From the NCBI GenBank assembly GCA_022822725.1, contig JAJEAN010000007.1, forward strand, positions 1,623,045-1,687,044: DNA of 64,000 bases, given 5' to 3'. The translations under genes were made by a program, and so were the position numbers. Source of the stretch: Candidatus Latescibacterota bacterium (GTDB lineage Bacteria; JAAXHH01). Within the stretch, counting starts at the first letter, position 1; the number at the start of each line of letters is the position of its first letter. Under the pieces are notes generated by a model that worked only from the letters and a program-made list of their open reading frames with translations, searched no databases and was not told the DNA's origin. Positions 1-64,000 of the stretch are shown here, piece after piece.

Positions 1-238
1 ACCCCTGGAACTGGTATCCGGTCTGCACCGCGGTCACCAGGCCGGCGAAGAAGGCGATGATCAGGACGATCGGCATGGAGTGGATGCCGATTTCGAACAT
101 CTGGTGGACCATCAATCCCCAGTATGTCCGGATGCGGGGCAGGTTCCGGACGACTTCGACCATCATCATGCCGAAGTCGCCGATATTCGTCAGCGCCCAG
201 AGGACGCGCCTGCCAAGGAAGGAAAAAAAAGAAGTCAT
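1..238 (-). CDS. MlaE/YrbE-type lipid ABC transporter permease, N-terminal fragment
   Basis: Only the first 79 residues lie in the window; the gene continues past the left edge. The protein starts MTSFFSFLGRRVLWALTNIG. It then has the amphipathic stretch and first membrane span typical of MlaE permeases (FEIGIHSMPIVLIIAFFAGL followed by VTAVQTGYQF). Family knowledge: MlaE permeases work with MlaF ATPase and MlaD substrate-binding proteins to move phospholipids or other lipids between the inner and outer membranes. It lies 62 bases downstream of hppA on the same strand and could be co-transcribed with it. The start at 238 is the only ATG that gives the usual short N-terminus. The family call is fairly secure from the SMPIVLIIAFFAGL segment; the substrate is unknown. 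Confidence 0.8.
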   Translation of the reverse strand, partial: MTSFFSFLGRRVLWALTNIGDFGMMMVEVVRNLPRIRTYWGLMVHQMFEIGIHSMPIVLIIAFFAGLVTAVQTGYQFQG

Positions 239-250
239 GGTCGGCTTAAT

Positions 251-305
251 GGCCACGCGGCTTAAGGACAACGTGGCTACAGGACAACGCAGTCACGCGG
301 CTACA
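251..305. repeat. Short imperfect repeats spanning the hppA stop codon
   Basis: A 13-base motif occurs three times: cacgcggctacag (293-305, containing the hppA stop), aacgtggctacag (270-282) and cacgcggcttaag (254-266). On the minus strand each copy carries a stop triplet (TAG, TAG, TAA) at the same place in the motif. The spacing is irregular (23 and 16 bases). Confidence 0.55.
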
Positions 306-2457
306 GCGCGATTAGCGGGGCGATGACCAGGGACACCACCGACATCAGCTTGATCAGGATGTTCAGCGACGGGCCGGACGTATCCTTGAAGGGATCGCCT
401 ACCGTGTCTCCCACGACGGCGGCCTTGTGGGCCTCCGATCCTTTCTCGTATCGAACGCCGTCGATGGTCAGTCCCTCTTCGATCATCTTCTTCGCGTTGT
501 CCCAGGCGCCGCCCGCGTTGGCCTGGAAGATGGCCATGAGCACGCCGCAGACCGTGACGCCGGCCAACAGGCCGCCCAGGGTCTCCGGGCCGAAGATGAA
601 TCCCACGGCGACAGGCGTCAGTACGGCCAGCAGGCCGGGCAGGACCATGCGACGGATGGCCGCCTTGGTGGAAATCTCCACGCAGCGGGCGTACTCGGGC
701 TTGCCGCTTGCCGCCTCGAAGACCTCCCGGTCCTCCTGCGTCCACTCTCCTTCTTCCTTCCCGTCGTTCTTCTTCATCACGGAAAGCGCGGCCTTGAGTT
801 CCGGGATGGCGTTGAACTGGCGCCGGACCTCCTCGATCATGGCCATGGCCGCCTGTCCCACGGCATTCATGGCGAGCGCGGAAAAGAGGAAGGGCAGCAT
901 GCCGCCCACGAAGAGTCCCGCCATGACGCGGGGATTGGCGATGTCGATGCTCGAGATGCCCACCTGTACCATGTAGGCCGCGAAGAGCGCCAGCGCGGTC
1001 AGGGCCGCGGAACCGATGGCGAATCCCTTGCCGATGGCCGCGGTCGTGTTGCCCACCGCGTCGAGCTTGTCGGTCCGCTGCCGGACTTCGGGGGGAAGCT
1101 CCGCCATCTCTGCCACGCCGCCCGCATTGTCGGAAATGGGACCGTAGGCGTCCACGGCCAGCTGGATCCCCGTGTTGGACAGCATGCCCAGGGCGGCCAT
1201 GGCGATCCCGTATAACCCGGCGAAATAGTACGCGCCCATGATGCCTGCGGCGATGATCAGGATGGGAATGGCCGTGGACCGCATGCCGATACCCAGGCCG
1301 GCGATGATGTTGGTCGCGGTGCCCGTCACGGACTGTCTTGAAATAGACGTCACCGGACCGGTGTGGGTTCCCGTGTAATGCTCCGTGATCAGTCCGATGC
1401 CGAGACCTGCCAGCAGACCGATCGTAGCCGCGATGAACACGCCCAGGCTGGTGTAGGTCTCGCCGCCCAGGGTAAAGTCGCCGGGCAGCAAGTAGTCGAT
1501 GAGCAGGTACATGACGGCGACCATGATGGCCGAGGAGCCGAATTCGCCCTTGTTCAGGCCGGACTGGGGATTGCCGCCCTCCTTGACCGAGACCATGAAG
1601 GTGCCGAGGATCGAGATGATGATGCCCGCGCCCGCGATGATCAGGGGCAGGGTGATGAAGACCGGATCGTATACGCCCGCCACGAGTATGCCGGCGCCCA
1701 GCACCATGGATCCGACGATGGACCCCACGTAAGATTCGAAGAGGTCGGCGCCCATGCCGGCCACGTCGCCCACGTTGTCGCCCACGTTGTCGGCGATGGC
1801 CGCCGGGTTCAGGGGGTGGTCCTCGGGAATCCCGGCTTCCACCTTGCCCACCAGGTCGGCGCCCACGTCGGCCGCCTTGGTGTAGATGCCCCCGCCCACA
1901 CGGGCGAAGAGGGCGATCGACGAAGCACCCAGCGAGAAACCCGAAATGACGTTCAGCACCCGGCCGATGCCGGACTCGTCGATGCCGAAAAGGTTCGTGT
2001 ATAAGATGAACAGGCCGCCCAGGCCCAGGACACCCAGGCCCACCACGTTCAGGCCCATGACCGACCCGCCGGCAAAAGCCACGTGCAACGCCTGCGCCAG
2101 GCCGGTCCGTGCCGCGTGAGTCGTCCGGGTATTGGCCCGTATGGCCACGCGCATGCCCAGGAAACCGGCCAGGCCGGAAGCCAGGGCGCCGGTAACGAAG
2201 GACAGGGCGATGAGGGCACTGGACTCGACTTTGCCCATGTTCGCCACGGCCAGCAGCACGGCCACGACCACGACGAAAATCGCCAGGACCCGATACTCGG
2301 CCTTGAGGAAGGCCATCGCGCCCTCGGAAATGCTGGCACCGATGGATTTCATCTTGTCCGTTCCCTCATCCTGCCCGTTGATCCAGGCCGTCCTCCAGAT
2401 AGCGTAAATCAATCCCAGCAGACCCGCGCCGATCACACCGTACATCAACTCGTTCAT
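301..2457 (-). CDS. hppA: Membrane-bound ion-pumping inorganic pyrophosphatase, K+-dependent type
   Basis: The 718-residue polytopic membrane protein couples pyrophosphate hydrolysis to H+ or Na+ transport across the cytoplasmic membrane. The catalytic Mg-PPi loop is clear: [11 protein letters not shown] at residues 197-207, then [20 protein letters not shown] at 223-242. About 16 hydrophobic segments are present and the length is normal for the family. In the diagnostic segment [14 protein letters not shown] an alanine stands where K+-independent enzymes carry lysine, so this is the K+-dependent class. Sequence alone does not show whether it pumps H+ or Na+. The gene is preceded by a hairpin and a tandem repeat and followed by the MlaE-like permease gene. 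Confidence 0.96.
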
Positions 2458-2508
2458 ATTCCGTTACCTTCTCCCTAGAAACCAGTCTGCCCTGATGACC
2501 ACACACAC

Positions 2509-2535
2509 AGAGGGCGGGTCAGGAACCCGCCCTCT
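2509..2535 (-). terminator. Hairpin likely ending the exbB-exbD-exbD-tonB transcript
   Basis: Perfect 11-base inverted repeat (agagggcgggt at 2509-2519, acccgccctct at 2525-2535) with a 5-base loop. Reading on the minus strand it is followed by TGTGTGTGTGG, a weak T-rich tail. It lies downstream of tonB and upstream of hppA, where an intrinsic terminator is expected. The tail is not a pure T-run, so the hairpin could instead act on hppA mRNA. Confidence 0.55.
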
Positions 2536-2565
2536 GCAGCTAACTTACAACAGGTCTGCTTCGCG

Positions 2566-2660
2566 GCGGCCAACCCCGGTTTGCACCGGGCCAGCCAGTC
2601 CCGCCGGTCCGCGGCCAACCCCGGTTTGCACCGGGCCAGCCAGTCCCGCCGGTCCGCGGC
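2566..2660. repeat. Two perfect 45-bp tandem repeats
   Basis: The 45-base units 2566-2610 and 2611-2655 are identical, followed by a 5-base partial third copy. Each unit contains a small inverted repeat (cccggt-ttgc-accggg), so each could fold as a hairpin. The array lies between the end of tonB and the tonB-side hairpin, and no coding potential is convincing. Confidence 0.9.
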
Positions 2661-2669
2661 TTCACGAAA

Positions 2670-3410
2670 TCAGCGAAGGCTGAAATCGATTGGCTGCGCT
2701 ACCCAAACGGCCACCGGCCTGTTGTTCTGAATGGCCGGGGTATACACCCATTGCACCACGGCTTTAAGCGCCGCTTCATCGAGACCTGCACCGACGCCCC
2801 GCAACAGGATGGCGTCACGGACCTTGCCTTCCTTGTCGACCAGGATCTTGATGTAGACTCTTCCCTCGATCCCCGCCTTCCGGGCCAGTTCAGGATACTC
2901 CGGCTGAACCCGGTACACCGCTGCCGGACCCGTCTCGAAAGGCACAAACGCATCCGGTGGCGGCAAGGCCTCGTCCTCGATGACGATATTCTCCTCCTCC
3001 GGCGCCTCGATGACGATGTTCTCCTCCTCGATGTCCTGGATCACCGGGGCGATCTGCTGGCTCATCTCGGTCTGCGTCGCGATCGTCATTTCGGCGGACA
3101 CCTCGGCGTCATCCACGGGTTCGGGTATACCGATCACCGGCTGGGATGGCGCTTCCACCGGCACTTCCGGCATTTCCGGCGCGTCGGTCAGCGCCGGGGG
3201 CGGCCCCAGGTCGGCGTAATCCAGGATCCGTGTCGCGTAGACGCGGTTCTGTTCCTGGATGTACCATACCGTCCAGTAGGTACCAAGGGCCAGCGCGTGG
3301 ACGATCACGGCCGCAATAATACCCCGCTTGGCATTCCGCTGGTAGAAGAACTTGATGGGGGACTCTTTCTTCAGGGGAAAATGTTCGACGCTGAACATCG
3401 ATCCGATCAT
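2670..3410 (-). CDS. tonB: TonB-family energy transducer
   Basis: The 246-residue protein has a short cytoplasmic N-terminus, one membrane anchor (about residues 29-50), an acidic/proline periplasmic linker and a C-terminal TonB domain (about 160-246, with YPELARKAGIEGRVYIKI and WVYTPA). The linker holds a direct repeat, EENIVIE twice. TonB proteins carry proton-motive-force energy from an ExbB-ExbD motor to outer-membrane partners. The start codon overlaps the stop of the upstream exbD (ATGA), showing translational coupling. This is the last gene of an ExbB-ExbD-ExbD-TonB set. The outer-membrane partner is not in the window. Confidence 0.92.
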   Translation of the reverse strand: MIGSMFSVEHFPLKKESPIKFFYQRNAKRGIIAAVIVHALALGTYWTVWYIQEQNRVYATRILDYADLGPPPALTDAPEMPEVPVEAPSQPVIGIPEPVDDAEVSAEMTIATQTEMSQQIAPVIQDIEEENIVIEAPEEENIVIEDEALPPPDAFVPFETGPAAVYRVQPEYPELARKAGIEGRVYIKILVDKEGKVRDAILLRGVGAGLDEAALKAVVQWVYTPAIQNNRPVAVWVAQPIDFSLR

Positions 3411-3925
3411 GAGCCAAACACCTCCTCGAACTTATCCTGCTCCAGGACCGTGATACTGAACCGGTCGATGGCGCCCAACTGAAGTTCGTCCATGACGTTG
3501 ACCATCTGTTCGTAGGGACTCGTGCGCTGGATCATCACCAGGGTCACCAGCTTGGATTCGCCGTCGTGCAGATCGGCGTTCTCCACTTCCTTATCCTTGA
3601 TGAAGTCCTGGACGTCATCCAGCGTCAACTCCTCCGGCGTCATGTCACGGCCGATCTGCCAGAACATGCGGTCGTCATCCAGCATGTAGATCAGCAGTAC
3701 GTTCGATTCCGCGATCTCGACCTTGTCGTCCTTGTCGGGCGGAATGTTGAGCTCCATGGTCTGCGGCGCCCTGAATACCGTGGTGACCATGAAGAAGATG
3801 AGCAGGAGGAAGGCGATGTCCACCATGGGCGTCATGTCGATGAAAACCTGGTTGCGAGCCTTTTTCTTCTTAGCGCCTTCCTTCTTCCTGTCGCTGGCTT
3901 TCTGAGTGCCCTGGACGGCTGCCAT
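3407..3925 (-). CDS. exbD: ExbD/TolR-family biopolymer transport protein (second copy)
   Basis: The 172-residue protein has a basic, lysine-rich cytoplasmic N-terminus, then the family hallmark DMTPMVDIAFLLLIFFMVTT (about 31-50). The aspartate at the start of the membrane span is the proton-carrying residue of ExbD/TolR. A periplasmic domain follows. It overlaps tonB by four bases and follows a second exbD six bases upstream. Two different ExbD proteins next to one ExbB are common in FCB-group TonB clusters and probably form a mixed stator. Confidence 0.92.
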   Translation of the reverse strand: MAAVQGTQKASDRKKEGAKKKKARNQVFIDMTPMVDIAFLLLIFFMVTTVFRAPQTMELNIPPDKDDKVEIAESNVLLIYMLDDDRMFWQIGRDMTPEELTLDDVQDFIKDKEVENADLHDGESKLVTLVMIQRTSPYEQMVNVMDELQLGAIDRFSITVLEQDKFEEVFGS

Positions 3926-3931
3926 GTGCCA

Positions 3932-4417
3932 TCACCTCCTTACCATGTCGTGGTTCACCGGCCTCAAGCTGGTCGGCTCGTCACCAGAGGAGTCCGTATC
4001 GTCCTCGAAGTTCGTGACAAGGTTGAACCGTGTGTTGTTCGTTTTCTGGAGTATCTCCATCATGTCGCTGATTACGCCGAACTCGGCGTCCTTGTGCGCC
4101 TTGATGGCAATACGCAGACGGGGATTCCTGATGCGTGCCTCCACCAGTGCGTTCTCCATTTCCGACATCTCAATCCCTACTTCGGGCTGTGGTTCCAGCC
4201 GCCAGAACAGTGCGTTTTCCGGTTTCGGTCCGACGGTCAGGATCACCACGTCCGATTCGGGCAGCTTGATGGCCGAATGGGACTCCGGAAGCAGGATGGG
4301 AATCGATTCGGGGGCCTTGAACTGCGTCGTGGCCATGAAGAAGATGAGCAGCAGGAAGGCGATATCCACCATCGGCGTCATGTCGATCATGACCGGCTTG
4401 TGTTTTCCGTGCGCCAT
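3932..4417 (-). CDS. exbD: ExbD/TolR-family biopolymer transport protein (first copy)
   Basis: The 161-residue protein starts MAHGKHKPVMIDMTPMVDIA, with almost no N-terminal extension. The membrane span carries the conserved proton-translocating Asp (DMTPMVDIAFLLLIFFMATT). The periplasmic domain includes the pattern RIAIKAHKDAEFGVISDMME, typical of ExbD/TolR. It sits 34 bases downstream of the exbB-like gene and 6 bases upstream of the second exbD, so it belongs to the same operon. It differs from its neighbour in the periplasmic part, which argues for a heteromeric motor and not a recent duplication. Confidence 0.92.
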   Translation of the reverse strand: MAHGKHKPVMIDMTPMVDIAFLLLIFFMATTQFKAPESIPILLPESHSAIKLPESDVVILTVGPKPENALFWRLEPQPEVGIEMSEMENALVEARIRNPRLRIAIKAHKDAEFGVISDMMEILQKTNNTRFNLVTNFEDDTDSSGDEPTSLRPVNHDMVRR

Positions 4418-4451
4418 ATCAAAGACTCCTTAACGCCTTAAAGCCGTCCAA

Positions 4452-5168
4452 TTAGGCCCGGCCGGTAAGTATGGCCAGGACTTCCTGTGCCACTTCGTCC
4501 ACGGCGTAGGTGAACATGTCCACCTTATTGACGAAGTAGTTGTACGCTACGATACCCATGATGGCCGCGGCCAGGCCGCCCGCCGTATTGATCAGCGCCT
4601 CGGAGATACCCAGCGCGAGCTGAATGGCGTCCGGCGCGCCTTCGTTGGCCATGGCGGCGAAGGCCCGGATCATGCCGATCGTCGTACCGAGCAGCCCCAC
4701 CAGGGTGGCGATGGTCGCGATGGTCTGCAGCGCGATCAGGTTGCGTTCGAGCAGCGGGGTCTCGAGGGCGTTGGCTTCGTCGAAGGCCCGCTTGATCTCC
4801 TGCACCTGCCGATCGCTCGTCAGGTTCTCTTCGGAGATGGAATCGAAACGCTCGAGACCGGCGCGCAACACGTTGGCCATGGTGCCCTGCTGAGAGTTGC
4901 ACAGGTTGACCGCACGCTTGATGTCGTTGTTGCGGATCGCGGCCATGGCGTCCTTGAGAAAAGCCACCTGCGGACGCTTGCCTCGGGCTTTCTTCAGCGT
5001 CAGCGAACGCTCGATGATGAAGGTGATATCCAGCATGGTGAGTACCATGAGGCCGATAACCACCGGTCCGCCGTCCTTTACGAACTGGGGCAGGAAGTAC
5101 TCGAATATGATCCAAGAAACAATAAAGCAAAGGACGATGATGATCATGATAAAGGCGCCTGGCCGCAT
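4452..5168 (-). CDS. exbB: MotA/TolQ/ExbB-family proton channel
   Basis: The 238-residue membrane protein has one N-terminal span, a second at about 38-55 (VVIGLMVLTMLDITFIIERS), a large cytoplasmic loop with basic residues, and two C-terminal spans. The C-terminal part carries the channel signature TLVGLLGTTIGMIRAFAAM and a second glycine/alanine-rich helix (INTAGGLAAAIMGIVAYNYF). These are the conserved proton-channel helices of ExbB/TolQ. It is the first gene of the exbB-exbD-exbD-tonB set, preceded by 290 non-coding bases that probably hold its promoter. Confidence 0.93.
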   Translation of the reverse strand: MRPGAFIMIIIVLCFIVSWIIFEYFLPQFVKDGGPVVIGLMVLTMLDITFIIERSLTLKKARGKRPQVAFLKDAMAAIRNNDIKRAVNLCNSQQGTMANVLRAGLERFDSISEENLTSDRQVQEIKRAFDEANALETPLLERNLIALQTIATIATLVGLLGTTIGMIRAFAAMANEGAPDAIQLALGISEALINTAGGLAAAIMGIVAYNYFVNKVDMFTYAVDEVAQEVLAILTGRA

Positions 5169-5458
5169 ATCAGATTCTCCTTAGACTTTGTTCAATTGCG
5201 ATCGTGAACGTAGCAGCGAAACAATCATCTCTAGTGTGATATAATCCCTGCCAAATAAACCAAGAAACTACCGTGTAGTAACGCGTCCTCTTGCGTGGGC
5301 GGGACAAACGCCTTCCTTCACCACCACCTTTCCATGCGTGTCCTTAGTGTCACCTGTGAAACAGGCTGGTTTTCCCAAATGTCTTTGTCCGGATACCGGA
5401 TACTCCGTCTCGATTCGTCGACCGTGGATGCCCAGTGGATGACCTGGCAATCGGTCCC

Positions 5459-7456
5459 TCAATCTCCCTGCATCTGCTCGTAGATCGCCTGCACGCTGTT
5501 CAACTGGTCACGCGCCGTACCGTTGTTCGGATCCAGCTTCAGGCATTCCCGGTAATGGCGGATTGCCGGGGCGAGCTGCTGCGAATTCGTATAGGCCTGG
5601 GCGAGCAGGAGATGATAGGAGGCCTGGTCGGGTTTCAATTCGACGGCTTTCCTCAGCTGCCCGATCGCGCCGGACCAGTCGTCGTTCAGCACGCGGTCGA
5701 ACCCCAGCCGGTAATAGGCCTCGTGATCCGTCGGATCAATCTCGAGCACACGCTGGAACGTCGTGCGCGCATTGCGGTAATCCTCCAGGATGAGATAGGC
5801 CGTTCCCAGGAATTTCATGGGCTGGAGAATGGTCTGCGGGTCCTTCTCGCCTTCATCGGCCCTCAGTTCCAGTGCCTTGAGCAGGGCGTCCCGGGCCACC
5901 GCGCCGTCCTGGGCCACCAGGCCCGCGATGCCCATGTTCAGATAGGCGGAGTAGTTCGTGCTGTCATGGGCTACCTTGGCCCGGTACATATCCAGCGAAG
6001 CCGCGTAGATCGCGGGCCGCTGGTCGCGCTCGGCCTCGCGGGACGCGCTGTAGATCTCCCTGCCGAGGTTGTAGTACACGTTGCTCAGCGTGATCCTGGT
6101 CCGCTCGTCCTCCGTGGCCTGAATCGCGGGTTCCAACACGGCTTTGACGGCCGTCACGGCCTGGTCGTACTGTCCCTGCGCGATGAACGAGCGTCCGTAG
6201 TACGCGTATGGGTTCTGGTCGGTGGGATTGACCTTGATGGCCTCTTCGAGATAGGGTACGGCCTCACTGTACTTTTCCTGGTCGAAATAGACCAGCGCCA
6301 ACTGGATGTAGGGCTTCTCGGACGAGCCGTCCAGTTCAATGGACTTCTTCAGGTTGACGATGCCGTCGTCGTACTGTCCCACCTCCGGTTGCGTCTGTAC
6401 CCAACCCAGGCTGAAATGCAGCTCCGCGTTGTCCGCGTTCTGAAGGACTGCTTCCTTGTAGGCGTTTACCGCCTCCATGTACCGGCCCTCGGCGACCAGC
6501 CCGTCCCCCATCGGCAGGTAGGCTTCGATCCGGCCCGGGTCCAGCTCGATGGACTTCATGTAGTGGGGCACGGCCATCTTGATCCGCTGCGTCTTGTTGA
6601 AGGACTCGGCCAGCATGAAATAGGCTTCAGCGTTGGTCTGGTCCAGCGAAACGAACTGCTCGATCGGCTCTACGACGAGGGGATACCGCTCGGCCACGTA
6701 CTGGATGTAGCCCTGCTGGTACCAGGCGTCCTTCATCGTGGGATCGAGTGCCGTCGCCTGCTGGAACGCGGCGTAGGATTCGTTCCACTGACGTGCCTTG
6801 AAATGCAACTGGCCGATCCGGTAGTGGATCATGGCCGCGTCCGGGGAATCCGGCTCCATGGCGAGGGCCTGCCGGTAGTTGGATATCGCCAGTCCCCAGA
6901 CGTTCCGCGCCTCGTAGACGTCACCCAGGCCCCGTACGTACAGCGGGTTCTGCGCATCGATGCTGCGCGCCCTGGTGAATTGCACCTCGGCGCTTCGAAG
7001 ATCCTCCTGCGCGATGGCAAGCTGGCCCTGGGCGTAGAAGAACCGCGCGTCCTTATCCTTGGTGCGCTTCAGGCCTTCCTCGATCGACTTCGCCGCATCC
7101 TCGAACCGGCCCATGCGGATCTCCTGAAGGCTCAGTTCAAAACGGGCGTCGTGGTTCTTCTTCTGCTGGTCGACGGCGATCAGGAATTCGGAGTACGCCT
7201 CGTCGAGGTGGCCCTGCCGCTTGAGCGCGAGGCCGAGCAGGTAATGGGCGTCCGTATTCTTCTTCCCGTTGCTGAGCACGTCCCGTAGTATCGAAACGGT
7301 TTGGTCGTAATTCCCGCTGTCGAAGGCCGCACGGGCTGCGTCCACGCTCTGCGCGTTCGCCACGGACGGCGTGCCGGCCAGGCCGGCCACCAGAAGCGCT
7401 ACGAGAACGAACACGGCGCCATTGCCTTTCCTGCGGTTCACACCTGCGATCCACAT
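5459..7456 (-). CDS. Exported tetratricopeptide-repeat protein
   Basis: The 665-residue protein has a signal peptide (hydrophobic core VFVLVALLVAGLAG, likely cleavage after SVANA near residue 35). Nearly the whole remainder consists of TPR units; examples are AYSEFLIAVDQQKKNHDARF, KSIELDPGRIEAYLPMGDGL and FQRVLEIDPTDHEAYYRLGF. Around 15 repeats can be counted by eye. TPR arrays are protein-binding scaffolds with no catalysis expected. It follows the PstS-like gene by 33 bases on the same strand and precedes exbB. The combination of PstS-like lipoprotein, TPR protein and Exb/TonB motor suggests a periplasmic complex driven by proton-motive force. That role is inference. Confidence 0.88.
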   Translation of the reverse strand: MWIAGVNRRKGNGAVFVLVALLVAGLAGTPSVANAQSVDAARAAFDSGNYDQTVSILRDVLSNGKKNTDAHYLLGLALKRQGHLDEAYSEFLIAVDQQKKNHDARFELSLQEIRMGRFEDAAKSIEEGLKRTKDKDARFFYAQGQLAIAQEDLRSAEVQFTRARSIDAQNPLYVRGLGDVYEARNVWGLAISNYRQALAMEPDSPDAAMIHYRIGQLHFKARQWNESYAAFQQATALDPTMKDAWYQQGYIQYVAERYPLVVEPIEQFVSLDQTNAEAYFMLAESFNKTQRIKMAVPHYMKSIELDPGRIEAYLPMGDGLVAEGRYMEAVNAYKEAVLQNADNAELHFSLGWVQTQPEVGQYDDGIVNLKKSIELDGSSEKPYIQLALVYFDQEKYSEAVPYLEEAIKVNPTDQNPYAYYGRSFIAQGQYDQAVTAVKAVLEPAIQATEDERTRITLSNVYYNLGREIYSASREAERDQRPAIYAASLDMYRAKVAHDSTNYSAYLNMGIAGLVAQDGAVARDALLKALELRADEGEKDPQTILQPMKFLGTAYLILEDYRNARTTFQRVLEIDPTDHEAYYRLGFDRVLNDDWSGAIGQLRKAVELKPDQASYHLLLAQAYTNSQQLAPAIRHYRECLKLDPNNGTARDQLNSVQAIYEQMQGD

Positions 7457-7489
7457 GTTGGTTTCCTCCCGACGCTCTTGCGAGCCTTG

Positions 7490-8431
7490 TTATTGCAGTT
7501 TGACCGTCCGGACCGGCATGGTCGCCGGCACGACGCCTTCGTCTATGGCGATCTGTTGTCCCTTGACCGCCGTCAGAAAGGTTACGAATCCCGATACCAG
7601 GTTGACTTCCAGCGACGACCGCTTGAAGTAGCACAACACCAGGGGCCGCCTTAGCGGATACAGTTTCTTTCGCTCGTTATTCGGTTCGAAAAGCAACTTG
7701 TGCTGCGTGGGCAGCAGATAGGGACCGCCTTCCTCCTCGGCGATCCGGATCGTCTTGTAGTAGGCCATCGTGGTCGACGAACGGGACGAGTTCGTGATCA
7801 GCAACCCGGTAATCCCGATCGTGCCCGGATAGGCGCCCGCGATGCCCGCCAGGGCGGCCATCGTGCTGCAGGGATAGGCGTTGGCGCCGTATTCCGCGCC
7901 TTCGAGCACGATGTCCTGGAAAACCTCGTACGTGCCGGAATTCCGGTCGCGGACCAGGGGGCGGATCGCCATGTCCTCCCCGCCCAGTTCCCGCCAGTTG
8001 GTGATCTTCCCCGTATAGATATCCCGCAACTGTCCCACCGTCAGGTCTTCGATGGGATTGTCGCCGTGGACGATAACCGCCAGTGCGTCATGGGCGACGG
8101 TCCGGGTAATGAAGTCCGCTTCGCCGGCCGAAAGCGCTTCGACCTCGGATTCATTGGGTTTGCGGGACATCACCGCCAGGCGGCTTCGTCCCTCGGAAAG
8201 GTCGACCAACGCTTGCCGGGAAGTCGTCCTGCCCACGTCGACGAAGGCTTCGTTGTAGACCTGCTCGTATTTAACCGCCGCACTCTCGATGTATGGAAAG
8301 GCGACTTCGGCGCTGGACACCTTGAGGTAACCCCGGGTGGCCGTTTCGTCCGGTTGGCCGCAACCCGTCATGAAATACAGCAGGGCCGCACCGGCAAACA
8401 CTAACCGGAAGTGGACCCCGTACCTCGCCAT
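7490..8431 (-). CDS. PstS-like phosphate-type substrate-binding lipoprotein
   Basis: The 313-residue protein has a lipoprotein signal with lipobox ending at Cys24 (FMTGC). The mature part resembles the PBP-like domain of PstS proteins: LRDIYTGKITNWRELGG, IRPLVRDRNSGTYEVFQDIV and AYPCSTMAALAGIAGAYPGT. The RNSGT segment corresponds to the anion-binding loop. No pstC, pstA or pstB genes are nearby, so it is probably not part of a classical Pst importer. It lies in a cluster with a TPR protein and the Exb/TonB genes, an arrangement seen in other FCB bacteria. Its start overlaps the upstream small gene by 31 bases and is supported by a GAGGATGATTC ribosome-binding context. Confidence 0.88.
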   Translation of the reverse strand: MARYGVHFRLVFAGAALLYFMTGCGQPDETATRGYLKVSSAEVAFPYIESAAVKYEQVYNEAFVDVGRTTSRQALVDLSEGRSRLAVMSRKPNESEVEALSAGEADFITRTVAHDALAVIVHGDNPIEDLTVGQLRDIYTGKITNWRELGGEDMAIRPLVRDRNSGTYEVFQDIVLEGAEYGANAYPCSTMAALAGIAGAYPGTIGITGLLITNSSRSSTTMAYYKTIRIAEEEGGPYLLPTQHKLLFEPNNERKKLYPLRRPLVLCYFKRSSLEVNLVSGFVTFLTAVKGQQIAIDEGVVPATMPVRTVKLQ

Positions 8432-8664
8432 GAATCATCCTCAAGGATGGAGCGGGTCTCCTCGTTCCGTTTATCCGTATAATAGGCGGACACGAACCGG
8501 AAGATCCCGTAGAGAATCAGCACGCTGCCGAAGACCAGTCTCAATTGTTCCGTCTGAATGAACACCCGCAGGATGTAGCCGGTCAGGACCAGTACGCCGG
8601 AAACGCACATCGCCACCGCGACCACGTAGCCGAGTACCTGCCGAAATGACGTAATTCGGATCAT
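8401..8664 (-). CDS. Small two-span membrane protein, unknown function
   Basis: The 87-residue protein has two hydrophobic segments (about 10-32, VLGYVVAVAMCVSGVLVLTG, and 42-62, LVFGSVLILYGIFRFVSAYY) and a hydrophilic C-terminal tail. It overlaps the start of the PstS-like gene by 31 bases in another frame on the same strand, so it looks like the first gene of that cluster. No family was recognised. The regular membrane topology and position support it as real. Confidence 0.65.
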   Translation of the reverse strand: MIRITSFRQVLGYVVAVAMCVSGVLVLTGYILRVFIQTEQLRLVFGSVLILYGIFRFVSAYYTDKRNEETRSILEDDSWRGTGSTSG

Positions 8665-8910
8665 ACACGGGTGAAACGAAATCCACCGAGTGGGCGCTGA
8701 CGGACATTGTTGAACATAACTTCACCGGCTGGTTCAATGGCCGAGTGCCGCGTTGTCCGATCCTCTGCGGAATCGGTGTCGATCCATAGCGGCCAAGCGG
8801 GGGATCGCAGGAATTCATGAGTCCGGGTCTACTGTAGTTTCAATGCTATGTAAATAAGAAAGTCCGTTCCTCGTTGTCAAGGAAAAGTTATCGCGGTCAC
8901 GGGCGGCCGT

Positions 8911-9348
8911 TCACGCCTGTTTTTCGCACAGTTCGATCAGTACGCCGCTCGTGCTCCGGGGATGCACGAAGGCGACCCGGACGCCTCCCGCCCCGGTTCG
9001 CGGCTCCTCGTCGATCAGGCGGTATCCTCGGCCGCGAAGGTTCTTGAGCGTTTCCGCCACGTCGTCGACTTCCAGGGCGATATGGTGGATGCCTTCCCCG
9101 CGCTTCTCGATGAAACGGGCCACCGGACTCTCCGGGTCCGTCGCCTCCAGGAGCTCCAGCTCGGTGTCTCCCGCGGGAAGGAAGGCCACGTTGACGCCGT
9201 CGCTCTGCACGGATTCCCGGCCGTGCAACGGCAGCCCGAGGGTCTCGTGGTACAGGCGAAGCGCCTCTTCCAGGTCGCGAACGGCGATCCCGATATGGGC
9301 GACGCGGGCGGAGCTTTCAGTCAGATCCTTCGACACTATATTCGACAT
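8911..9348 (-). CDS. mce: Methylmalonyl-CoA epimerase
   Basis: This VOC-fold metalloenzyme interconverts (2R)- and (2S)-methylmalonyl-CoA, the step before the mutase in propionyl-CoA metabolism. From the chosen start it has 145 residues, normal for the family. Metal-ligand positions are recognisable: His in AHIGIAVRDLEEAL, His in GIHHIALEVDDV and Glu in the C-terminal GVLIELCE. The reading frame stays open upstream to 9501, but that part overlaps the end of the mutase gene and does not look like family sequence. I therefore start at the ATG at 9348 (MSNIVSKDL). It lies 64 bases downstream of the mutase gene, probably in one operon. Confidence 0.9.
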   Translation of the reverse strand: MSNIVSKDLTESSARVAHIGIAVRDLEEALRLYHETLGLPLHGRESVQSDGVNVAFLPAGDTELELLEATDPESPVARFIEKRGEGIHHIALEVDDVAETLKNLRGRGYRLIDEEPRTGAGGVRVAFVHPRSTSGVLIELCEKQA

Positions 9349-9412
9349 CTCCCACATGCGGCCGGCTGTGTATCGGAAAGGGTCTCCGAAGGCGAACCCG
9401 GTCGGCCGGGCC

Positions 9413-11086
9413 TCAGAACCGCTCGGGACGCTGGTATTCTCCGAAGACGCCGCGGAGCGTATCGCAGATCTCGCCCAGCGTGGCCCGTTCGCGCACGGCA
9501 TCGATGATCTGCGGCATCAGGTTGTCCTTCGTGCGGGCGGCCGTTTCAAGCGCTTCGAGCGCCCGCGCCGCGGCCTGCCCGTCCCGCGACTTCCTGAAAG
9601 CGCGTACCCGTTCCACCTGGCGGGCCTCGATGGCGGGATCGATGGGAAAAGGCGCCGGCCCCTCCTCATCGCCGCCGGTAAACCGGTTCACCCCTACGAT
9701 GACCTGCTCTTCCCGCTCGACGGCCATCTGGTAAGCGTAGGCGCTGCGGCTGATCTCCTCCTGGGGATAACCCGCTTCGATGGCGCCCAGGGCGCCGCCG
9801 TAACCGTCGATGCGTTCCAGGTACGCCTGCGCCGCCTCCTCGATCTCGCCGGTCAGCGCTTCCACGTAATAAGACCCGGCAAAGGGGTCCACCGTGTCGG
9901 CCACCCCTGTCTCGTGGGCGATGACCTGTTGCGTCCTAAGGGCCAGGGTCGCCGCCGATTCGGAAGGCAGGGCGAGCGCTTCGTCGAGACTGTTGGTATG
10001 GAGGGACTGCGTGCCGCCGCACACCGCCGCCAGGGCCTGAAGCGCCACCCGCACGACGTTGTTTTCCGGTTGCTGTGCAGTCAGCGTCGAGCCGCCGGTC
10101 TGGGTGTGGAACCTGAGCTGCCAGGACCGGGGGTTCTTCGCCCCCACCCTTTCCCGCATGAGCCGGGCCCAGAGCCGCCGGGCCGAGCGGAACTTGGCCA
10201 CCTCTTCGAAGAACTGGTTGTGGGCGTTGAAGAAGAAAGAGAGCTGGGGCGCGAAGTCGTCGACGTCCATCCCGGCGTCCATGACCGCCTTCACGTACCC
10301 CAGCCCGTTGGCGAGGGTGAAGGCGACCTCCTGCACGGCCGTGGCGCCCGCTTCGCGGATGTGGTACCCGCTGATGCTGATGGGGTTCCACTTCGGCATG
10401 CTGCCGGCACAGAACATGATCAGGTCGGTGGCCAGACGCAGGGAGGGGTCGGGCGGGTAGATGAAAGTGCCCCGCGCGATGTATTCCTTCAGGATGTCGT
10501 TCTGGACCGTGCCCGCGAGCCGCTCCAGCGGTACGCCGCGCTCCTCGGCCACGGCCGCGTAGAGCGCCACGAGCACCGTGGCCGTGGCGTTGATGGTTAG
10601 TGAAGTGCTGACGGACTCCTGCGGGATTTCATCGAAGAGGGTCCGCATGTCGTCGATCGTGGAGATGGCCACGCCCGTACGTCCCACCTCGCCGGCCACC
10701 ATGGGATGGTCGGAATCATAGCCGATCTGGGTGGGCAGGTCGAAGGCCACCGAAAGTCCGGTCTGCCCCTGGGACAGGAGATACCGGTAGCGGGCGTTGG
10801 TCTCTTCCGCCGAACCGAACCCCGCGTATTGACGCATCGTCCAGAGTCGGCCACGGTACATGGTCGGGCGGATACCCCGCGTAAAGGGATACTCCCCCGG
10901 CATGCCGATATCGGCGTCCGGATCGATGTCCGACGTGTCCTCGGGCGTATATAACCGCTTGACGGGAATGCCGGAGCCGGTCTCGAATCGGTCGCGTCGT
11001 TCGGGCAACCGTTCCAGCGCCGGCTTCAGCTTCTGCTCTTCCCATGCTGTACGGGCAGTTTCCAGGGCTTCCTTGCCAGCATCCAT
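9413..11086 (-). CDS. Methylmalonyl-CoA mutase, large (catalytic) subunit
   Basis: The 557-residue TIM-barrel catalytic subunit isomerises methylmalonyl-CoA to succinyl-CoA using adenosylcobalamin. Family landmarks are [20 protein letters not shown] near residue 88 and [17 protein letters not shown] near residue 130, plus [27 protein letters not shown] and [13 protein letters not shown]. The protein ends after the barrel and lacks the C-terminal B12-binding domain with its DxHxxG motif. It is therefore the split, archaeal-like form that needs a separate small subunit. That subunit is not in the window. The epimerase gene follows directly. Related mutases (ethylmalonyl- or isobutyryl-CoA) are less likely given the epimerase neighbour. 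Confidence 0.92.
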
Positions 11087-11177
11087 GACCGGTGTATCCG
11101 CGTTGCGAACGGTTAGAAAGGTGGCTGATTGAGTCCTGAAAACTACATCGGAATCACCCGGAAGTCAACATATCCAG

Positions 11178-11471
11178 TTATCGCGGGACGTTGCGGTCAT
11201 TGTCCATCTCCTTCGACCCGGTTGGCGAAGTCTCGTTGTCCGGCACGGGAGCGGGTATTCCCAAATGCCCTTCAATCCGGGAAAGTCTGGTGTTCATTTC
11301 AAATGTTCTCCGATCCAGAACGCGCAGTCGATTGTCTATTCGAACAAACCGTTGATCTACATCGTCAAACCGCTGATATACATCGTCAAACCGCTGGCTT
11401 GCACAGTTCGCCAGGATCCCGATCACCGAGACAACGAAAACGGGTTTAGCCCATTCTTTCAACCACTTCAT
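11178..11471 (-). CDS. Small membrane-anchored coiled-coil protein, unknown function
   Basis: The 97-residue protein has an N-terminal hydrophobic anchor (about 10-24, PVFVVSVIGILANCA) followed by heptad-like repeats: QRFDDVYQRFDDVDQRFVRI, then NRLRVLDRR and NTRLSRIEGHLG. These predict a short coiled coil, and the DNA shows the underlying duplication of the QRFDDV unit. An AAAGGG ribosome-binding site precedes the ATG. No enzyme motif is visible. Its plan (one span plus coiled coil) recurs, in the opposite order, in the proteins at 14365 and 18254. Confidence 0.65.
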   Translation of the reverse strand: MKWLKEWAKPVFVVSVIGILANCASQRFDDVYQRFDDVDQRFVRIDNRLRVLDRRTFEMNTRLSRIEGHLGIPAPVPDNETSPTGSKEMDNDRNVPR

Positions 11472-11635
11472 AAAACGGCCCTTTCAATATCCCGCGAAAA
11501 GGCAGACCCCATATATATTGAATAAGTAGAGACCGAATACCACGATCTCGTATGAAAAATTATACGAGCAAAAAAGGAATATGGTCCGGCAGGTGGGAAA
11601 CGTCCGTCGGAAGGCCAGGTGAGAAACTGCCGTCG

Positions 11636-11737
11636 GAGTGGCGGGAGCAGGCCGGGAGTGGCGGGAGCAGGCCAGGAGAAGGCCAGGAGCAGGCCGGGAG
11701 AAGGCCGGGAGAAGGCCGGGAGTGGCGGGAGCAGGCC
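11636..11737. repeat. Purine-rich low-complexity repeat array
   Basis: An irregular array built from gggagcaggcc, gggagaaggcc and gggagtggc units, almost purely G/A plus C on the plus strand. It sits immediately downstream of the stop codon of the HD-hydrolase gene. No protein from it is believable. The region 11472-11635 shows nothing else. Confidence 0.75.
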
Positions 11738-11746
11738 CGAAGCCGG

Positions 11747-12307
11747 TCAGGACCCGGCGAGACCCAGTGCGGCGGCTTCGCCCTGCATGGCCTCGATGAC
11801 GTTGGCGATGTGATCGGCCAGATCGAGACCGAGGCTTTCGGCCCCTTCGGCGATGTCGTCGCGGGAAACGGCGCGGGCGAAGGCGATGGCCTTCATCTTC
11901 TTGCGCACGGATTTCACCTTCACCTCGTGCACGCTTCCGGAGGGACGCACGAGGGCGACGGCGGTGATGAAACCCACGAGTTCATCCACGGCGAAGAGCG
12001 TCTTGTCCATCAGGCTGCGCCGCTCGAGGCCGAGGTAGGTGGCGTGGGACTTGATGGCGTAGATGACGTCCTCGGGATAGCCCTTCTCTTCCAGGATCTT
12101 CGCCCCGCGCATGGGATGGTCCATGGGGTCGGGCGTGGCTTCGTAGTCGAAGTCGTGCAGCAGGCCCACGATGCCCCATTTCTCCTCATCCTCGCCGTAC
12201 ATCCTTGCGTAATGGCGCATGGCGGCCTCGACGCCCAGGGCGTGCTTCCGCAGGCTGTCCGTCTTTGTGTGCTCGTGCAGCAATGCGAGCGCGTCGTCTC
12301 GGTTCAA
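11747..12307 (-). CDS. HD-superfamily predicted hydrolase
   Basis: The 186-residue protein has the HD metal-binding pattern: VGLLHDFDYE supplies the His-Asp pair, followed by MDHPMRGAKILEEKG and IKSHATYL. It closely fits a widespread prokaryotic family of small HD hydrolases of unknown substrate (sections DELVGFITAVALVRPSG and VKSVRKKMKAIAFARAVSRD match my recollection of that family). I use the TTG at 12307 because GGAAGGA lies seven bases upstream and the family begins here. The longer open frame to 12436 would overlap the preceding PIG-L gene. Confidence 0.82.
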   Translation of the reverse strand: MNRDDALALLHEHTKTDSLRKHALGVEAAMRHYARMYGEDEEKWGIVGLLHDFDYEATPDPMDHPMRGAKILEEKGYPEDVIYAIKSHATYLGLERRSLMDKTLFAVDELVGFITAVALVRPSGSVHEVKVKSVRKKMKAIAFARAVSRDDIAEGAESLGLDLADHIANVIEAMQGEAAALGLAGS

Positions 12308-12332
12308 TGTTGTTTCCTTCCAGGTGGGCGGC

Positions 12333-14303
12333 CTACCGGACCACGGCCCGGCCGTAGTAGTAGGGAAGGGCCTGGGCGGACGGCCGGTAAGACCAGGCCA
12401 GTCGGGCCTTGCCGATGTTGGCCCCTGGTCCGGCATCGGTCTCGTCGCCGTCGTAGATCACCACGTTGAAGCCGATGGTCTCGCCTGCCCGCGGCGCCGC
12501 GCCTCCCGGCATGTCGGCCCAGGGGATAGCGGTCTCGATCACGTATCCGGTTGCGGTGAACCGGGACGCCACCTGCATGCCCGGCGCCGTCTTTTCGATC
12601 ACGCCCTGACGCGCGTCGGCGTCTCTGGCCGCCCTGGGTTCGGGTCCCGCCGTGGTGCCGGGAAAGATGCCCGCCTTGAAGACCGTCAGCGTGTTGTCGC
12701 TCCGGCCGGAGGGGTCGACGCAGATTTCCACGGCATCGGACCGCCAGTGGCCCTTGATGTCGTCCGGTGCGATGTTGCAGACCACCGCGTCGTCCCGCAC
12801 GTCCACGACGACGTACAGGTTCGCCTGGTCGTAGGTTGCGCGGAAGACCGCGCTGCAGTCGTCGTCGCCACCCGGAAGGGCACCCGACCAGATGTGGTCC
12901 GACGAAATGGCATGGGGCTCGATACCCGCCCAGTCGGCGAGATCGCCGTCGATCACCATGGGACCCACCGCGGGTGCCAGATCCATGACCGGCAGCACGT
13001 CGATCATACCGCTGCCGTCAACGGACCGGCCAGCCGCACCCGATCCTACAACGGGTTCGGCCGTCAGCCGCACCGGGTAGCTTCCCTGCGTCGCTTGATC
13101 CGGCACGGACACGTTGAAGGAGACCGTTGTCTCGCCGCGGCCCGGCACATCATAGTCTACCCGCTGGGGACCGTCCGCCCATCCCTCGGGAAGATCGAGC
13201 CTTACCCGGCCCGATGCGCCTTCGGGGGACCGGCTGACGACCTCCGCTTCCAGGGCACCGGTCATGCCCGATCCGATAGACAACGCGGCGGGCAACAGGT
13301 CCGCGACCCACGAAACCTGGTGCGCCGCGGACCACCGGCGGTAGCGGACGATGTCCGAACGGGGTACCATGCCGATGGACAGCGGTTCCGTTGAAGTCGG
13401 AGGGCCGAGGACGATGCCGGTATCGCGCGGTCCCTCCAGGCCGCCGAGGAGGGTCTTGAGATCTTTCGGCGAAGGCGGCACGAGGGTCTTGGCCAGGAGG
13501 AACGCCTCCGCCCCGGCGCCGCGCGGCGGCACCGTTGCCCTGCGGTCGAATCCCTGCGACCGGAAGTTGCGCAGGGCCAGGGACTTAATCTCCGCGTAAC
13601 TCATGAAGCGGCTGGGCGAGATGTCGCCCGCAGGTATGAAGACGGCACCCAGCCGGCGGGCATTGTAGTACAGTTTCACCGGCTGCCACGTACGCAGATA
13701 CTCATCCTCGATCTGCGCCGGAAACTGTTCGGGATCCGCCGCGGCGGTGAAGGCCTCCGTTGCGAGCCGGGCCGCCACCTGGTGATGGCCGTGGGTGCCC
13801 GGACCGGGCCACATGGTCACGATGACTTCCGGCCGGAGCAGGCGGACCATCCGTACGACCCTGCCCAGCGTGTCTTCGTAACCCCATACGTCGTAGGTGG
13901 CCTGGTCGCTCAGCGTGTAGAAGAAATCGGTCTTGTCCAGAAAGTAGACCAGGTCCACCCCGTACTCGGCGGCGGACCGGCGGATCTCGGCCTCGCGGAG
14001 TATGCCCAGTGAGGGTCCGAGCTCCCGGCCGATGGCGTTGCCGCCGCCTTCGCCGCGCGTGATGAGCACGATGGCCGCCTTCGCACCGCCGTCGAGGACC
14101 TCGCGCGCAAATGTGGCCGTAACCCCGCTTTCATCATCGGGATGCGCGCCTATGTAGAGCAGGTCGACTTTCAGCAAATGGTCGGATTGCATCTGTTCTA
14201 TGGGCTGTGCGAAGACTGATCCGGACAGCGTCAGGGGAAGCAGGACGCAGGCAAGCCATCTTCCCGAAAGTGAGCGCAGGTCACTCATCATTTCAAGTCG
14301 CAT
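12333..14303 (-). CDS. Secreted PIG-L-family deacetylase with C-terminal carbohydrate-binding-like domain
   Basis: The 656-residue protein has a signal peptide (core LACVLLPLTLSGSVFA, residues about 17-32). The PIG-L/LmbE deacetylase domain follows (about 45-290) with the zinc motif AHPDDE at 53-58 and a second motif THGHHQVA. Family members remove N-acetyl groups from amino sugars. A middle region resembles a NEW3-type Ig-like domain (LPEGWADGPQRVDYDVPGRG). The C-terminal ~210 residues look like a family-9-type carbohydrate-binding module (VIDGDLADWAGI, LYVVVDVRDDAV, YVIETAIPWADM). It probably acts on a polysaccharide outside the cytoplasm. This makes it unlike the cytoplasmic bacillithiol deacetylase BshB despite the shared fold. 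Confidence 0.87.
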   Translation of the reverse strand: MRLEMMSDLRSLSGRWLACVLLPLTLSGSVFAQPIEQMQSDHLLKVDLLYIGAHPDDESGVTATFAREVLDGGAKAAIVLITRGEGGGNAIGRELGPSLGILREAEIRRSAAEYGVDLVYFLDKTDFFYTLSDQATYDVWGYEDTLGRVVRMVRLLRPEVIVTMWPGPGTHGHHQVAARLATEAFTAAADPEQFPAQIEDEYLRTWQPVKLYYNARRLGAVFIPAGDISPSRFMSYAEIKSLALRNFRSQGFDRRATVPPRGAGAEAFLLAKTLVPPSPKDLKTLLGGLEGPRDTGIVLGPPTSTEPLSIGMVPRSDIVRYRRWSAAHQVSWVADLLPAALSIGSGMTGALEAEVVSRSPEGASGRVRLDLPEGWADGPQRVDYDVPGRGETTVSFNVSVPDQATQGSYPVRLTAEPVVGSGAAGRSVDGSGMIDVLPVMDLAPAVGPMVIDGDLADWAGIEPHAISSDHIWSGALPGGDDDCSAVFRATYDQANLYVVVDVRDDAVVCNIAPDDIKGHWRSDAVEICVDPSGRSDNTLTVFKAGIFPGTTAGPEPRAARDADARQGVIEKTAPGMQVASRFTATGYVIETAIPWADMPGGAAPRAGETIGFNVVIYDGDETDAGPGANIGKARLAWSYRPSAQALPYYYGRAVVR

Positions 14304-14364
14304 TTGATGAAAAGGGGAACCCGAATCGAACGGGAAGTACCCGGATCGAAGATCAGAAATACGC

Positions 14365-14844
14365 TTACGGCAGCAGTTTGATCACAGCTACGGCAAGTGC
14401 GATGAAAATCCCCATGGTCCATCTGAACCCATTGAAGCTGTCTCTTACATCCTCTTTGATCTCTCTGCGGAAGTCTCGCAGATCATCACGGAAGCTTTTT
14501 TGCAGGTCGTTGCGTGTGTAGTCTATCTTGTCATCCAGGGATTGTATACGGACATCCATCTTCTCTTCCAGGGACTGCATCCGGTCATCCATCTTGTCTT
14601 CCAGGGACTGCATCCGGTCATCCATCTTGTCATCCATGGATTTGAATCGTTCATTGGTATGCGTTATCACTTTCGCGACCAAAAACCGGATACCCTGAAT
14701 ATCCTCGGCGACCTTGGCAAACGATTTATGCAACGTGTCTATCACGCCCTCGTAGTCTGTTTTGATCGTGTCCACATCTGACTCCAGCGCCGATAGCCTT
14801 TGATCAAAATCGTCGGGGTGATCTAATACTTGTGGTTTATTCAA
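14365..14844 (-). CDS. Coiled-coil protein with C-terminal membrane anchor
   Basis: The 159-residue protein has a predicted coiled coil through most of its length and one C-terminal span (about 140-156, GIFIALAVAVIKLLP). The centre holds an 11-residue repeat, MDDRMQSLEDK, present two to three times with variants; the same periodicity is visible in the DNA around 14560-14640. I start at the TTG at 14844 because GGAGG lies six bases before it. A longer frame from a TTG at 14871 would place that site inside the gene. No function was recognised; tail-anchored coiled-coil proteins of this sort are often structural or scaffolding. Confidence 0.7.
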   Translation of the reverse strand: MNKPQVLDHPDDFDQRLSALESDVDTIKTDYEGVIDTLHKSFAKVAEDIQGIRFLVAKVITHTNERFKSMDDKMDDRMQSLEDKMDDRMQSLEEKMDVRIQSLDDKIDYTRNDLQKSFRDDLRDFRREIKEDVRDSFNGFRWTMGIFIALAVAVIKLLP

Positions 14845-15005
14845 TTTAAACCTCCGTTGTGGATTGTTCAAGGATAACCATGCTGGTCATCCACTGACCA
14901 TTGCAGCCTTGATGAATGCCAGGTATATAAAAGGTTAGTCGCCGGTAATTTGTGTCTTCTCGTGTCTTTCTTGGTTTTTTACCCATAAATCGGAGGAAAA
15001 CCCAC

Positions 15006-16034
15006 ATGGACGATCTGATTGTCGTTCATCCTGACTTCGACGGGGTATGGCCCTTTGCCGCAGCCCATTTCCATACCCTCTGGCCCAATGCCGAACTGAT
15101 ACGCCCGGCACACGGGGACGACCGGCCTATGGGCGAGGTTGTGGCGGACGCGGGGCTTGCGGACCCTGCGGGAAGCGTGACGCGGCTGGCCACCCTTGGC
15201 ATGGCGGTGACCGTCGAATGTCTGGGTAAGTTCGGTGCGCTGGAGGAAGCGACTTTCCAGGCCGCCTGCGGCCGGGGGTTGGAGGAAGAGTGCGACGCGT
15301 ACCTGGCGGGGGCCGGCGTCGTCGTCTACGATCATCCGAGCGAGGGGTTCTGGTCGCAGTCCGTGGCGGAGTTCGGGCTGGCGCTGACGCTGTGCGGGCT
15401 GCGGCGGATCCCCCAGCTGTACCGGGAGATCATCGACGGACAGGCTCCCTGGGACTACGAGCCACCCGGCGGCCGGGGCCGGCCCGGGGTGCGGGGGCAG
15501 CAGTTCGGCGACGATCCCGCCTTCGCCAGCGGCACGCTGGCCGGCAAACGGGTGCGGATCGTGGGGGCCGGAAACATAGCCAGCCGGTACGCGAGCTTCG
15601 CGTCCATGATGGGCGCCGACGTGGCGGCCTGGGACCCGTACGCCGCCGAACCGGGCTTTCACCGCGCAGGCGCCCGACGGGTCTACCACCTGGATCAGCT
15701 GGTTTCCGATGCGGAGGTGTTCGCGCCCATGGTGCCGCTCACCAAGTCCACGCTCGGCCTGGTCGGGGCCGTACACATTGACGCACTGCCCCGCGGGTGC
15801 CTCGTAGTGCTGGTGACCCGGGCCCTGATCTGCGACATGGAAGCGATCCGGCGGCGTGTCCTGGCCGACGAACTGAGTCTGGCGGCGGACGTGTGGGACA
15901 TCGAACCCCTGCCCCTCGGTGATCCGCTGCTAGGGCGCCACAACGTCGTGCATACGCCGCACAACGCCGGTCGAACGATCGACGCGAACCGGACCTGGGC
16001 GGAGAAGCTGGCCGATCAGTTCAGGCCGCGGTAG
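15006..16034 (+). CDS. D-isomer-specific 2-hydroxyacid dehydrogenase
   Basis: The 342-residue protein has the NAD-binding Rossmann motif in KRVRIVGAGNIASRYASFAS and a C-terminal catalytic segment with the general-base histidine (HNVVHTPHNAG). The dehydrogenase-type pattern LPRGCLVVLVTRALI stands where NAD-dependent hydroxyacid dehydrogenases carry the conserved post-Rossmann segment. Substrates in this family are D-2-hydroxyacids such as phosphoglycerate, glycerate or lactate; which one applies here cannot be told. The start at 15006 has GGAGG about ten bases upstream. It is the first plus-strand gene after 15 kb of minus-strand genes. Confidence 0.87.
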   Translation: MDDLIVVHPDFDGVWPFAAAHFHTLWPNAELIRPAHGDDRPMGEVVADAGLADPAGSVTRLATLGMAVTVECLGKFGALEEATFQAACGRGLEEECDAYLAGAGVVVYDHPSEGFWSQSVAEFGLALTLCGLRRIPQLYREIIDGQAPWDYEPPGGRGRPGVRGQQFGDDPAFASGTLAGKRVRIVGAGNIASRYASFASMMGADVAAWDPYAAEPGFHRAGARRVYHLDQLVSDAEVFAPMVPLTKSTLGLVGAVHIDALPRGCLVVLVTRALICDMEAIRRRVLADELSLAADVWDIEPLPLGDPLLGRHNVVHTPHNAGRTIDANRTWAEKLADQFRPR

Positions 16035-16077
16035 CGGCTCGCCGCCAGCCTGGCCATGCACTGGATGTTGAAAGGAT

Positions 16078-16131
16078 GTGGATAACTCGGGGAGCGAAAG
16101 GTGAGTCAGGTGTGGATAACGTGTGGAAATC
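16078..16131 (+). promoter_or_regulatory. Two perfect DnaA-box sequences plus a degenerate third
   Basis: TGTGGATAA, the reverse complement of the consensus DnaA box TTATCCACA, occurs at 16078-16086 and 16112-16120. A two-mismatch copy (TGTGGAAAT) follows at 16123-16131. All three share one orientation. An AT-rich stretch starts about 150 bases to the right. DnaA binding is inferred from the consensus only. Confidence 0.5.
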
Positions 16132-16729
16132 TATAACCGATCCACCCCCGTTGTCCTCGCTTAATGACAGAAATCGTATAGCGTATGCCTACCTGCCGCA
16201 ACTTTGCCGTGTGCATCTCCATACGCTTGATCCAGGTGCCCCTCGGCGAAATTGGACGATTGTTGCACAACGCAAACGCACCTTTTTTTGGCAGATTAAA
16301 CAGGACTCAACAACAATCATTACAAGGGTATTTTATAACTATTAGAAAATTACGTATAGATTTTTATTTGATATTTATAAAGTATGACATCTAAAAGACT
16401 TTTGTGCATCAGAAATTACCAAAATCACTTTTAGAGCGTATTTTGTATCGAATAGATGACGAATTACGATATTTGCTAAAACTACATACTGATATTGAAT
16501 CGAAATTTATGTTATTTGATATTGTTTTCTTCTAGTAATATTGGATATGTTCCGGTTTCCGTTTCATGTACGATTTTCCTTCTTTAACACGACATTGCCG
16601 TATGCACGAAATGCCTGATATTGCTTGACAGAAGCACGGTTTGTTGCGTAAAATTGCGTATCGCTTTGACAGTGGAATTCGTCCCTCGGTTTATTCGAAT
16701 GGCCTGATGATTAAACGAAGGTGAGTGTC
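16132..16729. other. Intergenic region with AT-rich core
   Basis: No convincing gene was seen. The stretch about 16290-16690 is strongly AT-rich compared with the surrounding GC-rich sequence. It has many T-runs and TA steps and several direct echoes such as atattgaatc and gatattg. The last 60 bases must hold the marR-type promoter; ttgaca-like ttgaca(g) occurs at about 16625. It could be promoter DNA, an origin-unwinding region or relic DNA. Confidence 0.5.
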
Positions 16730-17218
16730 GTGCAGATCAACAACCTGAGAGAACTTTCCGATCGCTACCTGTCCGTGGTGAGAAACCTGTGCCGATTGAC
16801 GTACATCGCGAGACTGGATGAGTGGCAGGGGCTGGACATGACCGTACCTCAGGTCAAGACGCTGATCCTGCTCGAGCACGCGGGGCCGCTCAGGATGGGC
16901 CAGTTGGCCGGCTCTCTGGGCAGCGGCCTTTCAACGACCACGACCATCGTGGACCGCCTGGTGAAAAAGCAGCTGGTTCAGCGGGATTCGGACCCGAACG
17001 ACCGGAGAGTCGTAAAGTGTGAACTGACCAAGAACGGCCGGGTGGCGACCGACATGTTCTGGGACCATATCAAGACCAAAGCCATGAAGGTTTCCGATCA
17101 GTGGGATCTGGAACAGTTGGAAAAGGTGGTCCAGTCACTCGAACTGATCTGGCGTACCGAAGAAGAGCTTCGGTCGAGCGACGACGCCGCGTCGACCGCC
17201 GCCGCTTCTTCCGGTTGA
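16730..17218 (+). CDS. MarR-family transcriptional regulator
   Basis: The protein of about 162 residues has a winged helix-turn-helix: MTVPQVKTLILLEHAGPLRM, then QLAGSLGSGLSTTTTIVDRL (recognition helix) and the wing QRDSDPNDRRVVKCELTKNG. The DxRxxxxxLT pattern is diagnostic of MarR proteins, which usually repress nearby genes and respond to small phenolic or redox signals. I chose the GTG at 16730 because AAGGTGAG lies just upstream; a GTG at 16721 in the same frame is possible but has no spacing for that site. The gene stands alone between two AT-rich intergenic regions, so its targets are unclear. Confidence 0.88.
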   Translation: MQINNLRELSDRYLSVVRNLCRLTYIARLDEWQGLDMTVPQVKTLILLEHAGPLRMGQLAGSLGSGLSTTTTIVDRLVKKQLVQRDSDPNDRRVVKCELTKNGRVATDMFWDHIKTKAMKVSDQWDLEQLEKVVQSLELIWRTEEELRSSDDAASTAAASSG

Positions 17219-17897
17219 TGGTGTAGCGCCAGATCCGCGGCGCTTATGAAGCGTCCGGTTCGTTTCCTCACATTGCCTCGGATCTATCCTGCCTTCAGCC
17301 TGCATTGGCCCGGCGACAAGCCACACCTTCGATACTGCGTCTACCTGGCGATTCGCCTGCATTTCCCCCACGTATAGCCTGCGTTCAGCCTTACCGCTCC
17401 GTCTTTCCCCGATTGGCACCGGACCAGGGCCCACGCTCCGTCAAGGGCCCACGCTCCGTCATATGCGCGAAAGTCGGTCACCGTCGTGGAATGATCGTGA
17501 CTGACACTGCCACAGACTGTTTCTTACATGATATCACATATTATCACATTAAATATTACGATATTCACGGTTATAACATATAATGTACTTTTTTTCCATG
17601 TATATGCAACGGCCAAATCACTATTTTGGAATGACCGGATGATTTACGTTTCCTCAAGGTACGTGCCAATGCGTGCGTCGAATTGATGAAAACCGGGTAA
17701 CATCGGTGCTCCGGGATCATACGGCGGGTGCAGACAGAGTCCGCGAAAAGTGTACGGTGCACCCGGCAGTGCCGATGCGGTGGACATTCTGCACCGTACA
17801 CCCCTTCACCCCGCCGCGAGTAGGAGCCCCGGCAGGTTCCGGGCGACCGAAAACGCGGCGGGTCCCCACATTGCAGGCACTGCAGGGAGAAAGGTAA
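17219..17897. other. Intergenic region without a convincing gene
   Basis: The left half is GC-rich with a local repeat (gggcccacgctccgtca twice, about 17425-17465). About 17520-17660 is AT-rich. A 12-base perfect inverted repeat lies at 17750-17801. Short open frames on both strands lack ribosome-binding sites and look random. Confidence 0.5.
17750..17801. repeat. Perfect 12-bp inverted repeat, 28-base spacer
   Basis: gtgtacggtgca (17750-17761) and tgcaccgtacac (17790-17801) are exact inverse complements. There is no T-run on either side, so this is unlikely to be an intrinsic terminator. It lies about 100 bases before a 51-residue membrane-protein gene and could be a regulator site or an RNA hairpin. 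Confidence 0.7.
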
Positions 17898-18053
17898 ATG
17901 GGCAGGGATCTCGAGCTTCCGGACACGGAATTGACCATCCTGGAGAGCATTCGGAATCTCCTGCGGGCCTGGTTCATCATCTGGCTTATTCTCACTTTAC
18001 TGGGAACCTTCGGCCTGATCGTTTTATGCGCCGAAATCCTGACCAGGGGATAA
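17898..18053 (+). CDS. 51-residue single-span membrane protein
   Basis: The ATG at 17898 follows a strong ribosome-binding site (GGGAGAAAGGTAA). The 51-codon frame encodes an amphipathic N-terminus (LELPDTELTILESIRNLL) and one hydrophobic span (about 24-46, WFIIWLILTLLGTFGLIVLC). No family was recognised. The good ribosome-binding site and clean membrane span support it; the size keeps confidence moderate. Confidence 0.5.
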   Translation: MGRDLELPDTELTILESIRNLLRAWFIIWLILTLLGTFGLIVLCAEILTRG

Positions 18054-18253
18054 CAGACGGTGACCGGCCGGCATATCCACCGGCGATCGCCGACGGAAGG
18101 GTCGTACCATAATCCTCATCTGCCTTTTGCTGGAATCGAAGAGCATGTCCCGGCAGCGATGCTCGAGACATTGATGGAAATGGATGAGGGATGGTGAATT
18201 CGGAAGGACCAGCCGCTTGACGAGGGCAACATACGGCGAGGCAAGGTCAATAT

Positions 18254-18496
18254 ATGAGCGAGCACACAGATAAGACTCCGCGTGGCAAGCAGGGCAATCC
18301 CACAACGGAAACCAGGCGGTCCATAGATCGAATCGAAGGAGACCTGTACCACGGGGCCGGAAGCATATGGGTACGGCTGGGGAAGATAGAGGAGAAACTG
18401 AACCGCGTCGCCACGAAGTCTTTTATCATTACCGTTGTGCTGACCGGTGTGGTTGTGTTCAGCGCCATCGTATTCGCAATCCTGCGGTATCTGTAG
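18254..18496 (+). CDS. Small tail-anchored protein, unknown function
   Basis: The 80-residue protein has a hydrophilic N-terminus, a short helical segment (WVRLGKIEEKLNRVATKS) and a C-terminal membrane span (about 56-77, IITVVLTGVVVFSAIVFAIL). AAGG lies eight bases before the ATG. The architecture of charged helix followed by a terminal span resembles the protein at 14365, on a smaller scale. No function was recognised. Confidence 0.55.
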   Translation: MSEHTDKTPRGKQGNPTTETRRSIDRIEGDLYHGAGSIWVRLGKIEEKLNRVATKSFIITVVLTGVVVFSAIVFAILRYL

Positions 18497-18561
18497 CCGA
18501 ACTAACGGTCCATGAGTAGAGAAAGGTGTGCGCCGTCGGGAGAGCACAACGGATCACGTTA

Positions 18562-18599
18562 CAAAAAACCCGGAAAACCCGCCTTCAAGGGTATCCGGG
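18562..18599 (-). terminator. Intrinsic terminator downstream of tRNA-Glu
   Basis: On the minus strand CCCGGA and TCCGGG pair around an inner ACCC/GGGT stem and are followed by TTTTTTG. It lies about 40 bases past the 3' end of tRNA-Glu, as expected for a tRNA terminator. Confidence 0.7.
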
Positions 18600-18639
18600 A
18601 AATCAGGTGAGAAAAGAGACTGGAAAACGCAAGCCTGTA

Positions 18640-18711
18640 TAGCGGTACGGGGAATCGAACCCCGGTTTGATGGCTGAGAACCACCCGTCCTAACCACTAG
18701 ACGATACCGCC
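18640..18711 (-). tRNA. tRNA-Glu (anticodon CTC)
   Basis: On the minus strand the acceptor GGCGGTA pairs with TACCGCT. The D arm (GTCTAGTGGTTAGGAC), anticodon arm GGTGG-TTCTCAG-CCATC (anticodon CTC) and T arm CGGGG-TTCGATT-CCCCG are all intact. CCA is not encoded. Confidence 0.95.
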
Positions 18712-18821
18712 ACGTTTCTTTAACAAAAAATACGCTTTTCACCCGCCGAAGTCAAGCCGTCGGGCCGCGATATTGCCGCACCACCGACATCCTCATCCTT
18801 TCCGCCCGGCGGGAATGCGCA

Positions 18822-18892
18822 CTGGGGGGCAGGGATTCGAACCCCGATTCCATGGTCCAGAGCCATGTGTCCTACCCTTGAACGACCCCCCA
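18822..18892 (-). tRNA. tRNA-Gln (anticodon CTG)
   Basis: On the minus strand the acceptor TGGGGGG pairs with CCCCCCA, with discriminator G. The anticodon arm CATGG-CTCTGGA-CCATG gives anticodon CTG. The T arm CGGGG-TTCGAAT-CCCTG has one G-T closing pair. It lies 110 bases upstream of tRNA-Glu on the same strand, so the two are probably co-transcribed. CCA is not encoded. Confidence 0.94.
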
Positions 18893-18980
18893 ATCGGACC
18901 GGCGGCCAACAGGGTTATTTACCCGATTGCCGCCCCGTCCAAGATACGGTATTCACCTTTAAAATCAAGTAAAATCAGGG

Positions 18981-20132
18981 TCAGACGCGCTCGTGGGGAT
19001 CGAAGAGGCGCTCGTATTCCCGCAGGGCGTAGCGGTCCGTCATCCCGGCGATGTAGTCGCAGACCCGACGCTCGAGCGGTTCGTCCCCGCCGTGCGGAAC
19101 GCCGGCCGGGGGAAGCTGGCGCGGATCGGCCGTATATTCGTTGAAGAGGCTCTCGATAAACCGGGTCGCCTTGCGGGACATGCGGATCAACCGGTAGTGC
19201 CGGTAGAAGTTCTCCATCAGGAACGCGCGGAGCTGCTGGTTCTTCCCGGACATGGACGGGCTGTAGTCCACCACGGGGACGTCGAGCGTGCGCACTTCGT
19301 CCGGCGACTTCACGCCGTGGCGTTCCAGGTTCTCGTGGGTCGTCCGGACGACGTCGATAATCATCTGGTTGATCAACGCGCGGATGATCCGGTACCGCTT
19401 GCGCGTGGGGTCGAGGTCCCGGACCTTCTCCACCTCCTCGCGGATCGCTCCGTCCCAGATCTCCAGGTCGGTGAGCTGGTCCAGGCTGAGTATACCCGAG
19501 CTTACGCCGTCGTCCAGGTCGTGCGAGTTGTAGGCGATCTCGTCGGCGACGTTGACGATCTGGGCCTCCACCGAGGCGAACTTTCCGGGCTGGAAATCCT
19601 CCTCGTCGAACCCGTGCGGGGCGTTGTGCTTCGCGATGCCCTCGCGCGTCTCCCAGGTCAGGTTAAGGCCCTGGAAGGACGGATAGCGCCATTCGAGCAA
19701 GTCGATGATGCGCAGGCTTTGCCGGTTGTGCTGGAATCCCCCGCATTGCTCCATCAGGCCGTCGAGGGCATCCTCGCCGCAGTGACCGAAGGGGGGATGG
19801 CCCAGGTCGTGGGCCAGCGCGATGGCGGCCGCCAGGTCCTGGTTGGCGCCCAGGTTCCGCGCGATCGTTTCGGAAACGCCCGCCGTCTCCATGGTGTGGG
19901 TGAGGCGCGTCCTGTAGTGATCGCCCTCGTGGTACACGAAGACCTGGGTCTTGTATTCGAGCCGGCGGAAGGACTTCGAATGCACGATCCGGTCGCGGTC
20001 CCGCTGAAAGGGCGTCCGCCAGGGCGCCTCATCCTCCGTGTGCAAGCGGCCCCGGCTCGCGCTGCTCTTCACGGCATAGGGCGCGAGGGTGCGTTCCTCC
20101 ATCTCTTCCAGCAGGATTCTGTCGACGATCAT
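18981..20132 (-). CDS. dgt: dGTPase-like deoxynucleoside triphosphate triphosphohydrolase
   Basis: The 383-residue HD-domain enzyme of the Dgt family hydrolyses dNTPs to the nucleoside and triphosphate. Motifs are RDRDRIVHSKSFRRLEYKTQ (about 44-63), the first metal His in RLTHTMETAGVSETIAR, and LAHDLGHPPFGHCGEDALD (His-Asp pair). VNVADEIAYNSHDLDDG supplies the last metal Asp. Length and order are typical of the shorter (type 2) dGTPases. The tRNA genes follow it on the same strand. The start has no strong ribosome-binding site, but the N-terminus aligns with family expectation. Confidence 0.95.
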   Translation of the reverse strand: MIVDRILLEEMEERTLAPYAVKSSASRGRLHTEDEAPWRTPFQRDRDRIVHSKSFRRLEYKTQVFVYHEGDHYRTRLTHTMETAGVSETIARNLGANQDLAAAIALAHDLGHPPFGHCGEDALDGLMEQCGGFQHNRQSLRIIDLLEWRYPSFQGLNLTWETREGIAKHNAPHGFDEEDFQPGKFASVEAQIVNVADEIAYNSHDLDDGVSSGILSLDQLTDLEIWDGAIREEVEKVRDLDPTRKRYRIIRALINQMIIDVVRTTHENLERHGVKSPDEVRTLDVPVVDYSPSMSGKNQQLRAFLMENFYRHYRLIRMSRKATRFIESLFNEYTADPRQLPPAGVPHGGDEPLERRVCDYIAGMTDRYALREYERLFDPHERV

Positions 20133-20155
20133 CCGGTGTCCTCCGAATCGGTTCG

Positions 20156-20257
20156 TCAGGGCGCGGCGGTCGCGTGTCGACCCGCGGCGTCAGGGCGCGG
20201 CGGTCCGAAGCGCGGCAATCGGAGCCCGCGGCATCAGGGTGCGGCGGTCGCGTGTCG
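20156..20257. repeat. Dispersed repeat units between dgt and the sulfatase gene
   Basis: The core tcagggcgcggcggtc occurs at 20156-20171, 20190-20205 and 20234-20249 (last copy with one change). The extension gcggcggtcgcgtgtcg occurs at 20163-20179 and 20241-20257. It fills the gap between two minus-strand genes and ends one base before the sulfatase stop. Confidence 0.75.
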
Positions 20258-20258
20258 G

Positions 20259-21662
20259 TCACGTGCCGGCAATCAGGGGCCCCCCCGGGTCGATATCCTG
20301 GATCATGGTGGCGTTGAAAGCCTCCAGGGACAGACGGCCCCGTAAATCTTTATAGTCCGGATTGTCCCACAGATTCTCGAACTCCCAGGGATCCTTGTCC
20401 AGGTCGTAGAGCTCGCCCTTGCCATGGGTGTGGTACAGCACCAGCTTGTACCTTTCGTCCCGGTACATGGTGGCATAGTCCTGCGAACCGGAGGAGACGG
20501 CGTCGAAATACTCGCTGCGGACGAAGGGCCGGTTGTATCCCGGGTCGGCCTTGCCGTTCAGGATGGGCAGAAGGCTGCGGCCCTGGAAGTTCTCGTGCAC
20601 GTTTACGCCGGCGATATCCAGCATGGTCGCCGACATGTCGATCAGTTCGACCAGCGCGTCGCTCCTCAGGTCCGATGCCATGTGGCCGGGGTGGGAGAAG
20701 ATCAGGGGCACGCGCACCAGGCCTTCGTAGAACCGGCATCCCTTCCACAGAAGTCCGTGATCACCCAGGCATTCGCCGTGGTCGCTGGTGAAGATGATCA
20801 CGGTATTCTCCCGCTGGCCGGTGCGGTCGAGCTCGCCCAGGATACGGGCGAACTGGTCGTCGATCTGCTTGATCATGGCGTAGTAGAGGGCCTGCTGCTT
20901 CTTGCCGTCGAAGGTCACCGGGTGCCGGGCCTCCGACTGGAAGAACACGTCCCTGAGTTCATCCTGCTGGGCCAGATCGCTCAGGTGGAAGTGGGGGCCG
21001 GGCATTTCGGCCGGATCGAACAGGTCGGCGTACGCTCGGGGCGGTATAAACGGCGGGTGGGGATCGTAGGGGTTGAGCGTCAGCATCCAGGGTTCGTCGG
21101 GCGCCCGGCGCTCGTTGATGAACTCCAGGGCGCACTCGGTGACCCAGGTCGTCTGGTGGAGCCCGGGCGGGACCCGGTCCTCGCTCGCCCGCAGGGCGTC
21201 GAGATCGCCGCCGTGTTCGCGCACCCAGTCGGCGTAGTCATGCCCTTCCGGCCAGTCGTCCCGCGGCGCGTGGCTGAATCGCCAGTACCGGTAGCCGTCG
21301 TCCATGCGGGGTTCTGTGCGCTTCCCCGCGCTCTGGAGGTGGAACTTACCCACCAGGCCGCAGTCGTACCCGCAGTCCGCCAGCAGTTTGGAGATCAGGG
21401 GAGGCGGATTCTCGAAGACGCCGTTGCCGTTGCGGGTGTTGTGGATCCGCCCGGGATACATGCCCGTCATGAAACTCGACCGGCTGGGCGTGCAGATCGG
21501 GCTCTGGCAGTAGGCGTGGGTAAAGGCGACACCTTCCCGCACCAGCCTGTCCAGCGTCGGCGTGCTCACAAAGGGGTTTCCGAGCGCGCCGATGGTGTCG
21601 AATCGCTGCTGATCCGTGCAATACCAGAGAATGTTGGGGCGTAAAGGCATGTTGCTATGCAC
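20259..21662 (-). CDS. Type I sulfatase (formylglycine-dependent)
   Basis: The 467-residue protein has the sulfatase signature SPICTPSRSSFMTG. Cys57 (C-T-P-S-R) is the residue converted to formylglycine by a maturase. Other metal-site and family segments are PNILWYCTDQQRFDTIGALG, IIFTSDHGECLGDHGLLWKG and LTLNPYDPHPPFIPPRAY. No signal peptide is visible, so it is cytoplasmic or exported by an unrecognised route. The GTG at 21662 is preceded by GAGGG at good spacing; an ATG four codons later is possible. Substrate unknown; sulfated polysaccharides or choline sulfate are typical for the fold. Confidence 0.92.
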   Translation of the reverse strand: MHSNMPLRPNILWYCTDQQRFDTIGALGNPFVSTPTLDRLVREGVAFTHAYCQSPICTPSRSSFMTGMYPGRIHNTRNGNGVFENPPPLISKLLADCGYDCGLVGKFHLQSAGKRTEPRMDDGYRYWRFSHAPRDDWPEGHDYADWVREHGGDLDALRASEDRVPPGLHQTTWVTECALEFINERRAPDEPWMLTLNPYDPHPPFIPPRAYADLFDPAEMPGPHFHLSDLAQQDELRDVFFQSEARHPVTFDGKKQQALYYAMIKQIDDQFARILGELDRTGQRENTVIIFTSDHGECLGDHGLLWKGCRFYEGLVRVPLIFSHPGHMASDLRSDALVELIDMSATMLDIAGVNVHENFQGRSLLPILNGKADPGYNRPFVRSEYFDAVSSGSQDYATMYRDERYKLVLYHTHGKGELYDLDKDPWEFENLWDNPDYKDLRGRLSLEAFNATMIQDIDPGGPLIAGT

Positions 21663-21678
21663 GCGCCGCCCTCAGGAT

Positions 21679-22263
21679 CTACGGGGCAGGCTGCGTGGTG
21701 GCTTCTTCCTCTCCGCCCATGGACGCATCCGAGCCGCCGTCTTCCGCGCCTTCGTCGTCCATGCCGCCTTCATCACCTTCACCCATCTCACCTTCACCCA
21801 TCTCGCCTTCACCCATCTCGCCTTCGTCCATTTCCGGCGCGTCTGCGGCCATGATGTGGAGCATGTCGCCCACCGCGGCGCCGATGTCGGTCGCGGCGTC
21901 ACCGCCGTTAATGGCGATCTGGAGGGTGCCGGACTCCTCGTCCATCCGGGCAAGCCAGGCGCCTTCGGCCACGTCGCCGTAATCGGTGACCACGGGCATG
22001 ACGAGGGTATGTTCGTTATGGTGCACAGAAATCCAGCCGTCCGCGGCGAAACCGGCCTCCATCAACTGATCGCTCGTGACGTTCGTGTTGATGTTGGCGA
22101 ATTCCTCGCTGATGCTGGTGACCTCGACGTTGATCATGGCAACGTCCTCGGCCATCTCTTCCATGGCCGCATCTTCCATGGCCGCATCTTCGGCCCCGCC
22201 ACAGCCGTAAAGGCCGAACGCGCCAACCATGCAGACCAACAGGTACGAAGTGAACCGCTTCAT
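21679..22263 (-). CDS. Lipoprotein with acidic Gly/Glu/Met repeat tail
   Basis: The 194-residue protein from the ATG at 22263 (AGGA nine bases upstream) has a lipobox ending GLYGC at Cys21. A low-complexity EDAAMEDAAMEEMAED segment follows. The central domain (about 40-135) includes NVTSDQLMEAGFAADGWISV and HTLVMPVVTDYGDV and resembles SAM-chain-like copper-binding exported domains only loosely. The tail holds EMGEG three times in a row and other acidic stretches. The repeat is visible in the DNA (ctcaccttcacccat and variants, 21775-21830). No function was recognised. Confidence 0.7.
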   Translation of the reverse strand: MKRFTSYLLVCMVGAFGLYGCGGAEDAAMEDAAMEEMAEDVAMINVEVTSISEEFANINTNVTSDQLMEAGFAADGWISVHHNEHTLVMPVVTDYGDVAEGAWLARMDEESGTLQIAINGGDAATDIGAAVGDMLHIMAADAPEMDEGEMGEGEMGEGEMGEGDEGGMDDEGAEDGGSDASMGGEEEATTQPAP

Positions 22264-22450
22264 GAGAATATTCCTTTCACGTGGATATCCCAACGTATTG
22301 GAATGGAAACAAACGCTTTGTGATGTGGAGGATAATACGTACTGCGCTGACTTCTTTGTCGTCGGCTATACGTACTGTATTTATAGAGCATTTAACTCGA
22401 ATTCGCAACTGTTAATCGTTTGAACTTCTTCCGGTACCGGCGGCAGGGGA

Positions 22451-23284
22451 TCAGGCGCCTGGTCCGGCTTCAGGTCCGGCGGTGGCGGCTTCAGGTCCGG
22501 CGGTGGCGGCGAGTTCCGCCCATTGCCTGCGGCCCACCTCCTTGATCCGGCCGTCGTCCCACTTGCCCAGGGGACGGTATGACGGGTGTCCGGGACGGTC
22601 CTGGCAGGGGTTGTGCCGGGTGTTGTAGCAACAGATGAGGCTCCAACGCGGGTCATCGCTCTCGTTCGGATCCGAACGGTGCAGCACGTTCGCATGGAAG
22701 AACAGCGCGGTACCGGGCGACATTTCGCAGTACACGTGGTCCAGGTGTTCCAGCGCGAGTTCCACCCGCTTCGGGTCGGCCCCCACCTGGGTGCCGTACC
22801 GGCCGTGTTCGATCCGCCCCAGGCGGTGCGATCCCCGGATGACCTGGAGGCAGCCGTTGCCCCTGTGGGCCCGGTCCACCGCGATATAGCAACTGGCCAT
22901 GTCGGGATACAACGCCTGGTTGTGGTACCAGTACCCGTAATCCTGGTGCCACTCCCATGCGCCGCCGACGCGCGGTTCCTTGACCATCATCTTGTAGTGG
23001 TACAGGTAGACCTCGTCGCCCATGAGCCGCTCCAGCGTATCGACCATGCGCCGGCCGCGGCAGATGGCATTGTAGATGTCCTCCCGGTCCGTGTCCGAGG
23101 TCAGCCAAAGCTTGCTTTCGCGGCCCTCGGTATCCTCGGCAGCGCGGACGAGCGAGGCCTTCTCCCCGTCGAAACGGCCCACGTTGAGGAGGAGTTCCAT
23201 CTCTTCGGGGTCGTAGAGCCCCTCCACCATCAGGTAGCCGTCTTCCCGGAACCTGTGCTCGTGTTCATCAGTTAGCCGGAACAT
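22451..23284 (-). CDS. Phytanoyl-CoA dioxygenase (PhyH) family oxygenase
   Basis: The 277-residue Fe(II)/2-oxoglutarate oxygenase has metal ligands His113 and Asp115 (EWHQDYGYW) and the distal His202 (FFHANVLHRSD), with a probable 2-oxoglutarate-binding Arg about 11 residues later. GNGCLQVIRGSHRLGRIEHG is the typical PhyH central segment. Substrates of bacterial members are diverse and cannot be assigned here. The C-terminus ends in a duplicated heptapeptide ATAGPEA, encoded by a 21-base tandem repeat (22466-22507) just before the stop. Confidence 0.92.
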   Translation of the reverse strand: MFRLTDEHEHRFREDGYLMVEGLYDPEEMELLLNVGRFDGEKASLVRAAEDTEGRESKLWLTSDTDREDIYNAICRGRRMVDTLERLMGDEVYLYHYKMMVKEPRVGGAWEWHQDYGYWYHNQALYPDMASCYIAVDRAHRGNGCLQVIRGSHRLGRIEHGRYGTQVGADPKRVELALEHLDHVYCEMSPGTALFFHANVLHRSDPNESDDPRWSLICCYNTRHNPCQDRPGHPSYRPLGKWDDGRIKEVGRRQWAELAATAGPEAATAGPEAGPGA

Positions 23285-23359
23285 GATTTCCCCCCCGGGA
23301 CGCCCGCAAGGCGAAGCAGCGTCGTTCGCGGTCGGCGCGGCGCGCGGTCAACGCGCCCC

Positions 23360-24592
23360 CTACACTCCGATACGGTCACGATGGCGACGTTCGATATGGT
23401 GCGACACCGACCGGCACACCCGGGAGATCCCTTCGCCGATGAGCGACTGGTCGAGGAAGCTGTAACACAGGCGGAACTGGTTCGCGCCCCGCCCGTCGGT
23501 ATAGAACGACGTGCCGGCCACGTAGGCCACCTTCTCTTGCTCGACGGCCCAGGCCAGCATCGCCGTGGAGTCGATCCCCTCGGGCGCGGTCAACCACACG
23601 TAGAACCCGCCGTCCGGGCGGGTCCAGGTCAGCCCGGGTGGTGCGTGTTCCGCCAGTGCGTCCAGGGTGACGTCGCGCTTGGCCTGGTAAAGCGCCCTGG
23701 ACAATACGATCTGGGAGTCCATCAGTCCCTGGCGGCCGTATTCGTAGACGATGCGCTGCCCGAGGGTGCTGGAACACTGGTCGCTGCCCAGTTTCGCCTG
23801 GCACAACTGGGCGATGACGGGCGGCGGCGCGGCGATCCAGCCGAGGCGGATGCCCGGCCCGAAGATCTTGGAGAAGGTGCTGACGAAGAGCACACCGTCG
23901 GGGTTCAGCGCCTTGAGCGAAGGCGGAGGCGCGTGTTCGAAGTACAGTTCCGCGTAGGCGTGATCCTCCAGGATGGGGATATGGTGCCGGTCGGCGAGTT
24001 CGACCAGCCTGCGCCGCCGTTCCAGGGGCATGGTCACGCCGCCCGGGTTCTGAAACGTCGGCATGGTGTAAATCAGCTTGGCCCGCTTGCCCCGGCGTTC
24101 CAGTTCCCTCAACTGCTCTTCCAGAAGGTCCACGCGCATACCTTCGTCATCGATATCCACCGCGACGAAATCCACGTCGTAGCACCGGAAGACCGAGAAC
24201 GCGGTCAGGTAGGTGGGGGCTTCCACGATGATGACGTCGCCGGGGTTGAGCAACATCTTGGCGATGAGGTCCATCGCCTCGATACCGCCCGTGGTGACGA
24301 TGATGTCGTCCACGGTAGCGGTCACGCCTTCGACGGGTCCCATGCGGCCGGCGATCCACTCCCTCAGGGCCGTGTAACCCGCCGTGGGGCTGTACTGCAG
24401 TGACATGCTGCCGTGCGTTTCAAAGACCTGGACGGCGACTTCCTTCATCGCCTCCATGGGGAACGTGGCGTCGTCCGGCAAGCCACCGGCAAAGGAAAGC
24501 ACGTCCGGCCGTTCCGCCAGCTTGAGCAGCTCGATTACCGCGGTATCGCCAATGCGTTCCATGCGGTCCGCGTATACATCCCGCCAGTCCAT
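23360..24592 (-). CDS. PLP-dependent class I/II aminotransferase (2-aminoadipate/LysN-like)
   Basis: The 410-residue fold-type I aminotransferase shows FAGGLPDDATFP at the N-terminus and PTAGYTALREWIAGRM, then YTMPTFQNPGGVTMPLERRR and ILEDHAYAELYFE (Asp that binds the PLP nitrogen). The lysine that forms the Schiff base is in STFSKIFGPGIRLGW. The pattern matches the 2-aminoadipate/aromatic aminotransferase group (LysN, Kat II); no N-terminal GntR domain is present, so it is not a MocR regulator. It lies 75 bases downstream of nothing obvious and upstream of the PhyH gene on the same strand. The exact amino acid is unknown. Confidence 0.88.
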   Translation of the reverse strand: MDWRDVYADRMERIGDTAVIELLKLAERPDVLSFAGGLPDDATFPMEAMKEVAVQVFETHGSMSLQYSPTAGYTALREWIAGRMGPVEGVTATVDDIIVTTGGIEAMDLIAKMLLNPGDVIIVEAPTYLTAFSVFRCYDVDFVAVDIDDEGMRVDLLEEQLRELERRGKRAKLIYTMPTFQNPGGVTMPLERRRRLVELADRHHIPILEDHAYAELYFEHAPPPSLKALNPDGVLFVSTFSKIFGPGIRLGWIAAPPPVIAQLCQAKLGSDQCSSTLGQRIVYEYGRQGLMDSQIVLSRALYQAKRDVTLDALAEHAPPGLTWTRPDGGFYVWLTAPEGIDSTAMLAWAVEQEKVAYVAGTSFYTDGRGANQFRLCYSFLDQSLIGEGISRVCRSVSHHIERRHRDRIGV

Positions 24593-24785
24593 CCACTACC
24601 CCCTGCGCAAACCCGCTTTATACGTTTTATCCCGATTTATCCTGATCAAACTGAACCGCGCGAAAGCCGGCCCCTCGGGACCGCTTCGCACGTGCCTTAT
24701 TTTACGGCCCGTCCACCGGGAAAACAAGACCAAATTTCCTTGACACGGACGGGGATACATGTCTTATCATGGCCTTCAAATGGTG

Positions 24786-24825
24786 ATCCATGTTGCGCAT
24801 CGTGTATCCATGTTGAGCATCGTGT
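24786..24825. repeat. Two 20-bp tandem repeats
   Basis: atccatgttgcgcatcgtgt (24786-24805) is repeated with one change at 24806-24825. It lies in the divergent intergenic region between the aminotransferase and the PC4-like gene, near a possible ttgaca promoter element at 24740-24745. Confidence 0.7.
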
Positions 24826-24888
24826 CGTGAGATTTTTTGTATACACAATGTTTCAGCACGTCCATCTCCCGCTTCGCGAGGTATACAC

Positions 24889-25146
24889 ATGGCCGAGGAC
24901 AGCCAGGTCGTAGCCAGTTTCCAGAAAAACAGCCAGGAAGAGTTCCGCTTCACCATCACGTCCTTTCGCGGCAACGAATACGCCGATATCCGGATCTATT
25001 ACGAGAACGACGGCGATTTCCTGCCCAGCAGGAAGGGGATCACCGTCTCCCCGGAGTCATGGAAATCCTTCCGTTCCTGTCTCGACGAACTGGAATCGGA
25101 ACTCAGGGAGCGCAAGCTGCTCAAGGACGAAGAGGGAGACGGCTGA
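24889..25146 (+). CDS. PC4/p15-like single-stranded-DNA-binding protein
   Basis: The 85-residue protein fits the transcriptional coactivator p15 (PC4) C-terminal domain: FRFTITSFRGNEYADIRIYY forms the beta strands, followed by PSRKGITVSPESWKSFRSCL and a C-terminal helix. In eukaryotes this domain binds single-stranded DNA. Bacterial versions are small, probably dimeric, nucleic-acid-binding proteins with regulatory or protective roles. A GAGG ribosome-binding site lies before the ATG. It is convergent with the downstream fusion gene (28 bases apart at the 3' ends). Confidence 0.82.
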   Translation: MAEDSQVVASFQKNSQEEFRFTITSFRGNEYADIRIYYENDGDFLPSRKGITVSPESWKSFRSCLDELESELRERKLLKDEEGDG

Positions 25147-25174
25147 TCGGCGGCCGCCGCTCCGGGCGCTATGA

Positions 25175-26401
25175 CTAGCCCACCCGGTGCCCTTCCCCGG
25201 CGAGAAAGCACTCCGGGTCGTGGCGGATGGGAAGATAACCCGTGCTCATGAGGAACTCGCCGACGATCTCGGGTCCCGTGAAGCGGAAGGTCTTCCGGAA
25301 CACCGCCACCCATTCGTCCAGCGAAGTGCAGGTCTGGCCGTTCAGCCACGCCGCGAAAGAACCGTGTTCCGCCCGGATCTCGCGGATGACCCGCGCGTTG
25401 TGGATGGCCGCGTCGATCTTGCGCCGGTTCCGGATGATGCCGGCGTCCGCGAGCAGGCGCGTCCGGTCCTCGTCGCCATAAGCCGCGACACGGTCCACGT
25501 CGAAGCCCTCGAAGGCCTCCCTCAGCGCCTTTCGCTTCTTCAGCACCGTCAGCCAACTCAGCCCGGCCTGGTTGATCTCCAGCACCAGCCGTTCCAGAAA
25601 GTCATTGTCCCGGGACAGGGGAAAGCCGTACTCGTCGTCGTGGTAGGCGGCCAGCAGCGGGTCTTTGAGGGTCCAGGCGCAACGGCGCCGTTCGCCGGCC
25701 CCTTCGACGAATTCGCCTGTCCGGACCGGGTGGTTGTCCACTCCGGTGATCCACGTCTCGGGCAGGTGGCGCACGCAGTTCATCATGGCCAGATGCGTAT
25801 AGGTGGGCGTGATGATGAACCGGGTGACGGAAGTGTTCGCGAACCAGTCGATCCGGTCGTGCCCCATGCCCGGGGTGCCCAGGATCACCCCCACGAGGAA
25901 CCGCATGAACGCCCCGTGGGACACCAGGACGACACACTCCCCGGTGTGGCCGAACTCGTCGTGGATCCTTCGGGCGACCCGCTCCGCCCGGGCCTGGGCC
26001 GCATCGAAATCCTCCCAGGGACGGCACTTCCACCATCCTTCCTCGTCGTACTCGTCACCGAGGCGTACGCCCGGGAATCCACGTTCGATTTCCGAGCGCT
26101 TCATACCGGGCCTGCCCTCGTAGTCCGCGTTGCCCACGCCGGCCTGGACCCCGCCCTGTTCGTGCAGGTCGATCCACGCCTCTGCGGACTGACCCGTCTC
26201 ACGGATGTAGGGGGCGATGGTCTCCAGGGTGCGCAGGAACGGACTGACGAAAACGCGCGTGGGGCGAAGGTGGCGGATGCGGTTCACGAGGTATTCGGCC
26301 TGCCGGTATCCGAGGGTGGACAGGGAGGGATCGTCGGTGCGCTCTTCCTGCGGCCGGGCATTATTCTCGGATTCCGCGTGGCGGATGATGTAAAGTTCCA
26401 T
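25175..26401 (-). CDS. Fusion: histidine phosphatase domain + DNA-3-methyladenine glycosylase I
   Basis: One uninterrupted frame of 408 residues joins two enzymes. Residues about 1-230 are a phosphoglycerate-mutase-like histidine phosphatase: LYIIRHAESENN holds the catalytic Arg7-His8, and LVSHGAFMRF the second His162. Residues about 241-408 are a TAG-type 3-methyladenine glycosylase. CAWTLKDPLLAAYHDDEYGF carries zinc ligands Cys241 and His254, EINQAGLSWLTVLKKR carries the catalytic Glu275 and the conserved Trp, and RHDPEC supplies His394 and Cys398. All zinc-site residues of E. coli Tag appear conserved. The start at 26401 is where the phosphatase domain begins; upstream in-frame sequence looks non-coding. 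Confidence 0.88.
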   Translation of the reverse strand: MELYIIRHAESENNARPQEERTDDPSLSTLGYRQAEYLVNRIRHLRPTRVFVSPFLRTLETIAPYIRETGQSAEAWIDLHEQGGVQAGVGNADYEGRPGMKRSEIERGFPGVRLGDEYDEEGWWKCRPWEDFDAAQARAERVARRIHDEFGHTGECVVLVSHGAFMRFLVGVILGTPGMGHDRIDWFANTSVTRFIITPTYTHLAMMNCVRHLPETWITGVDNHPVRTGEFVEGAGERRRCAWTLKDPLLAAYHDDEYGFPLSRDNDFLERLVLEINQAGLSWLTVLKKRKALREAFEGFDVDRVAAYGDEDRTRLLADAGIIRNRRKIDAAIHNARVIREIRAEHGSFAAWLNGQTCTSLDEWVAVFRKTFRFTGPEIVGEFLMSTGYLPIRHDPECFLAGEGHRVG

Positions 26402-26601
26402 GGGATCGGGCGGTCTTTCTCCTGGACGGTGGCCGTTGGTTGCGGTTGACGGGGCGGCGATAAACGCGCCGTCCACTCGAACCGACACAAGGTACATTCC
26501 CGGCCCTGCCGTTGAAAGGAAAAGGTTTGACAGGCAGGGCGGTTCGGGTTAAGGTTTCCTCCTGTTTCGAACGGTCCATTCCCCGCCTGGAGCGTACCTG
26601 A

Positions 26602-27707
<1,106 letters not shown>

Positions 27708-27711
<4 letters not shown>

Positions 27712-28811
27712 ATCACGCGATTCCGATGAAAGGCATCCTTGTTTCGTGTATGATCGTTCTGGCCGCTCTGTCCGGTGGACGCGCCGCCGCTCAAGAACAG
27801 TCGCTGACGTTCGTCAGCTGGGGCGGGGCGTATGCCCGGGCCTGCGTAAAGGGATACATCGAACGTTTCGAGCGGGAGACCGGCATAGAAGTCCGTATCG
27901 AGGACTATAACGGCGGCCTGGCGCAGATCCGGGCCCAGGTCGACGTGGGCAACGTGTACTGGGACGTCGTCGACATGGAGCTCGCCGACATGGTCCGGGG
28001 CTGCGACGAGGGTCTACTTGCCCCGGTCGACATCGACGAGATGGCCCCCGGCGCCGACGGGACCCCGGCGGCGGAAGATCTGCCCGAAGACGGTATCACC
28101 GAATGCGGACCGACCAATATCTACTATTCGACCGTCTTCGTATACAACGACGCGCGGATCGGGGCAACGAAACCCAACTCCGTCGCCGATTTCTTCGACC
28201 TGGAGAAGTTCCCGGGAAGAAGGGGCATGCGCCGCTCGCCCCAGGTCAATCTCGAGTTCGCCCTGCTGGCCGACGGCGTACCCCTGGACGAAGTGTACGC
28301 CACGCTGGACACGGAAGCGGGCCTTGGCCGGGCCTTCCGCAAACTGGATACTATCAAGGACCAGATCGTCTGGTGGGAAGCCGGCGCCCAGCCGCCCCAG
28401 ATGCTGGCCGATGGCGAAGTCGTGATGACCACGGCTTACAACGGCCGCATATTCAACGCACAGGTCCTGGAAGACCAGCCCTTCGTCATCGTTTGGGACG
28501 GGCAGGTCCTGGATACGGGCGGGATCGGCATCGTAGAAGGCACACGCAATTTCGAGGCCGCGATGAAGTTCGTCCGCTTCGCCAATACGCCTCGTGCCAT
28601 GGCCGACCTCGGCCGGTACATCGCCTACAGCCCCTCACGCCGTTCCGCCACGTCCCTGATCTCGACCCACGCCGAAACAGGCATCGACATGAATCCTCAC
28701 ATGCCGACCAGTCCCGAAAACGTCGACCGCGCCCTGCACAACGACTGGGAATGGTGGAGCGATAACGGCGAGGAGATGAACGAGCGCTTCAGCACATGGC
28801 TGGCCCGGTGA
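27708..28811 (+). CDS. potD: Extracellular substrate-binding protein, PotD-like
   Basis: The 367-residue periplasmic protein has a signal peptide (core ILVSCMIVLAALSGG, cleavage likely after AAAQ) and a mature start LTFVSWGGAYARA typical of PotD/PotF-type binding proteins. GNVYWDVVDMELADM and PNSVADFFDLEKFPGRRGMR match the family. The start at 27708 has GGAGGA just upstream and overlaps the potA-like stop by four bases. The ligand is not certain: the family also contains binders of other amines and organic acids. Confidence 0.91.
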
Positions 28812-28825
28812 GGGCAGGAAAGTAA

Positions 28826-30046
28826 ATGAACGTGGTCCCTGAGCAAAAAACCGGCCGGACCAGACCCGGCCCCGGGTTGCGCGCCGCGCTTCTCGTGCTG
28901 CCCCTGCTGGTCTTCATCGGGGTGACCTTCCTGGCGCCGCTCGCAAACATGCTCGTCCGCAGTGTTCACGATCCCGTAGTCGCCGACGCTTTGCCCGGGA
29001 CATTGGAGAAACTGCGAGACTGGGACGGCCGGAATCTTCCCGACGAAGCCATATACGAAGCGCTCGCCGGCGAACTGCTGAAATCCCGCGAGGACCGTAC
29101 GCTCGGCCAGGTCGCCACCCGGATCAACCGCGTTCAGTCCGGATTGCGCAGCGCACTGACCCGCACTGCGCGCAGGCTGGGGAACGTCGAAGACGGCCCC
29201 TGGCGGGAAGCCATGACCGGCATCCACGCGGCCTGGGGCGAGACCGGGACCTGGCTCGCGCTGCGCGAGGCGGGTGACCGGTACACGACGCGCCACTACC
29301 TGAACGCCCTTGATCTGCAGCGCGATCCCGGTGGATCCATCGTCCGCCAGCCGGAAGACCGGCGGATCTATCTCATCCTGTTCTGGCGGACCCTGCTCGT
29401 GAGCCTGGGGGTGACCACCCTCTGCCTGCTTATCGGCTATCCCGTCGCCCGTCTGATCGCCCACGCACCGCCCAGGCGCGCCTATCTGCTTCTGATCCTG
29501 GTCCTCGTGCCCTTCTGGACCTCGCTGCTGGTCCGGACGACCTCGTGGATCGTACTCCTGCAGAACCAGGGCGTCCTCAACGACATGTTCGTCTTCCTGG
29601 GCGTCATCGGGGACGACGGCCGGTTGGCCATGATCTACAACATGACCGGCACCTTCGTGGCCATGACCCATGTGCTGCTGCCCTTCATGGTACTGCCTCT
29701 CTACTCGGTCATGAGCGCCATTCCGCGGGTACAGACGAGCGCGGCGGAGTCGCTGGGTGCGACCGCCTGGCAGTCGTTCTGGCGGGTGTACTGGCCGCAG
29801 ACGCTGCCCGGCGTGGGCGCCGGCTGCCTGCTCGTGTTCATCCTCGCCATCGGGTACTACATCACCCCGGCCCTGGTGGGCGGCAGCACGGGCCAGCTCA
29901 TCTCCAACATGATCGCCTTCCACATGCAGTCGTCGCTGAACTGGAGTCTCGCGGCGGCGCTGGGCGGCATCCTGCTGGTCTGCGTGGCGGGGCTGTACGT
30001 GCTCTACGACCGGGTCGTGGGCATCGAACGCATGAGGCTGGGCTGA
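28826..30046 (+). CDS. potB: ABC transporter permease, PotB-like
   Basis: The 406-residue permease has a first span at about 18-40, then an unusually long periplasmic segment (about 42-185, rich in charged helix), then five spans. The coupling (EAA) motif is SAAESLGATAWQSFWRVYWP. Ordinary PotB proteins are near 280-300 residues, so the insertion of about 120 residues is notable but known from some PotB-like permeases. The ribosome-binding site is AGGAAAG. The next permease gene overlaps its stop (TGATG). Confidence 0.9.
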   Translation: MNVVPEQKTGRTRPGPGLRAALLVLPLLVFIGVTFLAPLANMLVRSVHDPVVADALPGTLEKLRDWDGRNLPDEAIYEALAGELLKSREDRTLGQVATRINRVQSGLRSALTRTARRLGNVEDGPWREAMTGIHAAWGETGTWLALREAGDRYTTRHYLNALDLQRDPGGSIVRQPEDRRIYLILFWRTLLVSLGVTTLCLLIGYPVARLIAHAPPRRAYLLLILVLVPFWTSLLVRTTSWIVLLQNQGVLNDMFVFLGVIGDDGRLAMIYNMTGTFVAMTHVLLPFMVLPLYSVMSAIPRVQTSAAESLGATAWQSFWRVYWPQTLPGVGAGCLLVFILAIGYYITPALVGGSTGQLISNMIAFHMQSSLNWSLAAALGGILLVCVAGLYVLYDRVVGIERMRLG

Positions 30047-30864
30047 TGACGACGACCGCCGAACAGGGATTCTGGCACATTGCGTACCTCGGATTCTGCG
30101 CGCTCGTCTTTGCCTTCCTGATCGCGCCGATCCTGGTGATCGTGCCGCTGAGCTTCAATGCCGAGCCCTATTTCACCTTTACCGAAGGCATGCTCCGCCT
30201 GGACGCCGACGCCTGGTCCCTGCGGTGGTATCGCCAGGTCGTGGAGGACGAGGAGTGGTCGCGGGCACTGGCGAACAGCCTGCTCATCGGGGTCTCCGCC
30301 ACGGTACTCGCCACGGCGCTCGGCACCCTGGCCGCGCTGGGCCTGTCCAATCCGGCCATGCCGGCCCGCCGCTTCGCCACGGGGCTGCTGATTTCCCCCA
30401 TGGTCACGCCCGTCATCATTTCGGCCGCGGGGATGTTCTTCTTCTACTCCGAACTGGGCCTGGCGCAGACCCACCTCGGGCTGATCCTCGCCCACGCCGC
30501 CCTGGGTACGCCCTTCGTCGTGATCACGGTCACCGCCACGCTGGCCGGGTACGACGAGAACCTCTCGCGGGCGGCCGCGAGCATGGGCGCGGGTCCATTG
30601 ACCGTCTTCCGGCGCGTCCAGCTCCCCCTCATCGCGCCGGGCGTCGTCTCCGGGGGCATCTTCGCCTTCGCCGCGTCCTTCGACGAGGTAGTCGTGGTGC
30701 TCTTCATGGGTGGGATCGAGCAGCGGACCATACCGCGCCAGATGTGGTCGGGGATCCGCGAGGAAATCAGTCCCGCCATCCTGGCCGTGGCAGTCTTCCT
30801 CATCGTCTTCGCGGTGTTGTTCCTGTTGACCGTGGAGTGGCTGAGGAGGCGGAACGCGCGGTAG
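30046..30864 (+). CDS. potC: ABC transporter permease, PotC-like
   Basis: The 272-residue permease has six spans; the coupling helix is RAAASMGAGPLTVFRRVQLP. The N-terminal LIVIVPLSFN-type segment (LVIVPLSFNAEPYFTF) is typical of PotC. The ATG at 30046 shares a base with the stop of the preceding permease, so translation is coupled. It completes a self-sufficient importer (ATPase, binding protein, two permeases). Its 3' end converges with the Rieske gene across a 20-base repeat array. Confidence 0.91.
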   Translation: MTTTAEQGFWHIAYLGFCALVFAFLIAPILVIVPLSFNAEPYFTFTEGMLRLDADAWSLRWYRQVVEDEEWSRALANSLLIGVSATVLATALGTLAALGLSNPAMPARRFATGLLISPMVTPVIISAAGMFFFYSELGLAQTHLGLILAHAALGTPFVVITVTATLAGYDENLSRAAASMGAGPLTVFRRVQLPLIAPGVVSGGIFAFAASFDEVVVVLFMGGIEQRTIPRQMWSGIREEISPAILAVAVFLIVFAVLFLLTVEWLRRRNAR

Positions 30865-30880
30865 GCAGGCGCGCGTTCAT

Positions 30881-30940
30881 CCCTGTTCCGCCATATTCCG
30901 CCCTGTTCCGCCTTATTCCGCCCTGTTCCGCCTTATTCCG
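30881..30940. repeat. Three 20-bp tandem repeats covering the stop codon of the Rieske gene
   Basis: ccctgttccgccttattccg is present at 30901-30920 and 30921-30940, and with one change at 30881-30900. The Rieske-oxygenase stop codon (TAA, minus strand, 30933-30935) lies inside the last unit, so each unit is a copy of the gene end. Confidence 0.9.
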
Positions 30941-32018
30941 CGCCGTTCATGTACTCGTTCATCAGCGAATGGAAGTGGTGCACGCCGTTCTCCCGCTTGA
31001 CGGAGAACCGGCCCTGGTTGTAGGAGGCGGACTGCAGGCCGCGCTGCACGTGCTCGCAGATGAAGATGTCCTCTTCCTGGATCTCGTCGCCGAAGTCCAC
31101 CAGGTTTTCCACGTCCTGTTCCATGTCGGGCGACAGGTACCATTCGAAGATGGTCAGGCAGCGGTCGTGGCCCAGGGGCACCACCAGGTTGGTCTGCATC
31201 TGGCCCAGGTAGATGTTGAGCATGAGCGTGGGGAAGACCCAGTAGTACTGCGTGTCGCCCTGGTCCTGATCCGTCGGCAGGTAGCGCCTCGGTCCCTTGT
31301 ACCCTTTCTTTTCCGGGCCGTAGATCGGGGCGTGCTGGATGGAGTAGTACCGGAAGGGTTCCACCCGGTAGGCGTCGTAGTCTATCTCGCGGTACAGTCC
31401 CGGATGCACGACCGGCAGGTGATAGCCTTCCAGGTAGTTGTCCACGTACACCTTCCAGTTGCAGGCCATCTCGTAGTCGCGGCGCTTTGCCCACTTCATC
31501 TCGCCGATGTTGTGGGCGGCGGCGCGTTTGCCGATGTCGCTCAGGAAGGCCTCCAGGGGTGGCGCGGCAGGGTCCAGGTTGACGAAGAGCAGGGGCCCCC
31601 ACTGGCTGACGCGCACCGGATGGAGCGCCATGGCGCAGCGGTCCAGGGCCTGCACCTCCTCGAATTCCGGCGCGTGGCGCAGCGAGCCGTCCAGGTTGTA
31701 GGTCCACCCGTGGTAGTGGCAGACGAAGGTCCGCCGGTTGCCCTGTTCAAGGGCCACGGGTCCGGCCCGGTGCCTGCACACGTTGTAGAACGCGCGGACC
31801 ACGTCGTCGGCGCCCCTGGCAATGACCACAGGTTCACCCGCCACGTCTACCGTGAAGTAGTCCCCTACGCGGGCCACCTGTTCCGCCCGTCCCACGAGCT
31901 GCCACGTCCGGCGGAATATGTCTTTGTATTCCCGCCCCAGGAACTCCGGATCGGTGTACCAGGAAGACGGAATCGTCCAGGCGGTTTCGATGTTTTCGTC
32001 AAAGGGATGGTCCTGCAT
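30933..32018 (-). CDS. Rieske non-heme iron oxygenase, alpha subunit
   Basis: The 361-residue protein has a Rieske [2Fe-2S] site: Cys81/His83 (NVCRHRAG) and Cys100/His103 (FVCHYHGW). The mononuclear iron motif lies further on (NWKVYVDNYLEGYHLPVVHPG, His200 and His205). It belongs to the ring-hydroxylating dioxygenase/choline-monooxygenase-like group, which oxidises aromatic or quaternary-amine substrates with electrons from a reductase. No reductase or beta subunit is adjacent. The stop codon and last codons sit inside a tandem repeat. It is 54 bases downstream of the M16 peptidase gene. Confidence 0.9.
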   Translation of the reverse strand: MQDHPFDENIETAWTIPSSWYTDPEFLGREYKDIFRRTWQLVGRAEQVARVGDYFTVDVAGEPVVIARGADDVVRAFYNVCRHRAGPVALEQGNRRTFVCHYHGWTYNLDGSLRHAPEFEEVQALDRCAMALHPVRVSQWGPLLFVNLDPAAPPLEAFLSDIGKRAAAHNIGEMKWAKRRDYEMACNWKVYVDNYLEGYHLPVVHPGLYREIDYDAYRVEPFRYYSIQHAPIYGPEKKGYKGPRRYLPTDQDQGDTQYYWVFPTLMLNIYLGQMQTNLVVPLGHDRCLTIFEWYLSPDMEQDVENLVDFGDEIQEEDIFICEHVQRGLQSASYNQGRFSVKRENGVHHFHSLMNEYMNGAE

Positions 32019-32072
32019 GCCGTTGTTCTCCCTGCCATAAAACGGTCGGTCCCTGTGGCCGGCGCTTCCGGA

Positions 32073-34919
32073 CTACAGTGCGTCCGGATCAGCGGCCTCC
32101 GGCACCTCCTCCGGGGCAGGCGCCCGGACGGACGGCTGCGCCTCGGGGTCCAGCACCTCCGGTACGGGAAGGCCCCGGTCGGCCAGTTGCGTCTCGATGC
32201 TGGAACGGTCCCCCACGAGCAGGTAGCCCGCGCGCCGCGCATCAAGGTATTTGCGGGCGGCGGACCGCACTTCCTCCAGGCTGACGGACCGCAGGTTCTC
32301 CACCGCGTCCCGCATGTCCGACATGGGCCGCTGCGAACTCCACAGTGCGCCGATGCTGCCCGCGATGCGTCTCAGGGATTCGAACCGCTGCGCGTAACCG
32401 CGGATCCGGCCGGTGCGCGCCTCCTCGAGTTCCTCTTCACTCACCGGCCGATCACCGCCCAGCCCCGCCATTTCCGCCATCAGTTCCCGCACGACCTCGC
32501 CGGTCTTGTCGGCCTGGATCGACGTCTGCACCTTCCAGTACCCGGAGACGCCAAGCAGGCCCAGTGAAGTGGATACGCCGTAGGTATAGCCCTTTTCTTC
32601 CCTCAGGTTCTGATTGAGGCGGGACTGGAATCCACCGCCCCAGATCGCGTCCACGAGCCGGAGTGCGTGGTAGTCGGGCGTATCGCGACTTGGCGCGTCG
32701 ATGAACTGGCAGACCACGGTCTGCGGCGCGCCGGGACGGTCCACCAGGTAAACGCGGTTCGACCTCCGGTCCAGGAAGGGATCAGGTACTTCCTTCATGG
32801 GCCGGACGTCGCCTCGCCACGAGCCGAAGCGCTGGTCCGCCAGCTTCATCGCCTGGTCATGGGAAATGTCGCCCACGAACACCAGGGCGGACTGGTCCGG
32901 CCGCCAGTTCTCCTCGTAAGCCCGGGCGATCTCGTACCGCGACATTTCGGTAACGGTTGACGCGTAGCCCTGCACCGGCCGGCCGTAGGGATGATCCACG
33001 CCGAAGACCAGGCCCGGACACAACCGCTGGGCGAGGGACTGGGGACGGGAGGCCTGCTGCTTGAGGTGGTCCAGGTGGCGGTGGCGTTCCCGCTCCAGTT
33101 CTTCTTCGGGGAACAGCGGACTGCGCGCGACGTCCGCGAAAAGGGCCATGGCCGCGGAGAGCTTGTCGGTCAGCACGTCCATTCCGATCCGGGCCGATTC
33201 GAGATACATGGTCTTCCCGATGACCGTACCCAGGCGGCTCAGGGCTTCGTCGAGGTCCAGCGCGCCGTAGCCCCGCGTGCCCTTGTCCATGAGCTGCAGC
33301 ATGAGCTGGGCCATCCCGCACCGGTCGGGGGGATCGTGCACGCCGCCGGACCTCACGTTCAGCGAGACGGCGACCTTCGGCAGATCGTGGTGCTCGACGA
33401 CCAGCACTTCCAGGCCATTGTCCAGCCTGTTCTCGTGCACCTCGGGTGTCTGAAAGGGTGTGTCCGACCCGAGCGCCGGGACCACGGACCGGTCGAGGAC
33501 GCCATCCGAGGCCGACTGCGCCGGTCCATCGCCCTCCGCCAGCGTGGACGACGGTCCGTCCCCTGCCGCCTGCGCGGACGCCGCGTCCATCGACTGCGCC
33601 GCTGCCGCGCCTACCGCCGCCGGAAGCGTATCGGGGAAGTACCTGAGCGTCAGGCCGTGGCGGGATACCAGCCACCGTTTGACCGCTTCGGCGATTTTCG
33701 ATCCGGTCAGGTTCCGGAACCGGTCGTGTTCGACGTGGAAGTACCCGGGGTCGTTCTTATAGGTATTCGATTCGTTCAACCGGTCCGCCTTGCCGCCGAA
33801 ACCGCCGATGCGTTCCAGGCTGGAGACGTACTGGTATTCCCACACCGTGCGGGTGCGCTCCACTTCGTCCCGGGTCGGGCCGCCGGATGCCAGTCTCTGT
33901 ATCTGGCCATGAACCAGGTCTTCGACTTCCCGGACGTCGCAGCCCGGCCGGACGGTCGCGATGACGCCGAAGAGGCCGGCGATCTCCCTGGCGAAGTTGA
34001 AGACGCTGACCTCGGTGCACAGCCTCCGGTCGTAGACCAGCAGCTTTTCGAGGCGGGAGGACAGGCCGTCGCCCAGCACGGCCGCGGCCGCGTCGAGCGC
34101 CGTCTCCTCCGCTTCGAAACGCTGCGGCGCCGGCCAGATCATGTGGACCCGGGCCTGGGGCACCCGGTCGGTGACCTCCACGATCTTCCCCTCGGCCAGG
34201 GCAGGCACCCAGCGACGCTGGCGCTCGAGGAGCGGACCCGGTTCAAGCGTGCCGTAGTAGTGGGCAACGCGGTCGCGGGCGAAGGTCTCGTCGAAGTCGC
34301 CTGCGATGACCAGCGACAGGTTGTTCGGCGTGTAATAGGTCCGGAAGAACTCGGCGACCTCGTCCACCCCGGCTGCTTCCAGGTCCTCGTGCCGGCCGAT
34401 GACGGGCCAGGAATAGGGATGTCCGGCGGGATAGAGGTGCTCGTTGACCAGCTCGTACCAGCGGCCGTAGGGCTGGTTCTCCGTAGTCTGCCGGCGTTCG
34501 TTGCGGACGACCTCGCGCTGGTTCTCGAAGTTTTCCCGCGTGAGCGCGTCCGCCAGCGTGGCGACACGGTCCGATTCCAGCCAGAGCACGTATTCGAGAT
34601 TGCCCGAGGGCACGGTGGCAAAGTAGTTGGTGCGGTCGTTGCTCGTGGTACCGTTGACGCCGCCTTCACGCAGGTTGCCGCCCGCCTGTTCGATGTACTT
34701 GAAATACCCATCCGGCGCGTGCTTCGACCCCTCGAACATCAGGTGTTCGAAGAGGTGGGCGAACCCGGTCCGGCCGGGCCGCTCCACCTTGGAGCCCACG
34801 TGAAACCAGTGGTTGACGTGCACCACGGGCAGCTTGCGATCCACGTGCAGGATGACCTGCAACCCGTTCGGGAGCATGAACTTTTCGAAGGATACACGAG
34901 GAAGGTCCGACTGGGCCAT
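32073..34919 (-). CDS. M16-family zinc metallopeptidase with two M16 units
   Basis: The 948-residue protein consists of two pitrilysin-like halves. The first holds the inverted zinc motif HLFEH (55-59, in TGFAHLFEHLMFEGS) and the downstream Glu-rich helix (ENFENQREVVRNER). The second half (from about 490, ENRLDNGLEVLVVEHHDLPK) lacks HxxEH (it reads MAQLMLQLMDKG) and is the usual inactive partner that closes the chamber. A low-complexity Ala/Asp/Ser linker (about 440-490) separates them. No signal peptide is seen. M16 enzymes degrade peptides or process exported proteins. It probably shares a transcript with the Rieske gene. Confidence 0.92.
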   Translation of the reverse strand: MAQSDLPRVSFEKFMLPNGLQVILHVDRKLPVVHVNHWFHVGSKVERPGRTGFAHLFEHLMFEGSKHAPDGYFKYIEQAGGNLREGGVNGTTSNDRTNYFATVPSGNLEYVLWLESDRVATLADALTRENFENQREVVRNERRQTTENQPYGRWYELVNEHLYPAGHPYSWPVIGRHEDLEAAGVDEVAEFFRTYYTPNNLSLVIAGDFDETFARDRVAHYYGTLEPGPLLERQRRWVPALAEGKIVEVTDRVPQARVHMIWPAPQRFEAEETALDAAAAVLGDGLSSRLEKLLVYDRRLCTEVSVFNFAREIAGLFGVIATVRPGCDVREVEDLVHGQIQRLASGGPTRDEVERTRTVWEYQYVSSLERIGGFGGKADRLNESNTYKNDPGYFHVEHDRFRNLTGSKIAEAVKRWLVSRHGLTLRYFPDTLPAAVGAAAAQSMDAASAQAAGDGPSSTLAEGDGPAQSASDGVLDRSVVPALGSDTPFQTPEVHENRLDNGLEVLVVEHHDLPKVAVSLNVRSGGVHDPPDRCGMAQLMLQLMDKGTRGYGALDLDEALSRLGTVIGKTMYLESARIGMDVLTDKLSAAMALFADVARSPLFPEEELERERHRHLDHLKQQASRPQSLAQRLCPGLVFGVDHPYGRPVQGYASTVTEMSRYEIARAYEENWRPDQSALVFVGDISHDQAMKLADQRFGSWRGDVRPMKEVPDPFLDRRSNRVYLVDRPGAPQTVVCQFIDAPSRDTPDYHALRLVDAIWGGGFQSRLNQNLREEKGYTYGVSTSLGLLGVSGYWKVQTSIQADKTGEVVRELMAEMAGLGGDRPVSEEELEEARTGRIRGYAQRFESLRRIAGSIGALWSSQRPMSDMRDAVENLRSVSLEEVRSAARKYLDARRAGYLLVGDRSSIETQLADRGLPVPEVLDPEAQPSVRAPAPEEVPEAADPDAL

Positions 34920-35013
34920 GGCTCATCCCGGTAAGGGAAACTCAAGGATAGATCGACGAAGAACAAGCGTGCGACACCGCGCCGGCGGCGGAAGTCACAC
35001 GTTCGACTTTCGG

Positions 35014-36078
35014 TTACACGCGCTCCAGGACGCCGGACTTCGACGACCGGTAGGCGGCGTCCAGGATCATGACCGAACGCATGGCCGCGTCGCCGGGCGT
35101 GTAGTTTATCACGTCCCGTCCGAGCACCAGGTCGACGAAGTTCTCCGGAGGTCCCTCGCAACTGTAGGCGCCGGCGTCAGGGGCCACGTCGTGGACCTGG
35201 TCATCCCCGTCGTGCCGGTGGATCGCAAGGCGGGCGCGTTCGACGTCGAGCAGCAACATGCCCTCCGAGCCGAAGATACGGATGTCGAGCTGGAACATCT
35301 GTCCCTCCGGGATGTCTCCCGATCCCGACAGCGACCCGATCACGCCGTCCTCGAAGCGCACCGTCACAGCGTCGTACATCTCCACCATGGATTCCGCCAC
35401 GGACATCATGGCGAAGACCTCGCGGGGCATCAGGCCCGTGAGCCAGGACATGAGACCCAGGCTGTGGGACATCTGCGCGTGCCCGTAGCCGCCGTCGGCG
35501 ACCACGGGGTCGGCCCAGGTGGCCGGATCGGGCGCGAACAGGCCCCCTCCGTTGGCCTCGTGGTCGAAGTCCAGTCCCTGGAGCAGGCCCCGGATGGGCG
35601 AGGCCATGTGACAGAGCACGGACTCGATGCGCCCGACGACCCCGGCGTCGAGCTGCCGCCTGGCCTCCTGGATGTACGGCTTGTGGTGCCACCCGTAGGG
35701 AACGAGCAGGTGAAGTCCCTTCTCGTCCGCCAGCCGGACCAGTTCCCTGGCGTCGGCGCTCTTCGTGCACATGGGCTTCTCGACCATGACGTGCAACCCG
35801 CGCTCCAGGGCCGCGGCGGCGTGCTCGAAGTGCAGCGTATGGGGGCTGGACACCACCACGCCGTCGAGCTCGACCTCGTCCAGCATCCGGCGATAGTCTT
35901 CCGTCCCGTAGGGCACGTCGAAGGCCTCCTGCACCTGGCGCAGTTCGGCCGCCCCGAGCCGGCAGACCGCCGACAGTTCCACGTCTCCGGCCTCGTCCGC
36001 CCGTTTCCTGAGCACCGGCAGGTGATTGGCCGTCGCCCACCACCCGGTGCCGATAAACCCAATGCGTGCCTTGTCCAT
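35014..36078 (-). CDS. Gfo/Idh/MocA-family oxidoreductase
   Basis: The 354-residue protein has an N-terminal Rossmann fold (ARIGFIGTGWWATANHLPVL) and the catalytic-lysine motif EKP (HVMVEKPMCTKSADARELV). The C-terminal alpha/beta domain holds GLFAPDPATWADPVVADGGY. Family enzymes oxidise or reduce sugars and cyclitols with NAD(P). The substrate cannot be inferred. It stands between the beta-propeller gene and the M16 peptidase on one strand. Confidence 0.9.
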   Translation of the reverse strand: MDKARIGFIGTGWWATANHLPVLRKRADEAGDVELSAVCRLGAAELRQVQEAFDVPYGTEDYRRMLDEVELDGVVVSSPHTLHFEHAAAALERGLHVMVEKPMCTKSADARELVRLADEKGLHLLVPYGWHHKPYIQEARRQLDAGVVGRIESVLCHMASPIRGLLQGLDFDHEANGGGLFAPDPATWADPVVADGGYGHAQMSHSLGLMSWLTGLMPREVFAMMSVAESMVEMYDAVTVRFEDGVIGSLSGSGDIPEGQMFQLDIRIFGSEGMLLLDVERARLAIHRHDGDDQVHDVAPDAGAYSCEGPPENFVDLVLGRDVINYTPGDAAMRSVMILDAAYRSSKSGVLERV

Positions 36079-36081
36079 GAC

Positions 36082-36115
36082 AGATTCCTGTTGTTTTCAG
36101 ATTCCTGTTGTTTTC
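36082..36115. repeat. Two 17-bp tandem repeats
   Basis: agattcctgttgttttc occurs at 36082-36098 and again, exactly, at 36099-36115. It fills the short gap between the beta-propeller gene stop and the Gfo/Idh/MocA start, so it covers the latter's ribosome-binding region. Confidence 0.85.
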
Positions 36116-36130
36116 AGACCATACCGTGTC

Positions 36131-36760
36131 TTAAGAACGCGTGCCGCGAAACACGCCGCCCGTGGTGGCGTCCACGATCCAGACTTCATTCTGCCAGAGC
36201 GTGAACCCGTGCGGTTCCGGGCCCTCCACGTCCAGCCGGTCCAGCTGCTCGCCCGTATCGGGGTCGTAAAGGAATAGGGCTCGATGATTGGTCTCCACGC
36301 ACCAGAGCCTGCCGTTATCCCACGCGATGCCGTGGGGCCGGTCCCCCGGCGCGGGAAAGGACTGCAACACGGTCCATTCGTCGGGGTCCATGCGGTAGAT
36401 AGTGGCGTCAGGCGGCGACGACATCCACAGTTCCCCGTCCCGCCACTCCAGGCCGTGGGCGCCGGTTTTCTTCGCGCCCGGTGTGGCGTAGCGCTTCAGC
36501 GTCCGGCCGGAGCCGGGATCGATCTTCAGGGTCTCGCAACTGTAGGTGGACGACACCCAGAGATGGGTGCCGCTGTGGGTGATCCCGCTGCCCCGGTCGG
36601 AGTCGGAGTCGAAGATTCGCAGCGTCGCGCCGTCCCGGAAATCGTGGAGGCTGATCCGATTGTCGCCCTGGTCCAGAATCCAGAGTCCTTCTGTGGTGGC
36701 CTGCAGCCCGTTGGGATGGGGCCCGGGCGCATCAAAGACATGGCTGAGCGTGAGTTTCAT
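36131..36760 (-). CDS. Beta-propeller (SMP-30/NHL-like) repeat protein
   Basis: The 209-residue protein is built from propeller-blade repeats with the WxxD/N pattern: GLWILDQGDNRISLHDFRDG, HLWVSSTYSCETLKIDPGSG, ELWMSSPPDATIYRMDPDEW, RLWCVETNHRALFLYDPDTG and VWIVDATTGGVFRG. It has no signal peptide and no recognisable active site. Relatives include virginiamycin-B-lyase-like and gluconolactonase-like propellers, but nothing points to either reaction here. It is the first gene of a minus-strand run that continues with the Gfo/Idh/MocA gene. Confidence 0.75.
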   Translation of the reverse strand: MKLTLSHVFDAPGPHPNGLQATTEGLWILDQGDNRISLHDFRDGATLRIFDSDSDRGSGITHSGTHLWVSSTYSCETLKIDPGSGRTLKRYATPGAKKTGAHGLEWRDGELWMSSPPDATIYRMDPDEWTVLQSFPAPGDRPHGIAWDNGRLWCVETNHRALFLYDPDTGEQLDRLDVEGPEPHGFTLWQNEVWIVDATTGGVFRGTRS

Positions 36761-36933
36761 TCAACAGCCTTTCCGCCGTCGGCACTGATGTGAAGGGAAT
36801 CCGGTGAAGATTACCCTCCCAAAATGCACCGCGCCCCGGCGGGCTGTCAAGGTACAAAGGAAGCGCCGGAACGGGAGATCCGCATGCCTGTCGCGGCGCA
36901 TTGCCCCGATATGGCACGGTGGAAAGAAAAGAT

Positions 36934-36969
36934 TTGACACCCGCACATGATTTCTATATTTTTAGAAAT
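36934..36969 (+). promoter_or_regulatory. arsR promoter with overlapping operator-like palindrome
   Basis: A perfect -35 box ttgaca (36934-36939) and tatttt (36957-36962) are 17 bases apart. The palindrome atttcta-tatttt-tagaaat (36950-36969) covers the -10 region and ends directly before the ATG at 36970. Repression by the encoded ArsR at this site would be the usual autoregulation. The expected transcription start falls at or next to the ATG, so the mRNA may be leaderless. Confidence 0.6.
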
Positions 36970-37284
36970 ATGGAAATGATCAATGTAGAATCGGCCGCCC
37001 CGGTCCTCGAGCCCGAACGAAAACACGCCGAAGCCTTCAAGGCATTGAGCCATGAAACGCGGCTGGCCATCTTCTATCATCTCGTGCGGAAAGGTGAAGC
37101 TGGTGATACCGTAGGCAGTCTCCAGGAGGCGATCGACGTGCCGTGGGCGACCCTGTCCCACCACCTGGACGTCCTGCGCCGCGCGGGGCTGCTGGCGTCC
37201 CGCCGCGAAGAGCGGTACATCTACTACCGGGTACGGCCCGAACAGGTGGGCGACCTGATCCGCCTGCTTACCGCCTGTTGTTGA
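36970..37284 (+). CDS. arsR: ArsR/SmtB-family metalloregulator
   Basis: The 104-residue winged-helix repressor has the body AEAFKALSHETRLAIFYHLV, recognition region WATLSHHLDVLRRAGLLASR and wing EERYIYYRVRPEQVGDLIRL. A C-terminal Cys pair (TACC) is present, and the classic ELCVCDL metal motif is absent, so the inducer site differs from E. coli ArsR; this resembles the later-described ArsR types with C-terminal cysteines. The start at 36970 abuts the promoter palindrome; an alternative ATG lies two codons on (36976). The downstream arsI gene suggests methylarsenite or arsenite as the signal. Confidence 0.86.
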   Translation: MEMINVESAAPVLEPERKHAEAFKALSHETRLAIFYHLVRKGEAGDTVGSLQEAIDVPWATLSHHLDVLRRAGLLASRREERYIYYRVRPEQVGDLIRLLTACC

Positions 37285-37365
37285 ATCACCGGCCGTTGCC
37301 TGCGGAACCGGTACATTCGGAAGGACCCGTTCGCAGTTACCATATCAATAAGTAAGGAGAAAATC

Positions 37366-37854
37366 ATGTCAGATTATCCCAAGATACACCTGTCCTTTCC
37401 CGTCGAAGACCTGGATCAAAGCGTTGCGTTCTACCAGCGGTTCTTTGGCGAGGAACCGGTGAAGACCAGGCCCGGTTACGTCAAGTTTCTTCCGTCTATT
37501 GCACCGCTTAACCTGGCCCTGTATACGGGCCGGAAAGCCGCGGGCGACGCGACGAACCATTACGGGATCGAGGTCCGGGATTACGCAGCCGTCATGCGGC
37601 ACCTGGAGCGGATCAGGGAAACCGGCCTGGAAATCCGGGAAGAGATGGACTGCGACTGCTGCCACGCCAACCAGGACAAGTTCTGGGTGAAAGACCCGGA
37701 CGGCCGGGAATGGGAGATCTACGTATTGAACCGGGATCTCGACGAAACCGAGGTGCGGAGCGACGAGGCCTGCTGCCCCGTACAGGAAACAGCCGATGCC
37801 TCCGGGATCTCCGGGCAGGCAGGTTCTTCTGATTCGCAGGCCTGTTGCGGATAG
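37366..37854 (+). CDS. arsI: ArsI-like C-As lyase (ArsI/CadI family)
   Basis: The 162-residue VOC-fold dioxygenase has candidate Fe(II) ligands His8 (PKIHLSFPV), His65 (NHYGIEV) and Glu117 (REWEIYVL). The substrate-binding vicinal cysteines 98-99 are in DCDCCHANQDKFWV, matching the ArsI pattern. ArsI cleaves the carbon-arsenic bond of trivalent methylarsenicals, releasing As(III). A Cys-rich tail (ACC at 135-137, ACCG at the end) may hold extra metal-thiol sites. It follows arsR by 81 bases. No arsenite pump or arsenate reductase is nearby, so detoxification would rely on genes elsewhere. CadI-type cadmium-induced proteins are the alternative. Confidence 0.87.
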   Translation: MSDYPKIHLSFPVEDLDQSVAFYQRFFGEEPVKTRPGYVKFLPSIAPLNLALYTGRKAAGDATNHYGIEVRDYAAVMRHLERIRETGLEIREEMDCDCCHANQDKFWVKDPDGREWEIYVLNRDLDETEVRSDEACCPVQETADASGISGQAGSSDSQACCG

Positions 37855-37918
37855 CATGCGGTCCGTGCTCGTATACGGGTGAAACAGGCTCGTATACGGG
37901 ATCCAAAGGGGAGCAACC

Positions 37919-39037
37919 ATGAAGCCAGACACGCTGCTGGTCCACGCCGGAGGAGGAATGGAACCCGGATCGGGAGCCATCGCGCCTTCCATACACCTCT
38001 CGACCACCTTCGAGCACACGCCGGAGGGTGAGGCGACGAACGACCACGTCTACATCCGGATGGGCAGCCCGACCCAGGACCGGCTGGAATCGGCCCTGTC
38101 GGCCATCGAGGACGGCGCGGAATGCCTCGTCTACGCTTCGGGCATGGCGGCGGTAACGGGCTGCGTGCAGGTCCTCGCCCCGGGCGCCCACGTGCTGATG
38201 CACAAAGACGTGTACAGCGTTACCCGCGCGATCAGCAAGGAACTCCTGCCGAACTGGAACATCGAGGTGAGCGACGTGGACATGACCGACCAGGACGCGG
38301 TCCGGCGCGCCATGCGGCCTCAAACAGCGCTGCTCTGGTCGGAGACCCCGTCGAATCCCGCCATGGACGTCATCGACATCGGCGCGGTGGCAGGCATCGC
38401 GCACGACGCCGGCGCCCTGCTGGCCGTGGACAACACCTTTGCCACGCCGGTGCTGCAGCGGCCTCTGCAGCACGGCGCCGACATCGTCATGCATTCAATG
38501 ACCAAGTACCTGGGCGGCCACAGCGACGTGCAGGGCGGCGCGCTCGTGTTCGGTGAGGGCGGTGACCGGGTCGAACGGGCACGGCGCGTACGGACGATCA
38601 CCGGCGGGGTGCTCTCGCCCTTCAATGCCTGGCTGGTCCTGCGGGGGCTGCGGTCCCTTGGATGCCGCATGGCGCGCCACGTGGCCAATGCGGAGGCCAT
38701 TGCCGCGGCGATGGCCGGTCATCCGGGAATCGAAGGTGTCGACTATCCCGGCCTGCCCGATCACCCGGGACACGCCATCGCGACGCGGCAGATGGATGGG
38801 TACGGCGGCATGCTTTCCCTGCGGGTCAGGGGCACGCGGGAGGACGCGCTGCGAGTAGCAGGCCGGGTCCGGTTGATTCGGAACGCCACGAGCCTTGGTG
38901 GGGTGGAAAGCCTGATCGAACACCGACAGTCCATCGAGGGACCCGGCTCGGTAACGGCGCCCAATCTGCTCCGGCTGTCCCCCGGACTGGAAGCGGCCGA
39001 GGATCTGATCGGCGACCTGGTGCAGGCGCTGGGATAA
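37919..39037 (+). CDS. Trans-sulfuration PLP enzyme (cystathionine gamma-synthase/lyase family)
   Basis: The 372-residue fold-type I PLP enzyme has the active-site lysine in MHSMTKYLGGHSDVQGGALV, the cofactor Asp in AVDNTFATPVLQRPL, and the family segments YIRMGSPTQDRLESALSAIE and LVYASGMAAVTG. It could act as cystathionine gamma-synthase, gamma-lyase, or O-acetyl/O-succinylhomoserine sulfhydrylase; sequence reading cannot choose. It lies 64 bases after arsI on the same strand, so thiol supply for arsenic handling is a possible link. The end of the gene is copied in a 30-base tandem array. Confidence 0.9.
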   Translation: MKPDTLLVHAGGGMEPGSGAIAPSIHLSTTFEHTPEGEATNDHVYIRMGSPTQDRLESALSAIEDGAECLVYASGMAAVTGCVQVLAPGAHVLMHKDVYSVTRAISKELLPNWNIEVSDVDMTDQDAVRRAMRPQTALLWSETPSNPAMDVIDIGAVAGIAHDAGALLAVDNTFATPVLQRPLQHGADIVMHSMTKYLGGHSDVQGGALVFGEGGDRVERARRVRTITGGVLSPFNAWLVLRGLRSLGCRMARHVANAEAIAAAMAGHPGIEGVDYPGLPDHPGHAIATRQMDGYGGMLSLRVRGTREDALRVAGRVRLIRNATSLGGVESLIEHRQSIEGPGSVTAPNLLRLSPGLEAAEDLIGDLVQALG

Positions 39038-39170
39038 GACGCCGGCCTGGTTCAGGCCTCGGGTTGAGACACCGGCCTGGTTCAGGCCTCGGGTTGAGAC
39101 GCCGGGCCGGTTCAGGCCACGGGTTGAGACGCCGGCCTGGTTCAGGCCTCGGGTTGAGACACCGGGCCGG
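39038..39170. repeat. 30-bp tandem array copying the end of the preceding gene, stop codon included
   Basis: Four full 30-base units (39038-39067, 39068-39097, 39098-39127, 39128-39157) and a partial fifth. Read in the gene's frame each unit encodes D-A/T-G-L/P-V-Q-A-S/T-G followed by TGA, closely matching the true C-terminus GDLVQALG and its TAA. The unit length keeps frame. The convergent small gene at 39142 ends inside the array. Confidence 0.92.
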
Positions 39171-39498
39171 TCGCCGTGGATCGCGGTACATATCCGTCAG
39201 GAAAGCAGATTCCGCACGGGGCGTATGCCTCCGCCGCCTTGTCAATGGCGATGGCTTTGGCGTTGCCGTTCAGGAAACGGCAGTCGAACCGATGGTATTT
39301 CGAGCCCCCGTTGGTGACGTAGACGATGGGGATGTCGGTATCCCGCCCGGACTTCGAGGGCCAGAACCTGTTGTTGACGGTCAGTTCGATGCCCCTGTCG
39401 AGCAGTTCTTCCGCCATTGCCCGGATCAGTTTGCGCTTGTGCCAGGTGAAGGCGGTGAGCGCCGCCGTCGCGGCCGCGGCAAAGATAAGTCTCAGCAT
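39142..39498 (-). CDS. Small membrane-anchored protein with His/Cys motif
   Basis: The 118-residue protein has an N-terminal hydrophobic segment (about 3-18, RLIFAAAATAALTAFT). The domain that follows carries VTNGGSKYHRFDCRFLNGNA and AYAPCGICFPDG. The Y-H-x3-C ... P-C-x2-C pattern resembles Ada-type or nuclease-associated zinc-binding modules, so zinc binding is plausible. The last residues (TGPVSQPEA) are encoded by the tandem array shared with the neighbouring gene, so the array has become coding on this strand. Function unknown. Confidence 0.68.
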   Translation of the reverse strand: MLRLIFAAAATAALTAFTWHKRKLIRAMAEELLDRGIELTVNNRFWPSKSGRDTDIPIVYVTNGGSKYHRFDCRFLNGNAKAIAIDKAAEAYAPCGICFPDGYVPRSTATGPVSQPEA

Positions 39499-39791
39499 GG
39501 TATTCCTTTTCGCAGGTATAACTGCATTTAATATACGACGATATCAACGCATGGCATCCGGGGAACACGGTACCTGCACATCGAAACACCCGTAGCCGGT
39601 CACGATGACAATATAACGACCAGGGCACCGGGAGACAAGCAGGCCATGTGGCCGGAGGGCCGGTTCCGCCTTGTCCGGAGCCTTGACACGCGGATACCCA
39701 CCCCCTATTATATGTCGTTCCGATACGCCCGTATCGGGACGTGGACTTATAGGTTTATCGACAGGGAATCCAACGACATACTGGAGTGATC

Positions 39792-41060
39792 ATGTCAAAG
39801 ATCAGACTGGGGCTGGTGGGCTGCGGCGGCATGGGACATCGGCACCTCTACGGCCTGGCCGAACTGCACCGTACCGGCCTATGCCGGTTCGAACCCGTGG
39901 TGGCCTGCGACCCCCGCAGAGAGAACGCCGAATCCCTGGCCAAACACGTTGAAGAACATTTCGGCGTCCGTCCCGCGGTGGTCGCGAGCCTGGACGAGGT
40001 GGACGCCGGCGATCTGCAGGCCGTCGACATCTGCACCGATCCGCGCCACCATCACACGGTGTGCGCCGATGCGGCGTCCCGGGGATGGGACGTGATGACG
40101 GAGAAGCCCATGGGTCTCACGGTCCGTGCCTGCCGCCTCATGCGCGAAGCCACGGACGGGGCCGGACGCATCCTGTCGGTCGCCGAGAACTATCGCCGGG
40201 ATCCGGTAAACCGGCTTGCCAAGTCCCTGCTGGACGCCGGCGTGATCGGCACGCCCCGCTACATGGTCCATAACACGGCCGGCGGCAGCAACAAGATGCT
40301 GATCACCGTGTGGCGGCACCTGAAGAACGTCAGCGGGCTGCTGCTCGACGTGGGCGTTCATTTCGCGGACATCCTGGAATACTTCATGGGGCCGGTGTCG
40401 GACATCTACGCCCAGACGCGTCTCCATGAGAAAGTTCGCTACAACGCCATGGCTGGCAAAGATCCCGCGACGGCTTCCCGCAACTCGCCGGCCGGGGTCT
40501 ACGAACACTGGCAGGCGGAGATGCCCGCGGAATTCGAGGTGACCGCCGAAGACGCGGCCTATGCCACGCTGACCTTCCAGAGCGGCGCGGTCTGCCAGTA
40601 CCTGGAAGAGCACGCGACCTTCGGCAAGGGATTCTGGCACCGGGGCATTTACGGTTCATCCGGGTCGATCGAACTGCCCGGCGACCGTTCCGGCCAGCCG
40701 TTCTCCATTGCCCTGGAAGGCAAGACCATCGAGGGAGACGCGCTCCTGGACCTCGTGCCGGACTTCGCCCTGGACGAGGCGACCGCGGCGCTGTTCGGTG
40801 GAGACCGTCTGTGGAAATACAGTTTCCCCTTCCCGGAAACGGACCGCAAGATCATCGCCATCGAGTACGCCGATTTCGCGGAAGCCATCGATGAAGGCCG
40901 CCAGCCCGAGGTCGACGGCTACATGGGCATGCGTTCGGTCGCCGTCTCCTACGGCATCATGGAATCGGGCGAGGCGGGCAGGGCCGTCACCATGGACGAG
41001 ATCATGGCGGACGAGACCAACGGTTACCAGCAGGAAATCAACGAAAGCCTGGGCATCTAG
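39792..41060 (+). CDS. Gfo/Idh/MocA-family oxidoreductase
   Basis: The 422-residue protein has Rossmann motif RLGLVGCGGMGHRHLYGLAE and EKP motif (DVMTEKPMGLTVRACRLMRE). The catalytic-domain segment LLLDVGVHFADILEYFMG holds Asp and His near the nicotinamide in relatives. The start at 39792 has GGAG five bases before it. It is followed after 11 bases by a sugar isomerase/epimerase gene. Such pairs usually convert an unusual sugar or cyclitol, the dehydrogenase making a keto intermediate and the TIM-barrel enzyme isomerising it. Substrate unknown. Confidence 0.9.
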   Translation: MSKIRLGLVGCGGMGHRHLYGLAELHRTGLCRFEPVVACDPRRENAESLAKHVEEHFGVRPAVVASLDEVDAGDLQAVDICTDPRHHHTVCADAASRGWDVMTEKPMGLTVRACRLMREATDGAGRILSVAENYRRDPVNRLAKSLLDAGVIGTPRYMVHNTAGGSNKMLITVWRHLKNVSGLLLDVGVHFADILEYFMGPVSDIYAQTRLHEKVRYNAMAGKDPATASRNSPAGVYEHWQAEMPAEFEVTAEDAAYATLTFQSGAVCQYLEEHATFGKGFWHRGIYGSSGSIELPGDRSGQPFSIALEGKTIEGDALLDLVPDFALDEATAALFGGDRLWKYSFPFPETDRKIIAIEYADFAEAIDEGRQPEVDGYMGMRSVAVSYGIMESGEAGRAVTMDEIMADETNGYQQEINESLGI

Positions 41061-41071
41061 GGCGACCCCCG

Positions 41072-41914
41072 ATGAAACTCGGTTATTCAACCTGGGGCAT
41101 GCCGGCCGTCGAACTGGACGAGGCAGTGCCCCACCTGGCCTCCCTGGGATACGACGGCATCGAAATCACCGTCATCCCCGGCTATGTCACGGAACTGGGC
41201 ACGCTCGACGCCGGGGAACGCCACCGGATCCGTGGCCTCTTCGCGAAACACGGTGTGGAGATGCCCGCCATCGCGGGGCACACCAGCCTTCTCGAGCCCG
41301 ACGTGCGTCTGCACGCCGCCAACATGAAACGGCTCAGGGATACCGTGGAACTTTGCGCGGACCTGACCATGGACCATCTCGTGCCCTGCCTGGACACCAC
41401 ACCCGGCGGCCGACCGGAGGATTGGCCCGGCGTGCGGGACCGGCTGCTGAACGAGACGGGCGGTCTCGTGGACTATGGCGCCCGACACGGCGTGGTCATC
41501 GCCATGGAGCCCCACATCGGCTGCTGCCTCTGCGACGTGGAGCGGACCCTTTGGCTGCTCGAGCAGATCGATTCCGAATACCTTAAGCTCAACTACGACA
41601 TCAGCCACTTCGACGTGGCCGGCGTGCCCACGGCGGAGAGCGTGGAGGCCCTGGCGCCCCACACCGTGCACACCCACGTGAAGGACCAGCGGGGACGCGC
41701 GCCCGACTTCGAGTTCCTGATCCCCGGCGAGGGCGATTTCGACTACGTGGAATACCTGGACGCCATGCAGGCGGCGGGATACGACGATTACATTACCGTG
41801 GAAGTCAGCATGATGGTGCAGAAGCGCGAGGACTACGATCCCCTGGACGCAGCCGGACTGGCCTGCCGCGTGCTGGAGGCGGCTTTCGAGGCGTCGAAGG
41901 CGGAAAGAACCTGA
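41072..41914 (+). CDS. Xylose-isomerase-like TIM-barrel sugar isomerase/epimerase
   Basis: The 280-residue TIM barrel of the AP-endonuclease-2/IolE-like group shows YSTWGMPAVELDEAVPHLAS at the N-terminus. Metal-site candidates are Glu in VIAMEPHIGCCLCD, Asp/His in LNYDISHFDVAG, His in VHTHVKDQRG and Glu in DYITVEVSMM. It probably works with the Gfo/Idh/MocA protein upstream. The ribosome-binding site is weak, consistent with coupling to the previous gene. The last 16 bases including the stop are tandemly duplicated. Confidence 0.88.
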   Translation: MKLGYSTWGMPAVELDEAVPHLASLGYDGIEITVIPGYVTELGTLDAGERHRIRGLFAKHGVEMPAIAGHTSLLEPDVRLHAANMKRLRDTVELCADLTMDHLVPCLDTTPGGRPEDWPGVRDRLLNETGGLVDYGARHGVVIAMEPHIGCCLCDVERTLWLLEQIDSEYLKLNYDISHFDVAGVPTAESVEALAPHTVHTHVKDQRGRAPDFEFLIPGEGDFDYVEYLDAMQAAGYDDYITVEVSMMVQKREDYDPLDAAGLACRVLEAAFEASKAERT

Positions 41915-41941
41915 GGCGGAAAGAACCTGAGGCGGAAAGGG
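41899..41941. repeat. 16-bp tandem repeat of the gene end with stop codon
   Basis: ggcggaaagaacctga at 41899-41914 (coding end plus TGA) is repeated exactly at 41915-41930, with a partial third copy to 41941. Confidence 0.92.
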
Positions 41942-42074
41942 CTTTTACGGGTACGCCGCGCGAATTTCAGCATTTATAAGTAAAATGTAGTGAATCGTGG
42001 GTCGCGCTGGTATAATATACGATCGTGGCCTGAACTGTCGATAAGTACATCGAAATTCGAGGAGGCATGACAGC

Positions 42075-42488
42075 ATGTATGATCCCGTACTGGTTGAACC
42101 CATGCGCCGGGAGCTGACGGACCTGGGCGTGGAAGAGTTGAAGACCGCCGACGAGGTGGACGCGCTGCTTGAGGAGCACGAGGGCACGGCGCTGGTCGTG
42201 GTCAATTCCGTATGCGGCTGCGCGGCGGCCAATGCCCGGCCGGGCGTCGCCATGGCCCTGCAGAACAAGAAGAAGCCGGACCGGGTCACCACGGTGTTCG
42301 CCGGCATGGACCTGGAAGCCACCAGCAAGGCGCGGGATTACTTCAAGGGATATTTCCCGTCATCGCCGCAGATCGCGCTGATGAAGGACGGCCACGTGGC
42401 GTTCATGCTGGAACGTCAAGACATCGAGGGCCGCACGGCGCTCGACGTGGCCCAGCGGCTGATGTTGGCGTTCAACGAACACTGCTGA
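42075..42488 (+). CDS. BrxA/BrxB-family bacilliredoxin
   Basis: The 137-residue thioredoxin-fold protein has the CGC active site (VVNSVCGCAAANARPGV, Cys47 and Cys49) that defines BrxA/B (YphP/YqiW). VTTVFAGMDLEATSKARDYF and PSSPQIALMKDGHVAFMLER match the family well. It removes bacillithiol from S-bacillithiolated proteins; YpdA at 57106 is the reductase of the same pathway. GAGG lies before the ATG, and a tataat-like element occurs at about 42012. Confidence 0.93.
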   Translation: MYDPVLVEPMRRELTDLGVEELKTADEVDALLEEHEGTALVVVNSVCGCAAANARPGVAMALQNKKKPDRVTTVFAGMDLEATSKARDYFKGYFPSSPQIALMKDGHVAFMLERQDIEGRTALDVAQRLMLAFNEHC

Positions 42489-42539
42489 TCTTCGGGGAAC
42501 ACTTCCGACCGTCGGAGCACACTCGGGGAACCCTGCTGA
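42477..42539. repeat. Diverged copies of the bacilliredoxin gene end
   Basis: gaacactgctga (42477-42488, containing the stop) recurs as gaacacttccga (42497-42508) and gaaccctgctga (42528-42539). The last two are each followed by ccgtcggagc. The array is more eroded than the others. Confidence 0.5.
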
Positions 42540-42554
42540 CCGTCGGAGCGGCGT

Positions 42555-42953
42555 CTATTCCTTCTCGTACTCCGCCGTACAGGTCGTGTGGATGCCGCCC
42601 CGGACCCGGTAGTCGGTGCTTACCGTCATGCGGAGCGGCTGCACCGCGGCGACGAGGTCGTCGAGGATGCGGCGCGTGACGTGCTCCTGCACCATGCCGA
42701 CGTTTCGGTAGGAGAGCAGGTAATACTTGTAAGACCGCAGTTCGAGGACCTTCTCGTCCGGCACGTAGGACACGATGATCTCACCGAAATCGGGCAGTCC
42801 CGTCCAGGGGCAGACCGCCGTGAATTCGTCCGTATCGATATCCACGTCGAGGGGATCGCCCTTTGATTCGTAGGGAAAGGTCTCCAGTACTTCCGGCCTG
42901 ATGGCCTCGGGGCCTTCGAAGTCGAACTGCTTCTGCCGGGGTTCGATATTCAT
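42555..42953 (-). CDS. queF: NADPH-dependent 7-cyano-7-deazaguanine (preQ0) reductase
   Basis: The 132-residue enzyme of the short (YkvM-like) QueF type reduces preQ0 to preQ1 in queuosine biosynthesis. The catalytic Cys48 and Asp55 are in TAVCPWTGLPDFGEI, and the QueF motif is ELRSYKYYLLSYRN. The substrate-binding Glu/His pair appears to be in the segment after YRN (VGMVQEH). No other queuosine gene is adjacent. It sits 14 bases downstream of the uncharacterised gene at 42968 on the same strand. Confidence 0.93.
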   Translation of the reverse strand: MNIEPRQKQFDFEGPEAIRPEVLETFPYESKGDPLDVDIDTDEFTAVCPWTGLPDFGEIIVSYVPDEKVLELRSYKYYLLSYRNVGMVQEHVTRRILDDLVAAVQPLRMTVSTDYRVRGGIHTTCTAEYEKE

Positions 42954-42967
42954 TGGTTCCGTCTTCC

Positions 42968-44164
42968 TCAGACTCTTCCCGTGATGTCCGGCGCGTCGGG
43001 GTCGATACTGCCGCCTTCAGGCTGCGTGGCGATTGGCCGGTAAGGCATTTCCGTGTAAGAAGCATACGCGACGTCCAGCCAGGAAGTCTCGATCTTGCGG
43101 TGGCCTTCGTACCGGCTGTTCATCACGGCGTCGATGATGCCCGTGACCAGCAGCGTCCGCTCGGGAGGATACGGCGCTTCACCGGTCTGGAAGAACCGCT
43201 GGATGTTGTGGCACAGGTAGCTGAAGTGGGCGTGGTTCCCCTCGCGGACGAGGTTGAAGCAGGCCCCGTGCACCTCGCCGTCGACCCGGGCCGCGTAGGC
43301 CCAGGTTTCGATGTAGCCACCCAGCATGAGGGTGGTCGTCTGAAGCCCGTCGTTTCGTTCCACCAGGAAGGCCGAGGGCTCTTTGGCGTGTTCCCGCGCC
43401 GTGCCCTCCGGCTTGCCGGGTATGGCGCCTAAAGCCGCGTCCATCAACTCCTTCGACCACCGCCCTTCCTCGCAGGCCCGCCACATTTCGTCGCCTTCCA
43501 GGCACTGCACCGAAGCCACACCCGTTTCACCGCCGCGCCGCCGCTCGACCATGCACTGCAGGGCTTCGAGGGTGTGGTATCCGTAGGATTCGATCCCGCC
43601 GAACCCCACGGTGAGCGCTTCCTCGACACTGGTTTCCAGGTCGTATTCGATCCAGGGGTCCCGCCACGCCAGGGGCAGGGAGGAACCGGCCATCAGGGGG
43701 ATGTCGAGCTCCTTCGCGCGGTCCCACATCCACAGGGCGTCGCGGTAGTCGTAGGCGAAATGCTTGTCGCTGAACACGGGCACCGAGCGTCCGCTTTCGG
43801 CGAACACGCCGGCGATCTGTTCGAAGAAGTACCGCCGCGGGTACATGTGCCGGCCCCGTTCGTTCCACGGGTAGTCGCCGTGCTCGCCGATGAGCAGCAC
43901 CGCGTCCACCCCCAGGCTGTCGCCTCCCGCGTGCAGTGCCCTGCGGATGCTCGGGTAGACGGGCACGCCGAACTTCTCGGCTAACTGCAGGCCTATGTCG
44001 TTCTCGAGGACGTGGTCGATGTAGAGGGACACGACGTCCACCTGGGGCGCGAAGTATCCCTCGTCGACCGACCAGCCCTTCAGGAACTTGGAGACGATGA
44101 CGTCCGCGTGGGCGCGAGGGTGATAGATGGTGCAGATGGCGGCGACGCGGAGGCGTTTCGACAT
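42968..44164 (-). CDS. Conserved-looking protein of unknown function
   Basis: The 398-residue soluble protein has no signal peptide or membrane span. It begins with a strand-like segment followed by SKFLKGWSVDEGYFAPQVDV. A striking central block reads VLLIGEHGDYPWNERGRHMY, followed by FSDKHFAYDYRDALWMWDRA and GSSLPLAWRDPWIEYDLETS. Histidines and acidic residues in the HGDYP and SDKHFAYD parts could bind a metal. The pattern suggests a Rossmann-like alpha/beta N-terminus akin to Gfo/Idh relatives, but I cannot name the family. The start at 44164 has GGGAG six bases upstream. The neighbour is inositol-3-phosphate synthase, which may hint at cyclitol metabolism. Confidence 0.7.
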   Translation of the reverse strand: MSKRLRVAAICTIYHPRAHADVIVSKFLKGWSVDEGYFAPQVDVVSLYIDHVLENDIGLQLAEKFGVPVYPSIRRALHAGGDSLGVDAVLLIGEHGDYPWNERGRHMYPRRYFFEQIAGVFAESGRSVPVFSDKHFAYDYRDALWMWDRAKELDIPLMAGSSLPLAWRDPWIEYDLETSVEEALTVGFGGIESYGYHTLEALQCMVERRRGGETGVASVQCLEGDEMWRACEEGRWSKELMDAALGAIPGKPEGTAREHAKEPSAFLVERNDGLQTTTLMLGGYIETWAYAARVDGEVHGACFNLVREGNHAHFSYLCHNIQRFFQTGEAPYPPERTLLVTGIIDAVMNSRYEGHRKIETSWLDVAYASYTEMPYRPIATQPEGGSIDPDAPDITGRV

Positions 44165-44199
44165 GGATTCTCCCGGGCGAATGGATACGGATCCGCTGA

Positions 44200-45354
44200 T
44201 TAACTCGCGGGGACCGGCTCCTCCACCGGCGCCTCGGCGGGTGTTTCCGCGGGCGCTTCGGCGGGCGCTCCGGTCTTCTGGCCGTATTCCTCGATGAACT
44301 CCTCCACCAGGCGCCGGCACACGTCGTCGGCGTACTGCTCGGGCGGGGACTTCATGAAATAGGAAGAGGGACCGAGCTGGGGGCCGCTGAGGCCGTTGTC
44401 CAGGGCCAGCTTGCAGCAGCGCACCGCGTCGATGACCACGCCGGCCGAGTTGGGCGAATCCCAGACTTCCAGCTTGAGCTCGAGGTTCAGCGGCACGCCG
44501 CCGAAGGTCTCGCCTTCCATGCGGATGTGGCACCACTTGCGGTCTTCGAGCCACGGCACGTGATCGCTGGGTCCCACGTGGATGTTGTCCTCGCCCATGT
44601 CGTAGCTGAGCTGGGACGTCACCGCATTGGTCTTGCTGATCTTCTTCGACTCGAGCCGCGAGCGCTCCAGCATGTTGTAGAAATCGGTGTTACCGCCGAA
44701 GTTGAGCTGATAGGAACGCAGGACTTTGACGCCGCGGTCCGCGAAGAGGCGGGTCAGCACGCGGTGGGTGATCGTGGCGCCCACCTGGGACTTGATGTCG
44801 TCGCCGATGATGGGCAGGCCGTGCTTGCGGAACCGATCCGGCCAGTGGCCCGTGCTGGCGATGAAGACCGGCACGCAGTTCACGAAGCCGCATCCGGCCT
44901 GCAGGATCTGCTCCACGTACCACTTCGTGGCTTCCTCGCTGCCCACGGGAAGGTAGCTCACCACCACGTCCGTCTTCGTTTCCTTGAGCACCTCGACCAC
45001 GTCCACGGTGTCACTGGTATCCTTGTCGATGACTTCGCTCAAGTACTTGCCGAGCCCGTCGTGGGTCATGCCCCGCTGAACCGGCACGCCCAGGTCAGGC
45101 ACATCGGCGAACTTCACCGTGTTGTTGGGATGGGCGAAAATAGCCTCGCCGAGGTCCTTGCCCACCTTGTCCGCGCCCACGTCGAAGGCGGCCGAGAATT
45201 CCACGTCGCTGATGTGATATCCGCCCAGGTTGGCGTGCATCAGGCCGGGAATGAATTCGTCCTGTGCGGCGCCTCGGTAGTACTCCACGCCCTGCACCAG
45301 GGACGAGGCGCAGTTGCCCACGCCGACGATGGCCACTCTGACTTTGCCGCTCAT
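44200..45354 (-). CDS. Inositol-3-phosphate synthase
   Basis: The 384-residue enzyme converts glucose 6-phosphate to 1D-myo-inositol 3-phosphate. Motifs are [20 protein letters not shown] (NAD site), [20 protein letters not shown] and [31 protein letters not shown] and the catalytic lysine region [14 protein letters not shown] follow, then [20 protein letters not shown]. It is the short bacterial/archaeal type. The start at 45354 follows GGGGAAATC. The C-terminus carries a Pro-Ala-Glu repeat tail ([18 protein letters not shown]). The product could feed inositol lipids or, via the pathway known from other bacteria, inositol-derived solutes. Confidence 0.93.
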
Positions 45355-45426
45355 GATTTCCCCGCTTTCCTTCTGTCGCCGGGCCTGCGTCACGCGTACC
45401 CGACGCTATGAAGATTGAATGAAATT

Positions 45427-45482
45427 CGCTGATGCGCTGATGCGCTGATGCGCTGATGCGCTAATGCGCTGATGCGCTGATC
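45427..45482. repeat. Seven 8-bp tandem repeats
   Basis: cgctgatg is repeated seven times with two single-base variants (units 5 and 7). It lies between the divergent inositol-phosphate synthase and LysR genes, so it falls in both promoter regions. Eight-base units are prone to slipped-strand length change. Confidence 0.92.
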
Positions 45483-45598
45483 CACGATTACGCTCTGGTA
45501 AAGAAACCCGGAATCTGGTATAATTCAAATAAATAATTGCTATATCATCTATAATTTTTATCTATAATAAGACGAGAAGACTTAAAAGGAGCGAACAA

Positions 45599-46531
45599 AT
45601 GAACCTGTATTACCTGCAGTACTTCCTGGCGGTCGCGCGGCGCGAGAGTTTTTCCAGGGCTGCACGGGACATGCACGTGACGCAGCCCACGGTGAGCAAT
45701 GGCGTGCGGGAACTGGAAGAGACGCTGGGCGTGAGGTTGTTCAACCGGGGAAGCCGGCACGTTTCATTGACCATGGAAGGCAGGGCGCTGGTCGATTATG
45801 CCGTGCGCATCCAGGACCTCGCCGAGGAGGCGGAGAACCGCCTGGCCAGCGGAGACGTCCTGCCGGGCGAGGGGTTTACCTTCGGCGCCACCGACGCCGC
45901 GGTGACCTACCTGCTTACCGACATCCTCAAGCGCTACGTGGAGCGGTACCCGGAACTGGAATTGTCCGTGCACGTGTCGCCGTCCCAGTATCTGGTTGAG
46001 GAACTGCTGGCAAACCGTTCGGAATTCGCCCTGATCACTTTGCCCTACGCCCATCCCCGGATCGAGACCATGTCCATCTACCACGATTCCATGCCCCTGG
46101 TGGTCGGCGGCGGCCATCCCTACGCGGGACGGACCCCGGTCACCCTTACGGAAGTGGCGGAAGAGCCGTTGATTCTCTTTCACGCGGATTCCGTGTCCCG
46201 CCGGATCGTGGACGAACGATTCGCCGAGGTGGGCGTGTCGCCGCGCGTCGTCATGGAAATGCGCAGTCCGGAGGCCATGCGGAAACTCGTAGAGGCGGGC
46301 GTGGGGATTTCTTTCCTGCCCTCCCTGACGATCCAGGAGTCCATTGCAGCCGGCACGCTACGCGAGGTTGACGTGGAGGGCGTCGCCTTCAGCCGCGATA
46401 TCGGCGTGGCCTGGCGTCGCGGCCGGTACTTCAGCCCCGCACTGGAGGTACTGCTGGAGGATATATTCGGAAGTTACGGCGAGGGGGAGGCCTGGTCGGA
46501 GCGCCAGAAACTGGAACGGAATCAGTCGTAG
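45599..46531 (+). CDS. LysR-family transcriptional regulator
   Basis: The 310-residue protein has an N-terminal HTH (LAVARRESFSRAARDMHVTQ, then PTVSNGVRELEETLGVRLFN). The effector domain of about 210 residues starts TFGATDAAVTYLLTDILKRY. AAAGGAG lies before the ATG, and the upstream 60 bases are very AT-rich with several tataat-like boxes. The divergent neighbour, inositol-3-phosphate synthase, is the likely target by position. Its 3' end overlaps the convergent CcmH-like gene by ten bases. Confidence 0.92.
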   Translation: MNLYYLQYFLAVARRESFSRAARDMHVTQPTVSNGVRELEETLGVRLFNRGSRHVSLTMEGRALVDYAVRIQDLAEEAENRLASGDVLPGEGFTFGATDAAVTYLLTDILKRYVERYPELELSVHVSPSQYLVEELLANRSEFALITLPYAHPRIETMSIYHDSMPLVVGGGHPYAGRTPVTLTEVAEEPLILFHADSVSRRIVDERFAEVGVSPRVVMEMRSPEAMRKLVEAGVGISFLPSLTIQESIAAGTLREVDVEGVAFSRDIGVAWRRGRYFSPALEVLLEDIFGSYGEGEAWSERQKLERNQS

Positions 46532-47025
46532 GCGTTCAGTTCGTCGTCGATCCGGGACTGGTGCCGCGGATCTTTCGCCGGACGGTCTGTATCTTCCGGC
46601 ATCACCGCGTTCCCGCTGTTCAGGCGACCGGCCCGCCAACGGCGCAGCGTGAAGAAGATGAACCCGGCGCCGACGAGGAACATTAGCGGCGTAATGAGAT
46701 AGGCCATCCGGTTGAAACCTGAATTGGGCGGAGATGACAGGATGCGTTCCCCGTATATGCTTTTATAGTAGTCGACGATCTCCTCGCCGGTCTTGCCTTC
46801 GACGAGCATTATCCTGAGTTCCTCTTTCATCCTTTCAGCGGTACCCGAGTAATGCTTACTGAGCGGTGCGCGCCAGCAGCAAGGCGCAATCAACTGCTCC
46901 TCGACTACCGCGGCGATCCGTTCCAGTCCCGCGCTCATGACCGCGTTTACCCGTGAACTGGCCATCACGGTCGTCGCCAGGACTACGAGTAACGGTAGTA
47001 AGATAAAGAGGGTGGTTCGTCGCAT
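46522..47025 (-). CDS. CcmH/NrfF-like protein with Cys-Cys motif
   Basis: The 167-residue protein has a signal/anchor (FILLPLLVVLATTVMA), a periplasmic helical domain and a C-terminal membrane span (about 110-130, AYLITPLMFLVGAGFIFF). ERMKEELRIMLVEGKTGEEI and VDYYKSIYGERILSSPP match the CcmH/CycL/NrfF family of cytochrome c heme-lyase subunits. The expected thiol motif CxxC (as RCPxCQ) is replaced by adjacent cysteines in IAPCCWRAPLS, a variant that also occurs elsewhere in this family. No other cytochrome-c maturation gene is in the window. Heme lyase activity is therefore uncertain. Confidence 0.78.
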   Translation of the reverse strand: MRRTTLFILLPLLVVLATTVMASSRVNAVMSAGLERIAAVVEEQLIAPCCWRAPLSKHYSGTAERMKEELRIMLVEGKTGEEIVDYYKSIYGERILSSPPNSGFNRMAYLITPLMFLVGAGFIFFTLRRWRAGRLNSGNAVMPEDTDRPAKDPRHQSRIDDELNAYD

Positions 47026-47500
47026 GGTTCCAGATAGAAAGGCATCGGGTTGGGACAGTATACAGTTACTACTATTGTACATGCAAAATGGCACAACTGT
47101 CAATTGAATTCATCCTGGGATCTCACGGATTTTGCTTCCCGTCTGCTCCTTTTTGCTTCCCGCCGAAAGAATACGAAGGCCGCCAACAATACGGCTGGCT
47201 GGTTCCGGATCGGTTCGGTTTCCAGGTCCACGCTCCCTTAAATGGTCCGAACCAACAGTGATTATATAAGAGTTAGTCGAAAAGCCGGCCACGATTCTCG
47301 TTTTTTCTTTTATATCCTTGCGTTACCTGCACGGCGTTCCTATTCTGTGGCGCATTTCCCTGGATGCACGGTATTTGGAGGACCGTGCGTTCTCGCAGGA
47401 TACTCCGGGACCGTGTGACCGCGGAAACCCCTGACTGCCTGGTTATCGCGGCCGAAATCGAGTGACCACTGGTCAGGACAGGCCAACGGAGCAACCGAGC
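47026..47500. other. Intergenic region, no convincing gene
   Basis: AT-rich promoter-like sequence on the left. A direct repeat ttttgcttcccg lies at 47130-47141 and 47151-47162. The divergent genes (CcmH-like and MFS-HEAT) both need promoters here. Small open frames lack ribosome-binding sites. Confidence 0.5.
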
Positions 47501-49774
47501 ATGCTTTCACGAGGCGAAGTCAACCGTACCCTCCGGTCGTTCATATTCGCCAGCGGTCTATCGGGCGCCTGGGGACAGATGGTCGGCATGGGCACGGCCG
47601 TCTTCACCGGCTTCGTCCTTTCGCTGGGCGCGGACGCCTCCGATATCGCTTTCTATTCGGCCATTGCGTCGATCCTCGCTCCCGTCCAGATCCTTTCCTC
47701 CCTCTTCAGCAGATCCATCGAAAACAAAAAACGCTGGGTCGTGTGGAACGGCATCCTGGAGACCCTGTTCCGCGGGTTGTTGATTGCCATTCCCTTCCTG
47801 TTTGTCGAATCGCTGCACGAACAGATGCTGCTCATCTTCCTCATTGCGGGCCTGGTAACGGGTTATGTCTATTCCCCCTTCTTTTCGACCTGGGTCGCCG
47901 GTACCGTACCGGAGAACATCCGGGCGCGGTTCACGAGCCGGCAGACCATGGTCAGCAGTCTCGCGGGGATGGCGGTAGGTATCATCACGGGACGGTTCGT
48001 GGACTGGTTCCCGGACGAAGAGAAGCTGACGGCCTTCGTCGTAGTATTCACGGTTGGCACGGTGGTCGGCATATCGAGATACCTGGTCATCAGCCGCGCC
48101 CCTCATCCGTCCCACGCGACCGAGTCGGAAAACCGGAACCCGATCCGGTACCTGATGCAGCCCTTCAAGGACCGCCGGTTCCGGCAACTGGTCCTCTATT
48201 ACTCGTCCTGGCAGTTCGCCGTGGGGCTTTCCGGTCCGCTCTTCGGTGTGTTCATGCTCGATCGCCTGGGATTCGGGTACACTGCCATCTCCATGCTGAG
48301 CGCCCTGGGGACCCTGGCCACCATCGCGGGATACCGCGCCTGGAGTGTACTCATTGACCGGTTCGGCGGTAAACCCGTGGCTATGATCCTCATCGTGCCT
48401 GGTGCCTTGAACGCCTTCTTCTGGGGTTTCTGCCAGCCGGGAAACCATCTCATGGTCGCCGGCGCCATGGCCGTTTCGGGCCTGATCATGGGCGGAATCG
48501 GCCTTTCGGTCACGCCGCTTCTATACGCCTTGCTGCCTAAGGGAAACACGGACGAACGGGTGGCCTACCTGGCATCCTGGTCCACCTCCATCAACCTCCT
48601 CTACGCCGGCGGGCCCCTTCTCGGCGGTGTCCTGGTCGCTTCACTCGCCGGCGTTCAATTCACGGTGGGCGGCTTCCTGATCCAGGACATCAACCTGATG
48701 TTCTTCCTGAGCGGTGTCGCGCGGCTGGTACCGCTGTTCCTCCTTCGACCCGTCAAGGACGCCCGGTCCATTACCTCGCAGCAGCTTCTGACGAACATGT
48801 TCCGGGGCAACCTCCTGAGCTACGCCGTAAACTACATCGTGTTCAACGTGGCCACCGCCGAAGACCGCCGAGCGAGGGCGGCCTTCCGGCTGGGCCGTTC
48901 GCGCAACCCCATGGCCATCGACCATCTGGTCCACGCCCTTTCCGATGCCAGCGGCAAGGTGCGGCGGCAGGCCGCGCGGGCCCTGGGGGAAACCGGTTCG
49001 GAAGTGGCGGTCGACACGCTCATCCGGGAACTCGAGAGTTCTTCCTCGGACATACGCAGCGAAGCGGCTGAAGCCCTGGGCCAATTGAAGCACGCCCGGG
49101 CGGTGGACCCGCTGGTCGAGGCCCTGGAGGACGAGGACCCCCGCGTGCGGATCAGCGCCATTTCGGGGTTGGGACAGATCGAAGGCGACGACGTGCAGGA
49201 GCTGTTGTTCTGGCATTTCTCGAATAACGTCGACCCGCTGACCTTCCCGACGCTGGTCGAGGCCCTTAGCCACCGCGAGGACTACCGCATCATCAAACCG
49301 ACCTTCGATCGGCTTGGATCCTTCACGTCGCCCGCGGTACGGCTGCAGCTGCTGAACAGCATCTGCCGGACGCTGGGCGTCGGCGACCGGTTCTACAAGC
49401 TGCTGTCCATGGAGGAAAACGAGCGCTACGGCGAACTGGAAGGCATGATCAAGCGTACCGTCAACCAGTTCAAGGAATCGAAGTCCGTCCCCGAAGACAC
49501 GCGGCGCGGTGTCGAGAGCCTGTTCGCCCTTTTCGTACACGCCTACGAGCAAAACGACGTGGAGGCCATGATGGAACAGGCCCGCCTGCTCGCTGCGCTC
49601 ATCCGCGACAGCCACCCCGTGGTGGAACAGAGTCCTCTTGACACCCTGTCGATATACCTCATTATCATGACCATGAACCATTTCATCGACAGCGACGCCC
49701 ACAAGGACCTGCCCGGCGCGCAGGAGATCTTCCTGGCGGTGTGCATGCGTCGCATCGCCGCGCTGGTGAATTGA
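47501..49774 (+). CDS. MFS transporter fused to HEAT-repeat domain
   Basis: The 757-residue protein has about twelve membrane spans in the first 430 residues (e.g. SIENKKRWVVWNGILETLFR loop, IFLIAGLVTGYVYSPFFSTW, LMQPFKDRRFRQLVLYYSSW after the central loop). A C-terminal soluble part of about 300 residues follows. Residues about 450-560 are HEAT/PBS-lyase-type repeats: IDHLVHALSDASGKVRRQAA, VDTLIRELESSSSDIRSEAA and VDPLVEALEDEDPRVRISAI. The transporter half is degenerate MFS, and the cargo is unknown. I prefer the ATG at 47501 (GGAG nine bases before it) to a GTG at 47462 that lacks a ribosome-binding site. Confidence 0.8.
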   Translation: MLSRGEVNRTLRSFIFASGLSGAWGQMVGMGTAVFTGFVLSLGADASDIAFYSAIASILAPVQILSSLFSRSIENKKRWVVWNGILETLFRGLLIAIPFLFVESLHEQMLLIFLIAGLVTGYVYSPFFSTWVAGTVPENIRARFTSRQTMVSSLAGMAVGIITGRFVDWFPDEEKLTAFVVVFTVGTVVGISRYLVISRAPHPSHATESENRNPIRYLMQPFKDRRFRQLVLYYSSWQFAVGLSGPLFGVFMLDRLGFGYTAISMLSALGTLATIAGYRAWSVLIDRFGGKPVAMILIVPGALNAFFWGFCQPGNHLMVAGAMAVSGLIMGGIGLSVTPLLYALLPKGNTDERVAYLASWSTSINLLYAGGPLLGGVLVASLAGVQFTVGGFLIQDINLMFFLSGVARLVPLFLLRPVKDARSITSQQLLTNMFRGNLLSYAVNYIVFNVATAEDRRARAAFRLGRSRNPMAIDHLVHALSDASGKVRRQAARALGETGSEVAVDTLIRELESSSSDIRSEAAEALGQLKHARAVDPLVEALEDEDPRVRISAISGLGQIEGDDVQELLFWHFSNNVDPLTFPTLVEALSHREDYRIIKPTFDRLGSFTSPAVRLQLLNSICRTLGVGDRFYKLLSMEENERYGELEGMIKRTVNQFKESKSVPEDTRRGVESLFALFVHAYEQNDVEAMMEQARLLAALIRDSHPVVEQSPLDTLSIYLIIMTMNHFIDSDAHKDLPGAQEIFLAVCMRRIAALVN

Positions 49775-49864
49775 GTCGCATCCTGGTATAGACGATCTGC
49801 AATAACCATGAATGTGATGACCGAATGGCCCTGGCGGTCCGGACGGTCATGAGAGCGTTCGATC

Positions 49865-51001
49865 ATGAATAACAGCCGAGAAAAGTTTCACCTGGGTATC
49901 GCCGGGGCATGCGGCCGGGGCATGAGCTTCCGCGCCGCCTGCGACGCCCTGCCCCGGGTCCGCGTCCACGCCGTGTGCGATATCGACGCCGGCGCGCTGC
50001 CCGCCACCGCAAAGCTGCTGGGCGCCTCGGAACAGTACACAGACTACGATGAAATGCTGGAACGCTCCGACCTGGACGGCGTGATCATCGCCACGCCCAT
50101 GCCGTTGCACGCCACGCAGGCCGTCGCCGCGCTGGACCGGGGGTTGCACGTCTTCAGCGAGGTCCCGGCTGCGGTCTCGGTCGAGGAGTGCCGGGAGATC
50201 GTCCGGGCGGCCGGGGCCTCCGGCCGTGTGTACATGATGGGCGAGAACTACACCTACATCCGGGAGAACGTGCTGGTGAAGGCGCTCGTTAAGGCGGGGC
50301 ATTTCGGCACGCCCTACTACGCCGAGGGGGAGTACCTCCACGAGCTCAAGGGGTACGACGAGCATCGCCTGGCGGCCCGGGGCCTGCCGCCCGAACAGGT
50401 CTGGCGTCGTCACTGGCAGTCCGGAATCGACGGCATCACCTACGGGACCCACAGCCTGGGACCCATCCTCCAGTGGTTTGACGACCGCGTGGCGTACGTG
50501 ACCTGCCACGGCAGCGGGCATCACTACGTTGACGCGTCGGGCAAACCCTATGCACAGGACACCAGCGTCATGCTCTGCAAGATGGCAGGGGGCGGCCTCG
50601 CCAAGATCCGCATGGACCTCACTTCCGACCGGCCCCACGCATTGACCAACTACCAGCTCCAGGGGACCGACGGCTGCTACGAATCGGCCCGGGGCAAGGG
50701 GCAGCCGTACCGCCTCTGGCTTCGGTCGCAATGCGAGGACGACAACACGTGGATGGACCTTCACGAGCTGGAAGAAGCGTTCCTGCCCGACTGGATGCGG
50801 GCGGCTGCCGCGAAAGGCGCCGGGCACGGCGGGAGCGACTACCATGAACTGGTGGAATTTATCGAAGCCGCGGAAGGCCGGCGCAGGCCGTCCATCGGCC
50901 TGCACGAGGCCATGGACATGACCCTGCCCGGTCTCGTGAGCCAGCAATCCATTGCCGAGAACGGACGTTCGCTGCCGGTGCCGGACTCAAGGGACTGGTA
51001 G
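49865..51001 (+). CDS. Gfo/Idh/MocA-like protein with altered catalytic motif
   Basis: The 378-residue protein has the Rossmann start FHLGIAGACGRGMSFRAACD. The position of the catalytic-lysine motif EKP reads EVP (HVFSEVPAAVSVEECREIV), so the usual lysine is missing. MGENYTYIRENVLVKALVKA and the later SGIDGITYGTHSLGPILQWF retain the family's substrate-site layout. Such lysine-less members include glycosidase-like and non-dehydrogenase types, so oxidoreductase activity should not be assumed. It is followed by two fold-III PLP enzymes on the same strand. Confidence 0.85.
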   Translation: MNNSREKFHLGIAGACGRGMSFRAACDALPRVRVHAVCDIDAGALPATAKLLGASEQYTDYDEMLERSDLDGVIIATPMPLHATQAVAALDRGLHVFSEVPAAVSVEECREIVRAAGASGRVYMMGENYTYIRENVLVKALVKAGHFGTPYYAEGEYLHELKGYDEHRLAARGLPPEQVWRRHWQSGIDGITYGTHSLGPILQWFDDRVAYVTCHGSGHHYVDASGKPYAQDTSVMLCKMAGGGLAKIRMDLTSDRPHALTNYQLQGTDGCYESARGKGQPYRLWLRSQCEDDNTWMDLHELEEAFLPDWMRAAAAKGAGHGGSDYHELVEFIEAAEGRRRPSIGLHEAMDMTLPGLVSQQSIAENGRSLPVPDSRDW

Positions 51002-51033
51002 GCGTAATACGCTGTATCTCGCCGTCCCGTTGG

Positions 51034-51061
51034 CTATACATTGTCTATACATTGTCTATAC
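51034..51061. repeat. 11-bp tandem repeat
   Basis: ctatacattgt is repeated twice exactly (51034-51044, 51045-51055) with a partial third (ctatac). It lies between the Gfo/Idh-like gene and the DSD1-like gene, about 45 bases before the latter's start. Confidence 0.85.
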
Positions 51062-51103
51062 ACAAAGCTGCTCGCATCTAACGAGTAATCTGGAGAACGC
51101 CTC

Positions 51104-52192
51104 ATGGTCCGTCCCGGAAGTCCGATCGAAGACATCGACACCCCGGCCCTTGTGATCGACCTGGACCTTATGGAAGGCAACATCGCCCGCATGGCGGCGT
51201 TCTTCGCCGGCAAGGACGCCCATCTCCGGCCCCACACCAAGACGCACAAGACGCCGGTGCTCGCGCACAAGCAGATCGAAGCCGGCGCTCGGGGTGTTAC
51301 CTGCGCCAAGCTGGGTGAAGCCGAGGTCATGGCAGCGGCGGGCATACGGGACATCCTCGTGGCCAACCAGGTCGTGGGACGCGTCAAGATCGATCGTCTC
51401 GTCGCCCTGGCGCGCCACTCGGACGTCATCGTCGCTTCGGACCACGAGGAAAACGTCCGGGAGATCTCCGACGCGGCGCTGGCTGCCGGCACCCGGGTGA
51501 ACATGATCATCGAAGTCGACGTGGGCATGGAGCGCTGCGGCGTGCCGCCCGGTGAACCCGCGTGGCGGCTTGCCCAGGCCATCGACCGGCATCCCGGCGT
51601 CGTCTTCCGCGGGGTGATGGGCTACGAGGGCCACATCATCGGCAACCCGAACGACGAAGAACGGTACGCGGGGTGCCGGGAGTCCATGGCCATGCTGACC
51701 CAGACGGCCGATTACATCCGCGAACGGGGCCTGCCCGTGGACCTGGTCAGCGGAGGCGGCACAGGGACGTACAAGGTCACCGGAACTTTCCCGGGGGTGA
51801 ATGAAGTGCAGGCGGGATCCTACATCCTGATGGACGGGACCTACCAGAAACGTATCCCCGAGTTCGACTGCGCGCTGACGATCTACGCCACCATCGTCAG
51901 CCGGCCCGGGGACGAACTCGCCGTCGCCGACGCGGGCCTGAAGACCATGACCAATGACATGGGCCTGCAGACCGTTCGCGGCGTGGAAGGTGCGTCGATC
52001 CTCCGCCAGTCCGAGGAACACGTCAAGATCGAGCTGCCCGGCCCATCCTGCACACTCAGGCCGGGCGACAAGTTCCACATCGTCCCGAGCCATTGCTGCA
52101 CGACCATCAATCTCCATGACCGGTTCTACGGCGTGCGCAACGGGACCGTCGAATCCGTCTGGGACATCGCGGCGCGCGGGAAACTGCAATAA
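51104..52192 (+). CDS. DSD1/D-threonine-aldolase-family PLP enzyme
   Basis: The 362-residue fold-type III PLP enzyme has the Schiff-base lysine Lys46 in RPHTKTHKTPVLAHKQIE. The barrel segment GVTCAKLGEAEVMAAAGIRD follows, and the zinc-binding His/Cys are near the C-terminus (HIVPSHCCTTINLHD). The metal site groups it with D-threonine aldolase and D-serine dehydratase (DSD1), which break down D-3-hydroxyamino acids. GGAG lies before the ATG. It is followed after nine bases by a related enzyme. Confidence 0.9.
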   Translation: MVRPGSPIEDIDTPALVIDLDLMEGNIARMAAFFAGKDAHLRPHTKTHKTPVLAHKQIEAGARGVTCAKLGEAEVMAAAGIRDILVANQVVGRVKIDRLVALARHSDVIVASDHEENVREISDAALAAGTRVNMIIEVDVGMERCGVPPGEPAWRLAQAIDRHPGVVFRGVMGYEGHIIGNPNDEERYAGCRESMAMLTQTADYIRERGLPVDLVSGGGTGTYKVTGTFPGVNEVQAGSYILMDGTYQKRIPEFDCALTIYATIVSRPGDELAVADAGLKTMTNDMGLQTVRGVEGASILRQSEEHVKIELPGPSCTLRPGDKFHIVPSHCCTTINLHDRFYGVRNGTVESVWDIAARGKLQ

Positions 52193-52201
52193 GGAGCACC
52201 C

Positions 52202-53302
52202 ATGGATCCCCGATACCTCGTAACCAACGTTGATGAGATCCCCAGTCCGTCCATGCTGGTCTACCGCGAGCGGCTGCGGGAGAACATCGGCCGGACCCTG
52301 GAGATCGCGGGCGGTCCCGAACGCCTGCGTCCCCACATAAAGACCCACAAGATGCGCGCCGTCATCGAGATGCAGCGCGCGGCCGGGATCGACAAGTTCA
52401 AATGCGCGACCATATACGAGGCCCGCATGCTGGCGGAAATGGGCGTGGAGGACGTCTTCATCGCCTACCAGATGATCGGGCCCAACATCGGACGCCTGGT
52501 CGACCTCGCCGGCCGCTTTCCCGGGACGGCCTTCCGCTGCATGGTGGACGATGCGGGCGCGGCCGAAGCGCTGTCGGCGGCAGCGGCCGGCGCCGGCGTG
52601 ACCATCGACGTGTTGTTGGACTTCGACGTGGGCCAGCACCGCACCGGGATCGCGGCCGGTCCGAAAGCCCTGGAACTCTACACGCTGCTCGACCGCCTGC
52701 CCGGCATAACGCCCGGCGGCCTCCATGGCTATGATGGCCATAACCACCAGGCAGACATCGAAGAACGCCGGCAGGCCTGCGGCGCCGCGCTGGATCAGGT
52801 ACGGGCGTTCCAGGCCCGGCTGGAGGCCCGGGGCCTTCCCGTGCCGCGGCGCGTCATGGGCGGTTCCATATCCTTTCCTTGTTACGCCCCGGCCGAAGAC
52901 GTGGAACCCTCGCCCGGTACCTCGGTGTTCTGGGACTGGGGGTACAGCAGCCGCTTCCCCGACCTGCCTTTCGAAGCCGCGGCCCTGCTGCTCAGCCGCG
53001 TCATCAGCATGCCCACACCGACCCGCGTGACCCTCGACCTCGGCAACAAGGCCATCGCCTCGGACCCGGCCGGCCAGCGCGGCCTCCCCTGGAACCTTCC
53101 CGGCGCCGAACCCGGGATGCACAACGAGGAACACTGGATCATGGACTGTCCGGATACCTCGGGCCTGTCGGTCGGCGATTCCATCTACGTGTTCCCCACT
53201 CACGTGTGTCCCTGCTCCGCGCTGCATCGCCAGGTCTACGTGATCGACGGTGACGGCCGCTGCCGCGAGCAGTGGACGGTCGACGCGCGGAACCGGGAGT
53301 AG
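52202..53302 (+). CDS. D-threonine-aldolase-like fold-III PLP enzyme
   Basis: The 366-residue protein has the lysine in RPHIKTHKMRAVIEMQ and barrel segment KFKCATIYEARMLAEMGVED, with VLLDFDVGQHRTGIAAGPKA later. The metal-binding C-terminal segment is PTHVCPCSALHRQVYVIDGD. Its ribosome-binding site AAGGAG overlaps the intergenic nine bases, so it is co-translated with the preceding DSD1-like enzyme. The two are paralogues but clearly diverged. Together they suggest catabolism of D-3-hydroxyamino acids; a different beta-hydroxy or amino substrate is possible. Confidence 0.9.
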   Translation: MDPRYLVTNVDEIPSPSMLVYRERLRENIGRTLEIAGGPERLRPHIKTHKMRAVIEMQRAAGIDKFKCATIYEARMLAEMGVEDVFIAYQMIGPNIGRLVDLAGRFPGTAFRCMVDDAGAAEALSAAAAGAGVTIDVLLDFDVGQHRTGIAAGPKALELYTLLDRLPGITPGGLHGYDGHNHQADIEERRQACGAALDQVRAFQARLEARGLPVPRRVMGGSISFPCYAPAEDVEPSPGTSVFWDWGYSSRFPDLPFEAAALLLSRVISMPTPTRVTLDLGNKAIASDPAGQRGLPWNLPGAEPGMHNEEHWIMDCPDTSGLSVGDSIYVFPTHVCPCSALHRQVYVIDGDGRCREQWTVDARNRE

Positions 53303-53587
53303 AAACCCCACATCGCTCCGGTGAACAGAAGACAGTAGACGACCGGGACCGTGCACAGTGCGTGCGTATTCCCGGTCTTTCCCGCTCTCCGCCGACCTGG
53401 TTTTACCTGCCGATACCCCTCCGCGGTTATGTGACAATCCTGTTACAAATACAAACTTTGCTATTGACGAAGTTACATAAATACATTATCTTAAACTGTT
53501 CGTGCTTTTTGCGAAAACCGGGCCGTTTTCCTTCGGATTCGTCCCGGTGGTATGGGTTGATTCCGGGCACGTCGACAAGGTGCTTGC

Positions 53588-54367
53588 ATGTCGTTTGAGC
53601 AGATCCTCATCGAGCAGGACGGCGGGGTGGTCACGATCACGATCGACCATCCTCCCCTGAACGTGCTCAGCGCCCAGGTCGGACGAGAACTCGGCGAAGC
53701 GCTCGACCAGATAGACGACGACCGGGTTGCTTCCGTGGTTGTGCTCACGGGTAGCGGCGACCGGGCTTTTGCCGCCGGAGCCGACATCCGGGAACTGCAG
53801 CGGCTGTCGGGTTCGGAAGCCGAGGAAATGACCCATCGCTGGCATCGCCTCTTCCGGCGGATCGAAGGTTTCAGGCTGCCGGTCATCGCCGCCGTGAACG
53901 GGGTGGCGCTCGGAGGCGGATGCGAACTGGCCATGGCGTGCGACATTCGTTACGCCTCGGAGAAAGCCCGGTTCGGCCAGCCGGAAATCAATCTCGGCCT
54001 GGTTCCGGGATGGGGCGGCACGCAGCGGTTGCCGCGGCTCATCGGCAGGGGACGGGCCCTCGAGTTGATCATGACGGGCGATATGTTCGATGCCGCCGAG
54101 GCCCATCGCCTCGGGCTCGTCAATCGCGTTACGGCGCCGGAAGACCTGATGGAGACGGTCGGGGAACTGGCCGGGCGCATGGCCGCCAAGGGTGGCGTTG
54201 CGCTGGCTTCCATCAAGACCTGCGTCAACGAAGGGCTGGACCAGGGACTGGACGAAGCCCTGGCGCTGGAGGCCCGTGAATTCGGAGCGGTAAGCTCCAC
54301 AGAGGACAAGGCGGAAGGCATCGCGGCGTTTCTCGAGAAACGTCCCGCGGCATTCCGGGGTCGCTGA
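53588..54367 (+). CDS. Enoyl-CoA hydratase/isomerase (crotonase) family protein
   Basis: The 259-residue crotonase-fold protein has the oxyanion-hole segment GDRAFAAGADIRELQRL. It carries both catalytic glutamates of true enoyl-CoA hydratases: the first in LGGGCELAMACDIRYA, the second in GQPEINLGLVPGWGGTQRLP. Hydration of a 2-enoyl-CoA in fatty-acid or amino-acid breakdown is likely. AAGGTG lies before the ATG. A small unknown gene follows after 47 bases and an intrinsic terminator comes later, so the two form a short transcription unit. Confidence 0.92.
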   Translation: MSFEQILIEQDGGVVTITIDHPPLNVLSAQVGRELGEALDQIDDDRVASVVVLTGSGDRAFAAGADIRELQRLSGSEAEEMTHRWHRLFRRIEGFRLPVIAAVNGVALGGGCELAMACDIRYASEKARFGQPEINLGLVPGWGGTQRLPRLIGRGRALELIMTGDMFDAAEAHRLGLVNRVTAPEDLMETVGELAGRMAAKGGVALASIKTCVNEGLDQGLDEALALEAREFGAVSSTEDKAEGIAAFLEKRPAAFRGR

Positions 54368-54414
54368 GTCGAGGCGTGCGCACTCAATAAGCGACCTGGA
54401 ATTCATCGGTAACC

Positions 54415-54765
54415 ATGGGCACGCGGCAGGAAGAGAGCGATCGTATGCAGCAACTGGGACCCACCGAGGGCGAATACATTCAGGTAACAGGCGAATTCGA
54501 AAAGCGTGAAGCCATCGAGTTTTGCGTTCAGGATCTGAACAGCAAGAACATGGAATTCGGCGTCTGCGAGCAGGATGGCAAGTTCTTCGTGGCCCGGGTC
54601 ATCGTGCCGGACGAAGAGATCGATACCCGCTCCAAGATCGTCACGGTGCGCAGCGACCGGGTGGACATACACGGGAATCCGCGCGGGATCATCCGCAAAG
54701 GTGTATACAACTTCGTGGAATGGTACGCGGGCGGAGAAGTTACCGCCCAGGAAGCCGCCGTTTAA
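54415..54765 (+). CDS. Small soluble protein, unknown function
   Basis: The frame encodes 116 residues from the first ATG; the ATG at 54445 (residue 11, preceded by AGGAAGAGAG) may be the real start. The sequence alternates strands and acidic turns (GEYIQVTGEFEKREAIEFCV, KFFVARVIVPDEEIDTRSKI) and resembles a small beta-rich domain. No catalytic motif was seen. It lies between the enoyl-CoA hydratase gene and a strong terminator, so it is likely co-transcribed with the former. Confidence 0.6.
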   Translation: MGTRQEESDRMQQLGPTEGEYIQVTGEFEKREAIEFCVQDLNSKNMEFGVCEQDGKFFVARVIVPDEEIDTRSKIVTVRSDRVDIHGNPRGIIRKGVYNFVEWYAGGEVTAQEAAV

Positions 54766-54974
54766 ATCACGGGCCGGTCTGACCCGCCCCGGCGTGATCC
54801 GCTTGACTTTCAGGGGCCGCCTCGGTGTGACCCCCTCACTTTTTGCAGGGCCGCCCTGGCGAGTCAGCATCCCTACAAAGCCCGACCTACCCGGCCCGGA
54901 TAAGCCTGGACAGGCCTGTGCCTGACCGGGTCTCACGCATACAAAATGCCCGACTGAGTGCATCCCACTCGACG

Positions 54975-55013
54975 AAACCATGGAAGCTTACGACCAGCCT
55001 TCCATGGTTTTTT
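54975..55013 (+). terminator. Strong intrinsic terminator
   Basis: Perfect 12-base stem aaaccatggaag / cttccatggttt with a 12-base loop, followed by a T-run (six T from 55008). It lies 210 bases after the small gene and 90 bases before the ABC-F start. It separates the two transcription units, unless it acts as an attenuator in an ABC-F leader. Confidence 0.85.
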
Positions 55014-55103
55014 GATATTGCCCGGTTTCATTCGGCGCATGAGGTCGATCAACTTCACAAGGCGCGTGAGGTCGATCATCGCGCGCAAACATGCCCGTCC
55101 ATC

Positions 55104-57023
55104 ATGGCGCTCCTGTCTCTTCATAAAGTCTCGAAATACTACGGTGCCCAGTGTGTCCTGCAGGGCATCAGCTGGGGCATCGACCCCGGTCAGCACGTGG
55201 GCCTGATCGGCGCCAACGGGACCGGGAAGACGACCATGCTGCAGCTCATCACCGGCGACCTGTCGCCGGACGAGGGCGACATCTCCCGCCGCCGCGACCT
55301 CCGGGTCGGCTACCTGACCCAGGACGCGCACCTGACCGCCACCAACTCCGTCCTGGACGAGGCGCTGAGCAGCTTCGAGCGCATTCACGAACTGGAAAGG
55401 CGGTTGCGCGAGGCCGAAGCCGCGCTGGAACAGGCCAGGGGCGACGCGGAAGAAACCGAGCGGCTGCTGGGGCAGTACGGCCGGCTCGAAGAAGCCTATG
55501 AACGGGCCGGCGGATACACCTATCAGCACCGTGCCCAGACCGTACTGCACGGCCTGGGTTTCAAGGAGGACGACCTGCCCCTGCCCGTCCGCGTGCTGAG
55601 CGGGGGACAGAAGACGCGCCTTCGCCTCGGCAAGCTGCTGCTGGGGGACGCGGACCTGCTGCTCCTTGACGAGCCGGAAAGCCACCTGGACGTGGCCGCG
55701 ACGGAGTGGCTGGAGGAGTACATATCCGACCACCCGGCGGCGATCCTGCTCGTATCCCACGACCGCTACTTCCTCGACCGCACCGTGGACCGGATCGCCG
55801 AACTGGAAGACCTGGGCCTGCAGAACTTCCCGGGCAACTACACCCGGGCCATGGAGGTCAAGGCCGAACGCCTCAAGGCGCGGCAGCGCGAGTACGACCA
55901 GCAGCAGGCCTTCATCAAGGAGCGGGAGGAGTTCATCCGCCGGACCATCGAGGGCGTCAAGACCAAGCAGGCCCAGGGCCGGCGCAGCCACCTGGCGCGC
56001 CTGGAGCGTCTCGAGAAACCGCGGACGAAGCAACGCGCGGCCTCGCTGAACTTCGGATCGATGAAACGCAGCGGCCGGGACGTCCTCATGCTGGAGGACC
56101 TGTCCAAAAGCTACGGCACGCGGACGCTGTTCTCGGAGTTGAACTTCATCCAGCACCTCGGCGACCGCGTGGGCCTGATCGGCTACAACGGGGCCGGGAA
56201 GACCACCCTGCTCCGCATGATCGTGGGGCAGGAGACGCCGTCCACGGGAACCATCCGGCTCGGTACGGGCGTGGATATCGCCTACTACGACCAGGAACGG
56301 GCCAGCCTGTCGGGCGAACGGTCCGTGCTGAACGAACTCTGGTCGGTCAGGCCAGCCATGAACGAAGGCACCGTCCGCAACCTCCTCGGTCGGTTCCTGT
56401 TCCGGGGCGACGACGTCTTCAAGCAGGTCGGCCTGCTGAGCGGGGGCGAACAGGGCCGCCTGGCGCTGGCCAGGCTGATCCTCGAGGAGCCGAACTTCCT
56501 GGTACTCGACGAGCCGACCAACCACCTCGACATCCTGTCCAGGCAGGCCCTCGAGCATGCCCTGGCCGACTACCCCGGCACGCTCATGGTGGCGTCCCAC
56601 GACCGGTACTTCCTCGACCAGACGGTGAACGCCCTGCTGGTCTTCGAGCAGGCAGGCGTCAGTCACTGGGAGGGCACCTACTCGGAATACCGGGCCTTCA
56701 AAGAGGAGCAGCGTCTCGACGCGACCGCCGCGGCAAAGGAAAAGGAAAGGGAGAAGGCGCCGCACCGCAGGCGTGCGCCTGCGAAATACGATCCCCGGAA
56801 GAAGGAACGCAAGGAGCAGCGGATGATGGCCGAGGCGCTGGAGGCGGCCATTCGGAAGAAAGAGGCGGAAATCGCCCGTCTCGAAGGCGACCTGGGCGAG
56901 GAAGGGACCTTCTCGGACCATGAAACGGTCTCCCGGGTCGGAAGCGCCTACGTGCGCGCCCGGCAGGAGTTGGAGGAACTCTACGTGGAGTGGGAAGTCG
57001 TCACCATGGAACTGGAAGAATAA
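55104..57023 (+). CDS. ABC-F family ATPase, Uup-like
   Basis: The 639-residue soluble protein has two nucleotide-binding domains: Walker A GANGTGKTT and GYNGAGKTT, signatures LSGGQKTRLRLGK and LSGGEQGRLALAR. They are joined by a linker with the long helices of ABC-F proteins (KARQREYDQQQAFIKEREEF). The first Walker-B region reads LLLLDEPESHLD where relatives have DEPTNHLD; the second is normal. The C-terminal coiled coil (about 555-637, rich in Lys/Glu) is of the Uup type. ABC-F proteins act on the ribosome E site as translation factors. The ATG at 55104 begins the family sequence; no clear ribosome-binding site precedes it. A direct repeat ggcgcatgaggtcgatca (55034, 55061) lies in the leader. 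Confidence 0.92.
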   Translation: MALLSLHKVSKYYGAQCVLQGISWGIDPGQHVGLIGANGTGKTTMLQLITGDLSPDEGDISRRRDLRVGYLTQDAHLTATNSVLDEALSSFERIHELERRLREAEAALEQARGDAEETERLLGQYGRLEEAYERAGGYTYQHRAQTVLHGLGFKEDDLPLPVRVLSGGQKTRLRLGKLLLGDADLLLLDEPESHLDVAATEWLEEYISDHPAAILLVSHDRYFLDRTVDRIAELEDLGLQNFPGNYTRAMEVKAERLKARQREYDQQQAFIKEREEFIRRTIEGVKTKQAQGRRSHLARLERLEKPRTKQRAASLNFGSMKRSGRDVLMLEDLSKSYGTRTLFSELNFIQHLGDRVGLIGYNGAGKTTLLRMIVGQETPSTGTIRLGTGVDIAYYDQERASLSGERSVLNELWSVRPAMNEGTVRNLLGRFLFRGDDVFKQVGLLSGGEQGRLALARLILEEPNFLVLDEPTNHLDILSRQALEHALADYPGTLMVASHDRYFLDQTVNALLVFEQAGVSHWEGTYSEYRAFKEEQRLDATAAAKEKEREKAPHRRRAPAKYDPRKKERKEQRMMAEALEAAIRKKEAEIARLEGDLGEEGTFSDHETVSRVGSAYVRARQELEELYVEWEVVTMELEE

Positions 57024-57105
57024 GTCGCCGGCACGCATGCGCTGACGCGCAGAGAAGGAAGCCAGAAGAGCCGGAAACAGCGGAGCAATCTGAATCGGAG
57101 GCAAC

Positions 57106-58158
57106 TTGTACGACGCCGTCATCATCGGAGCCGGACCCGCGGGACTCGCCGCGGCCTACGCGGCCAAACAGGCCGGGTTGGAATACGTGGTCGTGGAACG
57201 CCAGTGCATCGTCCACACCATCTACCAGTTCCCCACGGGCCTGGTCTTCTACTCGACCCCGGAACTCATCTCGCTGGGCGACGTGCCCATGATCGTCCAG
57301 GGCCTCAAGCCCACCCGCGAGGAGGCGCTGAACTACTACCTGAAATTCGTCGAGTCCCAGGGGCTGAAGGTGAACACCTACGAGGAGGTCACCGGCATCT
57401 CCGGCGAGGACGGGGATTTCGAGATCCGGTCCGTTTCGCAGCGGGAGGGCACGCAACGCTACCGGACCCGCAAGGTCATCCTGGCCACCGGCGCCTTCGA
57501 CAGCGCCAACCGGATCGGCGTGCCCGGCGAGGAGCTGCCCAAGGTCTTCCACTACTTCAAGGAGGGCCATCCCTACTTTGACCGGGACGTCCTCGTCGTG
57601 GGCGGCAAGAGCTCGGCCGTGGAGACGGCGCTGACCCTGTACCGCGCCGGCGCAAGGGTCACCATGTCCTACCGCCGCAGCGCATTTCGCGGCATCAAGT
57701 ACTGGGTCCTGCCCGACCTGGAGAACCGCATCGCCGAAGGATCCATCACGGCCCTCATGAATTCGACGCTGAAGGAGATCCGGCAGACCGAGGTGGTCCT
57801 GGAGGTGGGGAACGAGGAGGTGGGGGACGAAGGCGCGGCGGACAAGGATGCGGCGGACAAGGATGCGGGGGACGAGGACGCGGCGGATAGGGAACTCGTG
57901 ATACCCAACGACTTTGTCTTCTGCATGACGGGTCATACACCCGACGTGCCCTTCCTGAGCGGCACCGGCGTCAAGGTCCAGCCCGAGGACAACGTACCGG
58001 TACACGACCCCGATACCTTCGAATCCAACGTGCCCGGTATATACATCATCGGCGTCATCACCGCCGGCAACGTGAGCAGCGACATCTTCATCGAGAACAG
58101 CCGGTTGCACGGACCGAAGGTGGTGGAGCATATGCTGGCGCAGAACGGCGTTTCATAG
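57106..58158 (+). CDS. ypdA: YpdA-family bacillithiol disulfide reductase
   Basis: The 350-residue flavoprotein has FAD-binding AVIIGAGPAGLAAAYAAKQA and FYSTPELISLGDVP, and the NADPH site VLVVGGKSSAVETALTLYRA. GLKPTREEALNYYLKFVESQ is typical of YpdA and not of thioredoxin reductase, whose CxxC is absent. YpdA reduces oxidised bacillithiol with NADPH. The start is a TTG preceded by GGAGG. An acidic insertion (about 245-265, GDEGAADKDAADKDAGDEDA) is encoded by short repeats at 57825-57890 and is not part of the family core. The bacilliredoxin at 42075 fits the same pathway. Confidence 0.9.
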   Translation: MYDAVIIGAGPAGLAAAYAAKQAGLEYVVVERQCIVHTIYQFPTGLVFYSTPELISLGDVPMIVQGLKPTREEALNYYLKFVESQGLKVNTYEEVTGISGEDGDFEIRSVSQREGTQRYRTRKVILATGAFDSANRIGVPGEELPKVFHYFKEGHPYFDRDVLVVGGKSSAVETALTLYRAGARVTMSYRRSAFRGIKYWVLPDLENRIAEGSITALMNSTLKEIRQTEVVLEVGNEEVGDEGAADKDAADKDAGDEDAADRELVIPNDFVFCMTGHTPDVPFLSGTGVKVQPEDNVPVHDPDTFESNVPGIYIIGVITAGNVSSDIFIENSRLHGPKVVEHMLAQNGVS

Positions 58159-58170
58159 TGAGGTGTATTT

Positions 58171-58674
58171 ATGAGCGAGAACAGTTCCTCTGAAAATCCC
58201 CTGGTAGGCGTGGTCATGGGCAGCAAGTCGGACTGGGACACCATGCAGAACGTCCGGGACGTGCTCGAGCAGTTCGAAGTGCCCCACGAATGCCGTATCG
58301 TCTCGGCCCATCGCACGCCCCTCTGGCTGGCCGAATACGCGGCCGAGGCCGAGGGACGGGGACTCGAGGTCATCATCGCGGGCGCCGGCGGCGCGGCCCA
58401 CTTGCCTGGCATGATGGCCGCCCAGACCCTGCTGCCCGTCCTCGGCGTGCCCGTGGAAAGCAAGGCGCTCAAGGGCATGGACTCCCTGCTCTCTATCGTC
58501 CAGATGCCCCGCGGCATCCCCGTGGGCACCCTGGCCATCGGCCAGTCCGGCGCCGTGAACGCGGGCCTGCTCGCCGTGGCCATACTGGCCAACTCGCGGC
58601 CGGAACTCAGGGAGAAACTGAGGCAGTACCGGGAGGACCAGACCGGCAAGGTCATGGGGGATGAGCTGACATGA
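58171..58674 (+). CDS. purE: 5-(carboxyamino)imidazole ribonucleotide mutase
   Basis: The 167-residue class I PurE converts N5-CAIR to CAIR in purine synthesis. The substrate-binding motifs are [40 protein letters not shown] (the catalytic His) and [40 protein letters not shown] follows. The coupled purK starts four bases before its stop (ATGA overlap), showing a purEK operon that uses the ATP-dependent two-step route. Confidence 0.95.
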
Positions 58675-59816
58675 GCGATAAGGCTGGCCCCGTACTCCCC
58701 GGTTCGACCATCGGCATCCTCGGCAGCGGCCAACTCGGCCGCATGATCGCCATCGCAGCCCGGTGCATGGGCTACCGCGTCCACACGCTCTCGCCCGAAT
58801 CCGATTCGCCCACCGGCCACGTCGCCGACCGCGAAATCGTGGCCGCCTATGACGATGTGGAGGCCGTAAAACGATTCGCCGCTGACGTGGACGTCATTAC
58901 CCTGGAATTCGAGAACATCTCCGCCGCCTGCGTCGACGCCGCATCGCCCATCGCACCGGTACGCCCCAAGGGAAGCGTGCTCCACACGACGCAAAACCGC
59001 CTGAGAGAGAAGACTTTTCTCGCCGGTCATCGTTTTCCCGTCGCGCCGTTTCGACACGTTAAATCGAGATCAGCACTTGCTGCCGCGGTCGAGGAAATCG
59101 GTACGCCCGCCGTGCTCAAGACGGCCGGATTCGGCTATGACGGCAAAGGGCAGGTTCGGATCACCTCGGTAGACGACGTGGAAGGTGCGTGGACATCCAT
59201 GGCAGGACAGGAAGCCGTTCTTGAAGCGTTCATCGACTTCGACCTGGAGCTGTCGGTCGTGGCCGCAAGAGGACTGACCGGAGACTTTGCGCACTACGGC
59301 GCTGTGGAAAACAAGCATCGCCACCACATACTCGACGTCACGACCGCCCCGGCCGACGTGTCGGGTGCGGTGAATGTCACCGCCGTAAACCTCACGAGGA
59401 AGGTGTTCGAGGCCCTCGACATTGTCGGGGTCGCCTGCGTCGAGTACTTCCTCGACCGCGGCAACAACCTCATCATCAACGAAATCGCCCCCCGCGTCCA
59501 CAACTCGGGCCACTTCACCTTCGACGCCTGCGTCACCAGCCAGTTCGAACAGCAGGTTCGCGCCGTGTGCGGCCTGCCACTCGGTTCGACCGATCAGCCC
59601 CGCCCAGCGGCCATGGCCAACCTGCTAGGAGAATTGTGGGAAAACGGCGAACCGGACTGGGCGGCGGCCCTGGCGATACCAGAAGTCAAGCTGCACCTGT
59701 ACGGCAAGCAGGAAGCCCGCCCAGGGAGAAAGATGGGGCATCTGACGGCGGTGGCCGATACAAGGGAGCAGGCGGTGGATCGGGTGGTGGAGGGGAGGCG
59801 GGGGTTGGGGAGATGA
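58671..59816 (+). CDS. purK: 5-(carboxyamino)imidazole ribonucleotide synthase
   Basis: The 381-residue ATP-grasp enzyme shows [20 protein letters not shown] at the N-terminus and [20 protein letters not shown] for the ATP-binding loop. [20 protein letters not shown] and the metal-binding segment [20 protein letters not shown] follow. It carboxylates AIR with ATP and bicarbonate to give N5-CAIR for PurE. The C-terminus is Arg/Gly-rich and ends in low-complexity sequence (VEGRRGLGR), just where the GC content begins to fall. This is the last gene of the GC-rich part. Confidence 0.95.
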
Positions 59817-59861
59817 TAAGGATGGAGGGTTATATCTGATATTTATACGTTTGAGTCAGTT

Positions 59862-61313
59862 CTAATCCGAGTCATCTCCACTTTTGTTTGTCTGGTTACC
59901 TTCGCTAACACGATGTGCCAGTATCAACTGGTATGCTTCACTTATCTCTTCTTCAATTGAAACCACATCGTCGATCAACCTGTTAGCAGGAATCTCAGGT
60001 TGTACTACAAGAGACTGAGATGCAACACTCTGAAGCGGAGTGTTAAGAGACGCTAGGCGAGCTGCTAATGGAGGATGAGAGTCGGTAGGATGACTAGTAT
60101 GCGTTTCTGCAATTCCGTCAAGAAAGCTATCATTAGCATTTCTCTTAATCGCTTCCGCAAAAAATTCACTCGCGTTCACGTAAAACTTGTCATCTTTTAT
60201 TGCTGTTATCGCAGCATTTTGAAAATGATACCAATATGGAGCAAACGCATGCACCTTTACTAACGCTGAAGCCAGCATTTCTGAACTCGAAGCGTTTGCC
60301 CCTTCCCTGTCTGCTGCAAATTCACGTTCCCTACTATGAGTGTTCTCGGCAGTCGCAAAGGCATCGTAAAAATACGTAAGGATTGAGATCGCGGGAAGTA
60401 GTGCTATAACTGAAGCACCTTCATTCTGGTTTAACATAACTAATGAATTAGCTGTGCCTCTATAGATCGGGTAGAACTTTTCGCTGAATTTCGTATCGAG
60501 TCCCTTGAAATGTCCTAATTCATGACCTACTATGGCATTAAATTCACCTTCAGACAGAATCCTACACAGAGGTAAAGAACAATATAGGGTTCTTCCTTCA
60601 AGCTTGTTCTTTAGGCATACCACATCAGCTTCTGTAACAAAGAAATTTGGATCAAGACCTACTACGATATTGTGGGGCGATAGAGCTCCGAGTCGATGAG
60701 CTATGTTCTCAATTTTATTATAGAGTTGAGGGGATTGGCCACGATCCAACGGCAAGCCGATAACCGAGGTTTGCGCCTTTTTTACAATTCGCATCATATT
60801 ACTCGCGAGTATAAACACCCCAACAAAACCACCTAAACCTATTACTGCCATAAACCCAATAGGTAAACGCCCAATCCAAGAACCTAAGTACCAAAGCGAA
60901 CCTATGGCGATTACTGCATGAACAATTACCAGAATCACCAAAACAAGTGCCGTTAGGTAAAGTCCGGGCTTAAAAACTAGGAGTAATATCCTTCGATTGG
61001 TCCTGGCAAATAGTCCCGCTAATTTAATCACTACGATAAGAATCAAACCCGTTACACCTGCAATTACTGAACCAGATTTCATCAGGCCTAGGTTGTTATA
61101 AGTGGAACATAGTTCGACAAGTTCGGTTTCAGGATTGTCGCACAAATCAGACAATGTGAATTTTTGTACTATCGTCTCTTCGGCATCAGGATTGACCTCT
61201 ACTATCGCTGTACGAAGTTCCGAATCGAATCTATCCTGAATCCAACTGGAAACCACGTACCCAACTAGAGGTACCGCGACGATGACACCAATCAACCATA
61301 TTCGATAGACCAT
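59862..61313 (-). CDS. M48-family membrane zinc metalloprotease
   Basis: The 483-residue protein has an N-terminal membrane part with about four spans (3-24, 80-100, 110-140, 150-172). The catalytic domain has HELGH at 264-268 (FNAIVGHELGHFKGLD) and the third ligand Glu in HSREREFAADREGANASS. This HtpX/Ste24-like layout faces the cytoplasm and cleaves membrane or exported proteins. The gene and its surroundings are much more AT-rich than the rest of the window, including its third codon positions. It is the last gene of a minus-strand set with the kinase and phosphatase, or lies next to it by insertion. No signal peptide separate from the first span. Confidence 0.87.
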   Translation of the reverse strand: MVYRIWLIGVIVAVPLVGYVVSSWIQDRFDSELRTAIVEVNPDAEETIVQKFTLSDLCDNPETELVELCSTYNNLGLMKSGSVIAGVTGLILIVVIKLAGLFARTNRRILLLVFKPGLYLTALVLVILVIVHAVIAIGSLWYLGSWIGRLPIGFMAVIGLGGFVGVFILASNMMRIVKKAQTSVIGLPLDRGQSPQLYNKIENIAHRLGALSPHNIVVGLDPNFFVTEADVVCLKNKLEGRTLYCSLPLCRILSEGEFNAIVGHELGHFKGLDTKFSEKFYPIYRGTANSLVMLNQNEGASVIALLPAISILTYFYDAFATAENTHSREREFAADREGANASSSEMLASALVKVHAFAPYWYHFQNAAITAIKDDKFYVNASEFFAEAIKRNANDSFLDGIAETHTSHPTDSHPPLAARLASLNTPLQSVASQSLVVQPEIPANRLIDDVVSIEEEISEAYQLILAHRVSEGNQTNKSGDDSD

Positions 61314-61395
61314 TTTTTCCTCGTATGTAAATTCATCCTAATCTACTACTTTCCTCTGGGCCAGCATCAGAAAAGGTCTCATCATTTACTCAGGC

Positions 61396-61427
61396 AAGGG
61401 AGAGTAGGTTGATTTCCATTCTCCCTT
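61396..61427. repeat. 8-bp inverted repeat between kinase and protease genes
   Basis: aagggaga (61396-61403) and tctccctt (61420-61427) flank a 16-base loop. It lies between the kinase stop (61506) and the M48 start, where a terminator or attenuator may sit. There is no T-run, so the role is unclear. Confidence 0.4.
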
Positions 61428-61505
61428 ACGTCCTCAAACCTATGCTCCACGATATCAGCTTACTAATTTGCAAAAATGAGTGACACCTACGTATATAAAT
61501 CCCCA

Positions 61506-63083
61506 TCAATTACCTGGATTCAATCTAACCTTGAGGGCTCCTGTGAAGTTGCTCCACTCGGTCACTCTTCCTGTCCTACGATCAATTCTGATCCTGTCGA
61601 GACCATAGTGTAACACCTCTACCGTTGACCTTGTATCTATTGAACTAGGCGTACCCTGAAGGCGCAACACATCGTCCTTGTGTGTGCCGAGCGTTATATA
61701 ACGGGCTTGAGTCGTCTGACGCTCTTGCTCAGATCCTTCGGTTACCATCTTGGCCGCTTCGGTTGCACGAGCCTGGCGCTCACGCTCCGCTTCAACGGTT
61801 GCTTGCCGCGCTTCTTCCGCTGCAAGCGCCTGACGATTCAGTTCGGCTTCCGCCCGTTCGGCTGCAAGTCTCGTTGCTTCAGCTACGTAAGCCTGTCGCT
61901 CTTGCTCCGCTTCTGATGCGGCTAGTCTCGCTGCTGCACGGGCCCAGCGCTCACGTTCCGCTTCGGTGGCTGCTGGTCTCGCCGATTCCGCTGCACGGGC
62001 CTGTCGTTCTCGCACTAACTCTTCTACGGCCTGTCTTGCTTGTTCGGCTTTCTGTTCTGATTCCCGCTGAATCGCTATAACTATACTGAATATAACAATC
62101 GCGAAAAACACGATCACCACAGTCCACTGGGATCGTGTCATTTTGGTTTGTAAGCTCTGAAGCTGGGGGTTCGGCCTTGATAGAGGTGTTATCTTCGCAG
62201 GCTTGGGGTCTACCTTCGATATCGATGCTTTCCATGCAACTATTGTCTGAGGACGATCTACTTCCTTAACGTTTAAGGCCCAATCGATCGCCTTAAGGAA
62301 CCTTCCACTTCCTTTATCAGCACATCGATTGGAAACTGAATCGAGTGGGTCGTCATTCAATCGGTCAATCGAATCGACCGGGGTTTTCCCTGTTAACGCT
62401 TTGTAACAAACTGCACCTAATGCATAAACATCAGTCCACGGTCCCTGTTTCCCTCTGCTTGAATACTGCTCGATAGGTGCGTATCCTGGAGTGACAATTG
62501 TCGTCACTGACCGACTTCTGGCACCAACTGCATGACGGGCAGCACCGAAGTCAATCAGCACCGGTGAAGCATCTTCGTCTCTGATGACGATATTACTGGG
62601 TTTTATATCTCGGTGCAGGAATTCAGCACGATGGACCGTTTCCAAACCTTCAAGCACGGGCAACAATATGCGTTTAAGTTCGTCTTCATCCAGCGTACTT
62701 TTTCGCGAAAGATAGGCTGCGAACGTCTCACCCTCGGCATATTCCATGACAATATACGCGGTACCGTTCGCCTCGAAAAATCGGTACACTTTTATTATGT
62801 TTCGATGGTCGAACCGAGCCAAAGTACGTGCTTCATCAAGAAACCTTTCCAGACCCCATTCGTAGTCTTCCCGATAAGTACTTGCCTGTGGGGCAACACT
62901 CTGATGGTCTGTGCGAATAGCGATGTCTGTTGGCAGGTACTCTTTGATAGCGACTGGTTTCTCGAGGTTATGGTCGTAACCCAGATAGGTCACGCCAAAT
63001 CCTCCAAACCCCAATACGCGGACCAGTTCGTATTCTTGGAGTCTATAGCCCTGAGGAAGGGCATTGAGGGGATGCTCGTTCAA
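61506..63083 (-). CDS. Membrane-anchored Ser/Thr protein kinase with coiled-coil extracellular part
   Basis: The 525-residue Hanks-type kinase has P-loop GFGGFG at 25-30, Lys47, HRDIKPSN at 157-164 and DFG at 178-180, with an APE-like PGYAPIEQY. The kinase domain ends near 290. One membrane span (about 320-339, VVIVFFAIVIFSIVIAI) follows, and then a charged Ala/Glu/Arg coiled coil with repeats of the kind ERERQARAAE (about 340-455). The C-terminal domain (about 465-525, ITLGTHKDDVLRLQGTPSSI and VLHYGLDRIRIDRRTG) resembles small outer-membrane-assembly-type sensor folds only loosely. All catalytic residues are present, so it should be active. It follows the PP2C gene by 94 bases. The composition is AT-rich. 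Confidence 0.9.
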   Translation of the reverse strand: MNEHPLNALPQGYRLQEYELVRVLGFGGFGVTYLGYDHNLEKPVAIKEYLPTDIAIRTDHQSVAPQASTYREDYEWGLERFLDEARTLARFDHRNIIKVYRFFEANGTAYIVMEYAEGETFAAYLSRKSTLDEDELKRILLPVLEGLETVHRAEFLHRDIKPSNIVIRDEDASPVLIDFGAARHAVGARSRSVTTIVTPGYAPIEQYSSRGKQGPWTDVYALGAVCYKALTGKTPVDSIDRLNDDPLDSVSNRCADKGSGRFLKAIDWALNVKEVDRPQTIVAWKASISKVDPKPAKITPLSRPNPQLQSLQTKMTRSQWTVVIVFFAIVIFSIVIAIQRESEQKAEQARQAVEELVRERQARAAESARPAATEAERERWARAAARLAASEAEQERQAYVAEATRLAAERAEAELNRQALAAEEARQATVEAERERQARATEAAKMVTEGSEQERQTTQARYITLGTHKDDVLRLQGTPSSIDTRSTVEVLHYGLDRIRIDRRTGRVTEWSNFTGALKVRLNPGN

Positions 63084-63177
63084 CTAGATATCCTTTGAAT
63101 TACTCGCTATTTCGCATGACTCTGATATGGAGCACAGAACGACACACTCACGATATCTGTGTCAGGGATGGATTGGC

Positions 63178-64000
63178 CTACTCTCCTCGTGACCCATCCA
63201 GAGTATCGCCTGATTCGATCGACGGTGATGGATTCTCCAGAGTTTCAGTTTCATTCTCGGATACTGCTTTCTCCTGTTCCGTATCAGTAGAATCGGATAC
63301 CGATCCTCCCACCTGCAGGTAACCTCGTACGGTTTGCCAGTCTATACCTGACCGGTTAACTAGCCAATATCCAGCTAAAGCGAGAGCAACTATGGCACCA
63401 CTCATCGTCAGCCACTTCACCTTTCCGATTCTAGTTGAAATCTTTGGAGACCCCGATGTACCGGTATCTAGAGTAAAGAGCAACACAGTAGTATTGTCTT
63501 GTCTCGGGTTTCTGGCATCCTCGACAGCCTTGATTAAGGTGTCAGCAACATCAGCTCGAGGATTACCTTTATTTCGTTCAAGCGTCTCGGCAATCACTTC
63601 TTCATCCAGTGTAAAAAGGCCATCACTCCCCAACATCACACAATCGCTTTTCTGTAAAGCAACCGGTTGAGATGAGACATCCACCATGGGTATTTCGTCA
63701 CCAACTATAGCTGATCGCAATGCGTGACGTTTTGGATCTGTTGAAGCTTCCTGTGCAGTCATACGACCTTCGTCAACCAGGATAGAAAGTGCCGGGGCCA
63801 TGGAATGATCCGCATTTAGGCGTATAAGTTCACCATTTCGAAACAACCACAGCGGAGAATCGCCTACGCTGATCCAGTCCATTCCCTTCTGGGAAACAAC
63901 AGCAGCTACAACTGTGGATCCCATACCCTCTAGTGCGGGATCTTCTTCGATAGATTTGGCTATAGCTTCATTGGCGGCATATAGACAGGACCTTAAACGA
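63178..64000 (-). CDS. PP2C-family protein phosphatase, partial
   Basis: The frame stays open to the right edge, so the N-terminus is outside the window. Visible motifs are EGMGSTVVAAVV, SVGDSPLWLFRNGELIRLNA with the metal-binding Asp, LGSDGLFTLDEEV (second Asp) and DNTTVLLFTL. A C-terminal membrane span (WLTMSGAIVALALAGYWLV) and an acidic tail follow. PP2C enzymes remove phosphates added by Hanks-type kinases; the kinase gene follows, so the two are a matched pair. The third partner that often accompanies such pairs is beyond the edge. Confidence 0.9.
   Translation of the reverse strand, partial: RLRSCLYAANEAIAKSIEEDPALEGMGSTVVAAVVSQKGMDWISVGDSPLWLFRNGELIRLNADHSMAPALSILVDEGRMTAQEASTDPKRHALRSAIVGDEIPMVDVSSQPVALQKSDCVMLGSDGLFTLDEEVIAETLERNKGNPRADVADTLIKAVEDARNPRQDNTTVLLFTLDTGTSGSPKISTRIGKVKWLTMSGAIVALALAGYWLVNRSGIDWQTVRGYLQVGGSVSDSTDTEQEKAVSENETETLENPSPSIESGDTLDGSRGE

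Follow-up and report, generated by a model that had tools for sequence, protein, structure and literature searches.

A histidine phosphatase joined to a short TAG-type DNA glycosylase in one genus of Candidatus Latescibacterota

An open reading frame of a Candidatus Latescibacterota bacterium joins a histidine phosphatase to a DNA glycosylase of the TAG type, which raises the questions of whether the fusion is a true gene and whether its two halves perform linked steps. The frame lies within a stretch of 64,000 nucleotides, referred to here as the window, and encodes a single chain of 408 amino acids. A sequence-only reading had described two apparently intact active sites in this chain, had taken the combination to be undescribed, and had suggested linked steps such as nucleotide sanitation.

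The fusion gene and its domains

The ATG at 26401 was taken as the start codon because the upstream stretch of a longer alternative frame, which opens at 26497, varies across genomes and because homologues begin with the residues MELYIIRH. Only two domains were found in a Pfam search of the 408-residue protein, namely His_Phos_1 (PF00300; E-value 1.4e-27, residues 3-208) and Adenine_glyco (PF03352; E-value 4.4e-39, residues 243-355, in a domain that extends over 239-408). The scores of 97.1 and 134.6 bits lie above the respective cut-offs of 21.7 and 25 bits (the latter being the gathering cut-off). The catalytic set of branch 1 histidine phosphatases (R, H, R, E, H) is complete, and the zinc and pocket residues of the glycosylase are present (Table 1), in agreement with the sequence-only reading, which had also listed four zinc ligands, a Glu and a Trp; by alignment these are C241, H254, H394, C398, E275 and W283. 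Structure prediction rendered two confident domains connected by a linker with pLDDT <50 at residues 222-236 (pTM 0.57), and among solved structures the C-terminal half resembles TAG proteins, including E. coli 1lmz, and the N-terminal half PhoE-type phosphatases.

Table 1. Position of the fusion gene, its domains and its putative functional residues in the window
Feature	Position	Strand	Basis
Fusion gene, 408 aa, stop TAG at 25175-25177	25175..26401	-	ORF; intact in 12/12 genomes of the genus
N-terminal histidine phosphatase domain, residues 1-220	25742..26401	-	PF00300, 97.1 bits; predicted fold similar to PhoE, PGAM5, phosphoserine phosphatases, tau55
R7-H8, nucleophile motif (RHA, not RHG)	26378..26383	-	invariant in family alignment
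R57, phosphate-pocket arginine	26231..26233	-	invariant in family alignment
E81, probable acid/base	26159..26161	-	invariant in family alignment
H162, second histidine	25916..25918	-	invariant in family alignment
Linker, residues 221-238	25688..25741	-	pLDDT <50 at 222-236; constant length in 12 genomes
C-terminal short-TAG glycosylase domain, residues 239-408	25178..25687	-	PF03352, 134.6 bits; TM 0.80 to TAG 2ofk
C241, zinc ligand	25679..25681	-	aligned with E. coli TAG Cys4
Y253 (pocket) and H254 (zinc ligand)	25640..25645	-	aligned with E. coli Tyr16 and His17
E275, equivalent of E. coli TAG Glu38	25577..25579	-	alignment
W283, equivalent of Trp46, invariant	25553..25555	-	alignment
H394 and C398, C-terminal zinc ligands	25208..25222	-	aligned with E. 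coli His175 and Cys179

The fusion gene is the only PF03352 gene of the genome, in which one further, weaker PF00300 match was found. Four HhH-GPD matches were also detected, the three examined resembling Nth, MutY and, weakly, an AlkA/OGG-like protein; a search of the genome for Pur_DNA_glyco rendered no match.

Conservation of the fusion

By whole-genome search, the 408-codon frame was found uninterrupted in each of the 12 genomes examined from the genus, and the protein of the other eleven is 86-96% identical to that of the window. The public records of close relatives are metagenome-assembled genomes labelled Latescibacterota or Gemmatimonadetes that come from several separate deposits. 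A frameshift or an assembly join between two genes, which the sequence-only reading had named as what would overturn it, is ruled out by the intact frame in these congeners together with the separate deposits of the records. Separate translation of the glycosylase was likewise rejected: no start codon between residues 208 and 245 is common to all the genomes, and the single conserved ATG near the junction is residue 207, within the phosphatase domain. Median pairwise dN/dS among the 12 genomes was lowest in the phosphatase (0.095), intermediate in the glycosylase (0.143) and highest in the linker (0.265), which has one length in all of them while its sequence varies. The fusion is therefore real and conserved through the genus, and both of its domains are under purifying selection.

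The neighbours of the locus (an aminotransferase, a PC4-like protein and an ABC transporter) are syntenic across the genus. The PC4-like gene (PF02229; window 24889-25146, plus strand) is convergent with the fusion gene and is kept in the 12 genomes and in a sister genus, G013. On the other side, a cluster encoding an ABC transporter (ATPase, binding protein and two likely permeases; window 26602-30864, plus strand) diverges from the fusion gene, with synteny across the whole genus.

Origin from a gene pair

In G013 the two domains are encoded by separate genes, a phosphatase gene (231 amino acids, ending in TGA) followed after 17 nt, in which a GAGGAG-like site is found, by a glycosylase gene (168 amino acids), and the products are 59% and 70% identical, respectively, to the fused domains. 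This locus is considered orthologous to that of the fusion because the aminotransferase and PC4 genes are located on the same contig. In a second sister genus, G012, the gene next after that of the phosphatase encodes a short-chain dehydrogenase, and a canonical TAG is encoded on a different contig. Upstream of the phosphatase, both sister genera carry a gene whose translation reads as an amino-acid permease. The more distant relatives examined, of either domain, are stand-alone proteins, which together with the unfused pair of G013 indicates that the fusion is most likely the derived state, produced from neighbouring genes in a single, local operon-to-fusion event. The junction suggests that this could have taken place by loss of the stop codon and a short change that restored the frame.

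The phosphatase domain

Among the best solved relatives of the N-terminal domain, by profile and fold and with 17-24% identity, are phosphoserine phosphatases, PhoE, PGAM5 and the tau55 subunit of TFIIIC. It shares fold and catalytic residues with branch 1 enzymes such as PhoE (1h2e), phosphoserine phosphatase 1 (4ij5) and PGAM5, but differs from them in this low identity (fold comparison), in its RHA motif and in the attached glycosylase. None of the named phosphatase equivalogs compared reached its cut-off, and thus the substrate cannot be named; PspA (NF045917) scored 41.6 against 350 bits. The model of the bifunctional RNase H/acid phosphatase (PRK07238) matched only in its phosphatase part, with 25.1 against 326 bits, and the protein has no RNase H domain.

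The glycosylase domain

The sequence-only reading had not recorded that the glycosylase is a short, non-canonical TAG. Its PF03352 match covers just positions 1-113 of the 177 of the profile, and the model of canonical TAG (TIGR00624, 'tag') was matched over positions 2-108 of 179 with 132.9 bits, below its cut-off of 232.5 bits. About 20 residues that precede the last helices of canonical TAG are absent, as they are from stand-alone short TAGs of other lineages, and in a phylogenetic tree the canonical TAGs form a clade of their own (support 100/99) on a long branch. Aligned with E. coli TAG, the domain keeps the four zinc ligands and the equivalents of Glu38, Trp46, Tyr16 and Trp6, and carries Leu and Tyr at the positions of Tyr13 and Trp21, respectively. 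The match to 1lmz agrees with the E. coli sequence used in this alignment over the part that it covers. The zinc snap of TAG, made of two Cys and two His, is supported by a review (PMC9266487). The predicted domain superposes on TAG 2ofk with a TM-score of 0.80, normalised by target length. Compared with the TAGs of E. coli (1lmz) and Salmonella (2ofi/2ofk), therefore, the fold, the zinc ligands and the four pocket equivalents are held in common, whereas the lesser length, the score below the 'tag' cut-off, the two substitutions and the attached phosphatase set this protein apart. Judging from the alignment and the predicted structure, the domain very probably works like TAG, in spite of falling outside the curated canonical subfamily model.

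Distribution and gene neighbours of the two domains

Samples of 384, 394 and 385 genomes, which partly overlap, were searched, matches with E <= 1e-35 being listed for the last two. The full-length fusion protein was confined in them to this genus. Contigs were scanned for the phosphatase with six peptide patterns derived from it, and the neighbour scans covered this phosphatase family only; given this scope and the E-value limit, canonical TAG fused to a phosphatase of another family might have escaped detection. Besides seven fused loci, the contig scan rendered more remote relatives, mainly from Anaerolineae and other Chloroflexi, Spirochaetes, one more Latescibacterota record and Gemmatimonadota. 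TAG was detected in none of the contig stretches examined around these distant relatives.

A linked distribution of phosphatase and TAG was not found among the 28 genomes with a phosphatase relative: TAG was detected in 12 and not in the other 16, and one of those 12 has a clear short TAG, which lies outside the examined contig of its phosphatase. Outside this bacterial family no phosphatase relative was seen adjoining a TAG, and neighbour scans of short TAGs elsewhere revealed no such phosphatase nearby. Long open frames around TAGs were considered as candidates for independent fusions and rejected; those in four genomes (L022, L027, L037, L038) contain no second Pfam domain, those in seven further genomes (L115-L121) contain no phosphatase, and they look like chance. 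The phosphatase directly follows tsaD in the same orientation at L054, L056, L061, L063 and L071, and one gene away from it at L066, tsaD and the phosphatase making up a recurrent gene pair in Anaerolineae and other Chloroflexi.

Relation between the two activities

The reading that we prefer, with a probability of roughly 0.65, is that two neighbouring genes fused in this genus only, giving one polypeptide with two largely autonomous enzymes, whose activities, substrates and independence we infer. The C-terminal domain would most likely bind DNA and excise 3-methyladenine in a pocket of the Glu38/Trp46 type, leaving an abasic site, and the N-terminal domain would most likely hydrolyse a small-molecule phosphomonoester by way of a phosphohistidine formed at H8, E81 serving as the acid; joining them in one chain would provide fixed stoichiometry and co-expression. 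Autonomy is favoured by the unstructured linker, by the fact that the two domains are distributed independently and by the precedent of the mycobacterial RNase H-CobC protein (MSMEG_4305/Rv2228c, PRK07238), the domains of which are dissociable in vivo and the fusion of which was most probably fixed by drift, according to its authors (PMC7466739). Both fusions are restricted to a lineage and combine a histidine phosphatase with an enzyme that acts on nucleic acids, and in both the two parts are under purifying selection (PMC7466739), but in the mycobacterial protein the partner is RNase H, the phosphatase stands at the C-terminus and has a link to vitamin B12, and the linker is highly variable; the likeness is one of analogy and not of membership. 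Coupling of the reactions is not needed to explain the observations. Some selected association between the domains is nevertheless possible, since the G013 pair is adjoining and operon-like and since the linker keeps its length while its sequence varies.

In the linked steps proposed from the sequence, the protein would be a small repair or sanitation machine whose phosphatase acts on a phosphate-bearing compound related to alkylation damage, for example a methylated dNMP or an end at the repair site. In a coupled module of this kind the substrate would be a nucleotide or DNA end that base excision produces or requires. The single chain throughout the genus and the neighbouring genes of G013 are consistent with such a module, as is mycobacterial MutT1, in which a histidine phosphatase is joined to a nucleotide-sanitising domain (PMC11784022). 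However, the independence of the two domains in the 28 genomes, their lack of recurrent adjacency outside this family, the short TAGs elsewhere that have no such phosphatase nearby, the presence of tsaD beside or near the phosphatase at six loci and the unstructured linker all speak against it. Moreover, TAG releases a free base, and because this base carries no phosphate it is no substrate for a phosphatase. Neither distribution nor context supports linked chemistry, and we regard a coupled module as improbable.

It could also be the case that the phosphatase, without belonging to the pathway of the glycosylase, stabilises or modulates this enzyme or directs its location. The constant linker length in the 12 genomes would fit, and the histidine phosphatase domains of MutT1 and Rv2228c affect their partners in vitro (PMC11784022, PMC7466739). 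MutT1 (Nudix plus an RHG histidine phosphatase) resembles the present protein in that an enzyme which protects the genome is attached to a histidine phosphatase domain, but its Nudix partner acts on nucleotides and its phosphatase domain is C-terminal; this domain can support its partner (PMC11784022), which would fit a regulatory role. On the other hand, the catalytic set of the phosphatase is complete and its constraint stronger than that on the glycosylase, stand-alone short TAGs are common and the linker is unstructured, all of which makes a regulatory fusion rather unlikely. As for the glycosylase, the missing residues, the score of 132.9 against 232.5 bits, the separate long-branch clade of canonical TAGs, the replacement of Tyr13 and Trp21 and the weakly AlkA/OGG-like protein of the same genome would suit an enzyme for another base or substrate. 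The retention of all the zinc ligands and of the Glu38, Trp46, Tyr16 and Trp6 equivalents, the close fold and the fact that in some other genomes a short TAG is the only PF03352-like match detected argue for 3-methyladenine and leave a different substrate doubtful. Two largely autonomous enzymes, the second of them TAG-like, thus remain the preferred reading.

Novelty and related short TAGs

A literature search found no description of the PF00300-PF03352 pair, as the sequence-only reading had surmised, so that the pair of domains is new with respect to the literature searched, both kinds of enzyme being already known. The adjoining genes of G013 and the single chain in the 12 genomes of the genus make up a clear natural case of passage from operon to fusion in a DNA-repair enzyme. 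If the two activities were coupled, this would be a new arrangement in alkylation repair and the first glycosylase-phosphatase repair enzyme. The locus also draws attention to an uncharacterised phosphatase family located beside tsaD in several Anaerolineae and to the widespread class of short TAGs, for which we know of no experimental test and which are common as stand-alone proteins in the genome samples. At one locus (L031:3011-4087, minus strand) two short TAGs are found in tandem, one of which has Ala for the Glu38 equivalent and lacks the zinc ligands, and, judging from these residues, is probably not a normal glycosylase. In another lineage (L027:2405-3636, plus strand) a short TAG is encoded immediately after a TenA gene (PF03070).
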